A program made the position numbers and the translations under genes. The notes under the pieces are model-generated. The model had not been told where the DNA came from. It searched no databases and was given only the letters and a program-made list of their open reading frames with translations. From assembly GCA_012959805.1 (NCBI GenBank), contig DUCN01000042.1, forward strand, positions 41,443 through 105,442: 64,000 nucleotides of DNA, given 5' to 3'. This document shows positions 1 through 64,000 of this stretch, one piece after another; the stretch's first letter is position 1; the number at the start of each line of letters is the position of its first letter. This stretch comes from Myxococcales bacterium. GTDB lineage: Bacteria > Myxococcota_A > UBA9160 > UBA4427.

Positions 1-77
1 CCAGAGACCATCGGTCGGCGCGTGATCACTCGACGCATTGCGATTCCAAAGCGGGCTCTGCCTAGGCATGAACCTCG
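1..77. repeat. Direct repeat A, copy 1
   Basis: These 77 bases recur exactly, in the same orientation, at 3467-3543, after which the sequences diverge. The copy may continue left of the window edge. Together with repeat B it brackets the DUF6502/DUF5666 gene pair in the order A-B-genes-B-A. I see no transposase and no terminal inverted repeats, so the mechanism is unknown. Confidence 0.9.
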
Positions 78-81
78 ACGC

Positions 82-119
82 GTAGGAAGTTTAAGCTGCG
101 TTTTCAGCACCACCGGTAA
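82..119. repeat. Direct repeat B, copy 1
   Basis: This 38-base segment matches 3171-3210 in the same orientation with one substitution and a 2-base indel. It lies just inside repeat A on the left of the DUF6502/DUF5666 pair. The second copy lies immediately after the DUF5666 stop and directly before a luciferase-like gene tail. Confidence 0.85.
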
Positions 120-259
120 GTAGTCATACGTCAATCGCGCTTCGAATGGAGGCATACCCTCCCGTTGCGGTCGCGATCGCCTTCCGGGTGATCGCGCGTT
201 TGCTGTTCAGGTCACCCTGTTCCCGAGCTGGCACAGATTGTGCCGGACTGAGTCGCTCC

Positions 260-527
260 AGTGTCGACGACCCAGTTCTACAAGATCTCCTGAAACCGAT
301 CTTCAACACGATTTTCTATCTTGGCCTCGAGAAGAGTGACCGGTTCACCCCCATCGAGACACGAACCATCCCGCTCTTCGACCTAGCGATCAAGTTGCTC
401 ACCATTCTATATGGAAATCGACCGCCGGTTCGCCCGGGAAGACGTTGAAATTCCGTACGCCAAACTCGACTTGCATATCAAAGAAGCGGGGCGTCAGAAC
501 CCAGAGTGGGAACGCGGATCAAGATAG
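260..527 (+). pseudogene. MscS-type mechanosensitive channel remnant
   Basis: Codons 411-527 read as MEIDRRFAREDVEIPYAKLD followed by LHI, a close match to the C-terminal end of MscS-family channels (consensus IDRRF..EGIEIPFPQRDLHI). No channel gene precedes it in frame. About 50 upstream codons (260-410) in another frame read as a hydrophobic, protein-like stretch (LLKPIFNTIFYLGLEKSD, then FDLAIKLLTILY) that could be the channel's membrane part joined after an internal deletion and frameshift. The C-terminal identification is fairly firm. The assignment of the upstream part is inference. Confidence 0.5.
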
Positions 528-797
528 ATGGCCCGAGTCAGCCATCAGATGCGTGCACTTTTCCGGCAACTTTCCGCTCCCCGGTCGTTTATTGCGGCCT
601 CATCTAAGTCGACAGAAGATTCTTGGCCATATTCTTTGCATATGGGGTAATACTAATCAAACGATTTGTAGTTATTCGGCCACATTCCATAAAGCCACGT
701 TTCCATATGGATCCTTGTCATTTCGACTGCGGCCGGCTCTTCGCCCCCCTAGCTGAAACCAACGAGCGACCGAAAGAAATACAGCTCGAACAGAACT
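528..797. other. A+T-rich intergenic leader
   Basis: No gene is recognisable here. Bases 610-720 are clearly richer in A+T than the surroundings and contain a repeated CATATGG-like motif, so this is the likely promoter region of the DUF6502/DUF5666 operon. I could not assign a confident -35/-10 pair. Confidence 0.3.
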
Positions 798-1631
798 ATG
801 ACTGATCCCAAAACCTCACAACTCGAAAAATCAATTGTCACCCTCCTCCGGCCGGTGATTAGGATCGCGCTAAAGCGCGGCATCGCGCATGGTCAATTTG
901 CGGAACTCGTGAAGCAGGCATTCGTGGAGACCACCCAGAAGGACTTCTTAGTCCCCGGTGGAAAGTCGACCATATCTCGAATTGCGGTGATCACGGGTCT
1001 CACCCGCAAAGAGGCAAGCCGTCTCGTCAAGACAGACAGCTCGCCCCCGGAGCAAGGGGCGCTCCGACGACGTGTGAACCGAGCCACTCGAGTCGTCTCC
1101 TCATGGGTTGGAGACAATAAGTATCACAATGGACGAGGCGCTCCGGCCTCCCTCCCTTTCACAGCCGATGAAGGTCCAAGTTTCTCCTCGTTAGTGTCGG
1201 ATCACAGCGGTGATGTCACACCGCGGGCTGTACTCGATGAGCTGGTGCGTGTCGGCGCCGTATACGCCCTCCGGGACGGTCGACTTCGATTGATACAACG
1301 GGCCTACATTCCCACAGCCGACGAGAACCAGAAACTCCACTTCCTGGGAACGGACGTTGCCGATTTGATCAACTCCATCGCCAACAACCTCAATCCCGAA
1401 AGCAAAACTTCCTTCTATCAACGCAAAGTCGCCTACGACAATCTCCCGGCTGAATACCTCCCACAACTTCAAGAGTTGCTCAGCAGCAGAGGCCAAAAGC
1501 TACTCGAGGAACTCAATGCCGATATGTCGCGCCACGACCGCGATGTCCAGAAACAATCGAACTCAGCCAATCGGCACCGCGCAATGATCGGCATCTACTA
1601 CTATGAGGAGTCGGTTGATGAGACTGACTAA
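798..1631 (+). CDS. DUF6502 family protein
   Basis: A 277-residue soluble protein with no signal peptide. The N-terminal third (LRPVIRIALKRGIAHGQFAELVKQAFVE, then SRIAVITGLTRKEASRLVK at about residues 55-75) is typical of DUF6502 and resembles a winged-helix or helix-turn-helix, suggesting DNA binding. The C-terminal half is helical with no catalytic motif. The stop overlaps the start of the DUF5666 lipoprotein gene by 14 bases, so the two are probably translationally coupled. Such pairs recur in proteobacteria, and the pairing suggests a regulator with a surface partner, but the function is not established. The pair is bracketed by direct repeats. Confidence 0.8.
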   Translation: MTDPKTSQLEKSIVTLLRPVIRIALKRGIAHGQFAELVKQAFVETTQKDFLVPGGKSTISRIAVITGLTRKEASRLVKTDSSPPEQGALRRRVNRATRVVSSWVGDNKYHNGRGAPASLPFTADEGPSFSSLVSDHSGDVTPRAVLDELVRVGAVYALRDGRLRLIQRAYIPTADENQKLHFLGTDVADLINSIANNLNPESKTSFYQRKVAYDNLPAEYLPQLQELLSSRGQKLLEELNADMSRHDRDVQKQSNSANRHRAMIGIYYYEESVDETD

Positions 1632-3156
1632 TACGACTAACATGCGACCAGACATAATCGTGGCACGGATAGCTGGCAGCACAGACTCGATTTACAATCG
1701 ACTCACCCTGCTGTTCGGGGTTATTCTCCTGAGCCTCCTCCTCGCCTGTGCACCCGGCGTAGGGGACACCGCTGATAACGGCGGAATGAGCGGAACCGGT
1801 ATCAGTAAAGGTGAGGTGACCGCCTTCGGCAGCATCTACGTCAATGGATTCCAATGGAACATCTCGGACCCGAATATTAATATTGTGATCGACGATGAAC
1901 CCGCTGACGCAACGGACCTTCGGCTCGGGATGGTGGTGACCGTGCGGGGCAATTACCAAACCGGGATCGCCACCATGGTTGACTGCGAATACTCCCTTGA
2001 AGGCCCGCTCGAAGCAGACCCGGTCGACGTCGTTCCTGGCGGACCCGAGAAGAGCTTTGAGATCTTGGGCAGGACCATCGTCATCCACGAAGTGGATACA
2101 GAGTATGCCGGCGGCGCGAGTTTCACGACGCTAGTCGCGGGTGACGTGGTGGAGATCAGTGGATTCACCGACGACAATGACGTGATTCAGGCAACGCTCG
2201 TCGAGAAGCTGGGGGATTTATCGACAAACAACGAAGTGTCGCTGCATGACGTGGTTTCAAATCTGATCAAAAGGTCAGATGGAACGGGCTCCTTCAATCT
2301 CGGATCAGTTCTCGTCTCGTACACAGCCCCAACCATATTCGAAGGCATAACCGCTGCAGGCCTCATGAATGGCGATTTCATTGAAGCCGAAGGCACGCTC
2401 CAACCCACGGGAGACGAGCTGGAAGCCGCATTCATTGATCTTGAAGATGAGGGACTCGGAACCGGCAATGCAGACCACGCCAACATTCAAGGCATCGTCT
2501 CGGGCTTGGTTTCCGACTTGCGCTTCAGCGTGGACCGTACGGAGGTCGACGCGACGAACGCCGTCTTTGAGCCCCTCGGATTCATCGCCATGGACGGGTC
2601 TCCTGTCGAAGTCCAAGGGCGTCTCGTCGACGACGTCCTGGTCGCAGACCGGGTCCAGTCTACGGTCGAACTCGAAAACGTCCGGATCGAAGCGGCCGTT
2701 GCCAGTATCGATACCAACGGCTCGTCACTCTCGATCCTGGGACTCACCGTTTTCATGGATGGTCAAACTAAGCTCAAAGACTCTCGAGACGAAGAGCGCA
2801 ATTTCCGGCTTGCCGACATACAACCCGGCGACTGGCTCAAGATTCGAGGTCGGCAAACGGGTACGGCCGAGGTTCTCGCGACCCGGATTGAGCGGGAAGA
2901 TGCAGATACCGATGTGTCACTCGAAGGACCCGTGACCTCACTCGATGTGGATGCCCCGTCACTCTCGATCGTCGATCAACTCATTCCCCTCGACGTCGAA
3001 ACACGGTACTTCGACTCGGACTCCGCGATCCGGACACAGGAGGAGTTTTTCCGTATTCCCGGGGACGTTATGCTCGGCGATGTCGTGGAAGCGACGGACA
3101 TCTCCGCAGAGGACCCCGAGATCTTGGGCAAGGCAGACGAGGTCGGACTCGAATAG
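1618..3156 (+). CDS. DUF5666 domain-containing lipoprotein
   Basis: A 512-residue secreted lipoprotein. A hydrophobic segment ends in a lipobox (SLLLACAPG, lipidated Cys about residue 44). The rest is a series of beta-rich DUF5666-type units, recognisable by repeated 'GxVxSL... V.G... L.. GDxVxVxG' patterns such as GEVTAFGSIYVNG, LRLGMVVTVRG, VEVQGRLVDDVLVADRV and IQPGDWLKIRGRQTG. ATG 1618 is chosen because AGGAG lies 7 bases upstream. ATG 1603 is in frame but lacks such a site. The gene overlaps the end of the DUF6502 gene. These proteins probably sit at the outer membrane. No enzymatic residues are visible and the function is unknown. Confidence 0.8.
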   Translation: MRLTNTTNMRPDIIVARIAGSTDSIYNRLTLLFGVILLSLLLACAPGVGDTADNGGMSGTGISKGEVTAFGSIYVNGFQWNISDPNINIVIDDEPADATDLRLGMVVTVRGNYQTGIATMVDCEYSLEGPLEADPVDVVPGGPEKSFEILGRTIVIHEVDTEYAGGASFTTLVAGDVVEISGFTDDNDVIQATLVEKLGDLSTNNEVSLHDVVSNLIKRSDGTGSFNLGSVLVSYTAPTIFEGITAAGLMNGDFIEAEGTLQPTGDELEAAFIDLEDEGLGTGNADHANIQGIVSGLVSDLRFSVDRTEVDATNAVFEPLGFIAMDGSPVEVQGRLVDDVLVADRVQSTVELENVRIEAAVASIDTNGSSLSILGLTVFMDGQTKLKDSRDEERNFRLADIQPGDWLKIRGRQTGTAEVLATRIEREDADTDVSLEGPVTSLDVDAPSLSIVDQLIPLDVETRYFDSDSAIRTQEEFFRIPGDVMLGDVVEATDISAEDPEILGKADEVGLE

Positions 3157-3170
3157 TCCGTTCGGAGCGT

Positions 3171-3210
3171 GTAGGAAGTTTAGGCTGCGTTTTCTCAGCA
3201 CCACCGGTAA
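3171..3210. repeat. Direct repeat B, copy 2
   Basis: Near-identical to 82-119 in the same orientation. It starts 14 bases after the DUF5666 stop and ends exactly where the luciferase-like tail begins, so one border of the rearrangement probably lies here. Confidence 0.85.
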
Positions 3211-3381
3211 TATGGCACGCCGGAGCAAATTCTCACTTCCCTCGAAACGCGTCACAAGGTCCTGGGAAGCTTCGAGGAGTCAACGTCCTTTCGGTTCGGC
3301 GGAATATCCTACGAGAACGCCGAGAAGAGCATGCGACTCTTTGCCAAGGAAGTTTTACCGGTTCTCAAAACCTGGGACTGA
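3211..3381 (+). pseudogene. C-terminal tail of luciferase-like oxidoreductase
   Basis: An open stretch of 56 codons with no start codon reads YGTPEQILTSLE at its beginning and FGGISYENAEKSMRLFAKEV near its end, then LPVLKTWD and a stop. This is the hallmark end of LLM-class flavin-dependent oxidoreductases: a 'GTPEQ' helix, then FRFGG...A..SM.LFA.EVLP. The first 250 or more residues of such an enzyme are absent, because repeat B with an in-frame stop immediately precedes it. The reading frame is intact over its whole length, so truncation may be recent. Confidence 0.75.
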
Positions 3382-3466
3382 GCCTCGGGGCGCGCAGCCG
3401 CAAGTCAGCAAAGACCTGTGACGGGATCGCCTAACCCCATTTCCGAACATGGAGCGGCTCGACCAA

Positions 3467-3543
3467 CCAGAGACCATCGGTCGGCGCGTGATCACTCGAC
3501 GCATTGCGATTCCAAAGCGGGCTCTGCCTAGGCATGAACCTCG
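3467..3543. repeat. Direct repeat A, copy 2
   Basis: Exact 77-base copy of window positions 1-77 in the same orientation. It lies about 86 bases after the luciferase-like tail. Short open frames run through it on both strands, but none resembles a known protein. The remainder of 3382-3691 holds nothing I recognise. Confidence 0.9.
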
Positions 3544-3691
3544 CCTGACTCTCTTTCACGAGAAACCAGCTGAGAGAGACTCCGTCCGAACCACGAAGCC
3601 GCCAGCCCTGAGGCCTTCGAGTACCTCCGGGTCTTGAAGAGCATCGGCTCTCCTTCTGATCATTGCCCCTGATCCGGGGCAAACTCGAGAA

Positions 3692-4594
3692 CTAACGCTG
3701 GTATTCCGCGAGCCCGCTCTCGCGAATATCGGTTAGATCATGAGCCACGAGAACGGTCATATCAGATTCAGCGTCGAGTCCAGTCAGCCATCCACGCAAC
3801 ATCTCGGTCCGACCCGTGTTCTCGGGAACCATCACATAGCTATACAAGAAACCCTTGCCGGTATCGCTGACCAAATCGGCCTTCGAATTGGCGATATCAC
3901 CCGAGAGAATCCAGAGATGCCCCCCGACGGCAATCGCGAAGAGCGTCGACCCGGGCGAATGTCCGCCTAGCGCGGCGACGCCGAGCCCCGGAAAACCATC
4001 CACAGATATGAGGCCCTCGGAACCAATCCCATTTCGTGACAGACACGACGACTCAATGATCTCCTCCGCTTCGGTGGTGTTGAAGTTCTGCAAGTCGGTC
4101 TGCCAGGTCGTCTGGAATAGCGTTGCCCCTTTGCCACGAGCCGCGCAGAAGGGAACGATGCCCTGGGTATGATCGATATGAAGATGCGTGAAGGCGACAC
4201 CTTCCACCCGCGCAACAGCTTCACCCAGAAGATCACTGATCGTTCCGTGCGAGGTCGCTTCTCCGGCACCGAGCGTAGTCTCCACCAATCGACCGAATTT
4301 GATGGCGGTCGGCACGTCCATGCCCGCATCAATCATGAAGAGATCGCCATTGGCCCATTCGACGACAAAGACCGTATGTCCGAGCTCGCCAGTCGGAAGC
4401 CGCTGACTCGATGTATTGACGTAGCGCAGTCGGACCGGCCCATCCGAAGCGCCCAGCAGCTCCCGCAATTCTGGCCGAGTCGGCACGCCCGGCTCGACAC
4501 TCCGAATCTGAAGATGAGCGGGAATGAGAAAAACCAGCAACAGCAAAACACCAAGAAGTAGTGCTCCGCCCAGAATCTTCAACAACAGGCGCAT
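3692..4594 (-). CDS. Membrane-anchored MBL-fold metallo-hydrolase
   Basis: A 300-residue metallo-beta-lactamase-fold hydrolase. The di-metal site is visible: the signature THLHIDHTQG (HxHxDH), then LGGHSPGS (third His), LSGDIANS (bridging Asp) and VLVAHDLTD (last His). Residues 1-25 from MRLLLKILGG form one hydrophobic segment, so the enzyme is probably anchored in the inner membrane facing the periplasm. A 26-codon longer start exists but reads as non-coding, so ATG 4594 is preferred. The substrate is not predictable; relatives include quorum-quenching lactonases and other hydrolases. It stands alone between remnants. Confidence 0.8.
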   Translation of the reverse strand: MRLLLKILGGALLLGVLLLLVFLIPAHLQIRSVEPGVPTRPELRELLGASDGPVRLRYVNTSSQRLPTGELGHTVFVVEWANGDLFMIDAGMDVPTAIKFGRLVETTLGAGEATSHGTISDLLGEAVARVEGVAFTHLHIDHTQGIVPFCAARGKGATLFQTTWQTDLQNFNTTEAEEIIESSCLSRNGIGSEGLISVDGFPGLGVAALGGHSPGSTLFAIAVGGHLWILSGDIANSKADLVSDTGKGFLYSYVMVPENTGRTEMLRGWLTGLDAESDMTVLVAHDLTDIRESGLAEYQR

Positions 4595-4781
4595 AACGGC
4601 CTCCAAGCCATTCGTTTTAGAGGTTACTGAGAAGCACGTGATCATATCAACTCTGATCTTGCCGGCAGCCACCGATCTCCGGGAGTAGCAATGAACGAGC
4701 CATTCCGGCTAGCCTTTATCCCGAGTCCGATTCTCATCCGCAGTGCCGCAGCCGCCTGTGCCCAGGGCGGCGCTCGCCGAC

Positions 4782-4922
4782 ATGAGTACTTTCAAAGAGA
4801 TGAACAACGCCTACGCGGAGTTCTTTGGCGCTGAACCACCCACGCGCATTACCGTCGGTGGAGCCAAGTTCCCACTCGGCGCCGCTGTCGAAAACGAATG
4901 CATCGCAAGAGTCGCGAACTAA
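4782..4922 (+). pseudogene. RidA/YjgF-family 3'-end fragment
   Basis: The last 46 codons read MSTFKEMNNAYAEFFGAEPP, then TRITVGGAKFPLGAAVENECIA. This matches the C-terminal third of Rid (YjgF/UK114) proteins, which hydrolyse reactive enamine/imine intermediates (consensus FxxMNxVYxxFF...PPARTTVGVAxLPxGxxVExExIA). The family Arg of the 'R-T/I-TV' motif is present. Upstream codons in frame (about 4752-4781) already lack similarity apart from LAD, so roughly two thirds of the gene is missing. It lies directly before the methyltransferase gene. Confidence 0.7.
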
Positions 4923-4934
4923 TTGGAGACAGCC

Positions 4935-5591
4935 ATGAAACGATCCGCTCCGCCCCTTGCCCTTTCACTGGTCATCCTACTCGGCCTTCTTGGACCCATC
5001 GGCTGCGGAAGCTTCAAGCGTTTCCTCTATGAAGGCTTTGGTCGCGACGAATGGCAGGCACCTGAACGTGTCGTCACAACCCTGGCTCTGTCGCCGGGCG
5101 ACGAGATTGCCGATCTCGGTTCTGGCGGAGGCTATTTCACGTATCGCTTCGCGGAAGCCGTAGGAAAGTCCGGCAAGGTTTACGCACTCGACGTCGACGA
5201 ATCGCTACTCGCGTATATCGAGGGTCAGGCCCAGGAGCGCAACCTGCCTCAAATCGTGACGGTTCATGCCCCAGAAGATGGCTTGGGTCTCCCCGATGCC
5301 TCCGTAGACATGATTTTTCTATCGAACGTCTATCATCATCTGCCCGACCCCACCGACTATTTCCGAGGCGCGGGATCGGCCCTGCGAAAGGGGGGCAGGT
5401 TGGTCGTCGTCGAGTTTCGCGGGGCTAGCTTTCCAAGGGGACATGCAACCACACCCGGAGAGATTCGAACCCAGCTCCAGGCGGCGGGATATGAGATCAT
5501 TGACTCTTACGACTTCCTCGAGAAGCAAAGCTTTCAGATCTTCCGGCTCGGCGACATGGCGGACGGAGCCACTAACACGGGCGACCACTAA
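4935..5591 (+). CDS. Class I SAM-dependent methyltransferase lipoprotein
   Basis: A 218-residue class I methyltransferase. Motif I is DLGSGGGYFTYRFAEAVG (AdoMet binding), followed by the acidic VYALDVDE (motif II), then VDMIFLSNVYHHL and LRKGGRLVVVEFRG (motif IV/V area). Unusually for this fold it starts with a hydrophobic segment and lipobox (GLLGPIGCGS, Cys about residue 24), implying export and membrane anchoring. Similar exported methyltransferase-like proteins are often found in proteobacteria with unknown targets. The ATG at 4935 is taken rather than an in-frame TTG 12 bases upstream. The soxD-like gene follows after 50 bases. Confidence 0.8.
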   Translation: MKRSAPPLALSLVILLGLLGPIGCGSFKRFLYEGFGRDEWQAPERVVTTLALSPGDEIADLGSGGGYFTYRFAEAVGKSGKVYALDVDESLLAYIEGQAQERNLPQIVTVHAPEDGLGLPDASVDMIFLSNVYHHLPDPTDYFRGAGSALRKGGRLVVVEFRGASFPRGHATTPGEIRTQLQAAGYEIIDSYDFLEKQSFQIFRLGDMADGATNTGDH

Positions 5592-5641
5592 GACGACATC
5601 TATGCATCGACTCCATCTCTTGGAACTCGAGGAACAATAGA

Positions 5642-6277
5642 ATGACCCGCGGAATAGCCCCCCAAAGACTTCAATCCCTCACGATCAGCGTCCTGTCCTG
5701 TGTCGTTGGAATGGTCCTCGGCTGCGCTCCGGCAACGAATCAAAATCTCGAGTCAAATAACAATGCCGACCCGACCGCGCAACCCGCCGGCCATTTCGCG
5801 ATCGGCCGGACTCCTACGCCGCGTGAAATCACAGCATGGAATATCGACATCATGCCCGATGGTGAAGGTCTTCCAACTGGATCCGGGACCGTGGCCGAAG
5901 GTCGCGAACTCTATCTCGCACAATGCAAGAACTGCCATGGTCTCGAAGGTCGAGGCGGCCCCTTCGACCGACTGGCCGGTCGACTTCCAGAAGACGCGTT
6001 CCCCTTCGACCAAGATCCCCTCGCCAAACACACGATCGGAAATTACTGGCCCTTCTCAACGACCATTTTCGACTATACGCGGCGCGCGATGCCGATGGAC
6101 CGGCCAGGCTCTCTTGAGGACAACGAAGTCTACGCGCTCACGGCGTATCTCCTCTTTCTGAACGACTTCGTTGGCGAAGAGGCAAGGATCGATCGCGAGA
6201 CGCTCCCCACGATTGTCATGCCCTCGCGGGATCGATTCATTCGCGACGATCGACGCGGAGGACCGGAGATTCGATGA
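5642..6277 (+). CDS. SoxD-like cytochrome c lipoprotein
   Basis: A 211-residue periplasmic c-type cytochrome with one haem motif, CKNCHG, about residue 98. Around it are features typical of the SoxD family: DIMPDGEGLPTGSGTVAEGR before the haem site, then NYWPFSTTIFDYTRRAMPMD with the probable axial Met, and EVYALTAYLLFLND. A signal segment ending in GMVLGCAP suggests lipidation. Full SoxD proteins carry two cytochrome domains; this one has a single domain. Its stop overlaps the start of the SoxC-like gene (ATGA), so the two should form an electron-transfer pair, passing electrons from the molybdoenzyme to the respiratory chain. Confidence 0.8.
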   Translation: MTRGIAPQRLQSLTISVLSCVVGMVLGCAPATNQNLESNNNADPTAQPAGHFAIGRTPTPREITAWNIDIMPDGEGLPTGSGTVAEGRELYLAQCKNCHGLEGRGGPFDRLAGRLPEDAFPFDQDPLAKHTIGNYWPFSTTIFDYTRRAMPMDRPGSLEDNEVYALTAYLLFLNDFVGEEARIDRETLPTIVMPSRDRFIRDDRRGGPEIR

Positions 6278-7542
6278 CGGACGAAAACGATTCGACCAAC
6301 AAGACCGATCCGAGTGGCGGCGCGGACTGGACCCGACGCGAGATGCTGGCCGTGCTCGCGGGAACGGCGAGTGCGGCATTGGCTGGGACCGCACACGCGG
6401 CGGAGCCATCGTCGGCCCACAAGCAAGAGCCTCCGGCAGATCCCACCAGGACTCCGGGAACCGGACCCTCAGCGCGCGGTGAACGGTCCCCTTTCGAAAC
6501 CACGGAACGCATCGCTGCTTATGGTGTGATCTCGGGAACGCCTCTTCATCAACTGCATGGAACGCTGACCCCAGCCGACCTTCATTTCGAACGGCATCAT
6601 GCGGGCATTCCGAATATTGATCCTTCGAAGCACGAGTTCATGATCCATGGCCTCGTCGAACGTCCCATCAAGCTCAGCATGTCCGACTTGCTGCGTTTTC
6701 CAGCCGTCTCTCGCATCGCTTTCCTGGAGTGTTCGGGGAATCTTCGAATCGACGCCGGCCCTGAGACCACGCCACAATTCCTCTGTGGTCTGACAAGCCA
6801 AAGCGAGTGGACGGGGGTCGCCCTATCGACATTATTACGCGAAGTCGGCCTTCGACCGAATGCAAAATGGCTGCTCGCAGAAGGTTCCGATGCCGCGGTG
6901 CTCTCACGCTCGATCCCGATCGAAAAAGCGATGGACGACGCGATCATCGCCTACGCGCAGAATGGCGAAGCGCTCCGTCCTGGCCAAGGATACCCGCTTC
7001 GTCTCTTTCTCCCGGGCTGGGAAGGCAATACCAACGTCAAATGGCTTCGTCGAATCGAAGTTTCAGATCGCCCCTTCATGACGCGAGAAGAAACCTCGAA
7101 ATACTCCGAGCCCATCAAGGGCGGTCATATCCGATCCTTCAGCTTTACGATGGACGCGCGATCGGTCATCACGACTCCGACCTACCCCGAACATATCGAA
7201 CGGGGCTGGCATGATATTCGCGGGATCGCATGGAGTGGCCGCGGCCGAATCGCCAAAGTCGAAGTCAGCGTCGATGGCGGGCGCCGATGGGAGAACGCGC
7301 GCCTCCTAGGACCCGTTCTACCGAAAGCCCACACCCGATTTTCTCTGCCCTGGCGTTGGGGTGGAGGGACGGCCGAGCTTTCCAGTCGCGCGACCGATGA
7401 AACCGGCTATGTCCAGCCAACCCGCCGCGCGCTCATCGATGCGCGGGGTGTCGGCTCGATTCCTTATCATCTGAATCCCATCGTCTCATGGCTCGTCGAA
7501 ACCGATGGCCGCATGCTCTATAAAGCGGAACCCTGGGGCTGA
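6274..7542 (+). CDS. soxC: SoxC-like sulfite/sulfane dehydrogenase molybdoprotein
   Basis: A 422-residue sulfite-oxidase-family molybdopterin enzyme. The N-terminus carries a Tat-type signal (WTRREMLAVLAGTASAALAG), consistent with export of a folded cofactor protein. The Mo-coordinating Cys lies in RIAFLECSGN (about residue 152). The C-terminal part (IRGIAWSGRGRIAKVEVSVDG...) is the family's dimerisation domain. SoxC acts with SoxD on the sulfane sulfur of SoxY in thiosulfate oxidation. No soxXYZAB genes are in this window, so it may instead be a stand-alone sulfite dehydrogenase. The start overlaps the cytochrome gene by 4 bases. Confidence 0.85.
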   Translation: MTDENDSTNKTDPSGGADWTRREMLAVLAGTASAALAGTAHAAEPSSAHKQEPPADPTRTPGTGPSARGERSPFETTERIAAYGVISGTPLHQLHGTLTPADLHFERHHAGIPNIDPSKHEFMIHGLVERPIKLSMSDLLRFPAVSRIAFLECSGNLRIDAGPETTPQFLCGLTSQSEWTGVALSTLLREVGLRPNAKWLLAEGSDAAVLSRSIPIEKAMDDAIIAYAQNGEALRPGQGYPLRLFLPGWEGNTNVKWLRRIEVSDRPFMTREETSKYSEPIKGGHIRSFSFTMDARSVITTPTYPEHIERGWHDIRGIAWSGRGRIAKVEVSVDGGRRWENARLLGPVLPKAHTRFSLPWRWGGGTAELSSRATDETGYVQPTRRALIDARGVGSIPYHLNPIVSWLVETDGRMLYKAEPWG

Positions 7543-7586
7543 TCAACTCCCCACCATCAAGATCAATGTCCACGGAGATCCATCAC

Positions 7587-8573
7587 ATGAAAGTAGGCGT
7601 ACTTCAATTCTTCGGCTGGCGAGATCGAAGCATTCCCCTCGAAGACGTCTATCGCCGTGCACTCGAACGCATCAAGATCATGGACCAGACCGGCTATGAC
7701 GCGGTGTGGCTCGCCGAACATCATTTCAGCAGCTACAGCGTCTGTCCCTCGGTCCATATGATGGGCATGCATGTGGCTGGAATCACAAAAAATCTTCGCA
7801 TCGGAACGGCCGTCACGCTCGCCGCGTTCTATCACCCGCTTCGCATCGCTGAAGAGATTGCTCTACTCGATATGTTTTCGGGAGGACGCGTGAATTGGGG
7901 AGCCGGCCGCGGTTTCGATCCCGTCGAAATGTCGGTCTTTGGCGTTCAACCCGAAGAGAGCACAGAACGTTTTCGGGAAGCGGTAGAGATCGTCCTCCAA
8001 GCTTGGTCGAGCGAACGTCTCACGTTCAAGGGGAAATTTCACAACTACGAAGAAGTCGAAGTCCTGCCGAAGCCGAGCCAACAGCCGCATCCGCCGGCGT
8101 GGGTCGCCGCAAGCTCAGAAGGAGCTGTCGAGTGGGCGGCCGGCCGTGGCCTCTCCATCTTGATGGACCCCCATTCGGCACATGCTGAGATCGCCCGGAA
8201 GCGAAGTCTCTTTCAGAGTGGACTTGAGAAGGCCGGACATAGCATCAAAGGACGAGATCTTCCGACCGCACGCTTGATGGCAATCGCCGATACCGACGAA
8301 GAAGCCGCAGTCGTTGCATCGCGCGGTGCGTATTTCACGTCGCGCTATATCCCGAAGCAGGCCATCGCGGCCTTCCGATCCGACGGCCGCATGCTCGAAC
8401 CCCAGGAACACTACATGGATGACGTGATTATCCACGGCAGCCCTGAACGCGTCGTCGAAACGCTCAAGCGGCTCGAAGAGGAGATCCCGCTGGACTATCT
8501 GCTTCTGTCTCCGCTCAGCGATCGGACCTTCGAATTATTCACAGAAAAGGTTCTGCCACACGTCAGCGGCTAG
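7587..8573 (+). CDS. LLM-class flavin-dependent oxidoreductase
   Basis: A 328-residue luciferase-like (TIM-barrel) monooxygenase. The beginning MKVGVLQFFGWRDR, the segment YDAVWLAEHHFSSYSVCPS (the family's EHH motif), and RIGTAVTLAAFYHPLRIAEE, LDMFSGGRVNWGAGRGFDP are all typical of alkanal/alkanesulfonate monooxygenase-like proteins using FMNH2 or F420. ATG 7587 is chosen because GGAG lies 8 bases upstream; an in-frame ATG at 7566 lacks this. It follows the soxC-like gene by 44 bases. The substrate is unknown. Confidence 0.85.
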   Translation: MKVGVLQFFGWRDRSIPLEDVYRRALERIKIMDQTGYDAVWLAEHHFSSYSVCPSVHMMGMHVAGITKNLRIGTAVTLAAFYHPLRIAEEIALLDMFSGGRVNWGAGRGFDPVEMSVFGVQPEESTERFREAVEIVLQAWSSERLTFKGKFHNYEEVEVLPKPSQQPHPPAWVAASSEGAVEWAAGRGLSILMDPHSAHAEIARKRSLFQSGLEKAGHSIKGRDLPTARLMAIADTDEEAAVVASRGAYFTSRYIPKQAIAAFRSDGRMLEPQEHYMDDVIIHGSPERVVETLKRLEEEIPLDYLLLSPLSDRTFELFTEKVLPHVSG

Positions 8574-8579
8574 TCGGCG

Positions 8580-10592
8580 TCATGAACGCAGTTCTTCGCG
8601 ATCGCGAAAATATTCGAGGGCCTCGGAATTGGCGAGAGCCTCGACGTTCTTGACCTCGCGTCCAACGACGACATCTCGAACCGCCAACTCGGTGATCTTT
8701 CCGCTACGTGTTCGCGGAATATCCTCGACTTCGAGGATTCGAGCCGGAACGTGTCGGGGAGAAGCATTTTTCCGAATCCGGCTTCGCAGCCGTGCCTCAA
8801 GAGCATCATCAAAGATGGCCCCTCCGGCCATCTTCACGAAGAGCACGACACGCACATCACCCTCCCACGGCTGCCCGATCGCGATCGCCTCAAGGATTTC
8901 CGTGAAGGACTCGACCTGGGAATAAATCTCGGCGGTGCCGATCCGAACGCCGCCCGGGTTCAAGACCGCGTCCGATCGACCTTGAATCACGTAGCCGCCC
9001 GCCTCGGTTTCAAGACACCAATCCCCATGACACCAGACATCCGGAAAGCGCTCGAAATAGGCGGCGCGGTAGCGCGATCCATCCGGATCATTCCAGAATC
9101 GGACGGGCATCGAAGGAAAGGGGCGAGTGCAAACGAGTTCGCCGGGCGTGCCGACTATCCGGCGACCGTCATCGCTGAAAACCTCGACCTGCATGCCGAG
9201 TCCCGGGCATTGAATCTCTCCGCGGCGCACCGGCAGAGTCGGGCTCCCCAGGACGAAGCAAGAAACGATATCCGTGCCCCCGGAAATGGAAGCCAGATGC
9301 ACATCGCTGGCGACTTCTCGGTAGATGAAGTCGAATCCGTCCTCGCCGAGCGGCGACCCCGTCGAAAGAATCGATCGCAGACCTGTTAGGTCGAAATCTT
9401 GTCCGGGCGAAACGCCTGCCTTGAGGGAGCTGTCGATGAACTTCGCCGAAACTCCGAAAACATGCACGGCTTCGTCTGCGGCAAGCTTCCAAAGTCGTCG
9501 AGCATCGGGAAAGAACGGAGAACCGTCATATAAGACCAGCGTCGCCCCAGTCGCGAGTCCCGACGCGAGCCAGTTCCACATCATCCATCCACAAGTCGTA
9601 AAATAGAAGAATCGGTCCTCAGGTCGCAGATCGACATGCAGGCGATGCTCTTTGAGATGCTGAAGCAGGGTGCCGCCCGCGCCATGCACGATGCATTTCG
9701 GCTTACCCGTCGTCCCGGATGAATAGAGGATGAAGAGCGGATGATCCATCGGCAGACGTTCGAAACGAATCGGCGGAACGTCCTCCGAACCAACGATCTC
9801 ATCCAGTGACGAAATCTCGACCGTTCGCCCCGCCCCTTCCGAGAGCCCAACGAGATCGATCGCATCCACATCTGAGAGCCGATCGACATCACCACCCGAG
9901 GAACTGCCACCCGCATAGGGGACCACGACGCAAGCCTCAACGCTGGTCAGTGCGCAGAGAATCTCAGGAACGCGACCTAGACTCTCTGCGCGTTTGCCAT
10001 TGTAGTTGTAGTAGTCGACGCAGAATAGAACTTTCGGTTCGATCTGGGAAAACCGATCCACGATCCCGCCGACTCCGAAGTCCGGCGAACAAGACGACCA
10101 GATCGCACCGATCGACGTCGTCGCCAACATCGCAACGACCGCGTCTGGAAGATTTGGCAGACATCCAGCCACACGATCTCCGACACCGATGCCTGTGTGA
10201 CGCAGCCAATCCGCCAACTGCGCGACGCGATCATGCAGCGCGCCAAAGGAGAGTTCGCGACGCTCGCCGAGTTCGCCATGGAAGATGATCGCCGGCCGAC
10301 TCTCGCGACACTGCAATAGATTCTCGGCGTAGTTGAGCCGCGCATCCGGAAAGAATCGAGTCTGCGAAAATTCGGTGCCGGCCACCCACCCACGCTCGCC
10401 GCGATCTCCGACAACTTCACAAAAATCCCAGGCCAACTCCCAAAAGCCGACGGAGTCTTCGACAGACCATTCGTGAAGAGACTCGTAGCTTGAAAGATCA
10501 CGCCCCGTGCGCGAGGCAGCGGCCGTCGTAAATGCCGTGATTTGTGATTTCTCGACGCGTTCGTCGCTTGGCATCCAGAGAACTTCGCTCAT
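8580..10592 (-). CDS. Acetoacetate--CoA ligase
   Basis: A 670-residue ANL-superfamily ligase of the acetoacetyl-CoA synthetase type. It has the AMP-binding P-loop [20 protein letters not shown], an N-terminal ACAS_N-like region with the diagnostic [18 protein letters not shown] downstream, and the C-terminal lysine loop [16 protein letters not shown]. It activates acetoacetate or a similar beta-keto acid with ATP and CoA in the cytosol. The start at 10592 ([15 protein letters not shown]) is supported by an ATGA overlap with the stop of the upstream MaoC gene; a 25-codon extension is unlikely. It is the last gene of a three-gene operon with MaoC and a CoA-ester lyase. Length is normal for the family. 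Confidence 0.9.
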
Positions 10593-11122
10593 GACGAAGG
10601 GGCGGAATCCGATGCGCCCGACGGATCGAGATGCATCAAGGCATCCCGTATCGCACGGCAGACACACTCGTTCTCCTGGTTGTAGGCGCGATGCTCGAAA
10701 GTGACGATGCCCTGGGTCGGGCGAGACTTTGAATTTCGTCGTTCCAGGACTTCGGTCTCCACTCGAATCGTATCGCCGTGAAAGAGCGGAGCCGGAAAAG
10801 TGATCTCGCGGAAACCAAGATTTGCCACCGTCGTTCCCAGCGTGGTTTCGTGAACGCTGATCCCGATCACGACGCCGAGCGTCAACATTGAATTGACCAG
10901 GGGCTGGCCAAATTCCGTTTCGTTCTTGGCATAATCGAAGTCAAGATGAAGCCAGGCCGGATTCATAGTCATCGTGGAGAAGGCGACGTTGTCCGATTCG
11001 GTCAGCGTCCGTCGGATCGCGTGCTGAATGATCAATCCCGGCACGAGTTCTTCGAACCACTTGCCCGTATGCGGCCGCGGAATGGCGGCCTTGGATTTCG
11101 CCGTATCGGCTTCAGGAGTCAA
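10589..11122 (-). CDS. MaoC-family hotdog dehydratase
   Basis: A 177-residue MaoC-like acyl-CoA hydratase. The characteristic segments [29 protein letters not shown] and [21 protein letters not shown] are present; the DxxxxN..H dyad of R-specific hydratases appears as [17 protein letters not shown]. The closest general type is the mesaconyl-CoA hydratase-like subgroup, which fits the CoA-ester lyase gene 58 bases upstream. Together they could interconvert mesaconyl-type, malyl-type and smaller CoA esters. The exact substrate is inference. It overlaps the ligase gene by 4 bases. Confidence 0.8.
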
Positions 11123-11180
11123 ATAACATCCTCTCTTGCGTGTCTGGCGGAACGATCCGCTTCGATCCTTTCAGCCCCGC

Positions 11181-12059
11181 TCAGGGAGACGTCGGCTCGG
11201 AAATCGACTGAGCCAAACCCAGAACACGACGAGCCTGCGCGGCCAGAGGCTCATCGACCATCTGTCCTTCAAAGTCGATGGCGGCGATCCCCGACGCCGA
11301 GGCTTCATCATAGGCGGCCAGAAGACGGATGGCGTGTTCGACTTCTTCGGGCGAAGGAATGAATGCATCGTTCGCGATCTCCACTTGTCGCGGATGTATA
11401 CAGAGCTTTCCCTGATAACCCATCGCCCGCGCCGCCGCGGCTTCCTCTCGAAAGCGATCATCATCGCGAAAATCGGCAACGATCTGATCAACGATCGGAA
11501 CACCCGAAAGTCTCGCAGCCAGAGCAACCGATGATCTTGCGAAAGCCACTTCTTCGCCGTCGCGCGTCCGCACGCCACCCATATCGGCGATGAAATCTTC
11601 GGCGCCGAAATAGCCAGCAATGATCCTCGGATGGGCGAGCAATGGACGCGCATCCGCAACGCCCAGCGCTGTCTCGATTCCCGCCAACACCCCGAGTTCG
11701 GGGAACCCCACCTGGCACAGCGCTTCCGCCACTGTCTCGATTTGAGCCACGGACTCGAGCTTTGGAACGACGATGCCGGCCAATCCCTCAACGAGCCCTT
11801 CGGCGATGTCCGCCTCGAAATACGGCGAGGCAACGGAATTCACACGGACGAACACCTGCATCTGCGGCCCCAGAATCCCGGGGACGCTCGACTGAACGAC
11901 GGAACGCGCTTCGCTCTTGGCCCCCGAAGGCGTCGCGTCTTCGCAATCGATGACGACCGCATCCGCTCCACGCTCGGGCAACTTCGCGATGAAGTCCGGG
12001 CGCACAGCCGGTGCGAAGAGAATTGACCGCAAACGCTGGATTCGGCGAATTTCATGCAT
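11181..12059 (-). CDS. HpcH/HpaI-type CoA ester lyase (CitE-like)
   Basis: A 292-residue CoA-ester lyase of the CitE/malyl-CoA lyase superfamily. It starts RLRSILFAPAVRPDFIAKLP and has VVIDCEDATP (metal-binding acidic motif), VFVRVNS (substrate-binding Arg), VLAGIETALGV (second acidic ligand) and GYQGKLCIHPRQVEIAN, all family hallmarks. These enzymes cleave malyl-, beta-methylmalyl- or citramalyl-CoA to acetyl- or propionyl-CoA plus a keto acid in a Mg-dependent reaction. It heads an operon with MaoC and acetoacetyl-CoA synthetase, and is divergent from a second MaoC gene across 79 bases, which must hold both promoters. Confidence 0.85.
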   Translation of the reverse strand: MHEIRRIQRLRSILFAPAVRPDFIAKLPERGADAVVIDCEDATPSGAKSEARSVVQSSVPGILGPQMQVFVRVNSVASPYFEADIAEGLVEGLAGIVVPKLESVAQIETVAEALCQVGFPELGVLAGIETALGVADARPLLAHPRIIAGYFGAEDFIADMGGVRTRDGEEVAFARSSVALAARLSGVPIVDQIVADFRDDDRFREEAAAARAMGYQGKLCIHPRQVEIANDAFIPSPEEVEHAIRLLAAYDEASASGIAAIDFEGQMVDEPLAAQARRVLGLAQSISEPTSP

Positions 12060-12138
12060 GGGAAGTCCACGCTACGATTGCGAAGCCACGGCCGCAAGCA
12101 GAAGCAGGCAGAAATAGTGGGACAGGGAGTAGGGCAAC

Positions 12139-13020
12139 GTGAATCTAATGGGTGAACCCGCCTTCGTCGGCCGACACTGCGGGTCGAACGAATACACAAT
12201 CGACAAAACCGCCGTCCAGTTCTACCAGGATGCCCTCGACGATCACCATCCTCTCCACGACCGCTATGCGCCCCCCCTGTTACATCACTCGGAATGCTAC
12301 GAGTCCGTCGGACAGTGGTACTTGAAGAACATCTTTGGAAATCTTCACGGTCAACAGGACTGGGAACTCTTCGGTGCCATTCCCGTCGGCTCCAAGATTC
12401 GAACGCGATCAACCATCATCGATCGCTACCAGAAACGCGGCCGTGATTGGGTCGTCAACGAAACCGACCTGATCAGTGCGGAAGAAGCAGACGGCGGCCG
12501 GCTCCTCGTTCGCGGCCGAACTTATCAATCCTTCTTGCCACCAAAGGACTCCGATTCGACTAGCGACGGGTTCGTCGTAGACACCTCGACCGCCAAGAAG
12601 AAAGCGCCCCGCCCTGCCTTCCCGACGGCCACCGGCGCCGACCTCGCCTCGACCCACAAGGTCATCGACGATCGACGCTGCTGGATGTTCTCTGGCCCGG
12701 CCAAGAACTATCATACGGATCGCGAAGAGGCCAAAAAACTCGGATTTCCCAACATCGTCGTGCAGGGCATGATGTCGACGTGCTTCATTTCACAGGTCAT
12801 GCAGGACCATTTCGGAATGGGCTGGCTCGTCGGCGGAAAGATGTCGGTCAAGCTCACGAACGTGCTCTGGGTCGACGAAAGCATCACTGCGAATGCACGC
12901 ATTCGAGAAGAAGTACAAGAAGGCGCGAAGACCCGCGTTCATTGTGACGTCTGGGTTGAGAAGGATGATGGCTCGCGGGTCATTCTCGGAACCGCATCCG
13001 CCTTGAAGGGCGAGGGCTAA
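12139..13020 (+). CDS. Double-hotdog MaoC dehydratase
   Basis: A 293-residue protein with two hotdog repeats. The N-terminal FAS1-type half contains YTIDKTAVQFYQDALDDHHP. The C-terminal MaoC half contains MFSGPAKNYHTDREEAKKLG followed by FPNIVVQGMMSTCFI, where an H of the hydratase motif and the 'PNIVxQGM' loop are clear. Such proteins hydrate enoyl-CoA esters in side-chain or fatty-acid degradation. The start is a GTG at 12139; ATG 12148 is an alternative that would remove three residues. It is divergent from the CoA-ester lyase operon and followed after 9 bases by the exosortase gene. Confidence 0.75.
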   Translation: MNLMGEPAFVGRHCGSNEYTIDKTAVQFYQDALDDHHPLHDRYAPPLLHHSECYESVGQWYLKNIFGNLHGQQDWELFGAIPVGSKIRTRSTIIDRYQKRGRDWVVNETDLISAEEADGGRLLVRGRTYQSFLPPKDSDSTSDGFVVDTSTAKKKAPRPAFPTATGADLASTHKVIDDRRCWMFSGPAKNYHTDREEAKKLGFPNIVVQGMMSTCFISQVMQDHFGMGWLVGGKMSVKLTNVLWVDESITANARIREEVQEGAKTRVHCDVWVEKDDGSRVILGTASALKGEG

Positions 13021-13029
13021 CAGGCCGAC

Positions 13030-13569
13030 ATGACCGCCGCGCAAAACCCAATCGATCCATCCAATCGACTTCGCAGGATCTGGGCAAACCCCCAGCTGCG
13101 ATATCCGATCCTGATGCTTGTCTATCTACTGATCGGAGGATCGCTCTTCTCGGCTGCACTTACCGCCTACCCCGGTCCAATCGAGACCATTGATCGATGG
13201 ACCGCCATCGTCGTCCATCAGTTCATCAGTCTGTTCACCCCGCTCACGACCCAGCGCCATGCGCTCGTGACCCTCGACGGATTTGCGGTCTCGATCATCA
13301 TCGAATGCGTCGGCCTACTCGAGATGGTGATCTACTCGGCGTGTGTCCTGGCCTTCCCGGCGCCAATTCGCGCCAAGGCCTGGGGCATTCCGCTTGGCTG
13401 CTTCGCCATCTTCTCCTTCAACGTTCTGCGGATCGCAACACTGCTCGTCGTCGGTCGACATTGGAAGGAGTATTTCGATTTCTTCCACATCTACTTTTGG
13501 CAAGCCACGCTCATCGTCATGATCGTCTCCGTGCTCTACGGATGGATCAAGCTCTTCGTGCATCGATGA
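13030..13569 (+). CDS. Exosortase H-like transpeptidase
   Basis: A 179-residue polytopic protein of the exosortase/archaeosortase family. The three catalytic residues are in place: Cys in SIIIECVGLLEM, Arg in FSFNVLRIATLL and His in FDFFHIYFWQATL. The short length matches exosortase H rather than the 280- to 500-residue EpsH type. Exosortases recognise C-terminal sorting signals (PEP-CTERM and relatives) at the inner membrane, cleaving and transferring the protein to the cell surface. The next gene overlaps by 4 bases and resembles the companion membrane protein often found with this subtype. A PEP-CTERM protein lies 40 kb away. Confidence 0.8.
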   Translation: MTAAQNPIDPSNRLRRIWANPQLRYPILMLVYLLIGGSLFSAALTAYPGPIETIDRWTAIVVHQFISLFTPLTTQRHALVTLDGFAVSIIIECVGLLEMVIYSACVLAFPAPIRAKAWGIPLGCFAIFSFNVLRIATLLVVGRHWKEYFDFFHIYFWQATLIVMIVSVLYGWIKLFVHR

Positions 13570-14060
13570 ATCCCCGCGTGAACGTGGCAAAGGCGATCTT
13601 GATCGTCGCTTCCTTCATCGTTATCTCGATTGGACTCACGTGGATCTGGCATGAGTCACTCCGCATCCACTACGGAGAACTATTCACCAACGTCGCACTG
13701 AAACTGCACGGGGCGCTGGGACTCGGACACGCGCCGATCGCCGGCCTCCGTCAGCGCTATATCAACTTCGTTCCCTTTGTCGCTCTGCTCCTGGTGACAC
13801 CAGGCCTAGCTCTCCGGCGTCGATCATTGGGACTGATTGTGGGAGTCGTTGTCATTTCCGTCAGTCATTTCGCCATCAATCTCACCGCCCTCATGACACC
13901 GGGCCCCTCGATCCCGATCCTCGCCGCCCTCGTCTCCGACACATTCCCGTTTCTGATCTGGTTCATCGTGGCCTTCCCCGTCCTCGCGAAATTCATGCCG
14001 GGGCCGACCACGCCGGAGCCCCTCGGACAGGTGCCCGAAACCGATAAACAGTTGGAGTAG
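13566..14060 (+). CDS. Exosortase H-associated membrane protein
   Basis: A 164-residue protein with about four transmembrane segments (residues about 10-30, 60-80, 85-110 and 120-140), starting MNPRVNVAKAILIVASFIVI. The start ATG overlaps the exosortase stop (ATGA), and the longer frame upstream only shadows the exosortase gene. Small membrane proteins of this sort accompany exosortase H genes. A role in the sorting machinery is inferred from position. The C-terminus ends in a Pro/Thr-rich cytoplasmic tail. Confidence 0.65.
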   Translation: MNPRVNVAKAILIVASFIVISIGLTWIWHESLRIHYGELFTNVALKLHGALGLGHAPIAGLRQRYINFVPFVALLLVTPGLALRRRSLGLIVGVVVISVSHFAINLTALMTPGPSIPILAALVSDTFPFLIWFIVAFPVLAKFMPGPTTPEPLGQVPETDKQLE

Positions 14061-14232
14061 AAGCATCATTCGCTCGGGCAGATGTCTAGACCGAAGCGCC
14101 TAACTCTGCTTGCGAAAGATCTCTTGCATCCATGCGATCGCAGGCTGATCACACCCGCGTGCCGTCCAGTCCGACAGCGCCGCCGAGGTAGCTGGATCGA
14201 CTCGCTCGCCGCCGCGACTCGATCCAGGGTCG

Positions 14233-14502
14233 CTAGATTCCGAGCTGGCTGAGCGAATCTGCGATTCGCCCGAGAACGGCCGCAAGCTTCGGATGAGTCG
14301 TTTCGAAACGTGTGACAAGCGACGGCAATTCATCAAAGCTGCCGATGGAATCGGACTCATGCGCTTCATCCGACTCGAGGATTCCCGAGACCTCGCCCAA
14401 GACGGATTCGAGCTGCGTCCGATCCTCCGGCGAGAGGGGTACACCGGCCGAGAGTTCCTCTTGCAAGTGGGCAATCGATTCACGGAGTTGGTCTCGTGGC
14501 AT
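14233..14502 (-). CDS. DUF4404 family protein
   Basis: An 89-residue protein, MPRDQLRESIAHLQEEL at the start and HPKLAAVLGRIADSLSQLGI at the end, the two ends that define DUF4404. It is predicted all-helical, probably coiled-coil, with no enzymatic motif; the family's function is unknown. The chosen start gives the usual family length. The frame stays open for 37 codons further upstream (to 14613) with a protein-like sequence (DRFLEIDSDGVYVGVSLRDF), so a longer form is possible. The frame-shifted channel remnant lies upstream. Confidence 0.65.
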   Translation of the reverse strand: MPRDQLRESIAHLQEELSAGVPLSPEDRTQLESVLGEVSGILESDEAHESDSIGSFDELPSLVTRFETTHPKLAAVLGRIADSLSQLGI

Positions 14503-14691
14503 CTCCGACCTTTCGTCTTGTTTTGGCGCAGACACCCGAACGCCGAAGTCCCGAAGCGAAACCCCGACGTAGACCCCATCTGAATCTATTTCGAGAAAGC
14601 GGTCTGCCATCAACTAAGCCCCGACCATTCAACGTTCTGGCGCTGTGGTCGATTCCGCCAATATAGCGTGCCAAGAGCGGGCGCGCGCTGG

Positions 14692-14951
14692 TTACTCACG
14701 ACGCTGGCGACTCACAACATAGAGGGCAACCAATCGCGCCACGAATACAGCTAGGTAGAGCTGGCCGATCATGGGCCTCCGCCACCGCAAACATCGGAGC
14801 CATCTCTCCGACAGGCGCCATAACCCAACGTCGTTGACGTAACGAAACTGAAATAGAGCAGAATCGTCTCGTACGAGCTCGGATCGGAACGCGGCTGAAC
14901 CAGGGGTTCGGCGCCCTGGGGCAGCGCGTCGGGATTCAAATCAAGCTGCAC
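14692..14951 (-). pseudogene. Two-helix K+ channel pore remnant with frameshifts
   Basis: Read on the minus strand, SYETILLYFSFVTSTTLGYG is the pore helix and selectivity filter of a K+ channel (TTLGYG). Directly after GYG the frame breaks: the next frame gives PVGEMAPMFAVAEA, and after another shift MIGQLYLAVFVARLVALYVV, then SRQRRE and a stop. These three pieces join into the expected second half of an Ion_trans_2 channel. At least two single-base indels are therefore present, and the conserved Asp after GYG is lost at the first break. The N-terminal half is not recognisable. Confidence 0.7.
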
Positions 14952-14981
14952 ACGAAGCGGAGACTGGGAACTCGAAACGCA

Positions 14982-15185
14982 TTGGCGCCGAGAGCCAGAA
15001 GAATCCCCGAGAATCTATTCTGTTATGACGGAAAGGCTCATGCGCAATTCACAGAGAGTGGCGAGCTCATTCTTAGCTACGCCTGCAATCTATTCGCGAC
15101 AAGCGAGAAGGATGCCTTTACGGTTATTGAAGAACTCCTCAGGAGCCCTGAGATCGACCGACCTTGGGTAATTCCGATAGAATGA
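14982..15185 (+). pseudogene. C-terminal fragment of a DUF4185-like protein
   Basis: From about 15015 the plus strand reads LFCYDGKAHAQF, then GELILSYACNLF, and ends RPWVIPIE. This pattern ('Y..KAHP.L....LI.SY..N.F' and a final 'YRPRFI.V') is the usual end of DUF4185-type beta-propeller/glycosidase-like proteins. No start codon or N-terminal domain is present. The piece is sandwiched tail-to-tail between the channel remnant and the broken dioxygenase gene. Confidence 0.5.
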
Positions 15186-15190
15186 CCAGA

Positions 15191-15756
15191 CTAACAACAC
15201 CAAAAGAAGAGCCCAGTCGCCTCGACCTCATCGCAGCCACTACTTCGCCTCGGCCAACGTTGCGACCCGCGAACAAATTCGAGACCACTCGATTTTCGAT
15301 CGACGGGATCAAAGGTGATCCAGATCGAGCAAAGTGATCTCGACTCAACGTCGATGGGCCAAAAGGTGATGTCGTGATGCCAGGGCGTGGCAAGGTGACA
15401 ACCCGGAAGCTTAACGAAGGTCTGATCATAGAAATGGCGGATTTTCGTGCCACCTAACACCTGCTGCGCGATCCGTGCCGCCGGTGACTCAAAAACCCAA
15501 TCCCGAAAATCATCATCCGTTTTCCAGAGAAAGAGATCACCCGAAAACCCAGACTCTTTCTTCGAGACGGCCGGACCAAAAACGTCGGGTGAGCGACGAG
15601 TCGATCCATCGCTCGCTCCATTCGTGAAAGCCACGACTCGGGGAACAGACCCTTCGCAACGACCACCCCGCCCTCTCGATAACTGCGGATCTCCTCCGCT
15701 GTCAGATCTCGACGGGGGGCATCGGGTGTCGCCAAGCGACGGATCGTCTCGGTCAT
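15191..15756 (-). pseudogene. Phytanoyl-CoA dioxygenase family gene, frameshifted
   Basis: The first frame encodes MTETIRRLATPDAPRRDLTA, then REGGVVVAKGLFPESW and AMDRLVAHPTF. Coding sense then moves to another frame: PDVFGPAVSKKESGFSGDLF, then DDDFRDWVFESPAARI, KLPGCHLATPWHHDITFWP and SSGLEFVRGSQRW. Together these make a PhyH-type Fe(II)/2-oxoglutarate dioxygenase with the HxD iron motif in WHHDITFWP. A single-base shift near 15585-15595, close to a run of five T on the coding strand, explains the break. The C-terminus is short and the second iron His was not found. It follows the P450 operon by 45 bases, so it was probably its last gene. Confidence 0.75.
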
Positions 15757-15801
15757 ACAAGGCTCCTCAGACGCGAATTCACAGGCATTTGTTCTCAATT
15801 A

Positions 15802-17064
15802 TCATGCGCTCGGCCGAAGCCGATAGCGCAAAGGCAGACTCTTCAGCCCCACCACGAAGCTGGAATGAATATGCTGAGGCGTCCCCGCATACTCCACGGA
15901 CTCAAGGCGGCTGGCAAATTCACGCCAGAGCGCATGTTGCGACTGCCGAGCAAAATGTGCGCCGATGCAGAAATGTTCGCCGATCCCGAAACCAAGATGC
16001 GGATTCGGCTTCCGATCGATCCTGAACTCGAACGGGTTTTCGAATACCGATTCGTCCCGGTTCGCCGAGGCGTAGAAGAGCCCCAGAAAGTCGCCTTCAC
16101 GAATCTTCTGTCCGCCGATTTCCAGATCCCGTGCGGCCGTGCGCTTCATATAATTGACAGGAGTGGCCCAGCGAACGATCTCCTCGACCGCCGACCGAAC
16201 AAGCTCCGGCTCGTTCCGCAATTTCTTCATCTGCTCGGGGAAGTCCAAGAAGGCCTGCATCCCACCCACGAGCGCATTTTTCGTCGTGTCGTGGCCCGCG
16301 GTAAATGTGATCAGGAAATATCCAACGGTCTCCATCGGCCCCATGCTTTCGCCATCGACTTCCGCCGTCGCCAGAATCGTCGCGAGATCGTCTCGGGGAT
16401 GGGCACGCCGATCTTCGATGATGCCCGAGAAGAGCTGAAACAATTCAAGCCCCAGCTCCATCGCAACCTTCTCTGGATCTTCTCCGCCTCGCTGAAGATC
16501 GGGATCATCGGCTCCGAAGAGCTGATTCGTCAGGCGCAGAATATCGGGCTCCATCTCCCGCGGAACACCCAGAATCGTCGAGAGAATGCGCAGTGGATGC
16601 ATGGCCGCGACGTCCGTCGCGAAGTCACATTCGCCCTCCCCGGACGTGCCCGCCAATCGATCCACGATAGTTCGCGCGCTTTCCGCGACCGCCGACTCCA
16701 TTTTCCTGACCGCCCTCGGCGTAAAACTCGGACTGGCCACCTTTCTAAATTTCCGATGCTCGGGAGGATCCATCTCAATAATCGTCCGCATCGCGGAAAG
16801 GCCACCATCGGTTTCGCGAACCTTGATTTGTTCATCGGCGAGCACGACGATGCCGGGTTGGCTCAGATAATTCTCAGGCTGTTTCGAGATTTCACATATA
16901 TCCGCATGTCGCGTAATGGCCCAGAACGGTTCGTAACCCTCGGGCTCACATCGATGTACAGGCGACTCGCGGCGAAGTCGCGTCCACAAATCATGTGGCG
17001 CTCCGTTTTCCGCATACGCGTGCGGATCAACGAGCTCACGACCATCTGTCCAATTCGTTCCCAT
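15802..17064 (-). CDS. Cytochrome P450 (downstream operon copy)
   Basis: A 420-residue soluble bacterial P450. The haem-Cys loop is LGFGIGEHFCIGAHFAR, the oxygen-activating I-helix motif is FTAGHDTTKNA and the K-helix is EEIVRW (ExxR). Its make-up resembles bacterial class I P450s such as the CYP125/142/124 and CYP107-type hydroxylases acting on sterols or terpenoids. The substrate is not predictable from sequence. It is the fourth gene of a minus-strand operon starting at 20911. No ferredoxin gene is nearby, so redox partners must be encoded elsewhere. Confidence 0.9.
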   Translation of the reverse strand: MGTNWTDGRELVDPHAYAENGAPHDLWTRLRRESPVHRCEPEGYEPFWAITRHADICEISKQPENYLSQPGIVVLADEQIKVRETDGGLSAMRTIIEMDPPEHRKFRKVASPSFTPRAVRKMESAVAESARTIVDRLAGTSGEGECDFATDVAAMHPLRILSTILGVPREMEPDILRLTNQLFGADDPDLQRGGEDPEKVAMELGLELFQLFSGIIEDRRAHPRDDLATILATAEVDGESMGPMETVGYFLITFTAGHDTTKNALVGGMQAFLDFPEQMKKLRNEPELVRSAVEEIVRWATPVNYMKRTAARDLEIGGQKIREGDFLGLFYASANRDESVFENPFEFRIDRKPNPHLGFGIGEHFCIGAHFARQSQHALWREFASRLESVEYAGTPQHIHSSFVVGLKSLPLRYRLRPSA

Positions 17065-17094
17065 CTTCTTCTCCAGCTCGGGGCACTAAGAGTG

Positions 17095-18714
17095 TTAGTC
17101 TCCCGGCGCCAGGCGAACGCGTCCCCATGGCGATCCGTAGTGGATGCGACCTCGCTCGTCGATGATCGTACCCGAGAAGAGCGGATTGTATCGCTGCCCG
17201 CCAATTTCCGCGTGAAATGCAGATTGTCCGTCGCTCCAATCGATCGCTTCGAGGGTCCAGCGATTCTCGCGAGCGCCAATGAGGTAGACCCGACCACTCG
17301 GATAACTCGCGATCGGCACACAGCTCGGTGAACTCACTTCGCGATTGACCCAAGCCACGCGGAATTCACGCTTCGAAGCATCCCACTCGAATTTCTGCAC
17401 TCCATAGGGTTGATAGCGAGGAGAACTTCCAAGATAGCTGATCAAGAGTGATCGAGCGCGAGAAGGCAGGTACCAGGGAACGTTTCGCGGCACGTTATTC
17501 ACAACCAGCGCACCGTACCCGGCGACAACGACCGATTGCTCGGATTGAATCTCCTTGAGATCTTCATCGCCCATATCTGCGGGCAGCATTCCCGCGATGC
17601 GGCGGTCCGGTGAACCCGGCAGTCCCTTCCAGTCGGCGGGAATCGCGTCGCGCCAGAAGAGCACGACATTCATGAGGTCTTCGCCATCCGTGATGACCAC
17701 GAAACGATCTTCGTCCGCGAAGCCCATCAAGCTCGGCGTCGCCCCGGTCCCATTTCCCCAGCCATTCAAATAGCGTGCGGTCCATGCTCCGTCGGCAGAA
17801 TCAATCGACAACTGATCCCCGGTCCAGATCAACTTGTGCATATGCTCTTGTGAAGCAACATAGATACCGCCGTCACTGTCGATCGCGGTCCCATTTCGAA
17901 CCCATCCATATCCGGTTGGCCGCGTGGCTTTGTCCTCGGCGCCCTCGCTATGTCGCATTCGTATGACACGATGTTGTTTCAGGTCCTTTGAAATCGCGAC
18001 CACATAGCCATGTTCAGTCGGCACGATCAGCCAGCCATCGAAGGTCATGTTCATTCCAACGCTCAGCCCCGTCACGAACTCGGGCATCTGGAAGCGGCCC
18101 TTCTCCACTATCTCCGAAGCCGGATCGTTGGGATCCGAATCACCGTAGGCTGTGATCCTTCCGGATTTGTCCCCGATGAAATAGGTGTTGTCCGAGTCGA
18201 GCACCGTATAGACGCTCGACAGATCGCGTAGCTTGCTCGCATCTCGAAACGCATGCAAAAGTGAGAAGAAACCCTGGTTCGAGTCATCGAATTCCGCGAT
18301 CGACTCCTCCGCCTCCGCTTCGGTCCAACGCTTGGCCCCGGGTACCCAATGCGTCGCGAGATTTTCGAAGGTCTCAAAATCAACCTTCACGATCCGATCG
18401 AGACCATTGCTCCAATAGACCCGGCGCCCGTCGGGATAGGGACCGGATGTATAGGCACCGAATTGTGCAGGGCCGGTCGCGGCATAATGAACGTCTGATG
18501 GGGCAAATCGGGGCCCCGGATCCGTCGGGCCGGCAACCGGCAATGCACCCTGCTGGGCGGAGGCGCCATGTCCGAGGGGATAGACCGAATCGGCGAGAAA
18601 CGGATTGATCGGTGGCATCTCTGCGGATTCGGACGGAAGCGCCGCGAATAGCACCAGGGCGACCTGCAAAACAGCTTGTGAGTAGAATCCGGTCTTCTTG
18701 AAAAGCATGATCAT
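17095..18714 (-). CDS. Secreted beta-propeller-like protein of unknown function
   Basis: A 539-residue exported protein with a signal peptide (FYSQAVLQVALVLFAALPSESA). Repeated motifs such as NGLDRIVKVDFETFE, TYFIGDKSGRITAYGDSD, FDGWLIVPTEHGYVVAISKD and GGIYVASQEHMHKLI suggest a PQQ-like or NHL-like beta-propeller. I recognise no catalytic signature. It sits between a crotonase and a P450 in one operon (gaps 12 and 30 bases), so it probably supports uptake or periplasmic handling of the same substrate. Start could be the first or second ATG (18714 or 18708). Confidence 0.65.
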   Translation of the reverse strand: MIMLFKKTGFYSQAVLQVALVLFAALPSESAEMPPINPFLADSVYPLGHGASAQQGALPVAGPTDPGPRFAPSDVHYAATGPAQFGAYTSGPYPDGRRVYWSNGLDRIVKVDFETFENLATHWVPGAKRWTEAEAEESIAEFDDSNQGFFSLLHAFRDASKLRDLSSVYTVLDSDNTYFIGDKSGRITAYGDSDPNDPASEIVEKGRFQMPEFVTGLSVGMNMTFDGWLIVPTEHGYVVAISKDLKQHRVIRMRHSEGAEDKATRPTGYGWVRNGTAIDSDGGIYVASQEHMHKLIWTGDQLSIDSADGAWTARYLNGWGNGTGATPSLMGFADEDRFVVITDGEDLMNVVLFWRDAIPADWKGLPGSPDRRIAGMLPADMGDEDLKEIQSEQSVVVAGYGALVVNNVPRNVPWYLPSRARSLLISYLGSSPRYQPYGVQKFEWDASKREFRVAWVNREVSSPSCVPIASYPSGRVYLIGARENRWTLEAIDWSDGQSAFHAEIGGQRYNPLFSGTIIDERGRIHYGSPWGRVRLAPGD

Positions 18715-18726
18715 TCCCTCTCTATT

Positions 18727-19548
18727 CTAGATTGCCGAGTCTTCAAAATTCGCCGCGCGCTTTTCGAGTTTCGACATCACGGCCTCGATCTGGTTCCGAG
18801 TTCCCATCAATCCTCCGGAGGCCGCCATTTCATTCGCGAGCCCATCCGCCAGCGGAACCAACCCAGATTGATTCAACAATCTCTTCGCAGCACGAACAGC
18901 ATCCGGATTCCGCTCTGCAATTTGACTCGCGAGTGCGAAGGCCGCCTCGAGTGGATGATCGCTCGTTTCCGTGGCGAGATGATAGGCAACCGCCTGCTCT
19001 CCGCTGATCGTTTCACCGGTGAAAACGATCTTCTTCGCGAGATCGAGCGGAATCAGCCGACGCATTGCCTGGGTCCCTGACATATCCGGGACAAGACCCC
19101 AAGTCACTTCGACGAAGGCCAGACGCGCATCCGGCGCAACGATCCGAAGGTCTGCGCCCAGGGCGATATGCAGCCCGCCGCCATAGGCGACCCCGGTCAC
19201 GGCCGCGATGACGGGAACCGGAAGCTCCTGCCAGAGCCAGCCGAGTTGCTGCGCTTGGTTCGCACCGTCCGCGCTTTTGTCCGCGACCGCCGCTTTCACC
19301 GATTCACTGTCCTCACTCAGCTCCCCACTGGCCATCGCTCCGAAGTTGGACAGATCAATGCCGGAACAGAACGAGTCTCCGGCCCCGGACAAGACGACTG
19401 CGCGAATCGACGGGTTCTTCGCCAGATCAAGAGCGGCCTGTCGCAATCCCTCGAACATATCGCCGTCGAGTGCGTTCTTCTTTTCCGGACGATTCAGCAG
19501 CACGTGCGCCACATGCGAATCGATCGACACTTGAATGCGTTCACTCAC
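18727..19548 (-). CDS. Enoyl-CoA hydratase/isomerase family protein
   Basis: A 273-residue crotonase. It begins SERIQVSIDSHVAHVLLNRP, with the oxyanion-hole segments AVVLSGAGDSFCSGIDLSNF and AAVTGVAYGGGLHIALGADL. The second catalytic region reads FVEVTWGLVPDMSGTQAMRR, where one of the two glutamates of true hydratases is present (FVEV) and the other is replaced by Asp (LVPDMSGT); isomerase or hydrolase activity is therefore also possible. A GTG at 19548 with AGGAG 7 bases upstream is chosen over a 73-codon extension. It is the second gene of the P450 operon. Confidence 0.8.
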   Translation of the reverse strand: MSERIQVSIDSHVAHVLLNRPEKKNALDGDMFEGLRQAALDLAKNPSIRAVVLSGAGDSFCSGIDLSNFGAMASGELSEDSESVKAAVADKSADGANQAQQLGWLWQELPVPVIAAVTGVAYGGGLHIALGADLRIVAPDARLAFVEVTWGLVPDMSGTQAMRRLIPLDLAKKIVFTGETISGEQAVAYHLATETSDHPLEAAFALASQIAERNPDAVRAAKRLLNQSGLVPLADGLANEMAASGGLMGTRNQIEAVMSKLEKRAANFEDSAI

Positions 19549-19564
19549 ATTAAATCTCCTGTTC

Positions 19565-20911
19565 TTACCCCTCGCCCTGCTCGGGCGAGAATTGAATATC
19601 CATCCGTCGACACGACCTGACCAGTGCGTGGCTTTCGATGACGGGTCCGATGACCGGACCGTCACCCGAGAACGCCATGTCGGGAAGTCGCTGAAGGAGT
19701 TCGCGCAACGCAACTCGCAATTCCATCCGGGCCAGGTTCGCGCCAAGACAAAAATGATGCCCAACACCGAACGCGACGTGGTTGGGGTTGCGATCGATCC
19801 GAATCTCGTCCGGCGATTCGAAAATGTCTCGATCGCGATTACCGGACGGATAGAGCATCAAAACCTCTTGTCCGGCCTCAATTCGCTGGCCACGAAGCGT
19901 CGTGTCGCGAGTCGCGGTTCGGGCGAAACTATGAACGGGAGAGATGATTCGAAGGAATTCCTCGACCGCGTGTGGAATCTCTTCCGGCTTCCGAATGAGC
20001 TGGTCACGAATCTCCGGATGCCGAATCAAGATCTCGACACAACCCGAGAGCGCGTTTCGTGTCGTTTCATTTCCGGCCACCATGAGCGTAATCAAGACCA
20101 TCACGAGTTCGTCGTTCGCGAGATCGAGAAGCTCTTCGGCCGAATCTGTAGAGGCGCCGGTGTCTGGGGGCGTTTCGAGGTCGAAGTGCCCGATCAGTCC
20201 GAGCCTCTTCGCGCCGACCAAGGCACTAATCAGATCGTCCCGGGGATCGTCGCGTCTCTTTTCGATGATCTCACTGACTAGAACCGAATACGCTTGCGCC
20301 GCCCGGGCGGCCCGCCCCATGATTTCCGGATCATCATAATGTCCATCTGCAGCCATCATCGCGTCAGACCACACGTGGAAGTTCTCGCGTTCAGATTCCG
20401 GAATCCCAATCATCTCCGCAATCAAATGGAGGGGAAGGGGCACGGCGATCGATGAAACGAAATCACATCGTCCGTCGGGGGCAATCCGATCGATCGCACG
20501 ACACGTGATTGATTCAAACTGTTCCTCGAGACGCTTCACCATGCGCGGCGTGAACCCACGATTGATGGTTCGACGAAGCTGGCAATGTTTCGGGTCGTCT
20601 TCGTCGATCAAGGTTTGACGAACCGGGATACCCGGCCGAACCCCCTGCCCTGAACAAAAAAGAGTTGGATCCTTCGAAATTTCGACAATGTCGTCGTATT
20701 TCGAGATGAGGAAAAGATCGCTTTTCTCGGACCATCGAATCGGTTCGTTCTCTCGCAGCCATCGGGTTCGCTCGTGGAAACGAGCGTCCCATGCGGAGGC
20801 GTCGAGATAGTTCTGGTCGGCCGACGGCGAGTCCGAATCGAACCCTGGATCCGAGCCGACCGCGATTTCCGCCAAGGGCCCACTCATGCCGTTTCCGTCG
20901 CTTTCTCTCAT
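19565..20911 (-). CDS. Cytochrome P450 (operon-leading copy)
   Basis: A 448-residue bacterial P450 with haem loop VAFGVGHHFCLGANLAR, I-helix VAGNETTRNA and K-helix EEFLRI (ExxR). It shares only family-level identity with the P450 at 15802-17064, so the two are not a recent duplication. ATG 20911 is chosen because of a GGAGGGAG sequence about 10 bases upstream; ATGs at 20887 and 20977 are in frame. It heads the operon P450, crotonase, propeller, P450, dioxygenase remnant. The divergent LuxR/TetR-type regulator gene starts 152 bases away. Confidence 0.9.
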   Translation of the reverse strand: MRESDGNGMSGPLAEIAVGSDPGFDSDSPSADQNYLDASAWDARFHERTRWLRENEPIRWSEKSDLFLISKYDDIVEISKDPTLFCSGQGVRPGIPVRQTLIDEDDPKHCQLRRTINRGFTPRMVKRLEEQFESITCRAIDRIAPDGRCDFVSSIAVPLPLHLIAEMIGIPESERENFHVWSDAMMAADGHYDDPEIMGRAARAAQAYSVLVSEIIEKRRDDPRDDLISALVGAKRLGLIGHFDLETPPDTGASTDSAEELLDLANDELVMVLITLMVAGNETTRNALSGCVEILIRHPEIRDQLIRKPEEIPHAVEEFLRIISPVHSFARTATRDTTLRGQRIEAGQEVLMLYPSGNRDRDIFESPDEIRIDRNPNHVAFGVGHHFCLGANLARMELRVALRELLQRLPDMAFSGDGPVIGPVIESHALVRSCRRMDIQFSPEQGEG

Positions 20912-21063
20912 TCCGACACGCTCCCTCCACCCCGCCATAGGGCAATTCCCCGGCCAATGATGCAACGTCTCAGACACTCCCCGACTGATGCACTTTGCAC
21001 CAATCGACGGGTAGAATCGAACCGCACCAACAATCCACTGCGGCTGAAATAAAGGAAGATCGA
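20912..21063. promoter_or_regulatory. Divergent regulatory region of the P450 operon
   Basis: These 152 bases separate two divergent starts and must hold promoters for both the P450 operon and its presumed regulator. I could not identify a clear operator palindrome or -35/-10 elements by eye. Confidence 0.4.
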
Positions 21064-21738
21064 TTGTCCGCCCAGGATGCCCTCAGTCCACGCGAGCAAG
21101 AAGTCCTCGCGGAACTCCGCGCCGGAGGCCGCGTGCCCAGCATCGCCAACCGGCTCTCCATCAGTCGGGCCACGGTGCGAAACCATCTTCAGCGCATTTT
21201 CTGGAAGCTCGGAGTCCATTCCCAGTCCGAGTTGATCGAGTACGTACGCGATCATCCCGAAACCCTTCCTCATTCAAAGGCCAGCCACGTTGCCAATGCC
21301 GAACGACGCTATTGGTCCGCCAACCGCCGACTCTCCCTCGAAGTCGATGAAATCCTCGAGTCGCGCTGGGGCCCAAAAGTTCTTCACGAGGTCGTCCATC
21401 GCGCGCTTCCTCTCTCGGAGGCCGGACGCGAAGAATGGCAAGCACGTTTTGCGATTTGGAGTCGACCCGATACAGCAAGCGAGGAGCATGTCGCGCGGCG
21501 CGCCTCCGAAATGGATCAGTGGCGTGGTGGCGCGAACGAACACATCAAGAGAGCACAGGCTGAAGGGTGGCTCCGAGCCGATGTGTCTTCCGAAGAATCC
21601 TTGGAACAACTATTCTCACTGCTAGTTGGCGTTTCAATCCAACTCATCACCGACCTCGAGCCCACCCGAAACGAAGCTCAGGTTCGCGTGGTCGACGCAT
21701 TTCTGGACAATCTTCTCGCAGACGATTTGAAGGATTGA
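21064..21738 (+). CDS. LuxR-type HTH regulator with TetR/BetI-like C-domain
   Basis: A 224-residue regulator of unusual make-up. Residues 8-62 are a GerE/LuxR helix-turn-helix (LSPREQEVLAELRAG, then VPSIANRLSISRATVRNHLQ and RIFWKLGVHSQSELIEY). The remaining 150 residues resemble the ligand-binding domain of BetI-type TetR repressors (LPLSEAGREEWQARFAIWSR, RASEMDQWRGGANEHIKRAQ, AEGWLRADVSSEESLEQLFS, GVSIQLITDLEPTR, FLDNLLADDL). No TetR-type N-terminal HTH is seen. The start is taken as TTG 21064, preceded by AGGAAG at 5 bases. It is divergent from the P450 operon and is its likely ligand-responsive regulator. Confidence 0.8.
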   Translation: MSAQDALSPREQEVLAELRAGGRVPSIANRLSISRATVRNHLQRIFWKLGVHSQSELIEYVRDHPETLPHSKASHVANAERRYWSANRRLSLEVDEILESRWGPKVLHEVVHRALPLSEAGREEWQARFAIWSRPDTASEEHVARRASEMDQWRGGANEHIKRAQAEGWLRADVSSEESLEQLFSLLVGVSIQLITDLEPTRNEAQVRVVDAFLDNLLADDLKD

Positions 21739-21895
21739 GATTCTGATTCGAGGAACATTTCGCCGGCAGCGGTATCCTAAACACAACCGGAACACACTCA
21801 GAAACAGGAACCATCTACAGCGCTACTTGAACGAATTCGAATTCCGATTGAACAAGCGATGGCACGAGGCGGATCTGTCCTCCCCTATCGACATC

Positions 21896-22351
21896 TCATG
21901 GCGGAGCGAACCCTATAGGCCGAGAAATTCGCAGCGCCTCCGTCACCGCCCACGCCTGGCATTCATGAAAGAGTGGTGGCACTTCCGGGCTCGTCGGAAG
22001 CCACTGAACTTCATATTCGGCAACGGTGGCCGTCTGCGCGCCGAAGCGACCCTTAAAGAACGACGCCCGAAGTTCGAACCCGCGACCATCACTCATTGAA
22101 AAAAACTGAATGGCGGATGGCAACTCCCCCAGGAGCTCGACCTCACACGCACATTCCTCTCGGACCTCACGATGGACCGCGGCCACCGCATCTTCCCCCG
22201 CCTCGATCCCACCGCCAGGCAAGAAGATCCCACTCCGCCCCTCAACGCAGGCAACCCGCGAATCCGCGTCCATCACCACCACATAAGCGGCCAGCCGAAC
22301 GACGTAGACCAACCCCGCCCTCGCCTCTCCAAATTTTACAGGACCGTCCAT
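21896..22351 (-). CDS. Nudix hydrolase
   Basis: A 151-residue Nudix-fold hydrolase. The Nudix box reads GGGIEAGEDAVAAVHREVRE followed by ECACEV, matching Gx5Ex7REUxEExGU except that the glycine near its end is Ala. Family members hydrolyse nucleoside-diphosphate-linked compounds or act on damaged nucleotides; the substrate is unknown. The flanking gaps (21739-21895 and 22352-22438) contain nothing recognisable. It lies downstream of the PiT/DUF47 pair on the same strand. Confidence 0.8.
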   Translation of the reverse strand: MDGPVKFGEARAGLVYVVRLAAYVVVMDADSRVACVEGRSGIFLPGGGIEAGEDAVAAVHREVREECACEVELLGELPSAIQFFSMSDGRGFELRASFFKGRFGAQTATVAEYEVQWLPTSPEVPPLFHECQAWAVTEALRISRPIGFAPP

Positions 22352-22438
22352 CTACAACTCGCTCTCAAAACCCAACGCAGGTCCCAACCGCCCGCCCCGG
22401 CCAACCCCGCTTATCCGTCTCGAGGGTTTCGAGACGAA

Positions 22439-23107
22439 TTAGCTAGCGATGAGGAGTCTAATGCGGTTCCCCGCTCGTTCTGCGTAGTCGGCGATGTCGC
22501 CAATCCACTGGATGATCTCGTACCAATAGTAGGCGCCGACTCCGATCTCATCCTCGATCGAAAAGAGGGTTCGCAGAGCTTCTTCGCCCCGCTCGTCTGC
22601 CAGACTCTCGAGATCATTCAGCTTCTCGATCATCACTTCGACGCGTGCGACTTCATGTCGGCCAAAGCCCGTCTCGACGAGTTCGTCGAGTTCGTCGATG
22701 ACGGATTCGCTCTGGGCGCAGGTGGCCAGCGCCGCTTCCGCGAGTGCGGCGAGCGGTTGTTTGAGGGGCTCCGGCGTTTTCATGTGTCGAAGAGCGGCGA
22801 GTTCGGCCACATCCTGGGTTACATCTGCAATCGAATCCTGATAGTCGAGGATTTCCAGCATGTCCCGGCGTTCGATGGCCATGAGCAGCCGCTTGGGAAG
22901 ATGACTTCGGATTTCGTGCTTGAGTTCATCCGCTCGGTGCTCGAGTTCGTCGACCTTTTCGCGTCCGCGGTCGAGCGCCTCCATGTCTTCGTTTGCCATG
23001 GCTTCGAGGACCGGCAGAATCGCGCGCGCACATTCGGCGGCGGCCTTCATATGTGTCTGCATCGGCCGAATCGGAGATCGACCAAATAGGTTGCCAATTA
23101 CGCTCAT
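22439..23107 (-). CDS. DUF47/TIGR00153 PhoU-like protein
   Basis: A 222-residue all-helical protein starting MSVIGNLFGRSPIRPMQTHM, typical of the TIGR00153 (DUF47) family, PhoU-like helical bundles that accompany and probably regulate PiT phosphate transporters. Metal-binding-like acidic clusters KVDELEHRADELKHEI and LNDLESLADERGEEAL are present. The start at 23107 follows GAGGAAA; a slightly longer ATG start is unlikely. The PiT gene lies 91 bases upstream on the same strand, the usual pairing. Confidence 0.85.
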   Translation of the reverse strand: MSVIGNLFGRSPIRPMQTHMKAAAECARAILPVLEAMANEDMEALDRGREKVDELEHRADELKHEIRSHLPKRLLMAIERRDMLEILDYQDSIADVTQDVAELAALRHMKTPEPLKQPLAALAEAALATCAQSESVIDELDELVETGFGRHEVARVEVMIEKLNDLESLADERGEEALRTLFSIEDEIGVGAYYWYEIIQWIGDIADYAERAGNRIRLLIAS

Positions 23108-23198
23108 AGTCATTTCCTCGCTGGGCAAGCTGTGAAGCGCCCATAGTTTTCGGGTCTCTGGAATTTAGACTGCGCGCGCAACCAGACTTACATCGTCA

Positions 23199-24467
23199 CT
23201 AAGGCCCGAGCATTCCCTTGAAGAAGTAAAAGAAGAAAATGGAGAGCATCGCCGCGATTGGAAGCGTAGCGACCCAGGAAACCACGATCGTTCCGACAAC
23301 GCGCAGATCGAGGGCGCCGATACCACGGGCCAGTCCGACCCCTAACACGGCGCCCACCAGAATATGGGTCGTCGAAACCGGGATTCCCAATCGAGTGGCC
23401 AGAACAATCGTCGTGGCAGCGGCAAGTTCTGCGGCGAACCCGCGACTCGGCGTGAGTTCGGTGATCTTGGTCCCCACGGTTTCCATCACGCGGTAACCCC
23501 AGGTCGCCAGCCCGACGATGATGCCGAAACCACCGAGCGCGAGCATCCAGGGCTCGACGGCTGCCGTCTTCCCCGCGGCCCCAGTCGTCACAATACTATG
23601 TACTGCTGCCAAAGGCCCGATCGAGTTCGCGACATCGTTCGAGCCATGCGCGAAGGCGACCGCACACGCTGTCATGATCTGGAGGATGACGAAGATCCGC
23701 TCGACTCTCTTGAAGGAATTCTCATCGCCGGCAGCCAAGGCCCGCTTCGAGGCCCGACGCAACAGGAAGAATCCGATGACCGCGCCGACCAGGCCGAGAG
23801 CGACCGAAGCGCCGAGAGCCTGGGGCAGATTCAAATCGAGCTTCAGATTCTTGAGGCCCTTGAAGAGCGTGACGAGGCCCAGGATGAAAAAGACGTAGAA
23901 AAAGAAGAACGGTCCGATTCGCGTGAGCGCCTCGATCGGCTTGTCGCGATCGAGCACTTGATTGCGAATTAATCCGAAAATCAGAAAGGCGAGAACCCCG
24001 CCCAGCAGTGGCGAGGTCACCCAGGACGCGACGATCTGTGCAATCTTGCCCCAGGCCACCGCATCAATTCCAAGACCGACGGCCCCGAAGCCAACGATCG
24101 CTCCGACAATGGAGTGTGTAGTCGACACCGGAAGCCCGAAACGTGTGGCGCCGATCAGTAGCGTCCCGGCCGAAGCCAGGGCCGCGAGCATCCCGTACAG
24201 AACGAGTTCAGGGTTGGCGGCGACAAGCGCCTCATCGAGCATTCCCTTGCGAACCGTGTTGGTCACGTGACCGCCGGCCAGGAAGGCGCCGAGGAATTCG
24301 AGCAGTCCGGCGACGATGACGGCGCCGGTGATCGTGAGGGCGCCTGAACCAACGCTGGTGCCCATGGCGTTGGCGACGTCGTTCGCGCCGATGGCCCACG
24401 CCATATAGATTGCGAGCGTTGCGCCCAGGATCAGAGCGAATGACATCCCGAATAATTCGACGTCCAC
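23199..24467 (-). CDS. PiT-family inorganic phosphate transporter
   Basis: A 422-residue membrane transporter with about ten transmembrane segments. The duplicated PiT signature is clear: IGANDVANAMGTSVGSGAL near the N-terminus and HGSNDVANSIGPLAAV in the second half. Repeated VSTTHSIVGAIVG and VSTTHILVGAVLG motifs are also typical. It should import phosphate (as metal-phosphate) with H+ or Na+ as co-ion. It is followed by the DUF47 gene, its probable partner. The gap to the next upstream gene (24468-24657) shows no feature. Confidence 0.9.
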   Translation of the reverse strand: MDVELFGMSFALILGATLAIYMAWAIGANDVANAMGTSVGSGALTITGAVIVAGLLEFLGAFLAGGHVTNTVRKGMLDEALVAANPELVLYGMLAALASAGTLLIGATRFGLPVSTTHSIVGAIVGFGAVGLGIDAVAWGKIAQIVASWVTSPLLGGVLAFLIFGLIRNQVLDRDKPIEALTRIGPFFFFYVFFILGLVTLFKGLKNLKLDLNLPQALGASVALGLVGAVIGFFLLRRASKRALAAGDENSFKRVERIFVILQIMTACAVAFAHGSNDVANSIGPLAAVHSIVTTGAAGKTAAVEPWMLALGGFGIIVGLATWGYRVMETVGTKITELTPSRGFAAELAAATTIVLATRLGIPVSTTHILVGAVLGVGLARGIGALDLRVVGTIVVSWVATLPIAAMLSIFFFYFFKGMLGP

Positions 24468-24657
24468 GGTCTTCGCTCCGCCCGGTTGCTCACAAAGGGG
24501 TTTCGTCAGGTGATTCGGGCTGTTTGTAGTCTTTTAACTCGCAAGCGACTGCCTGAAAAGGGGGAAAACCAAAAGATCTATACAGCGAAGCGTTGGCCAG
24601 GAGCAGAACGCTGGTTTGTGCCGGATTGGCGTCGGGTCGCAGCTCCCGGCGAACTCC

Positions 24658-25539
24658 CTAAAAGCCTACCCGACGGGCAACCGAGTCGCACGCATCGCGG
24701 ACTGCTGGCACGAATATCGCTGGACGCGTCACGCAAACGCTGTGATCGCCGGGGACCGGATGCACGACCGCTCCGCGAATCCGGTCGGCCATGGCGCGCT
24801 GGTTGAGAGCGGGAACCAGCCCGTCCCGCTCGGTGAGGACGACGGAGGTCGGCACATCGACTTCCGAGATCCAGCTCGATGAATCGAAACGCATGACCGC
24901 GGCCGCCGCCTGGCTGATGGTCACCGGATCACTCGACCCGACTTCCGAAAGCACCCGCTCACGGGTCCCCGGATCCGTAATCGCATCCGACAACCACTGC
25001 TGGGCGACGCGCCGAATCGTTCTACGCGGAGCCATACGTCCAACCAGGTTCAGCATGGGCGAAACGGCGCGACTCAAGCGACGGCGATCCTTCGACATGA
25101 ATTGGCATGCGGTCGCGCACAGGACCAAACCCGCAATTCGGGCGCGATGGCGCTGCCAGAGTAGCTGAGCGATCGGACCACCCATCGAGTAGCCCACCGC
25201 AATGAAACGTTCGATCTCGAGTTGTTCGGCGAGCATCGCGACATCGTCCGCGCAATCCACCAGACGGAAATGGGATCGGATCCGCATGCCACGACCATGT
25301 CCACGATGGTCGACGACGACGACGCGATAGGATTCGGCCAGGGTCTCGAAGAGCGTGCTCCAATTCAGCAGACCCGTCGCGCCCAACCCATGCAAGAGCA
25401 CCAGGGTCGGCGCACCTTCCGGACCCATGGTCTCCCGCACGAAGATCTCGCCGCGACCTCGCAGCAAGACGGCTCTCTCTCGCCATTGTTCGCTAGAGGA
25501 CCCCGTTTCAGGCGCATTTCCCAGTGGCATCGACGACAC
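24658..25539 (-). CDS. Alpha/beta-fold hydrolase
   Basis: A 293-residue alpha/beta hydrolase. The oxyanion segment is LVLLHGLGATGLLNW, the nucleophile elbow AVGYSMGGPIAQLL (Ser), the acid probably Asp in LTERDGLVP, and the His in VPGDHSVCV. The residues VVVDHRGHGRG before the elbow are typical of the 3-oxoadipate enol-lactonase/epoxide hydrolase-like branch. The function cannot be narrowed further. It lies 64 bases downstream of the DUF255 gene on the same strand. Confidence 0.8.
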   Translation of the reverse strand: MSSMPLGNAPETGSSSEQWRERAVLLRGRGEIFVRETMGPEGAPTLVLLHGLGATGLLNWSTLFETLAESYRVVVVDHRGHGRGMRIRSHFRLVDCADDVAMLAEQLEIERFIAVGYSMGGPIAQLLWQRHRARIAGLVLCATACQFMSKDRRRLSRAVSPMLNLVGRMAPRRTIRRVAQQWLSDAITDPGTRERVLSEVGSSDPVTISQAAAAVMRFDSSSWISEVDVPTSVVLTERDGLVPALNQRAMADRIRGAVVHPVPGDHSVCVTRPAIFVPAVRDACDSVARRVGF

Positions 25540-25603
25540 CTAATCCCCAGTTCCGGTCTGCTAAGGGCCCCATCCTAACGCAGCAATGCTCGCAGCAGCA
25601 CGC

Positions 25604-27976
25604 CTAAGGTTTTTTGTTGGCCGCCTCGGCATCGACCTTTCGCACCGCCACCAACTGCTTGGCAAAGGTCTCGGGATCCGTGGTCGGAAATTGGCAGACG
25701 CGTTCTTCACAAACATAGGCCGTCAACTTTCCCCCGATTGCAGACTTACCCTCCACGATCGACAACGTCTTCCCGAGTGACTCCAATGCCTCGCCTTCTC
25801 GTGTCCGAATCACGACTCGATTCGGCGCAAAGTGCTCGCGCAGCGGCTCAAGCATCTCGTGCGTCCTATTCGCCGCCTCCGCTTGAATGTCGGACTCTGC
25901 CTTCAGCATCGGTTCAACCAGGATAATCTCGAGAAAACCGACCTCCCGATCGGACACGGTCTCGAGCAATACCGCCGACGACGATGGCGAGCGCCCCAAC
26001 TGCCCGGCAAATGCTGAGTAGAGCAGCCCGAGTCTCTCGGTATAAACATGCAGACCCGTCAGGGCAGCCAATCGCGACAGGTTCGAAGCCGCGACCGAGT
26101 TCCCGCTTGGCACGGCGCCATCGACGATCGGCTTTTCCCGCGCCAACAAGACTTCGGCATCCCCGGCACTTCGGAAATAGCCGCCCCCCACCGCGTCGAG
26201 ATAATGCGTGTCCTGAATCTGCTGAAGCGACAATGCGGCTTCGATCCAGCGTGGCTCCCCAGTCGCTTCATAGAGATCGATCAGTCCTCGAATCAAAAAT
26301 GCGTAGTCCTCGAGGAAAGCGGGACCGCCAATTTCTCCGGAAAGCGATACCCGCGAGAGTCGTCCTTCTCGAAGCATCGAAGCGAGAACATACTCCGCAC
26401 AGTCTTCGGCGGCGGCGAGGTATCCGGGCTCCTCGAGCGCAAATCCCGTTTCCGCCAACGCCGAAATCATCAGGCCGTTCCACGAGACGAGGACCTTGTC
26501 ATCGCGAAGAGGCGCCCTGCGTCCGGCACGCTCGGTGAGCATGGCTTGTCGAGCGGCCATGAGCTGGCGGTCGAACTCGGACCGCGAGAGTCCGAGCTCG
26601 CTCGAAACCACATCAGCGTCACGCCACGTATGCAGAACGTTTCGTCCTTCGAGCTGACCGCCTAACGTGACCCCGAACCATGCGATCGGAACGCGAGCGC
26701 CCTCGGCACCGAGAAGCGATTTAATTTCCGATTTCGACCAAGTGAAGAAATACCCCTCTTCAGACTCACCCTCTGGCGTCAGACTGTCCGCATCGGTCGC
26801 AGAATAGAATCCACCACTCGAGTCCCTCATCTCGCGAATCACATAATCGAGAAGGCCCCGAAGCACTCGCTCGTATCGGTCTTCGCCGGTCATGCGAAAT
26901 GCGGCAAGGTACGAACGCGCAATCAGCGCATTGTCGTAGAGCATCTTCTCGAAATGGGGAACGAGCCAGCGCTCATCCGTCGCATAACGATGAAAACCTC
27001 CGCCTAGATGGTCATGAATCCCACCGGCGGCCATCTGATCGAGGGTGAGCAGGGCAAGACTCTTGATGTCTTCGCTCTGGGTTCTACGCGCTTCGCGAAG
27101 CAATAAGGCGATGGGCAGCGAAGAAGGGAATTTCGTCCCGCGGCCGACACCCCCCCAGACACGATCCGCCGCCCGTCCCCAATGGTCGAGCGCTTGCTCA
27201 AGCTGCTTCGATCCGAGCTGCATACTCTGGCGCCCGACATGGCCTTCGAGCTGCGCCTTCACGCGAGAAGCCAGAATCTCGGCGCTTTCCGCGATCTCTG
27301 CATTCCTATCTGCGTAGGCCTGGCTGATCTGTCGCAGAACCCGAAGAAAACTCGGACGCCCTCCGCGATCGGTGGGCGGGAAATACGTGCCGCCAAAAAA
27401 GGGCTTGCCCTCGGATGTCACGAACATGTTAAGGGGCCATCCGCCCCGCTCACCCATGGCATGAATCGCGCTCATGTAGATCGAATCGATGTCTGGCCGC
27501 GCTTCTCGATCGACCTTGATCGCAATGAAATGGGCGTTCAAGAATCGAGCCGTCTCGATGGCATCAAAGGACTCCTCCTCCATGACATGGCACCAATGAC
27601 AGGTCGAATAACCGATGCTCACCAGAACTGGTCGGCCAAGTCGCCGCGCCTCCGCGAAGGCTTCCGGACCCCACGGAAACCAGTTCACTGGATTGTGGGC
27701 GTGCTGTTGGAGGTAGGGACTCTTCTCGAGGAGCAAGCGATTCGTAAAGATGGGCCGACCCGAACTCGACACGTGCCGGGTACGCGCTTCGTATTCGGGG
27801 CCGCGCGCGGAGAGGTCGGCGGACAGTTCAGCGCGAAGTGCGATCGAAAACCTGGGCGCGCCAGGCTGGGACGCTGAAACGAGCGAAGTCTCGACCGCGG
27901 CCATGCTCGGCATCACGCCAAAAAGAGTGAACCCGAGCATCGCGATGATCCTGATGCTCAATCCGAGCCCGCGCAT
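25604..27976 (-). CDS. Thioredoxin-domain DUF255 protein (YyaL/SSP411-like)
   Basis: A 790-residue protein. After a hydrophobic signal-like segment ([20 protein letters not shown]) comes the DUF255 thioredoxin-like domain with [20 protein letters not shown] and the motif [16 protein letters not shown] (CxxC). Then follows a long (alpha/alpha)6-barrel resembling N-acylglucosamine 2-epimerase/glycosidase folds, with [20 protein letters not shown], the family hallmark. This family (spermatogenesis-associated protein 20-like) is widespread with no settled role. The predicted export is unusual, as most members lack a signal. The start at ATG 27976 is preferred; upstream in-frame ATGs lengthen it by up to 36 residues. 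Confidence 0.8.
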
Positions 27977-28084
27977 GCTAGGCCCCCATCTCCACAACAA
28001 GAATCCGCCCATTTGGATTTTTCGCCAACGCCACAATGATTCCAATGCACGATCACCCCAAATCACAACGACTGATTGTGTCAT

Positions 28085-28349
28085 ACTCGAGAGTACTGAA
28101 CCTCTCCTCGTGGATTGCCCGCAGTTTTCTTTGCCGAATGGCCCGATGAAGAGTCGTCGGCCAGAGACTAAGGTTTCAAAGGGATCAGCTTCTCAGGAAA
28201 GACAAGTAGTGGATCGGAGCGTCCGGTCCCAACGCACCCCGTCGAGCATGCGGGCATCCCTTAGTAACCTTTCGCTCTGGTCTTGTTGATCATAGAGAGC
28301 AAACACGTGCCATGGCGATCACCAAAAAACCATGGCGGTCTGGAGACCG
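28085..28349. other. Divergent intergenic region without recognised gene
   Basis: This gap separates the minus-strand DUF255 gene from the plus-strand SDR gene. It contains short open frames without protein-like composition, and no RNA gene or clear palindrome was seen. It should hold promoters for both directions. Confidence 0.3.
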
Positions 28350-29147
28350 ATGAAGGATCTCAAGGGAAAAGTGGCTGTTGTCACCGGCGCAAGTCGAGGC
28401 ATTGGCAAGGGAATCGCCGAGGGCCTGGGCGAGGCAGGCGCGACCGTCTATGTGACCGGGCGCAGCGAAAGCAAAGAGAATCCTCCTGCGCCGCTGACCG
28501 TTCAAGCGACCGCGCACAGCGTGACTGAATTTGGCGGAAATGGCATCGCGGTCGCCCTAGACCACAACGTCGATGAACAGGTGAAGGCTCTTTTCGATCG
28601 CGTCGAGGTAGAACAGCAGCGCCTCGACATCCTCGTCAACAATGTCTATCAAATTCCAGAGACTCCAGCGCTCAGCGGAGGCTTCTGGGAACATCCAATA
28701 TCGCTGTGGGACGATCAATGTGGAGTCGGCCTGCGTGGCTATTACGTCGCGTCGACCTGCGCCGCGCCCCTCATGATTTCGCGGCGCGGCGGTCTGATCG
28801 TCAACATCTCGTCGCGCGGCGGTCGCGAGTATGTATTCAGCACTTCCTATGGTGTCGGCAAGGCGGGCGTAGACCGGATGGCCAAGGACATGGCGGTCGA
28901 GCTGAAGGACTACGGTTGCACGGCCCTATCTCTCTCCCCCTCCAAAGTGAAAACCGAATTCATCTTGGACATGGTGGCGGAGGGCAAAATGGAGTTGGAT
29001 CCGAGTCTGGCCCAATCCGTACGCTATTCAGGTCGTTGCGTCGCCGCCCTGGCGATGGACCCGAACGTCATGGAGCGTTCGGGAGGCGTCTATACGGTCT
29101 CCGAGCTTGCAGAAGTCTACGGCTTTACCGATCCCGATCGCGACTGA
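28350..29147 (+). CDS. SDR family oxidoreductase (DHRS1-like)
   Basis: A 265-residue short-chain dehydrogenase. The nucleotide-binding loop is VVTGASRGIGKGIAEG, the active-site Ser lies in VNISSRGG, and the YxxxK pair in SYGVGKAG. The extended region after strand five and the segment QIPETPALSGGFWEHPISLW resemble the DHRS1 branch of SDR enzymes. ATG 28350 (MKDLKGKVAVVTG) has GGAG just upstream; an earlier in-frame ATG at 28332 is less likely. It is followed by two carotenoid oxygenases, so it may oxidise or reduce an apocarotenoid alcohol or aldehyde. That is inference. Confidence 0.8.
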   Translation: MKDLKGKVAVVTGASRGIGKGIAEGLGEAGATVYVTGRSESKENPPAPLTVQATAHSVTEFGGNGIAVALDHNVDEQVKALFDRVEVEQQRLDILVNNVYQIPETPALSGGFWEHPISLWDDQCGVGLRGYYVASTCAAPLMISRRGGLIVNISSRGGREYVFSTSYGVGKAGVDRMAKDMAVELKDYGCTALSLSPSKVKTEFILDMVAEGKMELDPSLAQSVRYSGRCVAALAMDPNVMERSGGVYTVSELAEVYGFTDPDRD

Positions 29148-29314
29148 ACCGCCCCCCAGACGGCCTCATCTTCCAGCCTCGGATTGAATCTGGCAGAAGC
29201 GTCGAATCAGTTATCGTCAAGGAGGGCTAACATCGAAGTTGTCTTGGGACGATCTCCTGGATGCTTCGCTCGGACTATCGATCGCCTCTCACTGCAATAA
29301 AAGGAAGACTCGCC

Positions 29315-30763
29315 ATGGCCACTGCGCAATCGCCTCTCGCCACGCCCCCCGCCCGCACCGCCGAGAGTTGGAAGGGACTGTTCGACACCGTCTATGAATG
29401 CGACAAGGTCGTCAGCGACATCGAGGGCCAACTGCCCAAGGGTCTGGTGGGCACGCTGTATCGCAACGGTCCAGGCACTCACGACTGGACCGAATCCTTC
29501 TTCGACGGCGACGGAATGATCCGCGCGATTCGCATCGGCGAGGACGGCAGCGTTCGCTATCAGGCGAAGTACGTCGAGACAGAGAAGTACCGAAAGGAGC
29601 GCGCAGCGAACAAACAGCTCTATCGGCTCGCAGGCACGAATCGGCCGGGCGGGATGCTGGCCAACATGTTTCGCCCGCCCGCTCACGAGGCGAATACCAG
29701 CGTCATCCACATGGCCGACCGCATCTGGGCGCTCGAGGAAGGCGGACATCCCTACGAGATGGACCCAGAGACGATGACGACCGGGGAGATGACCGACTTC
29801 GGCGGGAAGCTCCATGCCCGCACCGCCTTCAGCGCGCATCCACACTTCGACCCCGATACCGGTGATTGCTTTGGTTTCGGCATGCACTTCGGAGCGAAAC
29901 AAGCGCTCAAGCTCTTCCGGGTCGACCCGTCGGCTCGACTCCATCACATCGGCGAGATTCCCATCAGCGGCGCAGGCTTCGTGCACGACTACGCGCTCTC
30001 GAAGCAATGGATGGCATTCTTCATTCCCCCCATGATTCCGAGCATGTCGAAGATTCTCTTCGGTACCGGGACCTTCTTCAACTCCCTCAATTGGGAGCCG
30101 GAGCGCGGTCTCAAGATCGTGCTGATGCGCAGGAGTGGTGGTGAACCCATCTATCTCGAAGACGAAGCCTGTCTTGCAGGACACGTGATCGGCGCGCACG
30201 ACGTGGGCGGAGAACTCATCGTCGACCTGTGTCGGCAGCCCGAATGGAAATGTATGGGTGAGCCTGCCGCCAACTTCCGTACGTCCGACTGGGCAGGCTA
30301 CGGCCTCGGTGGAGTTTGCCGCTATCGCATTGATCCAGCCGCTGGAACAGTCAAGAAGGAAGAACTCTGCGAGCTACCGGCGGAGTTTCCGCGCATCGAT
30401 TCAAGGCGAGAGGGCGTCGGCGCACGCTACGGCTATTTCGCTGCGAATACGCGTGCCGGCGAAGGCGGCTGGTTTCGCGGCGTATTGAAGCTCGACATGG
30501 AGACCGGCGCGACGGACCTCTTCGACCATGGCGAGACAAAGGCCGCACACGAATCAGTCTTCGTACCGCGCCCCGCTTCGGCAGGAGGCACGGGTGAGGA
30601 GGACGACGGCTGGCTGATTGGCTTCGTGCACGACGGCCTGAAGAGCGAGACCGATGTGGCGATCATCGACGCGCGACGCGTCGCCGACGGCCCCGTCTGC
30701 ACGTTGAGACTGCGCGAGAACGCGGGCATCACCTTCCACGGCACCTGGGTGCCAGCGGCCTAG
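29315..30763 (+). CDS. Carotenoid oxygenase family protein (first copy)
   Basis: A 482-residue retinal-pigment-epithelium-65 / carotenoid cleavage oxygenase type protein. The four iron-binding His candidates are visible in FSAHPHFDPDTGD, GFVHDYALS, LAGHVIGAHDVGG and TFHGTWVPA at the very C-terminus. The N-terminal YRNGPGTHDWTESFFDGDGM is a family signature. Such enzymes cleave C=C bonds in carotenoids, apocarotenoids or stilbenes using Fe(II) and O2. ATG 29315 with AGGAAG upstream is preferred. The second copy follows 116 bases later; the two are clearly divergent. Confidence 0.85.
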   Translation: MATAQSPLATPPARTAESWKGLFDTVYECDKVVSDIEGQLPKGLVGTLYRNGPGTHDWTESFFDGDGMIRAIRIGEDGSVRYQAKYVETEKYRKERAANKQLYRLAGTNRPGGMLANMFRPPAHEANTSVIHMADRIWALEEGGHPYEMDPETMTTGEMTDFGGKLHARTAFSAHPHFDPDTGDCFGFGMHFGAKQALKLFRVDPSARLHHIGEIPISGAGFVHDYALSKQWMAFFIPPMIPSMSKILFGTGTFFNSLNWEPERGLKIVLMRRSGGEPIYLEDEACLAGHVIGAHDVGGELIVDLCRQPEWKCMGEPAANFRTSDWAGYGLGGVCRYRIDPAAGTVKKEELCELPAEFPRIDSRREGVGARYGYFAANTRAGEGGWFRGVLKLDMETGATDLFDHGETKAAHESVFVPRPASAGGTGEEDDGWLIGFVHDGLKSETDVAIIDARRVADGPVCTLRLRENAGITFHGTWVPAA

Positions 30764-30879
30764 CAGCTGCGGAAAAGCCGTCCTGGTGGACGCCTTCAGC
30801 TCGCTGCGCGCGAATTGCAAGCCACCGCCATACGCCATAGAGTCTTCCGCTTGAGCCACAACTAACGATCAGGAGCGAC

Positions 30880-32316
30880 ATGTCTTCACAACCTCGACTG
30901 GACGAACCGGAGAATTTCTTCCTAAGCGGCAACTGGGCGCCCGTGGACGAGGAGCATGTCGACAGGGACCTCGAAGTCATTGGCGAAATTCCCGCCGACC
31001 TGGACGGCTATTTCATGAGGATCGGCCCCAACCCGACCTACGTAGCCGACGTCTCGGCCTACCACATTTTCGACGGCGACGGCATGATCCATCAGGTCGA
31101 ATTCAGAGAGGGGAAGGCGACCTACCGTAACCGCTTCGTCGAGACCGCGGGCCTTCTCAAGGAGCGAGACAAGGGCGGCTGGATCTGGAAGGGGATGAAC
31201 CAGACCATGGCCGACATGGCGGCCGGGAATCCCTTGCCTGAAGGAGGTCAATTCAAAGACCTCGTCAATACGGCGATGATCGTCCACGCCAACAAATTCT
31301 ACGGACTCATGGAAGGTGGCACTCCGCACGAGATGGGATTGCCTGACCTCGACACCATCAGGCGAGACGATTTCGACGGAAAACTGAATCACCCCTTCAC
31401 GGCCCACCCGAAGGTGGACATCAAGACGGGTGAGATGATGACCTTCGGCTATTCGCCCGTACCCCCATTCTTGACCTACAGCGTCATCGACAAGAACAGT
31501 CGCCTCGTCCACACGGCGCAGATCAACATACCCAAGGCGGTGATGATGCATGACTGTGCGATCACGGAAAGGTTCACCATTTTCCTCGACCTGCCGATCA
31601 CTTTCGACTTCGAGCGAGTCGCGAAGGGCGAGAGCATGCTGGCCTGGGAGCCGGAGAACGGCACACGCCTCGGCGTCATGCCCCGCATGGGAGAAGACGC
31701 GGATATCAAATGGTTCGAGATCGACAGTTGCATGATGTTCCACGTCGCCAATGCCTGGGAAGACGGCGACGAAGTCGTCCTGCTCGGCTGTCGTGCCAAT
31801 CGGACGGATGTCGCCAACGCCACGACCAATGCGGCCGATGAGAGCCTGGACATGCGCGACCAGCTGGCGCTGCTCACGGAATGGCGAATGAACCTCGCGA
31901 CCGGTGAAGTCATCGAACGAAACATCGATCCGAATCTCTATTGTGAGTTCCCGAGGATCAATGACCACCTGGCCGGACGTCCATCGCGTTACGCATACCT
32001 CGCGGGTATCGACGCGGAGCTGTCGGGCACGCCTTTCACGTCGGAAATCAAGTACGACCACACAGACGGCAGCATGACCGTTCACCCATTGGGTGAGGGA
32101 CGCAAGGGCGGGGAAGCCATTTTTGCCCCCCGCAAGGGTGGAACGTCCGAGGACGACGGCTATGTGATCCTGTTTACCTGGGATGAACCGAACCAGCAGA
32201 GCGAATGCGTCGTGATCGATGCACAGAACTTTGAAGCGGACCCGATCGCGCGGATCAAGATTCCGCATCGCGTGCCCTTCGGTTTTCACGCAAGCTGGGT
32301 GCCAAACGCCCAATGA
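30880..32316 (+). CDS. Carotenoid oxygenase family protein (second copy)
   Basis: A 478-residue carotenoid cleavage oxygenase-like enzyme. Candidate iron ligands are in FTAHPKVDIKTGE, VMMHDCAIT, MFHVANAWEDGD and FGFHASWVPN. Signature segments MRIGPNPTYVADVSAYHIFD and GDGMIHQVEF are present. Substrate choice (carotenoid, apocarotenoid or lignostilbene) cannot be judged. The two tandem oxygenases, the preceding SDR and the following kinase/phosphatase genes run on one strand with short gaps and could form one transcript. Confidence 0.85.
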   Translation: MSSQPRLDEPENFFLSGNWAPVDEEHVDRDLEVIGEIPADLDGYFMRIGPNPTYVADVSAYHIFDGDGMIHQVEFREGKATYRNRFVETAGLLKERDKGGWIWKGMNQTMADMAAGNPLPEGGQFKDLVNTAMIVHANKFYGLMEGGTPHEMGLPDLDTIRRDDFDGKLNHPFTAHPKVDIKTGEMMTFGYSPVPPFLTYSVIDKNSRLVHTAQINIPKAVMMHDCAITERFTIFLDLPITFDFERVAKGESMLAWEPENGTRLGVMPRMGEDADIKWFEIDSCMMFHVANAWEDGDEVVLLGCRANRTDVANATTNAADESLDMRDQLALLTEWRMNLATGEVIERNIDPNLYCEFPRINDHLAGRPSRYAYLAGIDAELSGTPFTSEIKYDHTDGSMTVHPLGEGRKGGEAIFAPRKGGTSEDDGYVILFTWDEPNQQSECVVIDAQNFEADPIARIKIPHRVPFGFHASWVPNAQ

Positions 32317-32336
32317 GATCCGCGGATCAATGAACC

Positions 32337-33002
32337 ATGCCCCGGATCCAACACCTTCTATTCGTGAGACACGGTGAAACGGTGGGCAATCTAGAGCAGA
32401 TTGCCCACGGACAATCGGAATCCCCGCTGAATGAGCGCGGAGTTCGCCAGGCGAAGATGACAGCGAAGATGCTACTGGACTGGGAACGCGACTATCATCG
32501 CGTGTACACCAGCCCACTCAGCCGTGCACAGCATACTGGGCAACATATCGCTAGTAGCCTCGGACTACCCATCGATACTCATCATGATCTGATTGAAGGA
32601 TTCCTCGGCGACTGGGAAGGCGTCACCTATCAAGAATTGGATGATTTTGGATTCGCAAAACACTCGATCAGGGACGACGACTTCAGTGGGCACAGTGGGG
32701 AATCGCCCAACCAACTCGGTGATCGCGTTGCCCGTGCTGTCAGTGAGATCCGCAGCAGGCACCCCGACGAGAATCTCATCCTTGTGAGTCACGGCGCCGC
32801 GATCGCTCATCTCATCGCGCGACTGCTCGATACGAAGCCGGCGTTCGGATATCAGTACTTGATGCACAACTCCGCTGTCACGGAACTCGCCTTCACGGAG
32901 GGCGGAGACAAGCCCGAGCTGTCGACGCTGAACTTCCACGAGCATCTGCCGGAGGATCTGAAAATTGACCCTAGATCACGTGACCGTCGGGACCGAGAAT
33001 AA
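32337..33002 (+). CDS. Histidine phosphatase family protein
   Basis: A 221-residue phosphoglycerate-mutase-like histidine phosphatase. The catalytic His lies in FVRHGETVGN, a second Arg in VYTSPLSRAQHTG, the acid in IEGFLGDWEG and the second His in LVSHGAAIAHL, which are all four hallmarks. Family members dephosphorylate sugar phosphates, cobalamin or prenyl phosphate precursors, among others. It starts 20 bases after the second carotenoid oxygenase and overlaps the next kinase gene by 38 bases if the TTG start of that gene is right. Confidence 0.85.
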   Translation: MPRIQHLLFVRHGETVGNLEQIAHGQSESPLNERGVRQAKMTAKMLLDWERDYHRVYTSPLSRAQHTGQHIASSLGLPIDTHHDLIEGFLGDWEGVTYQELDDFGFAKHSIRDDDFSGHSGESPNQLGDRVARAVSEIRSRHPDENLILVSHGAAIAHLIARLLDTKPAFGYQYLMHNSAVTELAFTEGGDKPELSTLNFHEHLPEDLKIDPRSRDRRDRE

Positions 33003-34146
33003 CGCCCTGCCCCTCACAGCTGATGAGCTCACCGCGGATTGGCTGCAGTTCGCGATGGCCGACGTTCTGGCGGGCGAAACGATCGAGGAATTCTCCGCTG
33101 AGATCATCGGAGTGGGCGAAGGCTTCATGGGCCAGCTTGCAAGAGTCACCCTTGGCTATGCGGACGACTCGAATGATGCACCGAAGAGCGTGATCGCAAA
33201 ATTTGCCTCGACCCGGCAAGACACGCGCGAGATGGCGAGAGATCGGAACCTCTATCGACGCGAAATTGGTTTCTATCGCGATATCGGCCAGAGCGCCGGC
33301 GTACCCGTGCCGGCCTGCTACTACAGCGAGTTCATGGAGGACTCCAATTATTTCGTGATGATCTTGGAAGACCTGGCACCGGGAATTCCAAGCGATCAGG
33401 TCACAGGCACCGATCGAAAGACATCTCGGGAAGTCATCGAGCAGTTCGCGATATTGCACGCGAAATGGTGGAACAGCGACAAACTCGAGGACTATGGCTG
33501 GACGAAATGGGTGATCAAGGAAACGCCGATTGAAGCGGCCCTCGAGTTGTTCGAGGAAAGCATGAAACAAGCGGAAGCGACCGGAAAATTTGATGCTTAT
33601 CCCGAGATGAAGCGACTGATGCCATTCCTACCACCACTCTTCAAGCTAGATCCGGCACCGCCATTCCCTTTCACATTGACTCATGGAGACCTGCGTTCCG
33701 ACAACATCATTCAAGCGTCGCCTGCGGGAGGTCGATTCGCCATCATCGACTGGCAGCTGGCTGGCATCGGCGATCCCATCAACGACATCGCTCGGTGGCT
33801 GGTTCAGAGCATCTCGATCGAAGACCGGCGGGATACGGAACAGGAGCTTCTCAAGCTCTACCACGACAGGCTGCTCGAATACGGCGTCAAGCATTACAGC
33901 TACAGGAAGCTCATCAACGACTACAAGACCAATCTGATTGTCGTGCTGTTGATGTTCTCGATGTCCATGGACTCGATCGACCAGTCTTCGGATCGTGCCA
34001 AGGCACTCTTCCATCAGTTCTACGCCCGCCTGGATTCGGCATTGGTCGACTGGGAAATCGAGAAACCACTCAAGGCACTGCCTTACATCTATCCATTCAT
34101 CAAGGTCGGCCTTTTGCTCAAAAAGGCTTTCCGGAAACGCACTTGA
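32965..34146 (+). CDS. Phosphotransferase family protein (APH-like), first copy
   Basis: A 393-residue kinase of the aminoglycoside-phosphotransferase/ecdysteroid-kinase-like type. The catalytic loop is LTHGDLRSDNIIQ, the metal-binding Asp lies in FAIIDWQLAG, and the nucleotide-binding Lys is probably in PKSVIAKFAS. No antibiotic-resistance subtype is indicated; in actinobacteria and proteobacteria such kinases frequently accompany acyl-CoA dehydrogenases and lipid catabolism. The start is uncertain: TTG 32965 overlaps the phosphatase gene, and GTG 32980 would shorten the overlap. Confidence 0.75.
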   Translation: MTLDHVTVGTENNALPLTADELTADWLQFAMADVLAGETIEEFSAEIIGVGEGFMGQLARVTLGYADDSNDAPKSVIAKFASTRQDTREMARDRNLYRREIGFYRDIGQSAGVPVPACYYSEFMEDSNYFVMILEDLAPGIPSDQVTGTDRKTSREVIEQFAILHAKWWNSDKLEDYGWTKWVIKETPIEAALELFEESMKQAEATGKFDAYPEMKRLMPFLPPLFKLDPAPPFPFTLTHGDLRSDNIIQASPAGGRFAIIDWQLAGIGDPINDIARWLVQSISIEDRRDTEQELLKLYHDRLLEYGVKHYSYRKLINDYKTNLIVVLLMFSMSMDSIDQSSDRAKALFHQFYARLDSALVDWEIEKPLKALPYIYPFIKVGLLLKKAFRKRT

Positions 34147-34368
34147 GCAAGATCTCTCGAAAGGACCGGTCGCTGCGACCGCGAGCGCGGCGCACGAGCA
34201 GTCCACTGTCCGAACTGTGTTCCCGACGTATAATTCTCGAAAATGGGATTCTCTCAAAGATCGTGACGCGGTTCGAAGCCGCGGACAGCGACATCGCAAG
34301 TCACGCGACGATTGAACGAGCAGTTTGCTCACGACCATGAACGCATCGAGAACGGAGACAGAGCCTGC
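34147..34368. other. Intergenic gap between the two kinase genes
   Basis: A 222-base gap without a gene. I saw no palindrome or RNA feature. A short in-frame extension of the next gene (34312-34368) is judged non-coding. Confidence 0.3.
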
Positions 34369-35415
34369 ATGAGCGCTTTCCCAACGCATCCCGATCACCT
34401 CTCCGCTGACTGGCTCTCTTCAGCGCTCAGCCGCCCGATTAGCGACTTCACCGTCGAATACCTCGGCGAAGGCGCTGGCCTCCTGGCCTGGGTGATGCGG
34501 CTCCAGCTCGTTAGTTCGGACGATGGTGCCCAGAGCGTAATGGCCAAGTTTCCATCGCCGTCCCCCGAAAATCGCGCCGTCGCGTCGTCCTTCGAAATGT
34601 ATCAGCGCGAGGTCGACTTCTACCGCAACATCGAGCCCCATGTCTCGATCCGAAACCCGAAATGCCTCTACGCTGAGATCGAACCGACGTCCGCAGATTT
34701 CGTCCTGCTCCTCGAAGATCTCGGACATATGCGGATCGGGGATCAGGTCGCAGGCTGCACAGCCGAAGAAGCGCGCGCGGTCCTGCACTCCCTGGCCGGC
34801 ATGCAAGCCAGCACCTGGCGGGGAAAGAACCTCCCCGAGATGACTTCGCAGAACAACGAAAAGCAGATCCAGGGGATGATCGCCGGCTTCGAGGCGGGCT
34901 GGCCGGTCGTGTCGAATCGCTTCGGGGACGTGATTCCGGCGAGCGCGAAAGGAATAGGCGAACTCATGCCGGGCGCCGTGGCCAGGCTCCTCGAGACAAT
35001 GTGCGTGGATCCGATCTGCCTCTCGCACGCCGACATGCGGCTCGACAATATCTTCTTCGGCGAGGCGCCGGAGGGAAAAATCGAGGTCGCGATCGTCGAC
35101 TGGCAGTCCGTCTGCACTTCGGCCCCTGAGCAGGATGTGGCCTACTTCCTCACCCAGAGCGTTCCGCGAGACGTACTCGCGCGCGAGGACCTGCTAGCGG
35201 ACTACCACGCAGAACTCACTCGGCACGGGGTCGAATACGACCTGAAAACCTGCCGAGAGCGCTTCCGAGCCTCGGCACTGTATCTGTCATGTTATGCGGT
35301 GACGATCGCGGGGACGCTCGACCTACAGAACGAACGCGGAACCCGCCTCGCGCGGACATTGCTCGGAAATTCGCTCGCGGCACTCGACGAAATGGACGCA
35401 TTCGAATTGCTCTAG
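34369..35415 (+). CDS. Phosphotransferase family protein (APH-like), second copy
   Basis: A 348-residue paralogue of the preceding kinase, sharing the opening pattern 'HLSADWL...FTVEYLGEGAG' and the kinase core: SHADMRLDNIFF (catalytic loop, Ala replacing Gly after His) and VAIVDWQSV (metal Asp). The start at 34369 follows a GGAGA sequence; an extension of 19 codons is possible. The two kinases are only moderately alike, pointing to an old duplication or separate recruitment. The substrate is unknown. This is the last gene of the carotenoid-oxygenase block. Confidence 0.75.
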   Translation: MSAFPTHPDHLSADWLSSALSRPISDFTVEYLGEGAGLLAWVMRLQLVSSDDGAQSVMAKFPSPSPENRAVASSFEMYQREVDFYRNIEPHVSIRNPKCLYAEIEPTSADFVLLLEDLGHMRIGDQVAGCTAEEARAVLHSLAGMQASTWRGKNLPEMTSQNNEKQIQGMIAGFEAGWPVVSNRFGDVIPASAKGIGELMPGAVARLLETMCVDPICLSHADMRLDNIFFGEAPEGKIEVAIVDWQSVCTSAPEQDVAYFLTQSVPRDVLAREDLLADYHAELTRHGVEYDLKTCRERFRASALYLSCYAVTIAGTLDLQNERGTRLARTLLGNSLAALDEMDAFELL

Positions 35416-35456
35416 ATTCTGCGAGCTCGAGTCGGATTCGTGGAGAAATCCCAGTG

Positions 35457-35984
35457 TCATGGGGAAGGCATCTGTCCCGGAGTCGGTAGCACCGACACCG
35501 GCATTGACTCCGGCTCGAGGCCCAACGCGATCAAGGTCTTCGAAAGCGCCAAGAACAATCCCACGCCGATCGAGAGCTCGACGATTTGCGCATCATCGAA
35601 ATGAGCTCGCAGGGTCGCCTTCTCCTGGTCCGTGAGCGTGCGCGGCGGGCCGATCAGCACGTCCGTCAGCTCGAGTGCCGCGACCTCCGCATCACAAAGA
35701 GCCGACTCCTCGTATCCATCCGCGATCGTCTCGATCTCGGACTCGTGCAACCCCTCGGCTCGCGCACCCGCGAACCTCACGTTCCTTCAGAACCCGCAAT
35801 CCGTGATGCGCGCGTTTCGGATTCGCGTGATTTCCTTGATACGTTGACTGACTCTGCCCTGCTGCCAGAAATGCGCGTAGAGATCCGCAAAGCGAGACGC
35901 CATCTCAGGCTGATGGGCGAGAACGGTTCCGAAGTCAGCGGACTTTCCGGGAACAGCAGAGGAGACTCGAATTTTCGTCGACAT
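35457..35984 (-). CDS. CMD-family protein with in-frame TGA (candidate selenoprotein)
   Basis: A 176-codon frame (175 residues) broken only by a TGA at codon 66. The sequence around it reads EITRIRNARITDCGF-TGA-RNVRFAGARAEG. In carboxymuconolactone decarboxylase/AhpD-like proteins this position is the second Cys of the redox CxxC motif, so TGA sits where Cys or Sec is expected (CxxU). The frame remains open and protein-like on both sides: SAVPGKSADFGTVLAHQPEM before, LTDQEKATLRAHFDDAQIVE and LSIGVGLFLALSK after. A strong stem-loop begins 10 bases after the TGA. ATG 35984 with GAGG 9 bases upstream is the likely start. It is the third gene after an ABM monooxygenase and a Cys-poor CMD paralogue. 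If the TGA is not decoded, this is a recent nonsense mutant. Confidence 0.7.
35757..35776 (-). promoter_or_regulatory. SECIS-like stem-loop downstream of the TGA
   Basis: On the coding (minus) strand GGTTCGCG-GGTG-CGCGAGCC forms an 8-base-pair hairpin (seven Watson-Crick pairs, one G-T) with loop GGTG. The loop begins 18 bases after the TGA at 35787-35789. Bacterial selenocysteine insertion elements are short stem-loops right after the UGA with a GGU-type apical loop, as in E. coli fdhF (about 11 bases from UGA to the stem). The fit is good. The high G+C content means a chance hairpin is possible. Confidence 0.55.
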
Positions 35985-36011
35985 CGTTAGCAACCTCGAA
36001 GCGGGAACGAA

Positions 36012-36521
36012 TTAATAGAGCGTGCCTGTCCGCGACGCCGGCGGGTCGACATTCCGGGCCTCGGGTGCAACTTCGAGTACGAGTCGTAGACGACAACTCG
36101 CGTCAAAAAGCGGCAGCGCGAGCATCAACGCAACCAGCCCATCATCACCGAGCCCCAGGCACAGCGCCTCGATTTCGTCGTCCCCTACATCATGGATCTC
36201 GAAGGGCACCTTCGAAGCGACGGCAAGGACGCGTCTTTCGAGGTCCGTCATCGAATCCGGGATGTCACCGCGCGAGAGACTCGAGCGCTCGGCGATCGTC
36301 AGGCCGGACTCCGAATGTGCGATTGCGCTCTCCGCCTCGCAGCGGTTGAGCCGCGCGATCCGGAGGCGGCAGAGTTCGAGAAGCCGCGCGGGCAGGACGC
36401 CCTCGTCCCATATTGCCCCGTAGAACCCGCGGTAACGCTCCAGCAGTTCAGGGCACAGGCCGAGCACGCTCTCGAAGCCATCGATGGCCGGCGAATCGTT
36501 ACGCGAGGCGAGCCAACTCAA
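36012..36521 (-). CDS. CMD/AhpD-like protein without CxxC
   Basis: A 169-residue carboxymuconolactone decarboxylase-like, all-helical protein. The core helix reads LLELCRLRIARLNRCEAESA followed by IAHSE. The first Cys is kept, but the position of the second Cys is Glu (CEAE), so the usual redox pair is missing. It aligns with the candidate Sec position of the neighbouring gene 27 bases downstream. The start is a TTG at 36521 with AGGA just upstream; the ABM gene stop is 13 bases before. The two CMD genes and ABM gene probably form one operon. Confidence 0.7.
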   Translation of the reverse strand: MSWLASRNDSPAIDGFESVLGLCPELLERYRGFYGAIWDEGVLPARLLELCRLRIARLNRCEAESAIAHSESGLTIAERSSLSRGDIPDSMTDLERRVLAVASKVPFEIHDVGDDEIEALCLGLGDDGLVALMLALPLFDASCRLRLVLEVAPEARNVDPPASRTGTLY

Positions 36522-36534
36522 GGCGATCCTAGCC

Positions 36535-36891
36535 CTAGTCCGATTCGCTGAAAAAATCTGCTCGCGGAGTCATCGTTTCATCGTAAACGGGCTCCTGCGC
36601 GTCGACCCGGTACTTCAGGGTTTCGGCGGCGATCAGTCCAAATGCGCCGATGTGCTCTCTCATTTTCAGATACCACTGCGTCTTGAAATGGGCGGCAAGC
36701 GCCTCTTCGGACTCCCAGCGCTCAAGAATCCGAATGCGGCCAGGCACGAGCGGGTTCGGACACCAGTCATAGTCGAGACAGCCCTTCTCTGTGAGGGCGC
36801 CCTCGATCAGAGGCCGTGCCGTCTCGATCGCCTTGAGTGTGTTCTCGGGCGGCAGATCAATGGTTCCGGAAATGATGATGCGCGTAGCCAT
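36535..36891 (-). CDS. Antibiotic biosynthesis monooxygenase (ABM) family protein
   Basis: A 118-residue small ferredoxin-like-fold protein of the ABM/YgiN type. It begins MATRIIISGTIDLPPENTLK and contains LTEKGCLDYDWCPNP and RIRILERWESEEALAAHF, the typical 'E.W.s.eal..H' helix. Such proteins act as cofactor-free monooxygenases of quinol or aromatic substrates. It heads an operon with two CMD genes, as expected for aromatic or quinone handling. An inverted-repeat operator candidate lies at 36925-36951, about 34 bases upstream. Confidence 0.8.
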   Translation of the reverse strand: MATRIIISGTIDLPPENTLKAIETARPLIEGALTEKGCLDYDWCPNPLVPGRIRILERWESEEALAAHFKTQWYLKMREHIGAFGLIAAETLKYRVDAQEPVYDETMTPRADFFSESD

Positions 36892-36924
36892 GGGGATCTC
36901 CTGGGAGTGAGCGATTCGAACGAT

Positions 36925-36951
36925 CCAAATTGGACCCTGGTCTCAATTTGG
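36925..36951. promoter_or_regulatory. Operator-like palindrome upstream of the ABM gene
   Basis: Perfect 8-base inverted arms CCAAATTG and CAATTTGG enclose an 11-base spacer that itself contains GACC...GGTC. The core TTGGACCCTGGTCTCAA is very similar to TTGAACTGCGTCTCAA at 38177-38192, upstream of the acyl-CoA dehydrogenase operon. The two sites flank the TetR gene at 37334, so both could be its binding sites. Binding is inferred. Confidence 0.5.
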
Positions 36952-37228
36952 CGCAACCGCAGAGAAATATCCACGAGGTCCGCGCGTCGAGCCTCTCGTC
37001 GATCGGTCATTTTGTATGAATCCCGGACAATGAATTTCGGAGAGCGAAAAATGGGTCTTTCGAATTTCAGGGACTGAACGCACCGCCCCGCGATCGACGC
37101 TGAGTTTCAGCTCGCGACGAAGCATCGGATCGCTGAAGTATCGGCTCCGGCGCACCGGCCACATCCGAGCCGTCAGATAGCGCCTGATCCCGCACACCGA
37201 ATATTGACTCGGCGTATTACTCTCCATG

Positions 37229-37250
37229 AACCTGAAGCGTCAATCAGGTT
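37229..37250. promoter_or_regulatory. Inverted repeat upstream of the TetR gene
   Basis: AACCTGA and TCAGGTT are perfect 7-base inverted arms with an 8-base spacer, about 84 bases before the TetR start. It could be an autoregulatory operator or another regulator's site. Its sequence differs from the 36925 and 38177 sites. Confidence 0.35.
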
Positions 37251-37333
37251 TGGTGCACCGCCAGTAAATTCGCTATACGTCCACAATCTGGGCACATTAG
37301 TTCCCAATTGACGAAAATACCCGCGGGTAAAAC

Positions 37334-37978
37334 ATGCCGACACACAAGCAGATCTACGACTCGCCACGCCAGGCCGCTCGACGTGCGTCGATCCTAGCGG
37401 CGACCCGCGAACTGATCAGCAAGCGCGGCTATGAGGGAACGACGGTCCGGGATGTGGCCGAGCTGGCAGGCGTCGCCAAGGGCACGCTCTACAACATTTA
37501 CGGCGGCAAGGACGAGCTGATTTTCTCCGCGGTCGTCGACATTCGGGATGACATTCGCCAGCGCACAATCGATCTCGCGCCTCGCCCCGGTCTCGACTCT
37601 ATCCTCAAGTCCGACCGCGCCATCCTCGAGGAGATCCTGCGCACGCCGACGTATGCGGAAGCAATCTCGCGTGCCCTATTTGGTGCACCCGCTGCGAAAA
37701 TGCTGGTTCCGAGCCTCGTCGGGTCGCCGATCGAATTGACGCGTAAGGAACTCGAATCCGCCAAGTTGCTGGGCGAAATCGAAGACGACGTCGAATGCGA
37801 GCTGATGGCGCGCCAGTTGGTGATGCAACGCTGGGGCCTGATCATGGCATTTTCGCTGAACCTGCTGTCGGTCGACCAGATACAGCGCGAAGTGACCCAT
37901 GCGATGGTGAGAATCCTGCAGTCCATTGCACGTCCTGACGCGCGGGCAATGCTCGATCAGGTTCTTCGCGACTCGTGA
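37334..37978 (+). CDS. TetR/AcrR family transcriptional regulator
   Basis: A 214-residue TetR-type regulator. The N-terminal helix-turn-helix is ILAATRELISKRGYEGTTVR followed by DVAELAGVAKGTLYNIYGGK. The rest is the helical ligand-binding domain, with DIRDDIRQRTIDLAPRPGLD and EIEDDVECELMARQLVMQRW. Acyl-CoA-sensing repressors of lipid catabolism have this form. It lies between the ABM/CMD operon and the acyl-CoA dehydrogenase operon, and palindromes with a shared core lie before each, making this the obvious local regulator. Its own upstream region carries a separate inverted repeat. Confidence 0.85.
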   Translation: MPTHKQIYDSPRQAARRASILAATRELISKRGYEGTTVRDVAELAGVAKGTLYNIYGGKDELIFSAVVDIRDDIRQRTIDLAPRPGLDSILKSDRAILEEILRTPTYAEAISRALFGAPAAKMLVPSLVGSPIELTRKELESAKLLGEIEDDVECELMARQLVMQRWGLIMAFSLNLLSVDQIQREVTHAMVRILQSIARPDARAMLDQVLRDS

Positions 37979-38176
37979 GGCCTGTCCGCGCGGGGAGAGG
38001 GCGGACCGGGCAAACATCTCCGGCCCAGCCGAGCGACGGACCGCACCCGTAGGAAGGGCCGGCGGGCGACGAACGGGCCCTGACGTGTTGCTGCCTGTGG
38101 TTGGGACGCCCTCGCCGATCGGCAATTCCAGATCCGATGCATCCACCCGTTGAGAACCGCGCGTCGAAGTGTAAAA

Positions 38177-38192
38177 TTGAACTGCGTCTCAA
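38177..38192. promoter_or_regulatory. Operator-like site upstream of acyl-CoA dehydrogenase operon
   Basis: TTGAACTGCGTCTCAA has inverted TTGA/TCAA ends and shares the GTCTCAA half with the site at 36925-36951. It lies 75 bases before the first acyl-CoA dehydrogenase start, the right position for a repressor site. The flanking 37979-38267 gap contains no other feature I recognise. Confidence 0.45.
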
Positions 38193-38267
38193 TCTTGTCC
38201 GAATCACTTCCCTGAAACCCACCCGTCCGTTTACCCGGGCGCTCCGTCCAGGAGTCACCTCCCAGCC

Positions 38268-39458
38268 ATGTCTGCTCTCGACACCTTCCGTTCCGAAACC
38301 CGAAGCTGGCTCGAAGAGAACTGCCCAGCCGCGATGCGAACGCCGCCCGAAAAGACCGACACCGTCTGGGGCGGTCGGCGCTCAACGTTTCCGAATGAAG
38401 ACGCGAAAATCTGGCTTGAGCGCTGCGTCGAAAAGGGCTTCACCGCGCCCGAATGGCCGACCGAATATGGCGGTGCCGGGCTGTCGCGAGAAGAGGTCAG
38501 GGTGCTCCGCTCCGAGATGAAAGCACTGCGATGCCGTCCACCGATCTTCAACTATGGCCTCTTGATGCTCGCGCCGGTCCTTCTCGAGTACGGGACCGAC
38601 GAACAAAAGGCCGAACATCTTCCTCCGATCGCTCGCGGTGAGATCCGCTGGTGCCAAGGTTACAGCGAGCCCGGCGCCGGATCGGACCTTGCGGGTCTGC
38701 AATGTCGCGCGGTCCGCGACGGCGACGAAATTGTCGTCAATGGCCAGAAGATCTGGACATCGGATGCCGACGTCTCGGACTGGATCTTCTGTCTCGTGCG
38801 AACGAACACCGAGGTGCCTAAGCATGACGGCATCTCGTTCCTCCTTTTCGACATGGAGAGCAAGGGCGTTTCGGTTTCGCCCATCCCATTGATCAGCGGT
38901 GCCTCGCCATTCTGCCAGACCTTCTTTGACGACGTCCGTGTACCGGCACGGCACCTGATCGGCAAAGAGAACGGCGGCTGGACGATCGCCAAGCGACTCC
39001 TCCAGCACGAGCGAGAAATGCTCTCGGAATCCACCGCCGGCGCACGCCCTACCCAGAAGAAGACGCTCGTCGATGTTGCGCGCGAATCTCTCGAAGTACC
39101 GGAGGGTCCACTGACAGACGGAGTGCTGCGCGACGAACTCGCGCAGCTGTATATGGATCGGCTCTGCTACAGCGCGACCCTCGAGCGCAGCCGCGACCAG
39201 GCGCTCGCAGGCATCGGGCCCGGCCCGGAAACCTCCATGTTCAAGCTCTACCTCTCGGAGCTCGGCCAGCGAAACAGCGACTGGCGTCATCGAGTCGTCG
39301 GTGCGCGGGGACTTGGCTGGGACGGCGACGGATTCGATGACGAGGAACTACAGACCACACGCGAGTGGCTCTACGGGAAGGCTTCCACAATCCTGGGCGG
39401 CACTTCCGAAATACAACTGAATATCATCGCCAAGCGCGTTCTTGGGCTCCCCGACTGA
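38268..39458 (+). CDS. Acyl-CoA dehydrogenase family protein, first subunit
   Basis: A 396-residue flavin acyl-CoA dehydrogenase. The substrate/FAD segments QGYSEPGAGSDLAGLQCRAV and VNGQKIWTSDADVSDWIFCL are present, and the C-terminal end ASTILGGTSEIQLNIIAKRV is typical. The gene next to it is a divergent ACAD, and such pairs often form alpha2beta2 enzymes in steroid side-chain degradation (ChsE1/ChsE2-like). The genes that follow (DUF35 and thiolase-like) support this. The start at 38268 gives normal length. The gap to the next gene is 90 bases. Confidence 0.85.
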   Translation: MSALDTFRSETRSWLEENCPAAMRTPPEKTDTVWGGRRSTFPNEDAKIWLERCVEKGFTAPEWPTEYGGAGLSREEVRVLRSEMKALRCRPPIFNYGLLMLAPVLLEYGTDEQKAEHLPPIARGEIRWCQGYSEPGAGSDLAGLQCRAVRDGDEIVVNGQKIWTSDADVSDWIFCLVRTNTEVPKHDGISFLLFDMESKGVSVSPIPLISGASPFCQTFFDDVRVPARHLIGKENGGWTIAKRLLQHEREMLSESTAGARPTQKKTLVDVARESLEVPEGPLTDGVLRDELAQLYMDRLCYSATLERSRDQALAGIGPGPETSMFKLYLSELGQRNSDWRHRVVGARGLGWDGDGFDDEELQTTREWLYGKASTILGGTSEIQLNIIAKRVLGLPD

Positions 39459-39548
39459 GTCGACGGACGAGCAGCACCCCAACCAAGCCCCTGGACGGAC
39501 GCTTGCCCATGATTCTCCTTCCCATCGCCCCCAGCCCGGAGCCCCCAG

Positions 39549-40700
39549 ATGTCTGAAGCCTCATCGCTCGTGTTGACAGAAGAACAACAACTCATCCAAG
39601 AAACGACACGCGACTTCGTCGCTGATCAGTGCAGCGTCGACTCGCTCCGTCAGCTTCGCGAAAAGCGCGAAGACGCCGGATTCGACAGGGCGCTCTGGAA
39701 GCAATTGGCGGAGCTTGGCTGGACCGGCATCATCATTCCCGAAGAGTACGGTGGCGCGGAACTCGGCCTGGCCGAGCTCGGCGTTGTCCTCGAGGAACTT
39801 GGGCGAAAACTCGCGATCACCCCGCTCATCAGCACGCTCGTGGCGGGGGCCGGCTGCCTGGTCAGGGCTGGATCCGATGAACACAAAGCGGCGATTCTTC
39901 CTGCGGTCTGTGAAGGCGATCTACTACTCGCCCTCGCCTGCCAGGAAACTGCCCGCCACGATCCCTATTCCGTCTCGACAACCGCCCGCAAAGACGGTGA
40001 TGGCTTCGTGATCGACGGTGCCAAGACTCTCGTCCTCGATGGCGCGGCCGCCGACCGATTCATCGTCGTCGCTCGCACGAGTGGCGACTCGGGCGAGCGT
40101 TCCGGCCTCTCGCTCTTCCTGGTCGATGCGAACGAGACGGGGCTGAGCCGCAAGCCAACCTTCCTCATCGACAGCCGCACATGTGCGGATCTCACTCTCT
40201 CTGGAGTCCGCGTCGACTCGGGCGCCCTGATAGGCGCGCTCGGGGCCGGCGCTGATATACTCGACCCGGTTCTCGACAGCGTAGCGGCTTCGCTCTCTGC
40301 GGAGATGTTGGGCGGCGTCCTCGACACCTTCGAGCGCACCGTCCAGTTCCTGAAGGATCGAGAGCAGTTCGGCGTCAAGATCGGCAGCTTTCAAGGGCTC
40401 AAGCACCGGGCGGCGAGGTGGTTCTGCGAGGTCGAACTCTCGAAGTCGATCGTCTTGAAGACGCTTCGCGCACTTGATTCGAACGACGTTCAGGCCCCCG
40501 AACTGAGCGCCGCCTGCAAGGCGCGGCTGTCAGATACATTCCGCTACTCCGGCGAGGAAGGCATCCAAATGCACGGCGGAATTGGCGTAACAGACGAAGA
40601 AGACATCGGGTTCTACATGAAACGCGCTCGCGTCTCCGAACTACTCTTCGGCGATGCAAGCTTTCACCGGGATCGATTCGCCAGCCTGCAGTCATTCTGA
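39549..40700 (+). CDS. Acyl-CoA dehydrogenase family protein, second subunit
   Basis: A 383-residue member of the same family. It begins LVLTEEQQLIQETTRDFVAD, contains WTGIIIPEEYGGAELGLAEL and ends IQMHGGIGVTDEEDIGFYMK followed by RA. The usual GGTxE segment near the end is missing, and the central 'QET..HDPYSV' region is altered (CQETARHDPYSV). This is as expected for one half of a heteromeric ACAD, where only one subunit type carries the catalytic base and full FAD site. Heteromerisation with the upstream gene product is inferred. Confidence 0.8.
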   Translation: MSEASSLVLTEEQQLIQETTRDFVADQCSVDSLRQLREKREDAGFDRALWKQLAELGWTGIIIPEEYGGAELGLAELGVVLEELGRKLAITPLISTLVAGAGCLVRAGSDEHKAAILPAVCEGDLLLALACQETARHDPYSVSTTARKDGDGFVIDGAKTLVLDGAAADRFIVVARTSGDSGERSGLSLFLVDANETGLSRKPTFLIDSRTCADLTLSGVRVDSGALIGALGAGADILDPVLDSVAASLSAEMLGGVLDTFERTVQFLKDREQFGVKIGSFQGLKHRAARWFCEVELSKSIVLKTLRALDSNDVQAPELSAACKARLSDTFRYSGEEGIQMHGGIGVTDEEDIGFYMKRARVSELLFGDASFHRDRFASLQSF

Positions 40701-40735
40701 ACGGCCCGCGTCACGACAGGAGATAGACAATAGAA

Positions 40736-41164
40736 ATGGCCCTCACGCAACTATCGATCAAAGATACAATTCTCGAACTCACCGATGACGGACCGCGGCT
40801 GATCGGGATGCGTTGCAAGGATTGCGACAACCACGTCTTTCCTTATCAGGAAGGCTGCAACCGCTGCACCGGCACCAATGTCGAGAAGATCAGACTCGGA
40901 ACCAAAGGAAAGCTTTGGGCCTGGACTGTTCAGGGCTTCCCACCGAAGGCCCCGCCCTATCTCGGTGAAGCGAGTCCCGAGAAATTTCAACCGTACGGAG
41001 TCGGCTATGTCGAGATCGACGGACAACTGAAGGTCGAAGCCCGCCTGACCGAGTCAGACCCGGAAAAACTCCAGGTCGGTATGCCGATGGAACTCACAAC
41101 CGTCGTGCTCTGCGAAGAGGACGATCGAGACCTGGTCACCTACGCCTTCGAGCCCTGCGCTTAA
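40736..41164 (+). CDS. Zn-ribbon OB-fold (DUF35) protein
   Basis: A 142-residue DUF35 protein. The rubredoxin-like zinc ribbon is CKDCDNHVFPYQEGCNRC (CxxC-x12-CxxC, about residues 25-42) followed by an OB-fold with FPPKAPPYLGEASPEKFQPY. In steroid and lipid catabolism DUF35 domains pair with thiolase-like proteins to form retro-aldolases or to deliver acyl-CoA. The thiolase-like gene begins 39 bases downstream, the usual arrangement. Confidence 0.85.
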   Translation: MALTQLSIKDTILELTDDGPRLIGMRCKDCDNHVFPYQEGCNRCTGTNVEKIRLGTKGKLWAWTVQGFPPKAPPYLGEASPEKFQPYGVGYVEIDGQLKVEARLTESDPEKLQVGMPMELTTVVLCEEDDRDLVTYAFEPCA

Positions 41165-41203
41165 TCCGAACCCTGAATCGCCTCCAAGAAAAGGAGCAAC
41201 ACC

Positions 41204-42346
41204 ATGACCCGCATAGCCATCGTTGGAATCGGAATCCACCCCTTCGGCCGGACGGAGGGCGTCTCGGGCCAGGACCAGGGCTCCTACGCCGTTCGAGCGG
41301 CGTGCAAGGACGCCGGCGTCGAATGGGGTGACATCGAGTTTGCCTACGGCGGAAGCATGGCCGCGGGCGCCGCGGACACGATGGTCTCGAAGCTCGGGTT
41401 GACGGGCTTGCAGTTCATCAACGTCGCAAACGGGTGCGCCACCGGCGGATCGGCGCTCCTGTCTGCATACAGCACGATCAAATCTGGCGCCTACGATCTT
41501 GGCATAGCAATCGGCTTCGACAAGCACGAGCGCGGCGCGTTTCGAGTGAAGACGGCTTCGACTGGTCGCGACTGGTACGGCGGTACGGGACTGGCGCTCA
41601 CGACTCAATTCTTTGGCATGAAGATCAATCGCTACATGTCGGAATACGGAATCTCACAGCGAACACTCGCACGCGTTTCGGCCAAGGCGTTTCGGAATGC
41701 AGAGTTGAACGAAAATGCATGGCGACGCAAACCGCTCTCCGAAGAGGAAATTCTGCATTCCGCGATGCTCTCGTACCCGCTCACCCAGTACATGTTCTGC
41801 TCGCCGGGAGAAGGCGGCGTCGCACTCATCCTGGCCCGTGCCGACCAGGCCCACAAATACACGGACAAGCCGATTTTCCTCGACGCGGCCGTCGTCAAGT
41901 CGCGGCGCTTCGGTAGCTTCGAAGTGCTCGCGCCGTCACTCGCCCTCGACTGGAGTGCAGGTCCGACTGTCGACACCTCGAAAAAGGCATTCGAGCTCGC
42001 CGGAATCGGCCCGGAAGACGTCGACGTCGCGCAGCTCCAGGACACGGAGTCCGGGGCCGAGATCATGCACATGGCCGAGAATGGATTCTGTGAACATGGC
42101 GAACAGGAATTCATGCTCGAAAAAGGCGAAACCGAGATCGGCGGGCGCCTCCCGGTGAACACCGATGGCGGCTGTCTCGCTAACGGTGAACCGGTTGGCG
42201 CATCGGGGCTCCGCCAGGTCTATGAAATCGTTCACCAACTCCGTGGCGACGCAGGCACACGCCAGGTACCGAACAACCCGAAGGTCGGGTACACGCACGT
42301 ATACGGATCGCCGGGCATCAGCGGCGTGAACATCCTGAGCCGTTGA
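41204..42346 (+). CDS. Thiolase-like (Ltp2/SCPx-type) protein
   Basis: A 380-residue thiolase-fold protein of the lipid-transfer-protein/acetyl-CoA acetyltransferase-like branch. It starts MTRIAIVGIGIHPFGRTEG. The nucleophile Cys position is kept in NVANGCATGGSALLSA, and the C-terminus reads HVYGSPGISGVNILSR, where true thiolases have a second Cys acid/base; that Cys is absent. This is the pattern of Ltp2-type retro-aldolases, which with a DUF35 partner cleave beta-hydroxyacyl-CoA side chains. That activity is inferred, supported by its DUF35 and ACAD neighbours. Confidence 0.8.
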   Translation: MTRIAIVGIGIHPFGRTEGVSGQDQGSYAVRAACKDAGVEWGDIEFAYGGSMAAGAADTMVSKLGLTGLQFINVANGCATGGSALLSAYSTIKSGAYDLGIAIGFDKHERGAFRVKTASTGRDWYGGTGLALTTQFFGMKINRYMSEYGISQRTLARVSAKAFRNAELNENAWRRKPLSEEEILHSAMLSYPLTQYMFCSPGEGGVALILARADQAHKYTDKPIFLDAAVVKSRRFGSFEVLAPSLALDWSAGPTVDTSKKAFELAGIGPEDVDVAQLQDTESGAEIMHMAENGFCEHGEQEFMLEKGETEIGGRLPVNTDGGCLANGEPVGASGLRQVYEIVHQLRGDAGTRQVPNNPKVGYTHVYGSPGISGVNILSR

Positions 42347-42466
42347 TTGGAAGGCCCAAGTCGACCCGTCGCCACGGGCGCCCCAGCTACGATCTGCTGA
42401 AATGATGGCGGGATTGTGCTGAACTGATCGTTGATCTTGCTTTCTACCGCGAAGGAATACGTATCC

Positions 42467-43447
42467 ATGGCCGACGGCCCCTCAAACGAAGTTCTCCTCG
42501 ACATTCACGAACGAATGGTCCGCATTCGCATCTTCGAAGAAGAAGCGGGCAAACTCATGGAGAACGGCAAAGTCCCCGGCGCACTTCATCTCTATGTCGG
42601 TCAGGAAGCCGTCGCGGCCGGTGTCATGGCGCATCTCAGCGACGCTGATCAAATCACGAGCACCCATCGTGGCCACGGCCATGTGGTGGCGAAGGGTGGC
42701 CAGTTCAAGGAGATGTACGCCGAGCTCTACGGACGCGTGACCGGCTATTGCAAGGGCATGGGTGGTAGCATGCACATCTCGAACTTCGACATCGGCATCC
42801 TTGGCGCGAACGGCATCGTCTGCGGTGGCCCGCCGATTGCGGTTGGTGCCGCGTTCTCGAACAAGTATCGGGAAACGGACCAGGTCGCCGTCACGTTCTT
42901 TGGGGATGGCGCTAGCAACGAAGGCGCCTTTCACGAAGCGGCCAATATGGCGGCCCTCTACAAATTGCCCTGCCTCTTCGTCTGCGAGAACAACGGCTTC
43001 GGAGAGTACACTTCACAGAAACGCCACCAGGCGATCCGTGACGTGGCCGATCGCGCGGCCGGGTACGGCATGCCCGGCGTCATCGTCGACGGCATGGACG
43101 TGATCGCAGTCTACGAGGCCGCTGGCGAAGCGATCAATCGCGCGCGACGCGGCGAGGGTCCGACTTTGCTCGAATGCAAGACCTACCGCTTTTACGACCA
43201 CGTCGGCGTCCGCGGCATGGGCATCGACTATCGCTCGGATGACGAGGTCAAGGAGTGGAAGCAACGCGATCCCATCAAACTCCTGGAAGATCGGTTGGCT
43301 GAACAGGACGTGTTGTCCAACGATGACGCCGCTGCGGTTCACGAGCGCGTTCGCAGCGAAGCGATGGAAGCCATCGCGTGGGCCGATGCCAGTCCGTACC
43401 CAGCCGTCGAGAATCTCCTCGACGACGTCTATTACAACGGCGAATAA
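42467..43447 (+). CDS. TPP-dependent dehydrogenase E1 alpha subunit
   Basis: A 326-residue E1 alpha of a 2-oxo-acid/acetoin-type dehydrogenase. The thiamine-diphosphate motif is TFFGDGASNEGAFHEAANMA followed by ALYKLPCLFVCENN. The HRGHGH and GRVTGYCKGMGGSMH segments are typical of the acetoin dehydrogenase branch (AcoA-like). ATG 42467 with AAGGA upstream is taken; an in-frame TTG 36 bases earlier is unlikely. The E1 beta, AcoX and E2 genes follow in order, giving a near-complete complex without E3. Confidence 0.85.
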   Translation: MADGPSNEVLLDIHERMVRIRIFEEEAGKLMENGKVPGALHLYVGQEAVAAGVMAHLSDADQITSTHRGHGHVVAKGGQFKEMYAELYGRVTGYCKGMGGSMHISNFDIGILGANGIVCGGPPIAVGAAFSNKYRETDQVAVTFFGDGASNEGAFHEAANMAALYKLPCLFVCENNGFGEYTSQKRHQAIRDVADRAAGYGMPGVIVDGMDVIAVYEAAGEAINRARRGEGPTLLECKTYRFYDHVGVRGMGIDYRSDDEVKEWKQRDPIKLLEDRLAEQDVLSNDDAAAVHERVRSEAMEAIAWADASPYPAVENLLDDVYYNGE

Positions 43448-43511
43448 GTTTCACATACTCATCCCTCTCGCTCCGCAAAAACGACGAGCAATTTGAACTC
43501 AGGAGTCCTCC

Positions 43512-44513
43512 ATGGCCGCAGCCACCGATCAAGCGACCCGCGAAATCCCGTACGTCAAGGCGATCACGGAAGGTGTCCAGCAATCCCTTCATGAATTTCC
43601 CGAGGCCTTCCTCGCCGGCGAAGACGTCGCCGTCGCCGGCTCCGTCTTCGGGATCTACAAGGGCCTCCTTGCTGAGTTTGGCGAGAAGCGTATCGTCGAT
43701 ACTCCGATTTCCGAGGCCGGAATCGTCGGCCTCGGCGTGGGCGCCGCCGCGACTGGGCTCCGGCCGATCCTCGACATCATGTTCATGGATTTCCTTGGCG
43801 AGTGTATGGATGAGGTCGCGAACCAGATGGCGAAGATGCGCTTCATGTTCGGCGGCAAGGCAAAACTTCCCGTCACCGTCTTGATGATGGGGGGCGCCGG
43901 CATGTCCATGGCCGCGCAGCACAGTCAAAGCCTGGAAGCCTGGCTCTGCCATTTGCCCGGTTTGAAGGTCATGATGCCCACAACGCCCTACGACGCAAAG
44001 GGCTCGATCATCGCCGCCGTGCGCGAGGAAAACCCGATCTTCGTCATCCTGAACAAGCTCTCGCTCGGCATCACCGGGCCCGTTCCCGAAGAGCCCTACG
44101 CGATCCCGATCGGCGAAGCCATCATTCGCCGGGAGGGCTCGGACATCAGCGTGGTGGCCATTGGCCGTATGGTCCACGAGGCACTGACCGCCGCAGAGGA
44201 ACTCGCAAAGGATGGAATTTCCCTTGAGGTAATCGATCCGCGGACAGTGCAGCCCTTCGATACGGCGACCGTCATTGCGTCGGTCCAGAAGACCCACCAT
44301 GCAATGATCGTCCATGAAGCGGTTCGCTTCGCAGGGATCGGTGGCGAGATCGCGGCTCAGATCCAGGAAGAAGCATTCGACTATCTCGACGCGCCCGTCG
44401 CACGCCTGGGCGCGCCCTTTGCCCCGGTCCCCTATAGCCCGCCGCTCGAAAAGGCCTACATGCCCGACGCGAAGAGAATCGCCGCAACCGCGCGCGAGAC
44501 CCTCGGCCGATAA
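43512..44513 (+). CDS. TPP-dependent dehydrogenase E1 beta subunit
   Basis: A 333-residue transketolase-fold E1 beta. It has VAVAGSVFGIYKGLLAEFGE, the conserved SEAGIVGLGVGAAATGLRPI, and PYDAKGSIIAAVREENPIF near the subunit interface. Its C-terminal part VVAIGRMVHEALTAAEELAK and IDPRTVQPFDTATVIASVQK is the transketolase C-domain. With the alpha subunit it decarboxylates a 2-oxo acid or cleaves acetoin-like ketols, passing the acyl or aldehyde group to lipoyl-E2. It lies 64 bases after the alpha gene. Confidence 0.85.
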   Translation: MAAATDQATREIPYVKAITEGVQQSLHEFPEAFLAGEDVAVAGSVFGIYKGLLAEFGEKRIVDTPISEAGIVGLGVGAAATGLRPILDIMFMDFLGECMDEVANQMAKMRFMFGGKAKLPVTVLMMGGAGMSMAAQHSQSLEAWLCHLPGLKVMMPTTPYDAKGSIIAAVREENPIFVILNKLSLGITGPVPEEPYAIPIGEAIIRREGSDISVVAIGRMVHEALTAAEELAKDGISLEVIDPRTVQPFDTATVIASVQKTHHAMIVHEAVRFAGIGGEIAAQIQEEAFDYLDAPVARLGAPFAPVPYSPPLEKAYMPDAKRIAATARETLGR

Positions 44514-44518
44514 ACCCC

Positions 44519-45565
44519 GTGCCGGTCCAAGACGAAAGGCAGAGCGTCGGCTTTCGCGTTGGCCCGGTCGGCATCCTCTGCAATCCGGCCTCAGGCAAAG
44601 ATATCCGACGCCTAACGGCGCGCGCCTCCGTGTTCGACAACCAGGAGAAGCTCGCGATCCTTCGGCGTGCGATGCAAGGCGCCGTGGCGGCGGGTGCGAG
44701 AGAGTTTCTTTACGTGCCAGACAGTCACGACATTGCCTCCACCGCCGTCGAGGAAGTCCTCGGCCAGGCCGATATAGGATGTGAAATCGTAGCCAAGCCC
44801 GTCGATGCGCCACAAACCGACAGCGCCCTCGACACGACTCGCGGCGCGCGCGCTATGCGCGACGCTGGTTGTGCCGTCGCAATTACGCTTGGCGGCGACG
44901 GCACAAACCGCGCGTTCACGCTCGGCTGGTCGGATGCACCATTGATCCCGATCTCTACGGGCACGAATAACGTCTTTCCGCGACTGATTGAAGCAACGAT
45001 CGCCGGCGCAGCCGCAGGCCTGCTTGCGACCGGGCGATTGCCGCTGGGCGAAGTGGCGACTCGCGCGAAGACCATCACCGTCGAAGTCGAGGGGGAATCG
45101 CCCGATTGCGCCCTGATCGATGCCGTCCTCACCAGCGACCGCTTTGTAGGCAGCCGTGCATTGCTTGATCCGTCCCGGCTTCGCGCGCTGCTTCTAACGC
45201 GTGCGGAAGCATCCGGAATCGGAATGACCGCGATCGGAGGACTCATCGACCCGTTGTCCGATGACGATAACGGCGGCTTGCTGATCGAATTCGGCAAGGG
45301 CGGTTTCCGCGTCCGAGCCCCCATTGCCCCCGGCCACCACGAGGCCGTCGACATTCGCAGCATTCGCCGCGTCGAGTTGGGCGAGCCGGTCGAATTCCAA
45401 GGATTGGGCATGCTCGCCTTCGACGGCGAGCGTGAGCGACTACTCAAGCGGGACCAGCGGGCGACGCTGCGGGTCGGACGCGACGGGCCCTGGGTCATCG
45501 ACGTTGATCGCGTGCACACGCGCGCAGCTCGCGCCGGTTGGTTTCGAATGGATGCGAGTGCGTAA
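44519..45565 (+). CDS. acoX: AcoX-like ATP-NAD kinase family protein
   Basis: A 348-residue protein with the diacylglycerol/NAD kinase fold. It has VGILCNPASGKDIRR (N-terminal loop) and AITLGGDGTNRAFTLGW (GGDGT motif), then PLIPISTGTNNVFP. AcoX is the member of this family encoded in acetoin dehydrogenase (aco) operons; its biochemical role is unsettled. Its position between E1 and E2 is the same here. The start is a GTG at 44519, five bases after the E1 beta stop. Confidence 0.8.
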   Translation: MPVQDERQSVGFRVGPVGILCNPASGKDIRRLTARASVFDNQEKLAILRRAMQGAVAAGAREFLYVPDSHDIASTAVEEVLGQADIGCEIVAKPVDAPQTDSALDTTRGARAMRDAGCAVAITLGGDGTNRAFTLGWSDAPLIPISTGTNNVFPRLIEATIAGAAAGLLATGRLPLGEVATRAKTITVEVEGESPDCALIDAVLTSDRFVGSRALLDPSRLRALLLTRAEASGIGMTAIGGLIDPLSDDDNGGLLIEFGKGGFRVRAPIAPGHHEAVDIRSIRRVELGEPVEFQGLGMLAFDGERERLLKRDQRATLRVGRDGPWVIDVDRVHTRAARAGWFRMDASA

Positions 45566-45645
45566 GCGCGATGGGAGTCATCGATCCTTCGATGTCTCGC
45601 GAGAACCAAACGCTCGAACAGAACGAATGAGAAGGAGTGGAGAGG

Positions 45646-47055
45646 ATGGCCAATGAGATCTACCTGACGCGAGTCGGCATGACGATGACGGAAGGTGTCG
45701 TCGCTGAGTGGTTTGTCGCGGACGGGGATCCCGTCGCGAAAGGGGAACTGCTCTATCGCCTCGAGACCGAAAAAGTCGAACTCGATGTCGATGCCGATGA
45801 CAGTGGAACCGTGAAACATCTCGTCGGGGCTGGTACCACCTGTGAGCCGGGCGACGTCGTTGGCTGGATCTATGCCGCAGGCGAAGAGATTCCTGATGCG
45901 CTGCCAACCGGCGAGAAACTGGCCAGCGACGACATGCCGGTCCCGGAGCCCTCGCCTGGCGCTCAGACGCCTTCAACGGCAGTCGGTGCGACAACCACTT
46001 CCTCGGTCGATGTTGCGACCCGCGGTCTTGGCGGACGTGTTCTCGCTTCCCCAGCGGCACGCAAGCTCGCCGAAGCACGCGGAATCGCCCTGACCTCGAT
46101 CAAGGGGTCCGGGCCCGGCGGCCGCATCGTCAAAATGGACGTCCCCGAGCCGGGGGACGGAACCGCAATCCTCCCGGCTGTCTCGTCTACGACCGAAAAG
46201 CGCGTCAAGGCTTCGCCGGTCGCGAAGCGCCTGGCACAACAATTGGGAATCGATCTGGCCAGCATAATCGGCACCGGTCCCAATGGCCGCATCACCAAAG
46301 CAGACGTCGAAGCGGCCGCTGCAGATTCGACGAGTGCCACGTCGCGGACCGGTGTCGAAGGTCCCGCCGCAGGCACGACCATGGCCGTCCGCGGAATGCG
46401 CAAGACGATCGCGAAAAACATGTACAGGAGTCTCCAATCCACTGCGCAGCTGACCATGGATATGGATGTCCGAATGGACGACGCAGTCAAGCTGCGCGCC
46501 CAGCTGATTTCCGAATGGGAAGTTGAGGGCGTCCGTCCGAGCTATACCGATCTCGTCGTGAAGGCGGTCGCCAAGGCTCTGGCCCTGCACCCACGCATGA
46601 ATTCCGTCATGGGTGAGAATGAAATTTCGCTGCTCGAAGAAATTCATGTCGGGATCGCGGTCGCCCTCGACGAAGGACTCGTTGTCCCCGTGATCAGGGA
46701 AGCCCTGAGGTGTGACCTGAAGTCGATCGCGGTCGAAGCCTCGCGCCTCGCGAAGGCCGCGCGCGGCGGCTCGCTCGGGATGGACGATATGCACGGTGGG
46801 ACCTTTACGGTCTCGACCCTCGGCATGCTCGGCGTCGATTCCTTCACGCCGATCTTGAATCCGCCGCAGACCGGCATCCTTGGCGTGAATCGGATCGCGG
46901 AGGGTGTCGGCTGGGAGGGCGACCGGCCGGTCAAGCGAAGCGTGATGCGGCTATCGCTGACCTGGGACCACCGCGTGCTTGACGGTGAGCCTGCCGCACG
47001 CTTTTTGGCGACGGTGCGTGACCTCCTCGAAGCCCCTTACCGATTGCTCCTCTGA
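45646..47055 (+). CDS. Dihydrolipoamide acyltransferase (E2)
   Basis: A 469-residue E2. Residues about 1-80 are a lipoyl domain with the lipoylated Lys in RLETEKVELDVDADD. Two peripheral-subunit (E3-binding) domains follow: SPAARKLAEARGIALTSIKG with GSGPGGRIVK, and SPVAKRLAQQLGIDLASIIG with GTGPNGRITKADVE. The catalytic domain ends with WDHRVLDGEPAARFL (HxxxDG). Many E2s carry just one such binding domain, so the pair is notable. No E3 (lipoamide dehydrogenase) gene is in the window, so the complex must borrow one. ATG 45646 is preferred over a start 9 bases upstream. Confidence 0.85.
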   Translation: MANEIYLTRVGMTMTEGVVAEWFVADGDPVAKGELLYRLETEKVELDVDADDSGTVKHLVGAGTTCEPGDVVGWIYAAGEEIPDALPTGEKLASDDMPVPEPSPGAQTPSTAVGATTTSSVDVATRGLGGRVLASPAARKLAEARGIALTSIKGSGPGGRIVKMDVPEPGDGTAILPAVSSTTEKRVKASPVAKRLAQQLGIDLASIIGTGPNGRITKADVEAAAADSTSATSRTGVEGPAAGTTMAVRGMRKTIAKNMYRSLQSTAQLTMDMDVRMDDAVKLRAQLISEWEVEGVRPSYTDLVVKAVAKALALHPRMNSVMGENEISLLEEIHVGIAVALDEGLVVPVIREALRCDLKSIAVEASRLAKAARGGSLGMDDMHGGTFTVSTLGMLGVDSFTPILNPPQTGILGVNRIAEGVGWEGDRPVKRSVMRLSLTWDHRVLDGEPAARFLATVRDLLEAPYRLLL

Positions 47056-47118
47056 GCAGTGCCCGAAAGGCGTACGGTGTAGATGGGCGACCACGAGTGG
47101 GGAGTCCAATGACCTCGA

Positions 47119-48189
47119 CTAACGAGACACCGGATCCAGATGTGCGAAAAGTTCCCGGCGGACCGCGGGGTTGCGTAGCTTCCAGACAGCACCGTCGATG
47201 AAGAAATGATGGATGTTGATCAACAGGACGAAAGTCCCGAAGGCGTCGCGCATCGCTTGTCCGGAGTACCAGCCCGGTCCGAGGATTCGCGAAGCGAGGG
47301 GTGGGCCTTTCAAGAAGATGATGCCTGCGACGATGAGTCCGAGAAAGACGAGCAGCATGTGCCTCTTCACGGATCCGTCGGAGCGAGCCGTGAACCGATT
47401 CACCTCGACGCGCAGCGGAAATGAAAGGTATTGGAGAGCGTGGGAGAGCTGAACCCAGAGCGGTCCACCCGGGATCAGGAACCAGGTCGGATACCAGAAA
47501 TAGAGAGAGAGCCACGGTAGGAACGCGCGTACGGTGACCCCTTCCCCACGATGGCGAGCGCGCCAGAACCCGAGTGCCCCGGCGATCAGCGTCAGCGCAG
47601 CCAGAACCCAGACCGACAACGTCACGAAACGGTAGAGATCGAGATAGCTCGCGCGGCTGATCCACTCGGCGGGCGGATAGCGACCGCCGAGGGCGAACAC
47701 GACGTGAAGGGCGAGCAGGACCCGCATCCCCGACCGAATCGCCCAGCGCTCGTTCCTCTCCAATCGCACACCCGACAGATGATTGAAGGTGGACACCATG
47801 CCCCATGCCTGCCCGGTGTAATGCACGGCCAGGTAGAGCGAGCTGACCAACAGAATTCCATCCGCGACGACCTCGCGGCCGGGGCCAATCAACCGGTAAA
47901 CGAAGAGTGCCACCAGGATCAGCGGAACATAGATGGCCGCCCACGGCGCTGCCCGCGCGTGCTCGCGTGAATCGTAGAGCAATCGGTAGGACGCCATGAA
48001 GTGCGTAGAATTGATCAGAATCGAGAGGACGATCCAATCAAATTTATCGAAGTCCCCAAGTTCGCCGCCAAATAGATAGACGTAGACCAGCGCAGAGCAC
48101 ATTGCGCATAGCGACAATCCCCCGACGATTACGCCGTCCCAGAATGGCGTGACCAGAGCGGGAACCGCGGCGCGCCCGTTAGGCGGCAT
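47119..48189 (-). CDS. Polytopic membrane protein of unknown function
   Basis: A 356-residue protein with about nine hydrophobic segments. Distinct motifs include LINSTHFMASYRLLY, AVHYTGQAWGMVS, QLSHALQYLSFPLRVEV and LINIHHFFIDGAVWKLRNP, with several His at membrane borders, reminiscent of di-iron membrane proteins or acyltransferase-like enzymes. I cannot name the family. ATG 48189 overlaps the upstream TPR gene's end by 11 bases, suggesting coupling; a start 14 codons earlier also exists. The gene is on the minus strand next to the E2 gene, tail to tail. Confidence 0.6.
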   Translation of the reverse strand: MPPNGRAAVPALVTPFWDGVIVGGLSLCAMCSALVYVYLFGGELGDFDKFDWIVLSILINSTHFMASYRLLYDSREHARAAPWAAIYVPLILVALFVYRLIGPGREVVADGILLVSSLYLAVHYTGQAWGMVSTFNHLSGVRLERNERWAIRSGMRVLLALHVVFALGGRYPPAEWISRASYLDLYRFVTLSVWVLAALTLIAGALGFWRARHRGEGVTVRAFLPWLSLYFWYPTWFLIPGGPLWVQLSHALQYLSFPLRVEVNRFTARSDGSVKRHMLLVFLGLIVAGIIFLKGPPLASRILGPGWYSGQAMRDAFGTFVLLINIHHFFIDGAVWKLRNPAVRRELFAHLDPVSR

Positions 48190-50515
48190 CGGCAGATTCA
48201 CTCGATGCGGGATCAGCCTCCGTCCCGACACGCTTCTTCTGCTTGTTCAACCGCTCGGTGATCTCGTCGGCCATGTTCTGCTGCCCACGCGCGGAATAGG
48301 TGTCCCGCAAAAGCGTCATCGATCGTTCGGAACGCGCAAAGCGCGCAGCTCGGCGTGCGAGGTCGAGGGTGCGATCCGAATGATCGCCCGCGACGAGCCG
48401 AGCGTTCGCAAGGGTCTGCGCCGCGACGCCATCATAGGGCGTACGTTTCAAGACGAGCGTACAAAGTTCGAGCGCTTCCTTGTTGGCTCCCGCTTGCATC
48501 AAAAGCACAGCCAATTCCGTGACCCGCTGTGTGTCGACCGAATCTGCTTCGAGCGCACGTTTCCCCTCTTCCATCGACAGTCTCGCGTTCTCCCCGACCA
48601 AACCTCGCGCTCGCCCGAGAAGCGCCATGGGGAGATCGGGATCGAGTTCGAGCGCGGCCACGTACGCGGATGCAACCGCCTCCGGACGATCCCCGCGCTG
48701 TTCGGCGAGGAGCGCCCGAACGCCTTGGAGCCCAGCAGACTCGGGGTGCTCAGCCGCCACGCCGTCCAGGATCGAAGTCACGTGTTCGAACGCTTCGGCT
48801 TGGGAACCGGCTCCCAGGAACCTCGTCAGCTCTTCCAACGCCAGCTCACCTCCCGGCTGCGTGAAGACGCTCCGATCGACTCGGTCCAACAGCTCGAGGG
48901 CGAGGGCGGACTGTCCATTGAGCCGGAGGCCGCGAAAGACCCGAGCCAAACGCGGCGCGATTCCCATCGCGTCCGACGCTGGAAGTCTCGACAAATAGGC
49001 GGGGATCCGTTTGATGCGCCCCTCGATGACCAGGAGTTCCAGCTTGAGAAGCTCGCCGGCTTCGTCGAGCGGGCTGCGCTGCTCTTGAACACTCAACACC
49101 TCGAGGGCCTCGGTTGAGCGGCCGCTCGCGTAGAGCAGCAGGGCGATACGGGTCATGGCATTTGTCGTCTCGACCGATATACGGGTCGCGTGACGATAGA
49201 GTTCGATTGCGGCCTCGAAGTCGCCGATCTGCTCGGCCGATCGGGCGGCGTGGTACCGCGCAAATTCATTGTCGGGCCACGTACGAGCGACTTCCTTGTA
49301 GAGCGAGATTGCCCTTGCGTGTTCCTCTCGTTCCTGAGCGACTCGTGCCTCGATCATGAGTCGAAACGGTGGATGTTCGAGCCCGCGGGCGACCGCGAGC
49401 GCTCGATCCAGATATCCGGATCGAATTGCCAGATCTGCAACTCGAAACTCGTAGGCGGCCGCGGGCATCCCAAGACTTTCCGTCAATTCCACGACGACTT
49501 CGAGTTCCTCCTCAGCATCCTCGAAACGGCCCTGCGACTCGTAGAGACTCGCGAGCTGAAGGGAATAACTAAGCGACGTCCGCAGGTTCTCGCTGAGCGT
49601 GGCATTTTGCAGCAACTTCTCAGCTTCGTCGATCCGGCCCTCGCTGATCAGGATGCCTGCGAGTCTCTGCGGGAAACCCGAGTCGCGTCGCCCCTTGTAG
49701 AGTCCGATCGCATTCTCGAGTATTTCGATGGCTCGGACAATCTCCTTCTCCTGGAAAAAGAAATCCGTCGCAGCAAGCACGACGGAAGTGTTCGCCGGAT
49801 GCGCTTCAGCGCAGGCATCGAAACGCTCGCGAGCAAGCTCCTTCTCTTCACTCTCCATCGCGAACAGCGCCATCGTCGTGCAATACCAGCTGTCGAGAGC
49901 CTCGGTGCTCGGTGCTTCCTTGAGTCGCTTGCCCAGGGCCGCGAGCGATGCGGCTGCTTCCTCGGTCATCACCGCCGCCAGATAGCCGAGGATCTCCGGG
50001 CGGTACACGTCGAGATTCGTCGGATCGAGCTCACGTACGCGTTCAACATCGGCGAGGGCATCGTCGAGGTTCACGCGCGTCTTCGCATAGGCCGACGCAC
50101 GCGCGAGCAACAACTCGATGTTGTCGGGCTCATCCTCGATCATGTCGCTCAGAATATTGACTGCTTCGAGGGGGTTGCTGCCCCGCATCGCGTTGCCGAC
50201 GATCATGCGGGCGGCTTCCTCGCGGTGTGCGGGGTCCTTCATCGCGCGCCGAAGTGACCACTCGGCGGGTCCGGCCTCACCGGACAACGTCAAGGCCAGC
50301 CCGTAGTAAAACTGCGCGTCGAAATTGTCTCTTTCTTGCCGAACGACAGGTTCAAGAACTTCGATCGCCGCACGCACTCGCCCCTGGTCGAGGTAGTCCT
50401 TCGCCTGGGTCACGGGATCACCCGGGCCACAGCCAAGACAAGCGAACAACGCGACGGCCGCGATTCGCAGCGCGATCTCCCTACGCCAGAAAAACCTTCG
50501 AATCGTGACAGACAA
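48179..50515 (-). CDS. TPR-repeat lipoprotein
   Basis: A 778-residue secreted protein. A short N-terminal hydrophobic segment ends in a lipobox (ALFACLGCGPGD), and the rest is a long array of tetratricopeptide repeats, for example EVLEPVVRQERDNFDAQFYY, YGLALTLSGEAGPAEWSLRR and LGRARGLVGENARLSMEEGK. This resembles PrsT-type TPR lipoproteins seen in exopolysaccharide/PEP-CTERM loci, but is not a proven match. The start is a TTG at 50515 with GAGGG 7 bases upstream; ATG 50584 and ATG 50563 lie further upstream in frame. The divergent sulfatase-like gene begins 46 bases away. Confidence 0.7.
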   Translation of the reverse strand: MSVTIRRFFWRREIALRIAAVALFACLGCGPGDPVTQAKDYLDQGRVRAAIEVLEPVVRQERDNFDAQFYYGLALTLSGEAGPAEWSLRRAMKDPAHREEAARMIVGNAMRGSNPLEAVNILSDMIEDEPDNIELLLARASAYAKTRVNLDDALADVERVRELDPTNLDVYRPEILGYLAAVMTEEAAASLAALGKRLKEAPSTEALDSWYCTTMALFAMESEEKELARERFDACAEAHPANTSVVLAATDFFFQEKEIVRAIEILENAIGLYKGRRDSGFPQRLAGILISEGRIDEAEKLLQNATLSENLRTSLSYSLQLASLYESQGRFEDAEEELEVVVELTESLGMPAAAYEFRVADLAIRSGYLDRALAVARGLEHPPFRLMIEARVAQEREEHARAISLYKEVARTWPDNEFARYHAARSAEQIGDFEAAIELYRHATRISVETTNAMTRIALLLYASGRSTEALEVLSVQEQRSPLDEAGELLKLELLVIEGRIKRIPAYLSRLPASDAMGIAPRLARVFRGLRLNGQSALALELLDRVDRSVFTQPGGELALEELTRFLGAGSQAEAFEHVTSILDGVAAEHPESAGLQGVRALLAEQRGDRPEAVASAYVAALELDPDLPMALLGRARGLVGENARLSMEEGKRALEADSVDTQRVTELAVLLMQAGANKEALELCTLVLKRTPYDGVAAQTLANARLVAGDHSDRTLDLARRAARFARSERSMTLLRDTYSARGQQNMADEITERLNKQKKRVGTEADPASSESADAA

Positions 50516-50561
50516 ATGGGTACCCTCTTTATGGCTTAAGCGAGAAGGGGTGGAGAAAATC

Positions 50562-52058
50562 ATGGGTTCGTTAGGTTCTTCCAATAATAGTTCCGAGAGT
50601 GGCCGCGCCGATTCGGGTTCTAGAAAGCGGATTCTGATCGGGGTCGTCGCAGTGCTCTTGGTGACTGTCGCCGGTGTCTTCGCGATCGGCTACATGCGAA
50701 GGCAGGCCGAGCAACAGCAACAGCAACAGATCCAGCTCTGGCCATCCGGCACCGCGCAGGATATCGAAGATCTCGCAACCCGAGAGAACGTCAACGTCCT
50801 ATTCATCCTTGTCGACACTCTGCGTGCCGATCGGATGAGTGCTTACGGCTATGAGCGCGACACAACGCCGATCCTCAAGAACCTCTCTCGTGTCGGAATT
50901 CGTTTCGACCGGCATCTAGCCCAGTCGTCCTGGACGAAGGCATCGATGGCTTCCTTGTGGACCTCATTCTACCCGACCCGGACCGGCGTCGTCGAGTACG
51001 ACGACATCGTTCCCGACGAAGCCAAATTTCCGGCCGAAGTCTTTGCCGAGGAGGGTTATCGCACGATCGGACTCTACAGAAACGGCTGGGTCGCACCGGT
51101 CTTCGGATTCGGCCAGGGATTCGAGGTCTACAAGAAACCGATTATGACCCTGGCCTCGCGACCCAATCAAAAAAGCAACCCGACAGCGGCGCATCGCGCC
51201 AACGACGAGGAAATCGTCAAGGCTGGGCTCGAATTCCTACGGGTCGAAGGCGACGCCGAAAAGCCCTGGTTCCTCTACCTCCATTTGATGGACGTCCATG
51301 AATACACATACGATGAGGCCTCAGCGGTCTTCGGTAGCTCCTACTCGGACAACTACGACAGCTCCATCCTCTGGACCGACACAACGATCGACATCTTTCT
51401 TGGAAACCTGCTCGATTGGGGACTACTGCGGAACACCGTCGTCGTGATCGCTTCCGACCACGGAGAAGCGTTTCGTGAGCGCGGCCACGAAGGTCATGCA
51501 CGCTTCCTCTACCGAGAAACGACCGAGACTCCCTTTATCATGCTGCTTCCCTTCCGACTCGAGAACGGCGGAATCGTCGTTTCTTCTCGTTCGCGCAATA
51601 TCGACATCTTTCCCACGCTCTACGACATGCTGGGAATCGCGCCGCCGATCGAACTCGCCGAGGCCGACGGGATATCACTGCTCCCCGACATCCTCGCCGC
51701 CGCTCGAGGCCGCACCTCCCCAGAAGCCTTTCGGCGGGAGGGCTTCGCTCATCTTCAACAAGGATGGGGACAGAGAAAGAGAAAGGTCGAGCGCTCCACC
51801 TTCTCCCTCACGTCGGGCGACTGGCGCTACATCCACCAACAGACTGACACCAAGAGTTCCGAAGAACTCTTCGACGCCCGGAGCGATCCGCAGGAACTCA
51901 AGGACCTCTCCGCAGAACGGACTGAAGTCCTCGAGTCGATGCGGTCTCGCGGGAAGGAACTGGCCGAGATTGATCCGATCTGGGGCACGCCGGAGACTCG
52001 AGAAATCAATGAACTCGAACTGAACCAGCTACGCGCTCTCGGCTACGAAATCGAGTGA
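50562..52058 (+). CDS. Membrane-anchored sulfatase-like (alkaline phosphatase superfamily) enzyme
   Basis: A 498-residue protein. One transmembrane segment (RILIGVVAVLLVTVAGVFAI) and a Gln-rich linker are followed by a periplasmic sulfatase-like domain. It contains LVDTLRADRMSAYGYER (metal site), the nucleophile region SSWTKASMASLWTSFYPTR (the sulfatase Cys is replaced by Ser/Thr, so a phosphate- or glycerophosphate-type reaction is possible) and ASDHGEAFRERGHEGHA (metal His/Asp). The start ATG 50562 follows GGAG. It is divergent from the TPR lipoprotein gene and may act on a surface polysaccharide or lipid head group; this is inference. Confidence 0.75.
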   Translation: MGSLGSSNNSSESGRADSGSRKRILIGVVAVLLVTVAGVFAIGYMRRQAEQQQQQQIQLWPSGTAQDIEDLATRENVNVLFILVDTLRADRMSAYGYERDTTPILKNLSRVGIRFDRHLAQSSWTKASMASLWTSFYPTRTGVVEYDDIVPDEAKFPAEVFAEEGYRTIGLYRNGWVAPVFGFGQGFEVYKKPIMTLASRPNQKSNPTAAHRANDEEIVKAGLEFLRVEGDAEKPWFLYLHLMDVHEYTYDEASAVFGSSYSDNYDSSILWTDTTIDIFLGNLLDWGLLRNTVVVIASDHGEAFRERGHEGHARFLYRETTETPFIMLLPFRLENGGIVVSSRSRNIDIFPTLYDMLGIAPPIELAEADGISLLPDILAAARGRTSPEAFRREGFAHLQQGWGQRKRKVERSTFSLTSGDWRYIHQQTDTKSSEELFDARSDPQELKDLSAERTEVLESMRSRGKELAEIDPIWGTPETREINELELNQLRALGYEIE

Positions 52059-52100
52059 TGGCACCCCCAGCGAGTTCGGGGGTCTCGCGATTCGACCGGC

Positions 52101-53369
52101 TCAGGGCGTCGGATCCGACGCCGGCCGTGGAGTTCGCGACCCACCTCGAATCGACTGAGGTGTACTTGCCTTGGCCCTGGCTTCGCGACTAAGCGGAGAC
52201 GTCTCAAGCCAGAGCTCAGCCGCCTTCTCGTCGAGTTCGAGCCAGCGGCGCACAATCCGAATCAGCGCGTCTTCCCGGTCCTGGGCGTCCGTAAAAACGC
52301 CCATCCAATCGAGAGCCGACTCGGGCTCTCTCCGAGTATGAACGGAGATCGCCATGCGAGCCAATGGCAGAAACCAGCTCTGGTCTCCGTATTTCGCGAG
52401 TGCCTCATCCGCCCAGCCGAGGGCGTCGTCGCGGTCGGCCCGCAGCCATGCGCGAAATGCGAGACGAGCGGATCGGCCTCGATCCACCTGATTGGCATCC
52501 ACGGCTCCTTCGAGCCAGCGCACGGCTCGTTCCCCCAGACCCAGAAGGCCCAGCCGATCGGCAAGCCGCGAGCGCATCGAGTCTCCGTAGGGTTCGTCGC
52601 AGTGAAGATCACAATAGGCAATGGCCGCCTCCACATCCGCGGAGGCCATTGCCATGACGCCCTTTCGATGGACGTGCGTGATGATGACCGGTTCCAGGTC
52701 CGTGCGATCGCGCATGGAGTCGACCCAGTCTGCGACACCCTGAGCGCCCTTGTCGGCACCGAGTTCCTCCGCGTAGTTGGCGAGGAGTTGCTGACCCGCA
52801 CGAGACGGGTCAGAGCCAATAACGAACTCCGAAAGCCCGGGAACGCCCGATTCGTACCATCCCCTCACCAGAGCGCGTCGAACCGCGGGCTCTTTGGTTC
52901 CGACGGCAGCGAGCGCCGCGTGCGGATCCGACGACGCCCATTCGAGAATCACATCCGCGCGCAAGGATTCGGCCATCGGCGACCCGACGACTAGGGCACG
53001 AGCCATCGCCGCCTCCGGGTCGAGCCGGCTCCAGGCGTTCCACAGGATCAGGTCGTCGATCGAGCGATGGCGTCGGTAGCGCGTGGTCAGGATCTCGCCA
53101 ATTGCTGCCGCATCCGCAGCTCCCAGCGTCGTCATGAACTGGGCAATCGCCGCAGTGCGTTCCAGCGAATCTTCGATCTCGAGTAGCCCCGCCCAGTGTT
53201 CCCCGACAGCAACGCCGACGTCGCGCTCGGCGATCGAATCGCCTTCGACCGGCGAGCAGCCGGTGAGCGTGAGAATGAGAATGAGAATGAATCGCCAACA
53301 GACGGCTCTCAGACGGCCCGCCAAGCGGTGGTTCTCGATCGAGGGGGCTGGTGGACTCGTATTCACCAT
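52101..53369 (-). CDS. Helical-repeat lipoprotein of unknown function
   Basis: A 422-residue predicted lipoprotein. A signal segment ends in LTLTGCSPVEGD (lipobox Cys about residue 42). The remainder is helical with a TPR/HEAT-like pattern: LILWNAWSRLDPEAAMARAL, EWASSDPHAALAAVGTKEPA and LLGLGERAVRWLEGAVDANQ. ATG 53369 is chosen because AGGAAG lies upstream; a 49-codon extension is unlikely. It has no recognisable catalytic motif. The plus-strand sequence GAGAAT, tandemly repeated in the signal region, gives the ILILIL stretch. Confidence 0.55.
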   Translation of the reverse strand: MVNTSPPAPSIENHRLAGRLRAVCWRFILILILTLTGCSPVEGDSIAERDVGVAVGEHWAGLLEIEDSLERTAAIAQFMTTLGAADAAAIGEILTTRYRRHRSIDDLILWNAWSRLDPEAAMARALVVGSPMAESLRADVILEWASSDPHAALAAVGTKEPAVRRALVRGWYESGVPGLSEFVIGSDPSRAGQQLLANYAEELGADKGAQGVADWVDSMRDRTDLEPVIITHVHRKGVMAMASADVEAAIAYCDLHCDEPYGDSMRSRLADRLGLLGLGERAVRWLEGAVDANQVDRGRSARLAFRAWLRADRDDALGWADEALAKYGDQSWFLPLARMAISVHTRREPESALDWMGVFTDAQDREDALIRIVRRWLELDEKAAELWLETSPLSREARAKASTPQSIRGGSRTPRPASDPTP

Positions 53370-53632
53370 CAAGGCTTCCTGCGTCGACACTGGGCGATCT
53401 CCTGAGCGATGCGTCGCGTGGCGCGTGTAGCCCCCACACCCGACGCGCTCGTAGCTAACGGGCGGCGCCTCCAGCCTGGTTGCGGGACGAACTCGACGAC
53501 CCTGCCCTTCTCTCATTCACAATGAACTGAGAGAAAGTTTCGGCACCCACCGAATCTGTGGTTTTAGCAAACGGAACGGCGGGAACAAGCGCAGCGTGCC
53601 GGCAGGCTCGGGCTGCGCCTACTGAAAGGAAA

Positions 53633-53669
53633 ACGGAGACCAACCCCCTTTGCAAGGGCCAGTCTCCGT
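53633..53669 (-). terminator. Probable rho-independent terminator of the PEP-CTERM gene
   Basis: ACGGAGAC at 53633-53640 and GTCTCCGT at 53662-53669 are perfect 8-base inverted arms. The inner sequence CCCTT-TGC-AAGGG (53646-53658) adds a second stem, and on the minus strand a T-rich stretch follows (GTTTTCCTTTC). It lies about 93 bases after the stop of the PEP-CTERM gene (53762), as expected for its terminator. Confidence 0.6.
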
Positions 53670-53761
53670 ATTCATGTTAGGCGCTTTCACGCCGCGCTAT
53701 CAGACTCTCACTCCCGCACAACGCAACTCGCGGCTGCGCGGCGGGAGCACTGACCCCGCGA

Positions 53762-55129
53762 TTAGATGCGGCGTCGCGAAAGCCCCGCCAGCGCGACAAC
53801 GCACGCGAACAGTCCAACGGCCATCCCCGGTTCCGGCACCAACAGGGTGAGCATCGTGCGGCTCGTCCCCGCCCCCGAAAGGTTGCGGAAGGACACGCTG
53901 CCCGAAACCAGCGAGACGTAGCCGTTGCCACCTGTGTCTCGATGATCCGAGCCCGTATTGCTCCAGGTCGACGGGAGCACATTGGTGTCCAGGGGAACCA
54001 TCTGGACGGTGACCATGCCTGTCGTGAGCGGCCCGCCCCAGGACGTGGACGTCTGGACGAGGCCCATGCCGGTTCCCGGTCCGCCTAGCGAGACGGGGTT
54101 GGTTGTGACCATGACGGTCGAGGTGTTAATCGGCTTTCCATTTGTCGTCAAGAATGCCGAGACCAAATTACCGGGAACCGCCTGGGTGCCAAATCGCTGA
54201 AGAACCGCACCAAAGGGGGCACCCCAAACGGCCGGCTCGATCAGATTCTGTGGCAATGTCGGATAGACCTTCTTGATGGAGGTCATGGCCATGTCGGCGG
54301 CCGTGTAGGGGGCAATGAAGTTGTTGAAGTTGATGCGGCCGAGCCAGTTGTTCGTTGTCGAAACCGCGGTCCGCCTGACCTGTCGCTGAGAGGCCGCACC
54401 ACCGAATTGATTCGATGTCCGCGTGTAGCGCATGAGGGCGGGGGCAACCTGCATCCCGGTTAAGCCACTCGCCGTGAACGGCGTGAAGTTTGTACAGCCA
54501 CCCGACCAGGTCCCGGGGATGGTTGCAGGCACGATCGCGCCGGCGCAGTTTGTGAGCGTCGCCGCACCCGGGCGACCACCGGCCGAGAGCTGTGCGGGGC
54601 CGCCGATCACAGTTGCGAGAGGGTTGAGCGACGTAAGGTTGGTCGGAAACGTTCGGGCGTCACCCGGAAAAGACTGGCCAATATTCGTCGACACACCCAT
54701 CAAAGCCGCAACGAAACCGTTGAGCGGTACCTGGACGAGGACGGGCGTCGTGTAATAGCCGGTTTTGGACATCGTTGTGGTGGTTCCGGCGCTTCCGTAG
54801 CTCAGCTGACCGATTGGAATGCTGAACGACCTCGGTGTCAAGGGTCCCGTTGGTTGACCCGACGGCACATTGATCTGGGCGTTGGGCTTCGGGCGGATGG
54901 CGCCATGGGCCGTGTTGGCAAAGTCGAGCTGTCCGGCCGGCCCCGACCCAGGGGACACCGTCGGTACCTGAGGAATAATGAACCCGCCGCCGATCAACGT
55001 GCGGAGACTTCCGCCGACGATCGGGCAGCTGCCGCCGTCACATGCCGCCTGCGCGCTGAGCGGAACGAGTAACATTCCGACCACCGTTAGCGCTGAAACG
55101 AGCATGATCTTGTTTCGTAAGAAAATCAT
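53762..55129 (-). CDS. PEP-CTERM sorting domain-containing protein
   Basis: A 455-residue secreted protein. The N-terminus has a signal peptide (MLVSALTVVGMLLVPLSAQA). The C-terminal 24 residues are a PEP-CTERM signal: LVPEPGMAVGLFACVVALAG followed by LSRRRI, i.e. VPEPG, a hydrophobic segment and a basic tail. The middle is low-complexity, Gly/Thr/Pro-rich, with four Cys. Exosortases process such proteins at the cell envelope, and an exosortase H-like gene is at 13030. ATG 55129 follows AGGAG. The gene sits between a hairpin and a terminator, apparently as a single transcription unit. Confidence 0.85.
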   Translation of the reverse strand: MIFLRNKIMLVSALTVVGMLLVPLSAQAACDGGSCPIVGGSLRTLIGGGFIIPQVPTVSPGSGPAGQLDFANTAHGAIRPKPNAQINVPSGQPTGPLTPRSFSIPIGQLSYGSAGTTTTMSKTGYYTTPVLVQVPLNGFVAALMGVSTNIGQSFPGDARTFPTNLTSLNPLATVIGGPAQLSAGGRPGAATLTNCAGAIVPATIPGTWSGGCTNFTPFTASGLTGMQVAPALMRYTRTSNQFGGAASQRQVRRTAVSTTNNWLGRINFNNFIAPYTAADMAMTSIKKVYPTLPQNLIEPAVWGAPFGAVLQRFGTQAVPGNLVSAFLTTNGKPINTSTVMVTTNPVSLGGPGTGMGLVQTSTSWGGPLTTGMVTVQMVPLDTNVLPSTWSNTGSDHRDTGGNGYVSLVSGSVSFRNLSGAGTSRTMLTLLVPEPGMAVGLFACVVALAGLSRRRI

Positions 55130-55227
55130 CTCTCTGAACTCCTTTTGGATGTGACTATTCGCACCACTGGACAATTCTGCACCGATTGGGAACAGGACAC
55201 CTGAGAATTTAGACACAGAGTACAATA

Positions 55228-55251
55228 ATCCCCTTGGGGCATCAAGGGGAT
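55228..55251 (-). terminator. Hairpin between TonB receptor and PEP-CTERM genes
   Basis: ATCCCCTT and AAGGGGAT form an 8-base stem with an 8-base loop. On the minus strand it lies 105 bases after the TonB-receptor stop and 100 bases before the PEP-CTERM start, with only a weak T stretch after it. It may terminate the receptor transcript or act as a leader element of the PEP-CTERM gene. Confidence 0.4.
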
Positions 55252-55355
55252 ATTGACATACTCAATAATTTAGGCCGCGAATCGCTGGATCGCGAGAATG
55301 CTCGGGCCCGTCGGCGCCGTCTTCTCCAGGGGCCGCACGCTGGGAGTGCTGGCGA

Positions 55356-58043
55356 TCAGAAATCGATGCGCACGCTCACACCGTAGGTCCGCGGCTCACC
55401 AATGAAGTGGATCGTCGTGTCCAGAAAGGTATTGAGGTCGGCCGAGAAGTTCCGATAGGCCTCATTCTCCAGGTTGCGCACCCAGCCCGACACGACGATG
55501 CCGGAGTCGCGCGGCGAGTAGTCGATTCCAATATTGTGAATCCAATACGCCTTCTCCCCGACCATGAAATCACTGAGGACCTGCTCTTCGTTTGTGTTGG
55601 GGACCCCGCCGCCCTCGCTCGAATCGAAAAAGGTGTCGTCAGTCCATGAGCCGTTGTATCGGAAGGTCAGACCACCGAATTGGCGCAGATCCACGTGCTG
55701 GCTCGCGATGATGCTGACGCTGAACTGAGGAGAGTTGAGCAGGCGATTGCCGGTGTTGATGATTGCCTTCTCGGAGATCTGCTGGACTCCGTTGCCGTCC
55801 CGTGCCGAGGTGAGCTGGAACTGGGCAAAATCGAGGAATTGACTCTCGAGCCACCCGAAATTCACCCGAAGGATCGTGCCATCGATGGGCTCGATGACCG
55901 TCTCGAGTTCCGCGCCGTAGACCTCCGCTGAATTCGCGTTGATCGTGACGAATTCAGGCTGCGGGGAAAGATTGCTCTCGACCGTGAAAATCTGATAGTT
56001 GTAATAATCGTAGTAGAACAAAGCACCGGACACCCGGAGGCGCCCTTCGAAAGCGCTCACGTCCCAGCCGAACTCGAAGGCGTCGATCCGTTCGGGATCC
56101 GCGAAGGTCAGTCCCTTGTTGGGATTGCTGGTGGCGTTGTAGCTTCCGGCCTTCCAACCCCGGTTGTAAGAGAGGTAGAACGATACCTCTTCCGTCGGCG
56201 CGTAGCGGAGCCTCGCCGTTCCCGTCGGAGAGTCGAATGAAACGTCTTCCTTCGCGAAAATGGGCGGGGTGAAAGGCTTCAGTGAATAGTCGATCTTTTT
56301 GCGTTCGTAGTTCCAGCGCGCACCGGCATCGATTGCCCACGTCTCCGACAACTCCAAGGTTCCCTGAACATATGCGGACAGAGCGAGGACGTTCTGAGTA
56401 AATTCGCGCGTGGAATCCCCGCCCAGGTTACCGGGCGAATTGAACGCAACGCTGAACACCTCGACTTCGTCCGCGACAAAGAGACCACCCACCTCCCAAT
56501 CCATCGGCGCTGCCGTATCGACCTCCCCCAGCAAACGCAGTTCCTGCGAAATCTGATGGCCTCGGTCCTTTGATTTCTGCTCGAACGCAACGTCGGGCGT
56601 GAAGTCGAGATCCGAGTCGTTCGATCGTTTCCAATGCTCGAAGCCCGTGATGGTATTGAGCTGCAGCGTGTCACTGAGAGCGAGCTCGCCACGCAAGGCA
56701 AATCCGTACGTATCGTTCGTCGTCTTGCCGACTCGATTGACGCCCACCGAGAACGGATCTTGATCCAGATCTTCGAGTTCTCTCCCGAGCTGAAGACGCG
56801 CCTCCAGATTCACTCCGCGCAATGCAGCTCGTCGCACCGGGTCCCTCACCGGTCGGTCCGTGCAGTCCGCCCCGCATCTGGCTAAGCCGGCTGCTTTGAG
56901 CACTGCAAGACGATTGATGATGTCTCGATCCGCGTAGCTCGTCCCCCCGGCGGAGTTGAGCGGCCCGCTTCCGACGATCTGATCCGCTGGCCGGTTGCCC
57001 GCGACATCAAATTGAACCTGCTGGATGCCGATCTGCTGACCGACGTGCGAATCATCATCGACCTCCGAATAGTGTAGATTCAAGGACCAATCGGTCTCGA
57101 TAGGCAGATCGGGCGTGAGCCTGAAGATCGTCCGAATCGCCCAGTTCGATCGATCGTTGATCCTGCTCGGCAGCCCCGGAGCAATGTCGGACGGACGCCC
57201 CTGGCCCCTGACCCTCTCTCCGCACAGCGATGCGCCGCCCATGGTGTTTGGATCATTCGGTGACGCGTTGCTGTTGCCGCTGCCGACACGCACCGGTCGA
57301 TCGGCAAAGGCTGGCAGATTTCCACATTGATTCTTCATCCAACCACCGCGCTGCGTGAACCCAAATGCCGTCCGCATGCTGACCAAGTCGTCGATCAACG
57401 GCATTTCGAAAGCACCCTCGAATTCGACGAGGTCGTAGTTGCCTAATGAGCTGGAGAGGTAGGCATTGAATTCACCGGTCGGCTGACGCGGGAAGATTTT
57501 GATCGCGCCCGCCGAGGCGTTTCGATAGGGACCCGTGCCCTGTGGTCCACGCAGTACGACGACCTCCTGAACATCGAAGATCCGGCCGAGCAAGATCGCC
57601 GGCGAACCCCGCGGCACGTCATCTTGATAGACGGAGATGGCACCGGTTGCCAACGCGCTGAAGTCATTCAGCCCCACACCGCGAATGAACAGGGTGGGCG
57701 ACGTAGTCCCGGCAGTCACGATCTCGAGATTGGGAGTGTAGTCGGAAAGATCGGCGATATTCTCGACTCCGAGCGCCTCGAGTGTGCCCGCGTCGAATGC
57801 GGTCACCGACGCCTGACCGGAGAGCAACTCGGAGAGTCCGCGCTCGCCCATCACCAGCATCTCCTCGACGCCGGCCCAAGGGTCGGAAGCGTTCGAACTG
57901 GCCTTGGTGGGTGCCTGCGCCCAGGCCGAACCTGAAGCGAGGCCGAATAGGATGGCGATGGCAATCGCAACGATCGATGCGGGTGCGAGCGGGGATCCCC
58001 ACGAACGCGTCTCGCGCCGGCTCGCATAAGAAGTCAAATCCAT
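55356..58043 (-). CDS. TonB-dependent receptor
   Basis: An 895-residue outer-membrane TonB-dependent receptor. A signal peptide (ASIVAIAIAILFGLASGSAWA) precedes the plug domain, which contains LSDYTPNLEIVTAGTTSPTL, FIRGVGLNDFSALATGAISV and VVVLRGPQGTGPYRNASAGA. The barrel ends in YGVSVRIDF with the usual terminal Phe. The TonB box is probably the EEMLVMGERG region. This type imports siderophores, vitamins or large organic molecules; in this genomic setting a hydrophobic substrate is possible. The start at 58043 is preferred because a longer form contains no better ribosome-binding site. Confidence 0.85.
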   Translation of the reverse strand: MDLTSYASRRETRSWGSPLAPASIVAIAIAILFGLASGSAWAQAPTKASSNASDPWAGVEEMLVMGERGLSELLSGQASVTAFDAGTLEALGVENIADLSDYTPNLEIVTAGTTSPTLFIRGVGLNDFSALATGAISVYQDDVPRGSPAILLGRIFDVQEVVVLRGPQGTGPYRNASAGAIKIFPRQPTGEFNAYLSSSLGNYDLVEFEGAFEMPLIDDLVSMRTAFGFTQRGGWMKNQCGNLPAFADRPVRVGSGNSNASPNDPNTMGGASLCGERVRGQGRPSDIAPGLPSRINDRSNWAIRTIFRLTPDLPIETDWSLNLHYSEVDDDSHVGQQIGIQQVQFDVAGNRPADQIVGSGPLNSAGGTSYADRDIINRLAVLKAAGLARCGADCTDRPVRDPVRRAALRGVNLEARLQLGRELEDLDQDPFSVGVNRVGKTTNDTYGFALRGELALSDTLQLNTITGFEHWKRSNDSDLDFTPDVAFEQKSKDRGHQISQELRLLGEVDTAAPMDWEVGGLFVADEVEVFSVAFNSPGNLGGDSTREFTQNVLALSAYVQGTLELSETWAIDAGARWNYERKKIDYSLKPFTPPIFAKEDVSFDSPTGTARLRYAPTEEVSFYLSYNRGWKAGSYNATSNPNKGLTFADPERIDAFEFGWDVSAFEGRLRVSGALFYYDYYNYQIFTVESNLSPQPEFVTINANSAEVYGAELETVIEPIDGTILRVNFGWLESQFLDFAQFQLTSARDGNGVQQISEKAIINTGNRLLNSPQFSVSIIASQHVDLRQFGGLTFRYNGSWTDDTFFDSSEGGGVPNTNEEQVLSDFMVGEKAYWIHNIGIDYSPRDSGIVVSGWVRNLENEAYRNFSADLNTFLDTTIHFIGEPRTYGVSVRIDF

Positions 58044-58304
58044 CGTCGCATGGGTCTCCAGTGAATTGGCGATACCTAGTGACAAATGACGGTGCCCAGC
58101 ATTGCTTGATCGAAGCCGAGTCTCAGCACACCTTGATGCACCCTGAACGAGAGTGATTGATCCCATAAGTAGTCAACGAAATAATGGTCCGAATTGCGAC
58201 AATCGGGGATCCGGGAAATTGGGACGTGCCTCCTCCGGCGTGAACTCTCAAGTCTCCACATATCGCCACTTACCGATTAGTAGGACATGGTCTAGATTCG
58301 CGCG

Positions 58305-59246
58305 GTGATCAGATTTTACAACCCCCTCTCGTCATCTTCTCGATTCTTGAAGATCGCGATGTTCGTCTGGTTCGTCGGCCAGATAACATCCGCTCCTCTC
58401 GCCCGAGCCGATGAAGCCGATCGGCGATGGAATCTAGCCGGGTGGACACCTTCGCTGTCCTTGGCGCTGGGCGTTCACGCCGCGCCCGTTTCAGGCTTTG
58501 TGAACGCGACCAAGGAGGGAATCGGGGCGGCCGAGGAAAACATTCGACTGCCTGAGGATGATCGCAACATCGCCATCACACCGATCTCGCGCATCTCGCT
58601 GGGCCTTGAGACGCCCGAACTTCCTGGTCGCATCCGTCTATTCGGCACCGTGGATTATTTCGTGGCTTTTCCGCCGGACCTGAAGATCGCCACGGAGAGC
58701 AGTCCAACCGGCTTCTTCGTTCCCCCTGGATTCCAGAACCCGCCCGTAGCGGCGATCGAAGGACAGGGAAGCCAAACATCACTCAAGATGAATCGAAGCG
58801 CGTACGGAGTCACGGGCGGAATATCGATTCCGGTCTCGATAGGCGACTTTCGATTCCACGTGAAGCCCGGCGTATCCTGGATGGAACAGGAATGGAAAAT
58901 CCGTGGCGTGATGATCCATGCGGAAACGAGCGTCTTCGATCCCGACGGCCGGAATTTTCGCGGCGTCGTACTGCGTGGCCGCGGCAAGCTCCGATCGTCC
59001 GGCGTCGGTCCTTATCTCGCAATCGAAACGGAACCCGATCCATGGGGTCCCGTGCTCGTGAGTGCCTTTTTCGATGCGGCCTACTATCGAACGCTTGGCG
59101 ATCGCGACGAGGAGATCACCGAATCAACGACGCTTTCGGGGGACTTTCTTCCGACGGAGACCTATACGGCGCGCTGGGGTCTTGGCCTCGACAAGTATTT
59201 CTGGCGGGCGGGCATCGGCATCCGCGTGTTCCTCGCCGTAGACTGA
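58305..59246 (+). CDS. Predicted outer-membrane protein of unknown family
   Basis: A 313-residue exported protein. A signal peptide (FLKIAMFVWFVGQITSAPLA, cleavage near ARA-DEA) is followed by beta-rich segments alternating hydrophobic and polar residues, e.g. LSLALGVHAAPVSGFVNATK, ISLGLETPELPGRIRLFGTV, FRFHVKPGVSWMEQEWKIRG and TARWGLGLDKYFWRAGIGIR. This suggests a small outer-membrane barrel. The start is GTG 58305; it has no strong ribosome-binding site. It is divergent from the TonB receptor gene across 261 bases, so the two may be co-regulated. I do not recognise the family. Confidence 0.6.
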   Translation: MIRFYNPLSSSSRFLKIAMFVWFVGQITSAPLARADEADRRWNLAGWTPSLSLALGVHAAPVSGFVNATKEGIGAAEENIRLPEDDRNIAITPISRISLGLETPELPGRIRLFGTVDYFVAFPPDLKIATESSPTGFFVPPGFQNPPVAAIEGQGSQTSLKMNRSAYGVTGGISIPVSIGDFRFHVKPGVSWMEQEWKIRGVMIHAETSVFDPDGRNFRGVVLRGRGKLRSSGVGPYLAIETEPDPWGPVLVSAFFDAAYYRTLGDRDEEITESTTLSGDFLPTETYTARWGLGLDKYFWRAGIGIRVFLAVD

Positions 59247-59356
59247 CACGGCGACGGCGGCGCGCGGCCGGCAGGAAATCCAATCGGAATCGGTCGAAAT
59301 TCGAGGCATCGCTGAAGCCGCGTTGCGATGTCGGGTTACGCTCTCCGATCGCGAAC

Positions 59357-60886
59357 TCAGTTGGATTCCCAATACGGAGCGCGCAACTTCCGCTTATTGA
59401 TCTTCCCCATCGAGTTTCGCCCGAGATCATCCACGATCTCCACCGAACGCGGGCACTTGAAAGTCGAAAGCTGTTCGCGAACCCAAGCAATGATCTCCGC
59501 CCCGTCCGGCGGATTCGTCGGATCCTCAGGAATCACCAGCGCCTTCAGCTCCTCGCCCATCTCTTCGTTCGGCACGCCGATACAAGCGACGTCCGCGATG
59601 CCCGGATGATTGATCAGCACGTTCTCCGCCTCGGCGGGGTAGAGATTGACTCCACCAGACAGGACCATGTCGCTGAACCGATCTGTGATGAAGACATATC
59701 CATCATCGTCGAGGTAGCCAATTTCGCCGAGGGTAAACACACCAGGCCGAAGATGAGCGGCCGCCGACTTTTCCGGATCGTTGTGATAAACGACTCCGCG
59801 CCCGGTTGCGTCCTTGAAGTAGAGCCTGCCTTCCGTGTTAGGCGGAAGCTCCTTTCCTTCATCGTCGACGACGAGCGCTTCGAAGGGATGGACCGCACGC
59901 CCGACCGAACCCGGATGTTCGAGCCACTCCGGCGAAGTAATCGAGCAGGTCGTGCCGACCTCGCTCGCCCCATAGGCTTCTGCCATCACGGGGCCCCACC
60001 ATTCGATCATGGCGCGTTTCACGTCGACTGGGCAGGCCGCCCCCGTATGCGCAACCCATTTGAGACTCGACAGATCGTATTGGTTGCGCGTCTGTTCGGG
60101 TAGCGCGAGCAGACGCACGAAATGCGTCGGCACGAGAACGCTCGATGCGATCCCGTAATCCTGGATCGCGCGCAGCGTCGTCTCCGCGTCGAAGCGACCG
60201 AGGATCACGACCGGCACCCCGGCAACAAGTGTGCGTGAACCGGAGAGTGGGCCGGTATGGTAGAGCGGCCCGATCACGCCATGGGTGCCAAATGTTGCAA
60301 AGAGCCCCTTCGCAACACTTTCGAGATGCTCGCCAACCGTATCCCCGGCCGCGAACATCGTCGGCGGAAGATTCGTCCCCTTCGGTCGACCCGTCGTCCC
60401 GGACGTATAGAGAAGATTCGGTCGAGGCGCGTGGTCCATCGGTGGATCATCGCTGGAGGCCTCAGCGATCCACTCCGGCCAGGACTTCACACCTTCGAAC
60501 GCCTCACAACGCCAACCGATCACGGTTTCGACACCCGCCTCTCGTGCCGCCTCGATGCCGCGCTCCGCTGTTTCGGGACCGACGAAAAGGACACGCGTGT
60601 CCGAATCTTCGAGGATGTAGGCAACCTCTTCTGCGGTCAGATGAAAATTCACCGGCACCGAGGAGGCACCACCAATCAATCCACCCATGTGAGCGATCGC
60701 GGTCTCGACGGCGTTCTCGGCGAATACTGCAATCCGATGGGCTGGACCGAGATCGGCGGCGAGAAGTCCATTCGCAGTCCGGTTCAAAGCATCATCGAGT
60801 TCGGCCCAGGAGAGCGTTCGCTCGGGATCGCGCAGCGCAACTTCTTCGGGTTTTTCGACGGCGAGCTTCTTGGCAAAGGCGACCAT
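59357..60886 (-). CDS. Acyl-CoA synthetase (AMP-forming ligase)
   Basis: A 509-residue ANL-superfamily ligase. The P-loop is LLYTSGTTGRPKGTNLPPTM, followed by AEAYGASEVGTTCSITSPEW and GEIGYLDDDGYVFITDRFSD, with the C-terminal lysine segment DLGRNSMGKINKRKLR. It activates a fatty, steroid or aromatic acid to its CoA ester. It stands alone on the minus strand, 175 bases divergent from an F420-type oxidoreductase gene. Length is normal for the family; substrate specificity is unknown. Confidence 0.9.
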   Translation of the reverse strand: MVAFAKKLAVEKPEEVALRDPERTLSWAELDDALNRTANGLLAADLGPAHRIAVFAENAVETAIAHMGGLIGGASSVPVNFHLTAEEVAYILEDSDTRVLFVGPETAERGIEAAREAGVETVIGWRCEAFEGVKSWPEWIAEASSDDPPMDHAPRPNLLYTSGTTGRPKGTNLPPTMFAAGDTVGEHLESVAKGLFATFGTHGVIGPLYHTGPLSGSRTLVAGVPVVILGRFDAETTLRAIQDYGIASSVLVPTHFVRLLALPEQTRNQYDLSSLKWVAHTGAACPVDVKRAMIEWWGPVMAEAYGASEVGTTCSITSPEWLEHPGSVGRAVHPFEALVVDDEGKELPPNTEGRLYFKDATGRGVVYHNDPEKSAAAHLRPGVFTLGEIGYLDDDGYVFITDRFSDMVLSGGVNLYPAEAENVLINHPGIADVACIGVPNEEMGEELKALVIPEDPTNPPDGAEIIAWVREQLSTFKCPRSVEIVDDLGRNSMGKINKRKLRAPYWESN

Positions 60887-61061
60887 ATGGATTTCCTGTC
60901 ATTGGCGCGAGGGACGGACTCGCGGAAGATCCGGCTGGATCCGTACGAATATAGAAGAAAGAATCGATTGCCTGGGGCAGCGGTTGATCTTGACACATGG
61001 TTCAATTTAACGCGAGGCGGCTCGACCGGTTCCCAACCCTCGGCCGGGCCAGGGAGAGAAC

Positions 61062-61964
61062 ATGAAGATTGGAATCGTCTACCCACAGACCGAGTTGCGA
61101 GGCCGCCCGGAGGCCATTGGCCAGATCGGTCTTTCCGCAGAAGAACTCGGCTTCAACCATATCCTCTTCTACGACCACGTCGTGGGTGCCGTCCATGCCG
61201 GACGCGAACCGAAGCTGCAGGGGCCGTACACGGAAGCGGACCCATTCCACGATCCATTCGTCGCCCTTGGCTACCTGGCCGGCATCACCGAACGAATCGA
61301 ATTGGTGTCCGGCGTGCTGATCCTGCCACAGCGACAGACCGTCCTGGTCGCGCAACAAGCGAGCGACGTCGACCTGCTCTCCGGCGAGAGACTTCGGCTC
61401 GGCGTCGGCACGGGTTGGAACTACGTTGAATACGATGCGCTCGGGCAGGACTTCGCAAGTCGTGGCGCACGGATGACCGAGCAGATCGAATTCATGCGCG
61501 CACTCTGGACGAACGATCTCCTGACATTCAAAGGCCAATTCGATTCGATCGACCGGGGCAATATCAATCCCCGACCGAAGCGATCGATTCCGATCTGGGT
61601 CGGAGGTTTCTCTGAACCCGCTTTTCGTCGCGGCGGCAAACTCGGCGATGGCTTCATCTTTGCGGGTCCAACCGACTCGGTCGCAGGACAGATCACAGGC
61701 GTCCTCGACGCCTGGAAACGAGTTCAAGAACACCTCACGGACAACGAGCGCACGACACAGGGATTCGGGGCCGACTACGTCATGCTCGCTTCACTCGGAG
61801 TCGAAGCGACGGCCGACACAATCAAGCGTTGGCAGGACGCCGGAGGGACCCACGCGTCGGTTGTCACAATGGGGATGGGCCTCGAAACAACGGAAGCCCA
61901 CCTTGACTATATGGCGAATGTGGCGGCCAAGGTCGGACTCTCGTCCCAAGCACCCTCCTCCTAG
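61062..61964 (+). CDS. LLM-class F420-dependent oxidoreductase
   Basis: A 300-residue luciferase-like protein of the TIGR03619 type. It begins MKIGIVYPQTELRGRPEAIG and contains FNHILFYDHVVGAVHAGREP, RIELVSGVLILPQRQTVLVA and GERLRLGVGTGWNYVEYDAL, which are typical of F420-dependent enzymes. If so, the host must make F420. The substrate is unknown. It is followed after 41 bases by an MDR reductase gene. Confidence 0.8.
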   Translation: MKIGIVYPQTELRGRPEAIGQIGLSAEELGFNHILFYDHVVGAVHAGREPKLQGPYTEADPFHDPFVALGYLAGITERIELVSGVLILPQRQTVLVAQQASDVDLLSGERLRLGVGTGWNYVEYDALGQDFASRGARMTEQIEFMRALWTNDLLTFKGQFDSIDRGNINPRPKRSIPIWVGGFSEPAFRRGGKLGDGFIFAGPTDSVAGQITGVLDAWKRVQEHLTDNERTTQGFGADYVMLASLGVEATADTIKRWQDAGGTHASVVTMGMGLETTEAHLDYMANVAAKVGLSSQAPSS

Positions 61965-62005
61965 AGCGATATGCTGTCCGACCTTCACCAAAGAGGAGTC
62001 CCACG

Positions 62006-62998
62006 ATGATGAACAGGCAATGGTTGATCGACGGACAGCCGCGCGGCCGCGCAATGCGCGAGTCGGACTTCAAAGAACAAAGCATCGAACTCGCTCCGCT
62101 GGGTGCGGATTGCGCGCGGGTCAAGGTCGAGGTCCTGGGCTTCGACCCTTCGATGAAGGGGCAAATGGAGAACATCGGTTATGCGGCCGCCACGAGTCAG
62201 GGTGACGTCATGGGCGCCAACGGAATCGGCGAGGTCGTCGAGTCGAACGACCCGGGACTGAAGGTCGGCGACAAAGTCACAGGCCGTCTGTGCTGGCAGG
62301 AATATGCGACCGTGCGGGCGCGCGATGTCCAGACGGTCCCGAACGATGACCTGCTGACGGCACGCCTCGGTCCCCTCGGCGGGACGGGACTCACCGCCTA
62401 CTTCGGACTCTTGCGCCACGGCCGACCCCAGCCCGGCGACACCCTCGTTGTTTCCGGCGCCGCCGGGGCGACGGGCTCGATCGTCGGACAGCTCGGCCGA
62501 CTCGCGGGCTGCCGCGTCATCGGCATCGCTGGGGGCGAGAAGAAATGCCGCTGGCTGGTCGACGAACTCCAATACAACGGTGCCATCGACTACAAGAACG
62601 AATTATTGAAGGTCCGGCTCAAGGAACTCTGCCCCGGCGGTGTCGACGTCTTCTTCGACAACGTCGGCGGAGCGATCCTGAATGACGTCCTCGCACGCAT
62701 CGCGCTCGGCGCCCGGGTCGTCGTCTGCGGCGGCATCTCCCGCTACGAGGCCGAGGACCTTCCGGCCGGTCCCGCAAACTATATGAACCTGGTCTTCCAG
62801 CGTGCGACGATGGCCGGGTTCCTCGTGACTGACTACGCGTCCGAGTTTTCCCGCGCCCATCGACGACTCGAAGCCTGGCTACGAAGCGGCGAGCTCCAAT
62901 ACAGAGAGGATGTCCAGGAAGGGTTCGAAAACATCCCAGCCACGCTGTTGCGTCTCTTCTCTGGGAAGAACTTCGGCAAGCAGCTCTTGAGGCTCTGA
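62006..62998 (+). CDS. MDR-superfamily NADP-dependent oxidoreductase
   Basis: A 330-residue medium-chain dehydrogenase/reductase. It has MNRQWLIDGQPRGRAMRESD, LSGTGLTAY-type helix LGGTGLTAYFGLLRHGRPQP, and the nucleotide loop LVVSGAAGATGSIVGQLGRL (AxxGxxG). It resembles the leukotriene B4 12-hydroxydehydrogenase/prostaglandin reductase (CurA-like) branch, which reduces activated C=C bonds. ATG 62006 follows GAGGAG at 8 bases. It is probably co-transcribed with the F420-type gene. Confidence 0.85.
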   Translation: MMNRQWLIDGQPRGRAMRESDFKEQSIELAPLGADCARVKVEVLGFDPSMKGQMENIGYAAATSQGDVMGANGIGEVVESNDPGLKVGDKVTGRLCWQEYATVRARDVQTVPNDDLLTARLGPLGGTGLTAYFGLLRHGRPQPGDTLVVSGAAGATGSIVGQLGRLAGCRVIGIAGGEKKCRWLVDELQYNGAIDYKNELLKVRLKELCPGGVDVFFDNVGGAILNDVLARIALGARVVVCGGISRYEAEDLPAGPANYMNLVFQRATMAGFLVTDYASEFSRAHRRLEAWLRSGELQYREDVQEGFENIPATLLRLFSGKNFGKQLLRL

Positions 62999-63103
62999 TC
63001 CCAGACGCGAGAACAACGGCGAGCGGAGAACACAGCAACCGTTCTCGCAGGCCAACCCTCGCGATTGCCTATCCGGTTCCCGACCTCTGCGGCGTTCGGC
63101 CAA

Positions 63104-63868
63104 TCAGGCGGTCGAACCTCCATCGACGACCACGACGTGGCCGTTCACGAACGCGGCGAGATCTGAAACCAGAAAGAGTGCGGCGCGAGCAATGTGATCC
63201 GGCGCGCCTGCGATGCCTAACGGATTGGCAGCGATCACTGCCTCGACGTCGAGACCGCCCGCCTTGAGTGGCTCCATCTCGAGCTGAACGCCCGGGGTAT
63301 CAATGACGCCAGGTGCAATCGCATTGACGCGGATGCCCTTGCGGCCAAGCTCGCTCGAGGCGGCGCGAGTCAGTGCAATCACAGCGGCCTTGGACGCGCC
63401 ATAGGCAGAGATGTTATTCCCGCCACCCAGCCCGACGATCGATGCCATGTTGATGATCTTGCCCCCTCCCGTCATGCGCCTGGCTGCCTCGCGGGTCGCG
63501 CTGAACTGAGCGCGCACATTGATGTCGAGCATCCGAGCAACGAAATCGTCCTCGACATCAATGATCTGGCCGGTGGTCGGAAAAATCGCGGCATTGTTGA
63601 TCAGGATTTCGAGCGCACCGTCTTTCGAGGCCGCGTCGAAGGCGGCCGAGAGTTGCGATGCATCCGCGATGTCGCAGCTCACGAATCCTGCGCCGATCTT
63701 TGCGGCCGTATCAGCGGCCGCGGGGTCCCTATCCGCAATCGTCACGAGGGCGCCCGCTTCCTTGAGTCGGCGGCTGATCGCGGCGCCAATCCCCCGGCCG
63801 CCGCCCGTAACCAGTGCGCGCTGTCCGCTGAGGTCGATCAGATCATGAAGACTCGGAGTATCCGCCAT
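63104..63868 (-). CDS. SDR family oxidoreductase
   Basis: A 254-residue classical short-chain dehydrogenase. It has the nucleotide motif ALVTGGGRGIGAAISRRL, NNAAIFPTTGQIIDV, catalytic Ser in INMASIVGLGG and YxxxK in NISAYGASKAAVIAL. It should reduce or oxidise an alcohol/ketone with NAD(P)(H), as 3-oxoacyl-ACP-reductase-like members do. It is convergent with the MDR gene and on the same strand as the partial gene at the window's right edge. Confidence 0.85.
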   Translation of the reverse strand: MADTPSLHDLIDLSGQRALVTGGGRGIGAAISRRLKEAGALVTIADRDPAAADTAAKIGAGFVSCDIADASQLSAAFDAASKDGALEILINNAAIFPTTGQIIDVEDDFVARMLDINVRAQFSATREAARRMTGGGKIINMASIVGLGGGNNISAYGASKAAVIALTRAASSELGRKGIRVNAIAPGVIDTPGVQLEMEPLKAGGLDVEAVIAANPLGIAGAPDHIARAALFLVSDLAAFVNGHVVVVDGGSTA

Positions 63869-63943
63869 GTAAAGGGATCCTTTCTGGAGAAGAGGGGACG
63901 GTCGCCCTGGGCGAACGCCGTCCGCATGCGTTTGATCGGTGTG

Positions 63944-64000
63944 TTAGTCGATCTCAAGCCATTTCTTGAGCAGCTGATGAAAGTGGCGCAGCTTCGACTC
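63944..64000 (-). CDS. Partial CDS, C-terminal end only
   Basis: The window edge cuts a minus-strand gene. Only its last 18 codons are visible: ESKLRHFHQLLKKWLEID and a TAA stop. It lies 75 bases upstream of the SDR start and could be in one operon with it. The fragment is too short to assign. Confidence 0.5.
   Translation of the reverse strand, partial: ESKLRHFHQLLKKWLEID

What the first reader, a model, noticed from the sequence alone, without database searches (positions are those of the whole stretch)
35457..35984. Candidate CxxU selenoprotein of the carboxymuconolactone decarboxylase (AhpD-like) family
Seen: one in-frame TGA at 35787-35789 interrupts an otherwise continuous 175-residue CMD-family frame, exactly where the second Cys of the CxxC motif should be (ARITDCGF-TGA-RNVRFAG). 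Both sides are protein-like, with no frameshift. An 8-bp hairpin with loop GGTG starts 10 bases after the TGA. Known: bacterial SECIS elements are short stem-loops just after UGA with a G-rich apical loop, and AhpD-like selenoproteins have been described. Inference: TGA is read as selenocysteine. The alternative is a recent nonsense mutation, which must be taken seriously because other decayed genes occur in this window.
Basis: partly seen in the sequence, partly recalled or inferred. Interest (0 to 1): 0.85.

Follow-up and report, generated by a model that had tools for sequence, protein, structure and literature searches.

The report
Selenocysteine enzyme with inactive-looking partner gene
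A gene that looks broken by a stop codon is very probably intact: the stop is most likely read as selenocysteine in the active site of a peroxidase-like enzyme, a known kind of protein that here sits beside a related gene lacking the active site.

Summary
On the minus strand, 35984-35457, lies a 175-codon CMD-family gene (PF02627) with one in-frame TGA at 35789-35787, at the second position of CxxC. In 13 of 13 genes of its subfamily that I collected (12 genomes) this codon is TGA (8) or TGC/TGT (5). TGA carriers reach into gammaproteobacterial and Acidimicrobiia MAGs, and the part after the TGA stays 42-59% identical. The genome holds tRNA-Sec, selA and selB; selD was not found, but the assembly is 90% complete and 8 of 8 same-genus genomes have selD. 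The hairpin meets the published bacterial SECIS model, but is only modestly stronger than synonymous-codon shuffles (p 0.04). CxxU CMD/AhpD-like selenoproteins have been in print since 2005, so this is a new member of a known kind. Less expected: the gene directly follows a second CMD gene without CxxC, also at 11 of 11 other loci examined (10 by tblastn, one by eye); at one of these, and at a further locus, both lie in one reading frame. I propose a catalytic selenosubunit with a non-catalytic partner.

The parts
35457..35984 (-). CMD-family gene (called CMD2 here), 175 codons, predicted CxxU selenoprotein
35787..35789 (-). in-frame TGA, codon 66, predicted selenocysteine (second position of CxxC)
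35757..35776 (-). hairpin 10 nt after the TGA: 8 bp, loop GGUG, predicted bacterial SECIS element
   Evidence: model constraints from the passages of PMC13188914 shown
36012..36521 (-). CMD1: CMD-family paralogue without CxxC, directly upstream in the same orientation, 27 nt between the genes
36535..36891 (-). ABM-domain (antibiotic biosynthesis monooxygenase) gene upstream of CMD1; possibly in the same operon, but tblastn found no convincing ABM relative in the stretches held of the other 11 loci

Best explanation
The gene encodes a small, mostly helical AhpD/CMD-type oxidoreductase whose UGA codon 66 is decoded as selenocysteine by SelB and tRNA-Sec with help of the stem-loop just downstream, giving a C63-x-x-U66 redox pair. 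The likely chemistry (inferred) is a thiol-dependent peroxidase or reductase reaction: U66 attacks a peroxide or similar substrate, C63 resolves the product as a selenylsulfide, and a cellular dithiol reduces it. The neighbouring CxxC-free CMD1 is inferred to be its non-catalytic partner subunit.
For: Shown: in 13 of 13 subfamily genes from 12 genomes the codon is TGA (8: window, two in G045, L053, L054, L055, L056, L058) or Cys (5: L025-L029; L057 and L059-L062 are the same five genes again and were dropped from the count). After the TGA the six aligned TGA relatives keep 42-59% amino-acid identity over 103-106 residues, with second codon positions changed less than third ones. The genome has tRNA-Sec (68 bits; ARAGORN SeC tca), selB (281 bits, cut-off 242) and selA (521 bits, cut-off 268). 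The hairpin meets all four constraints of the bSECIS model quoted in PMC13188914: loop 4 nt, stem 8 bp, G first in the loop, 18 nt between UGA and loop, -13.6 kcal/mol. E51, R54, C63, C/U66, R70 and E136 are among the invariant columns of 20 aligned rows, window included. The model (pLDDT 90.3) matches AhpD-like structures such as 2gmy, 2o4d and 7xw1. 21 other TGA-carrying CMD genes lie in genomes of the same order or class, with a codon-uniform stem after the TGA.
Against: selD was not found in this genome. The SECIS hairpin is modest: p 0.04 for the window, but 0.35 for the nearest relative in the same order (L024) and 0.43 for L058, and some Cys relatives also fold well, for example -15.6 kcal/mol in L029. 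Two TGA-carrying genomes, G149 and G150, gave no selA, no selB (E limit 1e-40) and no confirmed tRNA-Sec (E limit 1e-6); G151 gave no tRNA-Sec; how complete these assemblies are was not told. None of the 8 same-genus genomes has this gene at E 1e-20 or better. No protein and no reads were examined.
Confidence: 0.94

Rival explanations
1. A recent nonsense mutation: the gene is a pseudogene and the TGA is a real stop.
For: selD was not found in the assembly, and the gene was not found in 8 of 8 same-genus genomes, so it may be dispensable or recently acquired.
Against: The TGA is shared, at exactly the Cys codon, by TGA relatives only 45-57% identical to it in several lineages, which have no other internal stop before the C-terminal end. 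The downstream part stays under protein-level constraint. selA, selB and tRNA-Sec are present.
Confidence: 0.03
2. A sequencing or assembly error for TGC or TGT.
For: A single base separates TGA from the Cys codons.
Against: The same codon is TGA in seven further genes from six other genomes.
Confidence: 0.01
3. The TGA is read through as another residue (Trp or Cys by a changed code), or ends a working 65-residue product.
For: TGA reassignment exists elsewhere (established knowledge); the truncated frame would still carry C63.
Against: This gene ends in TGA itself; the aligned residue in the five non-TGA subfamily genes is Cys, not Trp; the downstream part is conserved; a tRNA-Sec is present.
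Confidence: 0.02

Closest known systems
AhpD-like 2 / CMD domain-containing selenoproteins (pfam02627, CxxU) of the Sargasso Sea and GOS surveys (PMC1088965, PMC2398784; passages seen)
   Same: Same Pfam family, same CxxU motif, found there by Sec/Cys pairs; the surveys describe small apical loops with a guanosine.
   Different: I did not compare sequences with the published members. [quoted passage not shown] here the neighbour is a CxxC-free CMD paralogue.
AhpD-like 1 (COG2128, YciW) and NCBIfam NF053654 'YciW-related (seleno)protein', TIGR01926
   Same: Related family, CxxU; P0001 matches NF053654 at 39.7 bits and TIGR01926 at 36.9 bits.
   Different: Far below the curated cut-offs (310 and 81.8), so not a member of those two named families.
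Wider CxxU CMD family in the same order and class (L031-L033, L035-L052)
   Same: TGA at the homologous codon; hairpin just downstream.
   Different: 26-36% identical to the window protein; hairpin loop at +21 in 21 of 21 instead of +19; a separate branch in the tree.
M. tuberculosis AhpD (recalled: Glu118, Cys130, Cys133, His137)
   Same: The spacing Glu-x11-Cys-x2-Cys matches E51-C63-U66; U66 would sit at the Cys133 position (residue numbers and roles recalled, from no call).
   Different: Arg70 stands where AhpD has His137; only a poor Foldseek match to the H137F mutant 1lw1 (E 2.1). The best matches are other AhpD-like proteins.

Membership tests
Bacterial selenoprotein | In-frame UGA aligned with Cys in homologues | tested here: met
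   13 of 13 subfamily genes TGA or TGY
Bacterial selenoprotein | Sec machinery in the genome (tRNA-Sec, SelA, SelB, SelD) | tested here: inconclusive
   tRNA-Sec, selA and selB found; selD not found (best hit read as thiL by eye), though 8 of 8 same-genus genomes have it over the cut-off
Bacterial selenoprotein | bSECIS stem-loop (loop 3-9 nt, stem 4-16 bp, G in first two loop positions, 16-37 nt from UGA, MFE <= -7.5) | tested here: met
   against the model; synonymous-shuffle p 0.04, so weak on its own
Bacterial selenoprotein | Sec actually incorporated | not testable with these tools
   needs 75Se labelling or mass spectrometry
CMD family PF02627 | Score over Pfam gathering cut-off | tested here: met
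   28.5 against 23 bits
CMD family PF02627 | AhpD/CMD fold | tested here: met
   predicted model, pLDDT 90.3; Foldseek 2gmy, 2ijc, 2o4d, 7xw1, E 1.6e-5 or better
AhpD core domain TIGR00778 | Score over curated cut-off | tested here: not met
   15.7 against 27.8 bits
NF053654 YciW-related (seleno)protein | Score over curated cut-off | tested here: not met
   39.7 against 310 bits
TIGR01926 peroxidase-related enzyme | Score over curated cut-off | tested here: not met
   36.9 against 81.8 bits
Peroxidase activity | Thiol-dependent peroxide reduction | not testable with these tools
   inferred from fold and motif only

The most novel reading that the evidence does not exclude
The gene is the catalytic half of an unrecognised two-part CMD enzyme: an obligate pair of a CxxU (or CxxC) subunit and a CxxC-free pseudo-enzyme paralogue that assemble into one hetero-oligomer, sometimes as a single fused chain, spread between phyla by horizontal transfer and switching between Sec and Cys at one codon.
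Probability: 0.45. Interest if true: 0.5.

Novelty: new member of a known kind. Interest (0 to 1): 0.36.

Why it matters
An annotation by table 11 alone would call this gene broken or cut it at codon 66, and would do the same to 28 other CMD genes met here (7 of the subfamily, 21 of the wider family), so selenium use in this lineage would be undercounted. The recurring CxxC-free partner gives a concrete, testable idea of how these little-studied CxxU proteins are built, and the natural Sec and Cys forms within one subfamily allow a direct comparison of what selenium adds.

Tried and rejected
A GC3-based scan for other interrupted frames in the window listed 9 stop codons but did not list the target TGA, so it is too insensitive to use and I draw nothing from it. 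The first script translated minus-strand loci in the wrong orientation and was redone with strands set. The first translation of the finding's coordinates on the plus strand showed no such frame. The best selD hit in the own genome was rejected as selD: 69.6 bits against a cut-off of 125, a frame after a lon-like frame that I read as thiL by eye. The best or only tRNA-Sec model hits in G063, G058 and G149 (48.1, 48.2 and 42.8 bits) were rejected because ARAGORN types them as Ser, Cys and Ser; the hits L088 and L089 were not typed. I looked for strict compensatory changes between the hairpins of the window, L024 and L077: the stems start at the same place (+11), but the pairs are shifted in L077, so I claim no covariation. 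A paper search aimed at a paired or heteromeric CMD listed one paper, on fungal aromatic catabolism, which I did not open.

Full report
What is there. The gene lies on the minus strand, 35984-35457: ATG, 175 codons with one in-frame TGA at codon 66 (35789-35787), and a terminal TGA. Pfam gives CMD, PF02627, 28.5 bits against a gathering score of 23; the best NCBIfam hits (NF053654 'YciW-related (seleno)protein' 39.7 bits, TIGR01926 36.9 bits) stay far below their cut-offs of 310 and 81.8, and all six NCBIfam hits listed are below cut-off. So it is a CMD-family protein, but not of a subfamily named in that library.

Selenocysteine machinery. The genome holding the window (4.46 Mb, 136 contigs, 90% complete) has a tRNA-Sec at 68 bits that ARAGORN types as SeC, anticodon tca, selB at 281 bits (cut-off 242) in a 647-codon frame directly after what I read, by eye, as serS, and selA at 521 bits (cut-off 268). 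selD did not reach its cut-off; the best hit is a frame after a lon-like frame that I read as thiL. In a search of 25 genomes by handle, 21 of 25 had selD over the cut-off, among them 8 of 8 same-genus genomes; the misses were the own genome, G040, G058 and G150. An assembly gap is the simplest reason here, but that is inference.

Relatives. A search of 147 genomes (own and relatives) with the read-through protein gave CMD hits in 83 of 147, many with one TGA inside. Closest is G045 (52%, TGA). One scan of genome contigs with an alignment in which the CxxU/CxxC residues were masked gave 10 loci; it rested on one C-terminal peptide pattern, so it sees only relatives that keep it. L053-L056 (three gammaproteobacterial MAGs and one MAG labelled Klebsiella pneumoniae, a label I doubt) and L058 (Acidimicrobiia MAG) carry TGA at the same codon; L057 and L059-L062 are, by their translations, the same genes as L025-L029 and carry TGT or TGC. 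Their record titles (uncultured bacterium, Deltaproteobacteria twice, Proteobacteria, Myxococcota) are the only hint at the lineage of the window, since these genomes belong to its order. G045 has a second gene with TGA. Dropping the five duplicates leaves 13 genes from 12 genomes: 8 TGA, 5 Cys, nothing else. In 20 aligned rows, window included, E51, R54, C63, C/U66, R70 and E136 are among the invariant columns.

Is the part after the TGA alive? Against the six TGA relatives tested (L024, L053-L056, L058), identity before the TGA is 49-62% over 65 residues and after it 42-59% over 103-106 residues, and second codon positions differ less than third ones on both sides. A true stop codon shared by such distant relatives would not leave this pattern.

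Hairpin. The stem 35776-35757 meets the four constraints of the bacterial SECIS model given in PMC13188914 (passages seen). As a test I shuffled synonymous codons within each gene 300 times. The window hairpin has p 0.040; the other TGA subfamily members give 0.35 (L024), 0.22, 0.03, 0.13, 0.04 (L053-L056) and 0.43 (L058); the five Cys members give 0.30, 0.79, 0.11, 0.94 and 0.61 (L025-L029). The second G045 gene was folded (7-bp stem at +11, loop AGGU) but not shuffled. So the hairpin is supportive, not decisive: the shuffled window genes average -7.6 kcal/mol, about the model's energy limit.

A wider family. L031-L052 are 22 CMD genes from the same order or class, 21 with TGA and one (L034) with TGC. 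The stem ACGCGUC-GGC-GACGCGU at +14 to +30 is present in 18 of 21; by the synonymous-shuffle test the 21 have p between 0.007 and 0.60, 8 of them at or below 0.05. In codons +5 to +10, which form the stem, one codon makes up 90-100% of the rows with the majority residue, while codons +1, +3 and +4 show 40-62% and +11 to +13 show 62-76%; some codons outside the stem are as uniform (-17, -3, -1, +2, +14), most of them of low degeneracy. The Cys member has lost the stem sequence. No test over the tree was done and the rows are related, but I take this as RNA-level constraint beside a CxxU codon. The tree puts the window gene with G045 and the four TGA genes L053-L056 (93/92), beside a Cys clade (99/97) that L058 joins with weaker support (91/69), and apart from the wider family; L077 was not in the tree.

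Phyletic pattern. Within the order, 6 of the 78 other genomes searched have the gene at E below 1e-60, and none of the 8 same-genus genomes has a match at 1e-20 or better (in rich genomes only the best 45 candidates were scored). A search of 377 genomes drawn from the phylum, with 9 candidates scored per genome, gave the same 7 genomes, own included. The nearest relatives by identity are partly in gammaproteobacterial MAGs (53-55% by tblastn). Horizontal transfer is likely but was not tested formally. Sec machinery of the TGA carriers other than the own genome: G045 selA, selB, tRNA-Sec and selD; G147 all four; G148 selB, tRNA-Sec, selD and a partial selA below cut-off; G151 selA, selB and selD but no tRNA-Sec; G149 selD only; G150 none over a cut-off. 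Cys carriers: G078 and G050 all four; G063 selA, selB and selD; G040 selA and tRNA-Sec; G058 none confirmed. Cys carriers can thus often make Sec too.

The partner. Directly upstream, 36521-36012, is a second CMD gene (27.9 bits), called CMD1 here. tblastn finds CMD1 just upstream of CMD2 at 10 of the 11 other loci searched (E 7e-6 or better); at the eleventh, L024, an ORF in that place looks like CMD1 by eye. In L060 (G050, one of the 11) and in the second G045 gene (L077) CMD1 and CMD2 lie in one open frame; in L077 CMD1 was recognised by eye, and whether one chain is made is not known. In 13 aligned CMD1 proteins no CxxC is present at the motif; four (window, L053, L054, L057) keep a Cys at the first position, and L024 has a gap there. 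Pairing and fusion point to a joint complex; this is inference.

Mechanism. The model (pLDDT 90.3) has the AhpD/CMD fold; best solved matches are 2gmy, 2ijc, 2o4d, 3c1l and 7xw1. From what I recall of M. tuberculosis AhpD, U66 would hold the place of the peroxide-attacking Cys133 and E51 that of Glu118; Arg70 replaces His137. I therefore think it is a peroxidase or related reductase in which U66 is the attacking residue and C63 the resolving one. Substrate and reductant are unknown; neighbouring acyl-CoA dehydrogenase-like frames (38268-40700, named by eye) hint at lipid breakdown.

What is known. CxxU AhpD-like and CMD selenoproteins were reported in 2005 (PMC1088965: AhpD-like 27, CMD domain-containing 4), in 2008 (PMC2398784: AhpD-like 1, 299; AhpD-like 2, pfam02627, 70) and are listed in reviews of 2022 and 2026 (PMC9312934, PMC13188914); for all four I saw passages only. 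[quoted passage not shown] I saw no CMD1-CMD2 pair. The searches 'selenoprotein' with 'carboxymuconolactone decarboxylase', 'AhpD-like' or 'YciW', and 'selenocysteine' with 'carboxymuconolactone decarboxylase', listed 5, 7, 1 and 8 papers, 13 different ones, of which I opened 4; one search aimed at a heteromeric CMD listed one unrelated-looking paper. So I do not claim that the pair is unpublished. Verdict: a real selenoprotein gene, new member of a known kind, with an interesting recurring partner.

Noticed in passing
L077 404-1480 (G045:C1) and L060 4395-5480: CMD1 and CMD2 in one open reading frame, once with TGA and once with Cys at the active site.
   Followed up: partly
L031-L033, L035-L052: A wider CxxU CMD family, common in this order, with the stem ACGCGUC-GGC-GACGCGU at +14 to +30 after the TGA in 18 of 21 genes.
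   Followed up: partly
selD hits, e.g. G005:C59:7926-8843: In 7 of 8 same-genus genomes the selD match sits in an open frame of 774-821 codons while the model covers about 305, as in the Ndh-SelD fusions described in PMC2398784 (passage seen).
   Followed up: no
L009 163-1461 and 1480-3423: selB lies directly after a frame that looks like serS (by eye), whose product would charge tRNA-Sec with serine.
   Followed up: no
L054: MAG contig titled Klebsiella pneumoniae whose gene groups with those of gammaproteobacterial MAGs only about 55% identical to the window; the label is probably wrong.
   Followed up: no
L063-L066: Four selD genes with an in-frame TGA, that is, SelD itself probably a selenoprotein (G151, G013, G022, G078).
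   Followed up: no
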